Below, one piece after another: positions 1-5,096 of a stretch of 5,096 bases of DNA. The first letter of the stretch is position 1, and each line of letters opens with the position of its first letter. A program made the translations under genes and the position numbers. Origin of the DNA: Nitrospinota bacterium (GTDB lineage Bacteria > Nitrospirota > Nitrospiria > Nitrospirales > UBA8639); contig JADFRB010000186.1 of NCBI GenBank assembly GCA_022561525.1, forward strand, positions 1 through 5,096, given 5' to 3'. Under the pieces are notes generated by a model. It was not told where the DNA came from, searched no databases, and saw nothing but the letters and a program-made list of their open reading frames with translations.

Positions 1-143
1 AGCATGGAGCCCATGGTGATCAGGGCCATGGTGCGGATGCCGGCGGGGTAGCCACGCAGCTCGCGCTCCAGGCCGATGAGGCCGCCCAAGCCGGCGGCCA
101 TGACGAGGCGGCCGAGGATCTCGAGCTGATCGACGGCGTCCAT
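1..143 (-). CDS. MgtC/SapB family membrane protein, N-terminal fragment
   Basis: The minus strand encodes 47 complete codons that run off the left edge of the window. Residues 17-47 carry the family hallmark: a glycine-rich first helix (AGLGGLIGLERE, residues 17-28) followed by GYPAGIRTMALITMGSM (31-47). This is the conserved G-L-E-R-E and R-x-x-P/A-G-x-R-T pattern of MgtC/SapB inner-membrane proteins. Members are linked to Mg2+ homeostasis or ATPase/phosphate control, but many are of unknown role, so no specific function is claimed. I chose the ATG at 143-141 because GGGAG (156-152) lies 8 bases upstream. The frame stays open to a stop at 221-219 but has no better start. GC is about 70% with almost all codons ending in G or C, unlike every other gene here. 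It is divergently oriented from the toxin-antitoxin operon. Confidence 0.85.
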   Translation of the reverse strand, partial: MDAVDQLEILGRLVMAAGLGGLIGLERELRGYPAGIRTMALITMGSM

Positions 144-386
144 CAGGTAGTCTCCCGGCTCGTTCTGTTCATCATCGTTCTCATCGTCTAATCCAATCCG
201 CGACCTCAGGTCACTTTTTACCGCACTCTTAATATTCCATTACCGTTGGCATTGCCCACCCTAAATCATTTCAATCACCAAGACGATCCCAAGCTAAAGA
301 AAACCTGGATCCCCGATAAAGGATGTCGGGGATGACGGCAACGTAAATGATTCGCCACCGTGTTTCCTCGGTGGGAGAGCCAGAAA
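144..386. other. Divergent intergenic region, mostly featureless
   Basis: This is the spacer between the minus-strand MgtC-family gene and the plus-strand toxin-antitoxin operon. GC drops from ~70% to under 50% within it. It contains a short 5-bp-arm palindrome, GACCT-C-AGGTC, at 202-212, and the REP-like hairpin listed separately at 304-338. I could not find a convincing promoter for the MgtC-family gene and saw no recognisable Mg2+ riboswitch. Open frames crossing this stretch have no recognisable protein content. Confidence 0.5.
304..338. repeat. REP-like hairpin (ATCCCCGA/TCGGGGAT)
   Basis: A perfect 8-bp inverted repeat, ATCCCCGA (309-316) and TCGGGGAT (326-333), encloses a 9-base loop (317-325). 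It is flanked by CCTGG (304-308) and GACGG (334-338), whose outermost two bases also pair. The overall pattern (CTGGATCCCCGA, loop, TCGGGGATGACGG) resembles a dispersed intergenic repeat I remember from many bacterial genomes. The family assignment is from memory. The hairpin itself is directly visible. No U-tract follows on either strand, so it does not look like an intrinsic terminator. Confidence 0.65.
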
Positions 387-415
387 TTGCGGAAAAACTG
401 ATGTGGAGCTATAAT
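387..415 (+). promoter_or_regulatory. Predicted promoter of the FitA-like/PIN toxin-antitoxin operon
   Basis: A perfect -10 hexamer TATAAT (410-415) lies 17 bases downstream of TTGCGG (387-392), which matches the first three bases of the -35 consensus. Transcription would begin near 421-423, about 20 bases before the antitoxin start, leaving room for the GGAGG at 437-441. The 17-bp spacing and perfect -10 make this a good sigma-70 candidate. The weak -35 would suit an autoregulated operon. Confidence 0.65.
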
Positions 416-435
416 GGTTTCAAAATAGAACCATT
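413..435. promoter_or_regulatory. Candidate operator: 7-bp inverted repeat over the start site
   Basis: AATGGTT (413-419) and AACCATT (429-435) form a perfect inverted repeat with 9 bases between arms and a centre-to-centre distance of 16 bp. It overlaps the end of the -10 box and the expected transcription start. Ribbon-helix-helix antitoxins of the FitA/VapB kind commonly bind such palindromes in their own promoter, with the toxin as co-repressor. Its use as the operator here is inferred from position and symmetry. In RNA the arms could also form a small hairpin just before the ribosome binding site. Confidence 0.5.
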
Positions 436-443
436 TGGAGGCT

Positions 444-683
444 ATGTTGACCGTCAATCTTTCTGTAAAAAATGTTCCCAAGGAATGGGTGGAGCAATTG
501 CGGCAACGAGCAAGAAAGCATCATCGCTCGCTTCAAGGTGAACTGCTGGCCATACTTGAGGAAAGCGTGAAACAGCAAGACAAGATTTCTCTACAGGGCC
601 TCTTAGCAGAATTACGGCAGCGTGGACTGCGCACACCTAAAGAGTCGGTGACAATTATTCGGAATGATCGTGATGGCCGCTAA
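444..683 (+). CDS. FitA-like ribbon-helix-helix antitoxin
   Basis: This 79-residue protein is the antitoxin of a type II toxin-antitoxin pair. The N-terminus (LTVNLSVKNVPKEW, residues 2-15) gives the DNA-binding beta strand. It is followed by an amphipathic helix (VEQLRQRARKHHRS) and the RSLQGELLAILEE segment typical of FitA-like/Arc-type RHH proteins. The charged C-terminal half (~45-79) would wrap the toxin and inhibit it. The RHH dimer should also repress its own promoter. ATG at 444 is my start, but GGAGG (437-441) is only 2 bases away. The next codon, TTG at 447, has a better 5-base spacing and may be used instead, and a TTG at 435 is also in frame. The gene overlaps the toxin start by 11-20 bases, the usual antitoxin-first arrangement. 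Confidence 0.85.
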   Translation: MLTVNLSVKNVPKEWVEQLRQRARKHHRSLQGELLAILEESVKQQDKISLQGLLAELRQRGLRTPKESVTIIRNDRDGR

Positions 684-1056
684 AGTCATTGATACATCAG
701 CCTTGGCCGCAGTCGTATTTGCGGAACCGGATGGCCGGCGGATTGCGGCTCGAATGGAAAATCATGATCTACTTGCTCCATTCCTACTACCATTTGAGTT
801 AGCGAATGTTTGTCTCATGAAGATTCGAAGGCATCCTGCCCAAAAAACGTTATTGTTGGCTGGTTATGAGATGGTCAGTCGTTTGCCGCTGACGTTCATG
901 GCGGTCAACATGACTGAGGTCCTTGGCCTAGCCCAAGACAAGGCTCTGACAGCTTACGATGCTTCTTTTCTCTGGTTGGCGAAGACGCTCGATGTTGAAT
1001 TGATGACCTTGGATAAAACCTTAGCTAAGGCGTTTGCACCTCGAAAAGGTAAATAG
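664..1056 (+). CDS. vapC: PIN-domain toxin, VapC/FitB family
   Basis: This 130-residue PIN-domain ribonuclease is the toxin partner of the RHH protein just upstream. Counting from ATG 664, the acidic metal-binding residues are all present: D10 in VIDTSAL, E45 in PFELANV, D99 in AYDASFLWLA and D117 in TLDKTL. That is the complete four-residue pattern of active VapC proteins, which cut tRNA or rRNA in a Mg2+-dependent way. The target here cannot be read from sequence. The length matches the family norm (~125-140). The start is uncertain: ATG 664 gives a 20-base overlap with the antitoxin gene and ATG 673 an 11-base overlap. Neither has a strong Shine-Dalgarno, so translational coupling to the antitoxin is likely. 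The C-terminus is complete and ends in basic residues. It is apparently intact, in contrast to the second PIN-like toxin at 1555-1901. Confidence 0.9.
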   Translation: MIVMAAKVIDTSALAAVVFAEPDGRRIAARMENHDLLAPFLLPFELANVCLMKIRRHPAQKTLLLAGYEMVSRLPLTFMAVNMTEVLGLAQDKALTAYDASFLWLAKTLDVELMTLDKTLAKAFAPRKGK

Positions 1057-1138
1057 GCCCTGCTCTTGCCAGGCACGGGGCATTAATAAGTTTGTCCTTC
1101 CCCTCCAGTTGAAAAACCCTATTTGTTTCTTGAGTGTC

Positions 1139-1333
1139 TTCCCGCCTTCGGGCGCGGCGGAGCCTCCGTACCGAATCGACCTCTCGGCGAGGGCTGTTTG
1201 AGCGCAGCGAGTTCCCTCGCCATCTTATTCGGTACGGAGGCGGAGGCACCCGGAGGGCCGCGTACGGGCGAAAGTGGTTTTGGGTCCTTTTGCCGAAACA
1301 AAAGGACCTCGTCTGCAGGGGCGAAACCCTGCA
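1139..1333. repeat. Composite palindromic repeat element with nested hairpins
   Basis: This GC-rich block contains several consecutive hairpins. A small TTCG-loop stem lies at 1143-1154. A large nested stem has a perfect 15-bp outer arm (1162-1176 with 1227-1241) and a perfect 8-bp inner arm, GGCGAGGG (1186-1193) with CCCTCGCC (1214-1221). A perfect 10-bp stem follows, GGTCCTTTTG (1283-1292) with CAAAAGGACC (1299-1308) and loop CCGAAA. The last is a 7-bp stem, TGCAGGG (1314-1320) with CCCTGCA (1327-1333) and loop GCGAAA. GGAGGC is tandemly duplicated at 1236-1247. The segment with GAGCGCAGCGAG (1200-1211) resembles repeats that I recall giving spurious short proteins in many genomes. Open frames on both strands here are by-products of the repeat. 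Outer limits are approximate. Confidence 0.7.
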
Positions 1334-1554
1334 TCTAATAATTCTTGGAAATGGGTCAGTAAAAGGATCAAAAAGGGGTCAATCATATTTACTAATTAAT
1401 TATGGTTTTGTGGTCAATTTGAACATTCCTGCCTTCCCTGCTATTTCAAACCACGAAGCAGGGGGCAGAGTACTTGAAATTTATTAGAATTGAATCAAGC
1501 ACCCTGCCCCCTTGACTATTCCTCGTCCTGTATTTCCAGCCTTATGTTCTGGAT
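1334..1554. other. AT-rich intergenic stretch between the two toxin-antitoxin modules
   Basis: There is no gene here, apart from a reading frame spilling out of the neighbouring repeat. It holds three short motifs, GGGTCA (1353-1358), GGATCA (1365-1370) and GGGTCA (1376-1381), about one helical turn apart. It also has a 10-bp AT palindrome, TAATTAATTA (1393-1402), a second GGTCAAT (1412-1418) and the long hairpin listed separately at 1460-1512. The combination resembles debris of a REP/RAYT or IS200-like element end, but no transposase coding sequence is visible. Confidence 0.4.
1460..1512 (-). repeat. Long REP-like hairpin, better paired on the minus strand
   Basis: An 18-bp arm (1460-1477, beginning AGGGGGCAGAG) pairs with 1495-1512 (ending CTGCCCCCT). 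Sixteen of 18 positions are Watson-Crick, with a 17-base loop that contains two AATT tracts able to pair. The two imperfect positions are A-C on the plus strand but G-T/G-U on the minus strand, so the minus-strand hairpin is the fully paired one. Such strand-biased G-rich hairpins are typical of REP sequences mobilised by Y1 (RAYT/IS200-like) transposases. That link is an inference. The hairpin lies just downstream of the broken DUF5615 gene. Confidence 0.6.
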
Positions 1555-1901
1555 TCATTTTTCTTCAAAGATTCGGATTTGGTCCGTTGCTAAAAGGACT
1601 CTTTGTCCAGGTTTCAAGGTTGGGATTATGTTGGCTAGTGCCTTGAAATCGATCCTTTGATTTGGGCTAAGGTGGGATTATGGATGGCGATCCATACTAT
1701 TGCCCAAGGTGGTCCGTGGTTGGTCCAAAAATCTGCGTCGCGAGAAACAAACACAATGTCTTGTTTTGAGAATGTTTTCCGCAAAACATCATCCGATACG
1801 TCAGAAAGTTCTTTGTCAACGACATGAATCGCCTCAATACCGTTCTGGGTCAGTAGACGCGCTAAACTCCACGGAAGGTTGTTATCGATGACAACCTTCA
1901 T
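1555..1901 (-). pseudogene. DUF5615 PIN-like toxin gene with a one-base frameshift
   Basis: The gene starts at ATG 1901-1899, overlapping the DUF433 stop as ATGA. It encodes MKVVIDNNLPWSLARLL and the conserved acidic positions of PIN-like DUF5615/COG4634 proteins: D6, D37/D38 and the SRDADFW motif (D55, D57). The frame stops early at 1637-1635 after 88 residues. After about residue 83 the expected tail continues in another frame: IDFKALANIIPTLKPG and then QRVLLATDQIRIFEEK, with a stop at 1557-1555. The total span of 347 bases is exactly one short of 116 codons, so a single deleted base (around 1653-1658, in an AAAGG stretch on the minus strand) explains everything. An intact protein would have about 115 residues, the family norm. 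The break could be real decay or a sequencing/assembly error. If it is real, the catalytic core survives but the final helix and strand are replaced by about six wrong residues, so a truncated protein may still be made. Confidence 0.82.
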
Positions 1902-2134
1902 GCTGCAGGCAAGGTTGGTTTGCCTGGAATCTCTGCTACATTCCTGGCAAAGAGCAAGGCATCGTGAAGGTCATCAGCGGTCAGGTTTGGATATTCCTTG
2001 AATATTTCCTCTTGACTCTCGTTGTTAGCCAGCATTTCCAAAACCACATACACAGGGATACGGGTCCCTGAGAATACCGGTTTTCCGCCACAGCGTTCTG
2101 GGTCAACAATGATGCGACCTGGCAACGTTTTCAT
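1898..2134 (-). CDS. DUF433 family antitoxin
   Basis: This 78-residue protein matches DUF433 (PF04255/COG2442) from end to end. It has IIVDPERCGGKPVFSGTRIP at residues 8-27, then an amphipathic segment, EEIFKEYPNLTADDLHDAL (42-60), and a short tail. The family has a winged or simple HTH-like fold and is regularly found directly upstream of DUF5615 PIN-like proteins as the presumed antitoxin and autorepressor, which is exactly the order here. The stop overlaps the toxin start by 4 bases (ATGA), indicating translational coupling. The start at ATG 2134-2132 gives the normal family length. AGGTG (2147-2143) is a modest ribosome binding site 8 bases upstream. The frame is open to an ATG at 2248, but that extension looks unlike protein and crosses a C9 run. 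No promoter could be assigned with confidence. Confidence 0.88.
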   Translation of the reverse strand: MKTLPGRIIVDPERCGGKPVFSGTRIPVYVVLEMLANNESQEEIFKEYPNLTADDLHDALLFARNVAEIPGKPTLPAA

Positions 2135-2436
2135 CTTTTTGCACCTATGGCCTTTAAGGTTTGCAAAGCTTGGAAAAGCAGGATACCAAAAATGAGTTCT
2201 TTCGCCTAGTCGGTAATCTTCAGAAGTTTGGGGGGGGGTATTGGCCATTCTTTAAATTTCTGGGTTTCGTCCCCGCCGACTGTCTTGTCATTTCGAACGG
2301 AGTGAGAAATCTAAGTCAGGGGAAGGCAGAGATTTCTCCTAAGGGTCGAAATGACAAGAGGAGGGGAGGGGGACTTAAGGACGATCAGCTATGGTTTTTA
2401 CCAATGCTTTGTCGGAAGAACCAGAAATATTTGGCG
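2135..2436. other. Intergenic region between the kinase gene end and the DUF433 start
   Basis: No gene is supported here. The stretch must hold the promoter of the DUF433/DUF5615 operon and the 3' end of the two-component operon, both on the minus strand. I found neither a clear -35/-10 pair (TATCCT at 2189-2184 lacks a matching -35) nor a stem followed by a U-tract. It contains a run of nine G at 2230-2238 and the 75-bp inverted repeat at 2284-2358. A plus-strand open frame (2161-2550) runs across the repeat and into the antisense of the kinase, and is not a credible gene. Confidence 0.5.
2284..2358. repeat. 75-bp inverted-repeat element (CTTGTCATTTCGA arms)
   Basis: The outer arms CTTGTCATTTCGA (2284-2296) and TCGAAATGACAAG (2346-2358) are perfectly complementary over 13 bp. 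The inner arms GAGAAATCT (2304-2312) and AGATTTCTC (2330-2338) are perfect over 9 bp. A 7-by-7 mismatched segment separates the two blocks, and the loop is 2313-2329. The whole element is symmetric about 2321. The left half, a TCATTTCGA-ACGGAGTGAGAAATCT pattern, is of a type I recall as a common dispersed repeat that yields ERSEK-like peptides when mis-annotated. No U-tract flanks it, so terminator function is not indicated. It could still protect the 3' end of the kinase mRNA. Confidence 0.75.
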
Positions 2437-3843
2437 TTAGGCTTGGCCAAGCAGAGGAAGGAAAATGGTGAAGCGGGAGCCTTGGCCTGGGGTGCTTTCT
2501 ACCTGGATTTGGCCTTGGTGGGTTTCGGCGATCCATTTGCAAATGGCTAAGCCTAATCCTGTGCCTTTCTGGGCATGGGCGCGAGCGGTATCGGAACGAA
2601 AGAATCGGTCGAATACCAATTTTTGCTCATCGGGGCTGATGCCAATCCCATTATCCTGCACCGATATTTTGGCCATACCGTTGGCGTGCTCTAGGTTGAT
2701 TTCTACGGTGCCTTTTTCTCGAGAATACTTGACTGCGTTATCCACGATATTCAAGAAGAGTTCGCGAAGGCGCCATTCATCTCCAACCACTTGAGTCGGT
2801 TCCAGCGTTCCTAAGACGGTCTCAACCTCCCTATCCTTTCCCAGTACGATGGCTTGATGTTGAATTTCCTGAACCAATTGGTCGAGCTGGACTGGCTCTT
2901 TGGCAATCTTTATTTCCCCCAGATCGGCGCGGGATAAAAATAACAGTTCGTCAACGATCCGGCTCATACGATCAATCTCTTCGAGGTTACTTTCCAAGAC
3001 TTCACGATAGACTTCCGGGGTTCTCTCTTTTCTCAATGCTAGTTCCGTTTCCCCTTTGGTAATGGTCAATGGTGTGCGTAATTCATGTGACGCGTCAGCG
3101 CTGAATTGCCGAATTTGCCGAATGGAGGCTTCGAGGCGGGCAATCATATCGTTAAAGGTTGAGGCCAGTCGGCCAATTTCATCGGCGGAGGTCGTGTGAA
3201 TTCGTTGCGTGAGGTCTCCGGCGGCAATGCGCTGAGCCGCGAGGGTGATGGTATCGACTGGACGAAGGGCACGGCCAGCCAAAAACCATCCGCCGAACAT
3301 CGAGACAATCACAGCTAATGGAGAACCAATCAGCAGCACAAATACCAGGCGATTCAGCATTTCTTCAACAGGCCGAAGTGAGGTCCCAACTCGTAAGATA
3401 TTGACGAGGGTTTCTCCGTGCTTGATGGGATACGACAAGAGTCGAATCGAGATTCCACCTTGGAAGCGTACGGACTCATAGGTGGCTTCACCTTGTAAGG
3501 CCGCTTGCATGGCCGATTCACTTAACGGAATATTTCGAGTTGTAATGTTGGCCGATTGCAGGGTGATTTGCCCCTGAGGCCCGAATATCTGGAAAAATTT
3601 ATCCAGCAATGCGAGTTCAGGAAAGGCTTGTGCCAGGTCGTCGAGCAACAGAAATGGCCCGAATCGATGTTCTTCCAATGAGCGAGCCGCGGCCATGGCC
3701 GCGTCTTCGAGTGAGTGGTCTATTTGATCTTCTAATGCGCGAGACATAACGAGATACAAGGCGCTGGCAAACAAAATCATGATCAATGCTAAGCCGCAAC
3801 CATACCAGATGGTGAGGCGGACACGAATCGACGTGTTACTCAT
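2437..3843 (-). CDS. Two-component sensor histidine kinase, HAMP-containing, CusS-like
   Basis: This 468-residue inner-membrane kinase is the partner of the response regulator encoded upstream. Counting from ATG 3843, transmembrane 1 is ~13-32, followed by a periplasmic sensor of ~130 residues (33-165). Transmembrane 2 is ~166-190, HAMP ~188-241 (ALRPVDTITLAAQRIAAGDL) and HisKA has H253 in SADASHELRTPLT. HATPase_c spans ~355-466, with the N box LFLNIVDNAVKYS (N365, N369), G1 DNGIGI (397-402), F box FDRFFR (411-416) and G2 GTGLGLA (427-433). All catalytic motifs are intact. The layout and sensor size resemble heavy-metal (CusS/IrlS-type) kinases, but the stimulus cannot be read from sequence. 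GAAAGG (3855-3850), 6 bases before ATG 3843, sets the start. An upstream ATG at 3906 lies inside the palindrome and adds 21 implausible residues. The 174-base gap from the regulator is unusually long for such a pair. Confidence 0.93.
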   Translation of the reverse strand: MSNTSIRVRLTIWYGCGLALIMILFASALYLVMSRALEDQIDHSLEDAAMAAARSLEEHRFGPFLLLDDLAQAFPELALLDKFFQIFGPQGQITLQSANITTRNIPLSESAMQAALQGEATYESVRFQGGISIRLLSYPIKHGETLVNILRVGTSLRPVEEMLNRLVFVLLIGSPLAVIVSMFGGWFLAGRALRPVDTITLAAQRIAAGDLTQRIHTTSADEIGRLASTFNDMIARLEASIRQIRQFSADASHELRTPLTITKGETELALRKERTPEVYREVLESNLEEIDRMSRIVDELLFLSRADLGEIKIAKEPVQLDQLVQEIQHQAIVLGKDREVETVLGTLEPTQVVGDEWRLRELFLNIVDNAVKYSREKGTVEINLEHANGMAKISVQDNGIGISPDEQKLVFDRFFRSDTARAHAQKGTGLGLAICKWIAETHQGQIQVESTPGQGSRFTIFLPLLGQA

Positions 3844-3849
3844 CGGCTG

Positions 3850-3855
3850 CCTTTC
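3850..3855 (-). promoter_or_regulatory. Kinase ribosome binding site abutting the palindrome
   Basis: GAAAGG, read on the minus strand, lies 6 bases before the kinase ATG and starts directly at the first base outside the 181-bp palindrome. It decides the start at 3843. Being right at the foot of a long hairpin, it stays single-stranded when the hairpin forms, so the structure could present the site to ribosomes rather than hide it. Confidence 0.65.
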
Positions 3856-4036
3856 AGGACCTGAGAGAACATAACTTGGACATCTCGCATCCAATCTTCG
3901 GGCCATCTTTGAACGGGCCTCAATCGAAACACTCTCACCATAGCTGTGCTATGCCTCGAGTGTTTCTCAATCGTTCCGTCCAAATCCGACCCAAATCTTG
4001 GCGCGATAGTGTCCAAGTTATTTTCTCTCAGGTCCT
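3856..4036. repeat. 181-bp imperfect palindrome between regulator and kinase (MITE-like)
   Basis: Every paired position satisfies i + j = 7892, so the element is symmetric about 3946 without net gaps. Perfect blocks from outside inward are 14 bp (AGGACCTGAGAGAA 3856-3869 with 4023-4036), 11 bp (TAACTTGGACA 3872-3882 with 4010-4020), 9 bp (GAAACACTC 3926-3934 with 3958-3966) and 6 bp (CATAGC 3939-3944 with 3948-3953, 3-base loop). In the middle, roughly two thirds of positions in 3891-3919 also pair, and more G-U pairs form in the minus-strand (sense) RNA. Its right end encodes the last five codons and stop of the regulator. Its left end touches the kinase ribosome binding site. There is no transposase gene and no obvious target-site duplication. 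A MITE-like origin is inferred. Confidence 0.85.
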
Positions 4037-4695
4037 AAGGTGTACCCGCTTCCACGTATTGTGTGGATAAGATTGCGCTCGTGGCCTTTGTCAATTTTGT
4101 TGCGGAGGTAACTGATGTAGACATCGATGACATTGGTGAACGTGTCGAAATCCAAGTCCCATACATGTTCGGAAATCATAGGGCGGGTTAAGACGCGGCC
4201 GGTACTCCGCATCATATATTCGAGTAGGGCATATTCTTTGGAGGTGAGGTCTATGCGTTGGCCTGCTCTCGTGACCTCATGGGTGATCGGATTCAGAATT
4301 AAGTCATCGATTTGTAGAATGCCGGAGGTTTCGCCGCTGGCACGTCGCATCAGTGCCCGGGAACGGGCCAGCAATTCTTCGATGGCAAAGGGTTTGGTGA
4401 GGTAATCGTCGGCTCCCGCATCCAGGCCTTTCACGCGTTGATCCACTTCAGATCGTGCCGTCAAAATGAGGACGGGTGTTTTAACCTTTTCGGCACGAAT
4501 GCCTTTGAGGACTCCCAGCCCAGGAAGGTTCGGAAGCATGAGGTCGAGAATGATCAGGTCGTAATTTACCTCGCAAGCGAGGTCGCGACCTTCTACCCCA
4601 TCGGGGCACACGTCGACCGCATAGCTTTCTTCTTCCAACGCTCGTCGAATAAAGGAGGCGACTTTGGGTTCATCTTCAACAATCAGAATACGCAT
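4018..4695 (-). CDS. OmpR/PhoB-family response regulator
   Basis: This 225-residue cytoplasmic transcription factor is phosphorylated by the downstream kinase. The receiver domain (1-~118) has the acidic pocket E7/D8, phosphoacceptor D51 in LIILDLMLPNLPG, T79 and K101 in LTKPFAIEELLAR. The winged-helix DNA-binding domain spans ~129-221, with the recognition helix region FTNVIDVYISYLRNKID (186-202) and the closing hairpin IRGSGYTLGP. Length and all switch residues are normal. ATG 4695-4693 is the start because MRILIVEDEP is the classic beginning of the domain. No Shine-Dalgarno precedes it, and a -10 box ends 9 bases upstream, suggesting a leaderless transcript. The final residues GPERK and the stop codon lie inside the arm of the 181-bp palindrome. 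The target genes are unknown; autoregulation is plausible. Confidence 0.95.
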   Translation of the reverse strand: MRILIVEDEPKVASFIRRALEEESYAVDVCPDGVEGRDLACEVNYDLIILDLMLPNLPGLGVLKGIRAEKVKTPVLILTARSEVDQRVKGLDAGADDYLTKPFAIEELLARSRALMRRASGETSGILQIDDLILNPITHEVTRAGQRIDLTSKEYALLEYMMRSTGRVLTRPMISEHVWDLDFDTFTNVIDVYISYLRNKIDKGHERNLIHTIRGSGYTLGPERK

Positions 4696-4704
4696 TGTTT
4701 AAAT

Positions 4705-4732
4705 ATTATATCATGGAAGCAGAGGAGACCAA
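4705..4732 (-). promoter_or_regulatory. Extended -10 promoter of the two-component operon, likely leaderless
   Basis: On the minus strand, TATAAT (4710-4705) is preceded by TGA, giving a full extended -10 motif TGATATAAT. A partial -35, TTGGTC (4732-4727), lies 16 bases upstream. Only 9 bases (ATTTAAACA) separate the -10 from the regulator ATG, so transcription should start about 1-3 bases before, or at, the start codon. The site lies wholly in the 46-base gap after the upstream hypothetical gene, so the regulator/kinase pair has its own promoter. Confidence 0.7.
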
Positions 4733-4741
4733 GAGGCCGAC

Positions 4742-5096
4742 CTATTCCTGGGTTTTGAGGCGAAAGCCATAGCGTTTGCTGGTTAAGGCGGCCATTTTCC
4801 CGGATTTGTAATCATAATAGGCAGCCTGCCACGTGGGTTGGCCTTGATCATCAATTGTTTGGGCAGCGCAGGTGACGATTTTGTCAATGGATCGTTTTTC
4901 CTTTAAGGGGAGGGCATGCCACTTTGGACCGACATAAATCCACAACAAATTGGTCAGGCTTGAGCCATGCCCGGTATTTCGAATGCCCTTACCTCCAAGA
5001 GTCTTTAACTCGGCATGAGCGGCCTGGGAGTCACAAGTGATTGGCGCGTATTGGGTGGTCCACACCCAATAGCCAGCGGCTCCGATTAACACGAGG
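4742..5096 (-). CDS. Membrane-anchored or secreted hypothetical protein, C-terminal part
   Basis: I do not recognise this protein. The frame is open to the right edge of the window, so the true start lies outside. The first visible residues (VLIGAAGYWVW) look like the end of a signal peptide or a single N-terminal membrane helix. About 105 residues of polar, mixed alpha/beta-looking sequence follow. Notable features are two cysteines, in APITCDSQAAHAEL and KIVTCAAQTIDD, which could form a disulphide in the periplasm, an aromatic stretch LLWIYVGPKWHALPL, and a YYDYKSG turn near the end. It ends with TAG at 4744-4742. It lies 46 bases upstream of the regulator on the same strand, with the regulator promoter in between, so it may be only loosely linked. 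The open frame, composition similar to its neighbours and clean stop support a real gene. Confidence 0.6.
   Translation of the reverse strand, partial: LVLIGAAGYWVWTTQYAPITCDSQAAHAELKTLGGKGIRNTGHGSSLTNLLWIYVGPKWHALPLKEKRSIDKIVTCAAQTIDDQGQPTWQAAYYDYKSGKMAALTSKRYGFRLKTQE

Follow-up and report, generated by a model that had tools for sequence, protein, structure and literature searches.

MITEs are usually regarded as passive ends bound by the transposase of another element. A family of 24 “predicted short RNA elements” in Geobacter metallireducens is intergenic and multicopy and has the central palindrome GRCGTAGCGCTGCTACGCC, and one of its members lies between the cotranscribed dapAB and dapL (PMC2700814). 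A mobile long-stem motif, MRSC-65-2, was described in a 2024 survey whose authors leave the DNA form of the motif open (PMC11109978). Chunjie is a MITE of Geobacter uraniireducens (Chen 2008, via the review PMC10969869), and the GTAG- and CGTC-tagged palindromes (REP) are dispersed sequences of 20 to 40 bp, of which the GTAG ones are moved by tyrosine transposases (PMC3733652).

The sequence analyzed here, referred to as the window (G000:C188), is a stretch of 5,096 nucleotides of a Nitrospinota bacterium whose draft genome comprises 2.22 Mb in 387 contigs and is 64% complete. An earlier reading based on sequence only had described an imperfect palindrome at positions 3856 to 4036, and an inverted repeat search recovered it at that place, with arms of 27 nt each (3856 to 3882 and 4010 to 4036) that were 96% complementary. 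The 14-pair outer block was found as described, and the inner block contained 12 pairs after one mismatch instead of the 11 claimed. The perfect core stems of 9 bp and 6 bp were present in the minus-strand fold, and three mispairs of the plus strand (3899/3993, C/A; 3903/3989, C/A; 3912/3980, A/C) became G·U pairs on the minus strand, both as had been proposed. The extent of 181 bp applied to the palindrome and not to the element proper, which spans 3857 to 4035 (179 bp, minus strand); the outermost A and T of the palindrome are part of a 3-bp target duplication and lie outside it. The minus strand is the best-folding strand, the sense strand of the family, and the strand of the regulator-kinase transcript. 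A minus-strand transcript of 3850 to 4040, the folding of which had been suggested as a check, gave a strong fold of -113.5 kcal/mol (shuffled mean, -50.2; z = -13.5), better than the plus-strand fold of the same region at -87.5 kcal/mol (z = -11.3), with 0 of 200 shuffles as stable in either case. In the minus-strand fold, the 5' and 3' copies of GATTGA in the central symmetric internal loop are at 3967 to 3972 and 3920 to 3925, and the apical hairpin CATAGC-NNN-GCTATG is at 3939 to 3953. No Rfam family reached its gathering cutoff in the window, where the sole match was MIR2646 (19.7 bits versus 245 required); among 18 related loci, Rfam returned tRNAs elsewhere in the loci and two subthreshold miRNA models on L246 (mir-548 and MIR5638). 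Three more inverted repeats in the window (2283 to 2359, 1460 to 1512, and 1162 to 1241, with arms 80%, 89%, and 100% complementary, respectively) are possibly other dispersed repeats.

Multiple further copies were found when the host genome was searched, as the sequence-only reading had recommended. The 181-bp query produced at least 79 matches with both strands counted (the best 40 of 78 candidates were scored), BLAST within the retrieved loci of this genome produced 46 nonoverlapping pieces, a large number of which lay at contig ends, and a covariance model produced 33 full-length matches in the retrieved part of the genome. The end motif occurred 47 times in forward and 41 times in reverse orientation, versus 0 and 0 for the reversed control. 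Alignment of the flanks delimited the element as GGACCTGAGAG...CTCTCAGGTCC, 179 bp in length, between direct repeats TTA or TAA. Among 115 copies with both flanks, drawn from eight genome groups, the flanking 3-mers were identical in 74 (shuffled mean, 38.8; maximum in 2000 shuffles, 54) and not identical in 41; 72 of the 74 were TNA, and where the 3-mers were identical the duplication was nearly always TWA. The duplication of the window copy reads TTA/TGA on the minus strand, with one mismatch: the copy at 4036 to 4038 (TAA on the plus strand; TTA, a Leu codon, on the minus strand) follows the family pattern, and that at 3854 to 3856 is TCA on the plus strand and TGA on the minus strand.

The palindrome is thus a single member of a dispersed family of 179-bp repeats that is MITE-like. 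Its size and ends are those of a MITE (less than about 500 bp, with terminal inverted repeats): the 26-bp arms, with one mismatch, lie at 3857 to 3882 on the kinase side, a boundary taken from the comparison of copies, and at 4010 to 4035 on the regulator side. It shares with MITEs a target-site duplication (74/115 copies), a multicopy, dispersed distribution with insertion polymorphism (copies in its own genome and an empty site in relatives), and a lack of coding capacity, as no frame was open through all copies in any multicopy group; sense frame 2 was open through the element in 17 of the 33 copies of its own genome. The idea that the ends form a three-frame stop trap was rejected, with a median distance of 146 nt to stops in all three frames.

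The element lies between a response regulator gene (4018 to 4695, minus strand; Response_reg and Trans_reg_C; 225 amino acids), whose best named relatives were Nitrospira sp. and Nitrospirota records, and a histidine kinase gene (2437 to 3843, minus strand; HAMP, HisKA, and HATPase_c; 468 amino acids), whose start is backed by relatives. As the sequence-only reading had noted, the last five codons and the stop of the regulator are inside the element; the regulator-side terminal repeat encodes GPERK and the stop, and this sequence has replaced the regulator's C terminus. Beyond the element, read after the target duplication, the displaced regulator terminus survives as a remnant (AAG GCA GCC GAT GAG TAA; 3838 to 3855, minus strand) that is comparable to KAADA* in G002 and holds both GAAAGG and the kinase ATG, with the ATG at 3843 to 3841 and GAAAGG six bases upstream of it. 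Two genomes of the same genus have an empty site, where the regulator, ending in YTLKAIDG* in G001 and in YTIKAADA* in G002, has an 8-nt overlap with the kinase ATG. These empty sites and the remnant place the insertion point at the Leu codon TTA, after which the element now sits, with GPERK and the stop supplied by the element. The regulator stop and kinase start of the window are 174 nt apart. The element model had no match at this gene pair in any of the 20 loci of relatives. The expectation that the two genes normally lie close was borne out by the overlaps in G001 and G002 and did not hold in 4 of the 20 relatives' loci (L049, L051, L132, and L145), in which the gap was roughly 50 to 100 nt. 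With many copies, a 3-bp duplication in most of them, and the empty site in same-genus relatives, the suggestion of a MITE-like element inserted at the regulator 3' end was well founded; the two observations on which a mobile origin had been made to depend, other copies and presence or absence among relatives, both came out in its favor.

Other features of the window were recorded. The kinase frame is open upstream into the element as far as an ATG at 3906 (window 2437 to 3906), and automated annotation might for that reason report a 489-amino-acid kinase starting inside the element. Two small gene pairs resemble toxin-antitoxin modules, one at 435 to 1056 (FitA-like RHH and PIN) and one at 1635 to 2248 (DUF433 and DUF5615/PIN_10).

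Relatives of the element were found in other genomes. The DNA query matched 8 of the 395 phylum-group genomes; five of the 8 belong to other families, with 70 to 85% identity located mostly in the interior. G063, a phylum-group genome from another family, had 40 scored matches with other ends and the same interior. A covariance model (R1) built from 23 sequences (alignment A1), with a structure of 69 pairs, matched 22 of the 395 genomes, several of them weakly (up to six candidates were scored per genome), and seven of these 22 had supplied rows to R1. Among 50 named genomes from other clades, R1 matched three, two of them strongly (Geobacter sp. UBA698 and Trichlorobacter thiogenes). In the Geobacter/Trichlorobacter order, 67 of 141 genomes were matched. 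Weak matches of about 33 to 55 bits (for example, those in G395, G283, G401, G245, G257, G160, G301, and G077) share chiefly the apical hairpin with the element, as was seen in eight weakly matching genomes, and were not counted as full members, because a long hairpin of unrelated sequence (the Chunjie-like insert described below) scores 23 bits. Locus L295 (37 bits) was without the element architecture, and its membership is doubtful. Another palindrome family (AGAACCTGTCTCAAAATTGATTC...) was observed in phylum-group genomes (L275, L292, L277, L278, L280, L282, and L283); its members share the apical hairpin CCGGAGGCGTAGC-NNN-GCTACGTTGAGGA with the element, and the two perhaps belong to a wider superfamily.

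End-motif searches of 40 + 5 + 4 genomes found no autonomous partner with the same ends; pairs of end motifs were almost always about 165 nt apart, the spacing of single MITEs. Three wider pairs were rejected as partners: in L042, the single case of paired ends around a gene, nested inserts contain a DDE_3 transposase that is bounded by its own ends, in L036 the pair encloses a nested insert, and in L243 (352 bp) it encloses the same nested repeat. This second palindromic repeat, CCTAGAAACNGCAGTTGG...CCAACTGCNGTTTCTAGG, was nested in element copies in L036 (1186 to 1620), L042 (3554 to 4940), L243 (1456 to 1807), and L039 (74), and its first half also flanked copies in L020, L021, and L022; the nesting and the flanking halves together indicate insertion of one family into the other or recombination between them. 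The DDE_3 transposase (Pfam) inside the nested repeat of L042 (3624 to 4727) has its own ends, GTGTAGTGTCCTAAACT, and is one that we take to be IS630-like. Between two element pieces in L036, an ORF of 318 amino acids (181 to 1137) appeared by eye to be an IS1595-type transposase. The element was likely put at the window site by a transposase encoded elsewhere; because of the terminal inverted repeats and the 3-bp duplication, the mobilizer would be of the DDE type, acting in trans.

Conservation of the fold was confined to one strand. In all 117 full-length copies the same strand folded better (group medians, 20 to 37 kcal/mol), a tally that does not amount to 117 independent events, since the copies share descent. 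A second alignment (A3, made with MAFFT) joined the window to 32 copies of the Geobacter order from outside the building set of R1, these rows being top scorers. Interior G·U and A·C pairs stood at 147:14 in A1 and 198:10 in A3 without the window, and among one-sided departures from Watson-Crick columns the ratios were only 30:13 in A1 and 59:7 in A3; five A1 rows (L246, L253, L259, L260, and L263) had been oriented by lower energy. Of the 117 copies, 103 had two or more GATTGA motifs on the sense strand, and none had the motif on the antisense strand. These results support conservation of a structure on the strand that had been named from the sequence, the minus strand, and a predicted fold conserved on one strand only probably works as RNA.

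Covariation, which had been proposed as the test of a selected RNA structure, was present in both alignments. In A1, 92.0% of cells were paired and both sides had changed in 45 of the 69 pairs, with none of 500 shuffles reaching any measure and slid structures pairing 33 to 51%; in A3, the corresponding values were 93.1% and 46 of 69 pairs (0 of 500 shuffles; slid structures, 34 to 46%). In the interior helices, both sides had changed in 25 of 44 pairs in A1 and in 24 of 44 in A3 (helices 2 to 4), so the covariation is more than a matching of ends. The symmetric loops between helices were GA/GA in 46 and in 32 of 55 rows, the central loop was GATTGA/GATTGA in 47, and the loop near the tip was CA/GA in 31 and GA/GA in 15. 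In our reading of the modeled structure, the GA/GA loops would be tandem G·A pairs and the center would consist of G·A, U·U, and G·A pairs.

The explanation preferred here, with reasonable confidence, is that of a short noncoding repeat that is likely moved by a transposase and probably carries a structured RNA, and whose arrival at the window site would have abolished coupling and lowered the kinase. As modeled, the family is probably a superfamily of MITEs in which a conserved RNA is encoded, and not a plain MITE. Since the fold is on one strand and copies are unbiased in orientation to neighboring genes (see below), the strand appears to matter to the element and not to its neighbors; the fold would be kept because the RNA, not duplex DNA, serves the element or acts in trans. 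As a first guess, RNase III may cut read-through transcripts in their long terminal stems and thereby free the interior hairpin; the G·A and U·U internal loops of that hairpin would resist dicing. A tentative, more specific version is that of a bacterial DNA transposon family, with a nonautonomous element, whose ends, and hence transposase, have been swapped between lineages and whose conserved RNA acts in trans, either in mobilizing and protecting the element or as a host-bound regulator; this action would be why the element is kept in Nitrospirota and the Geobacter order. The RNA would then be a ladder of predicted 9-bp stems separated by tandem G·A and GAUUGA/GAUUGA loops, on one strand. 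If this is true, the family would define a new transposon class, having TIRs and bearing an RNA, that is separate from IS200/IS605, IS110, and group II introns.

The one-strand fold could also be that of single-stranded DNA, recognized as a hairpin on the lagging strand or during transposition, which we consider rather unlikely. G·T and tandem G·A pairs are also tolerated in DNA, an orientation unbiased to flanking genes is expected if transcription is irrelevant, and for MRSC-65-2, a similar mobile motif, the DNA form was left open (PMC11109978). Against this explanation, there was no clear replication-strand bias in G503, where 9 of 13 listed copies lay on one strand (not significant, with the origin assumed at position 1). 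Terminal inverted repeats with a 3-bp duplication, moreover, fit a DDE-type and not a single-strand, IS200/IS605-like transposase.

Passive inheritance is unlikely to account for the palindrome and its one-strand fold, although a plain MITE with an unselected interior, copied from a founder, would give near-identical copies within subfamilies, as in G063 (94 to 100% identity to the subfamily query), and many copies must be recent. Across subfamilies, however, the interior was more conserved than the ends (mean pairwise identity, 0.81 versus 0.54 in A3 and 0.72 versus 0.64 in A1), the reverse of what is expected for ends bound by a transposase, and the arms covary within the interior helices, as in the 24 double changes of A3.

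Gene context, judged with a crude gene caller made for this analysis, showed no preference for either orientation. Between tandem genes, 38 copies were sense and 32 antisense (P = 0.55), and where both genes were within 100 bp, 22 were sense and 17 antisense; the fold is therefore probably not kept for regulating host operons, and orientation bias was discarded as a sign of a host cis function. In the element's own genome, the close tandem context gave 9 sense and 3 antisense copies, which is suggestive at most (P = 0.15, not significant). It is quite unlikely, then, that the host recruited the element as a regulatory device, with RNase III processing or transcript stability setting the regulator-to-kinase ratio, as the sequence-only reading had ventured. 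That view could draw on the sense orientation in the window operon, the strong hairpin, the 9 and 3 copies just given, and the RNase III cleavage of Correia MITEs at the inverted repeats (PMC10969869), but the 38-to-32 orientation and the absence of the element at this site in 20 relatives' loci speak against it. Gene 3' ends facing copies had their stop in the duplicated TWA in 25 of 108 cases and inside the terminal repeat in 13 of 108, counts made with no null model and from which no preference is claimed; the arrangement in the window is accordingly a common one for the element. An intrinsic terminator or attenuator of the operon is very improbable. A large hairpin does lie downstream of a stop codon, and a scan of 3700 to 4800 found two weak terminator-like sites (0.9 expected), but both were on the plus strand, and the operon strand (minus) had none at the element. 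A sigma-70 promoter scan likewise gave one promoter-like site (1.2 expected) and none on the operon strand at the element.

For the preferred reading of a transposed repeat with a structured RNA, the predicted consequence at the window site is uncoupled, lower kinase synthesis. The insertion would have removed the last codons of the regulator, ended its overlap with the kinase start, and added 174 nt of hairpin. Termination-reinitiation would be abolished, and the kinase would be translated solely from its own GAAAGG, below its former level. In tested Escherichia coli pairs, a spacing of 38 nt cut reinitiation by 80 to 90% or abolished it (PMC10666635), and lower kinase output is predicted because the separation here is 174 nt; synthetic constructs cited in the same source kept coupling over 73 to 850 nt. 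The site is a natural experiment on the separation of a translationally coupled regulator-kinase pair. More generally, this family has variable ends and an interior that has stayed conserved in two phylum-level groups, with covarying arms and a one-strand fold despite copies lying in either orientation, which raises the testable question of whether a MITE can have a working RNA, and what that RNA binds.

Compared with known systems, the element resembles REP sequences (GTAG/CGTC) in being a dispersed palindromic repeat and differs from them in its 179-bp length, long inverted repeats, and 3-bp duplication. Identity with REP was rejected, as the element is a palindrome over its full 179 bp and not a stem-loop of 20 to 40 bp with an unpaired tetranucleotide tag. 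The target duplication of Correia elements is TA, and no core conserved across phyla is known among them; the element, with a 3-bp TWA duplication, is set apart from them by that duplication. Correia elements (CREE, Neisseria) are similar in being MITEs near genes, and RNase III cuts their transcripts at the inverted repeats (PMC10969869).

Chunjie shares with the element the insertion of a MITE within an operon (PMC10969869). In the 5,136,364-bp chromosome of G503, a 235-bp insert with a 9-bp duplication (L350, 5776 to 6010) was found in one of two near-identical phoU operons; it fits the published Chunjie-1 and is taken to be that element. This presumed Chunjie-1 differs from the element in its ends (CAGCGTTGTCC), its 9-bp duplication, and its lack of the conserved core, and R1 gave it 23 bits on one strand and 21 bits on the other, from the outer stem alone. 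Identity of the element with Chunjie was rejected because both terminal and interior sequences are unlike those of this insert. MRSC-65-2 is like the element in having one long covarying stem and dozens of copies per genome and in having been read as selfish, but its printed signature is a repeated UYCCGG (PMC11109978), which occurred two or more times on one strand in 0 of 117 element copies.

In the main text of open-licence full-text articles, no description of the element was found beyond the G. metallireducens family, and the portions of that report describing the family make no mention of inverted repeats, target duplication, covariation, strand specificity, or Nitrospirota (PMC2700814). 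With up to 3 mismatches allowed, the GRCGTAGCGCTGCTACGCC 19-mer was present in 25 of the 32 Geobacter-order copies, on their antisense strand, versus 0 of 11,700 shuffles, and in 0 of the 33 copies of the element's own genome. Judged by this sequence match, the 24 copies of G. metallireducens are probably members of the element's superfamily, which would give an identity to the “predicted short RNA elements” known in Geobacter since 2009.
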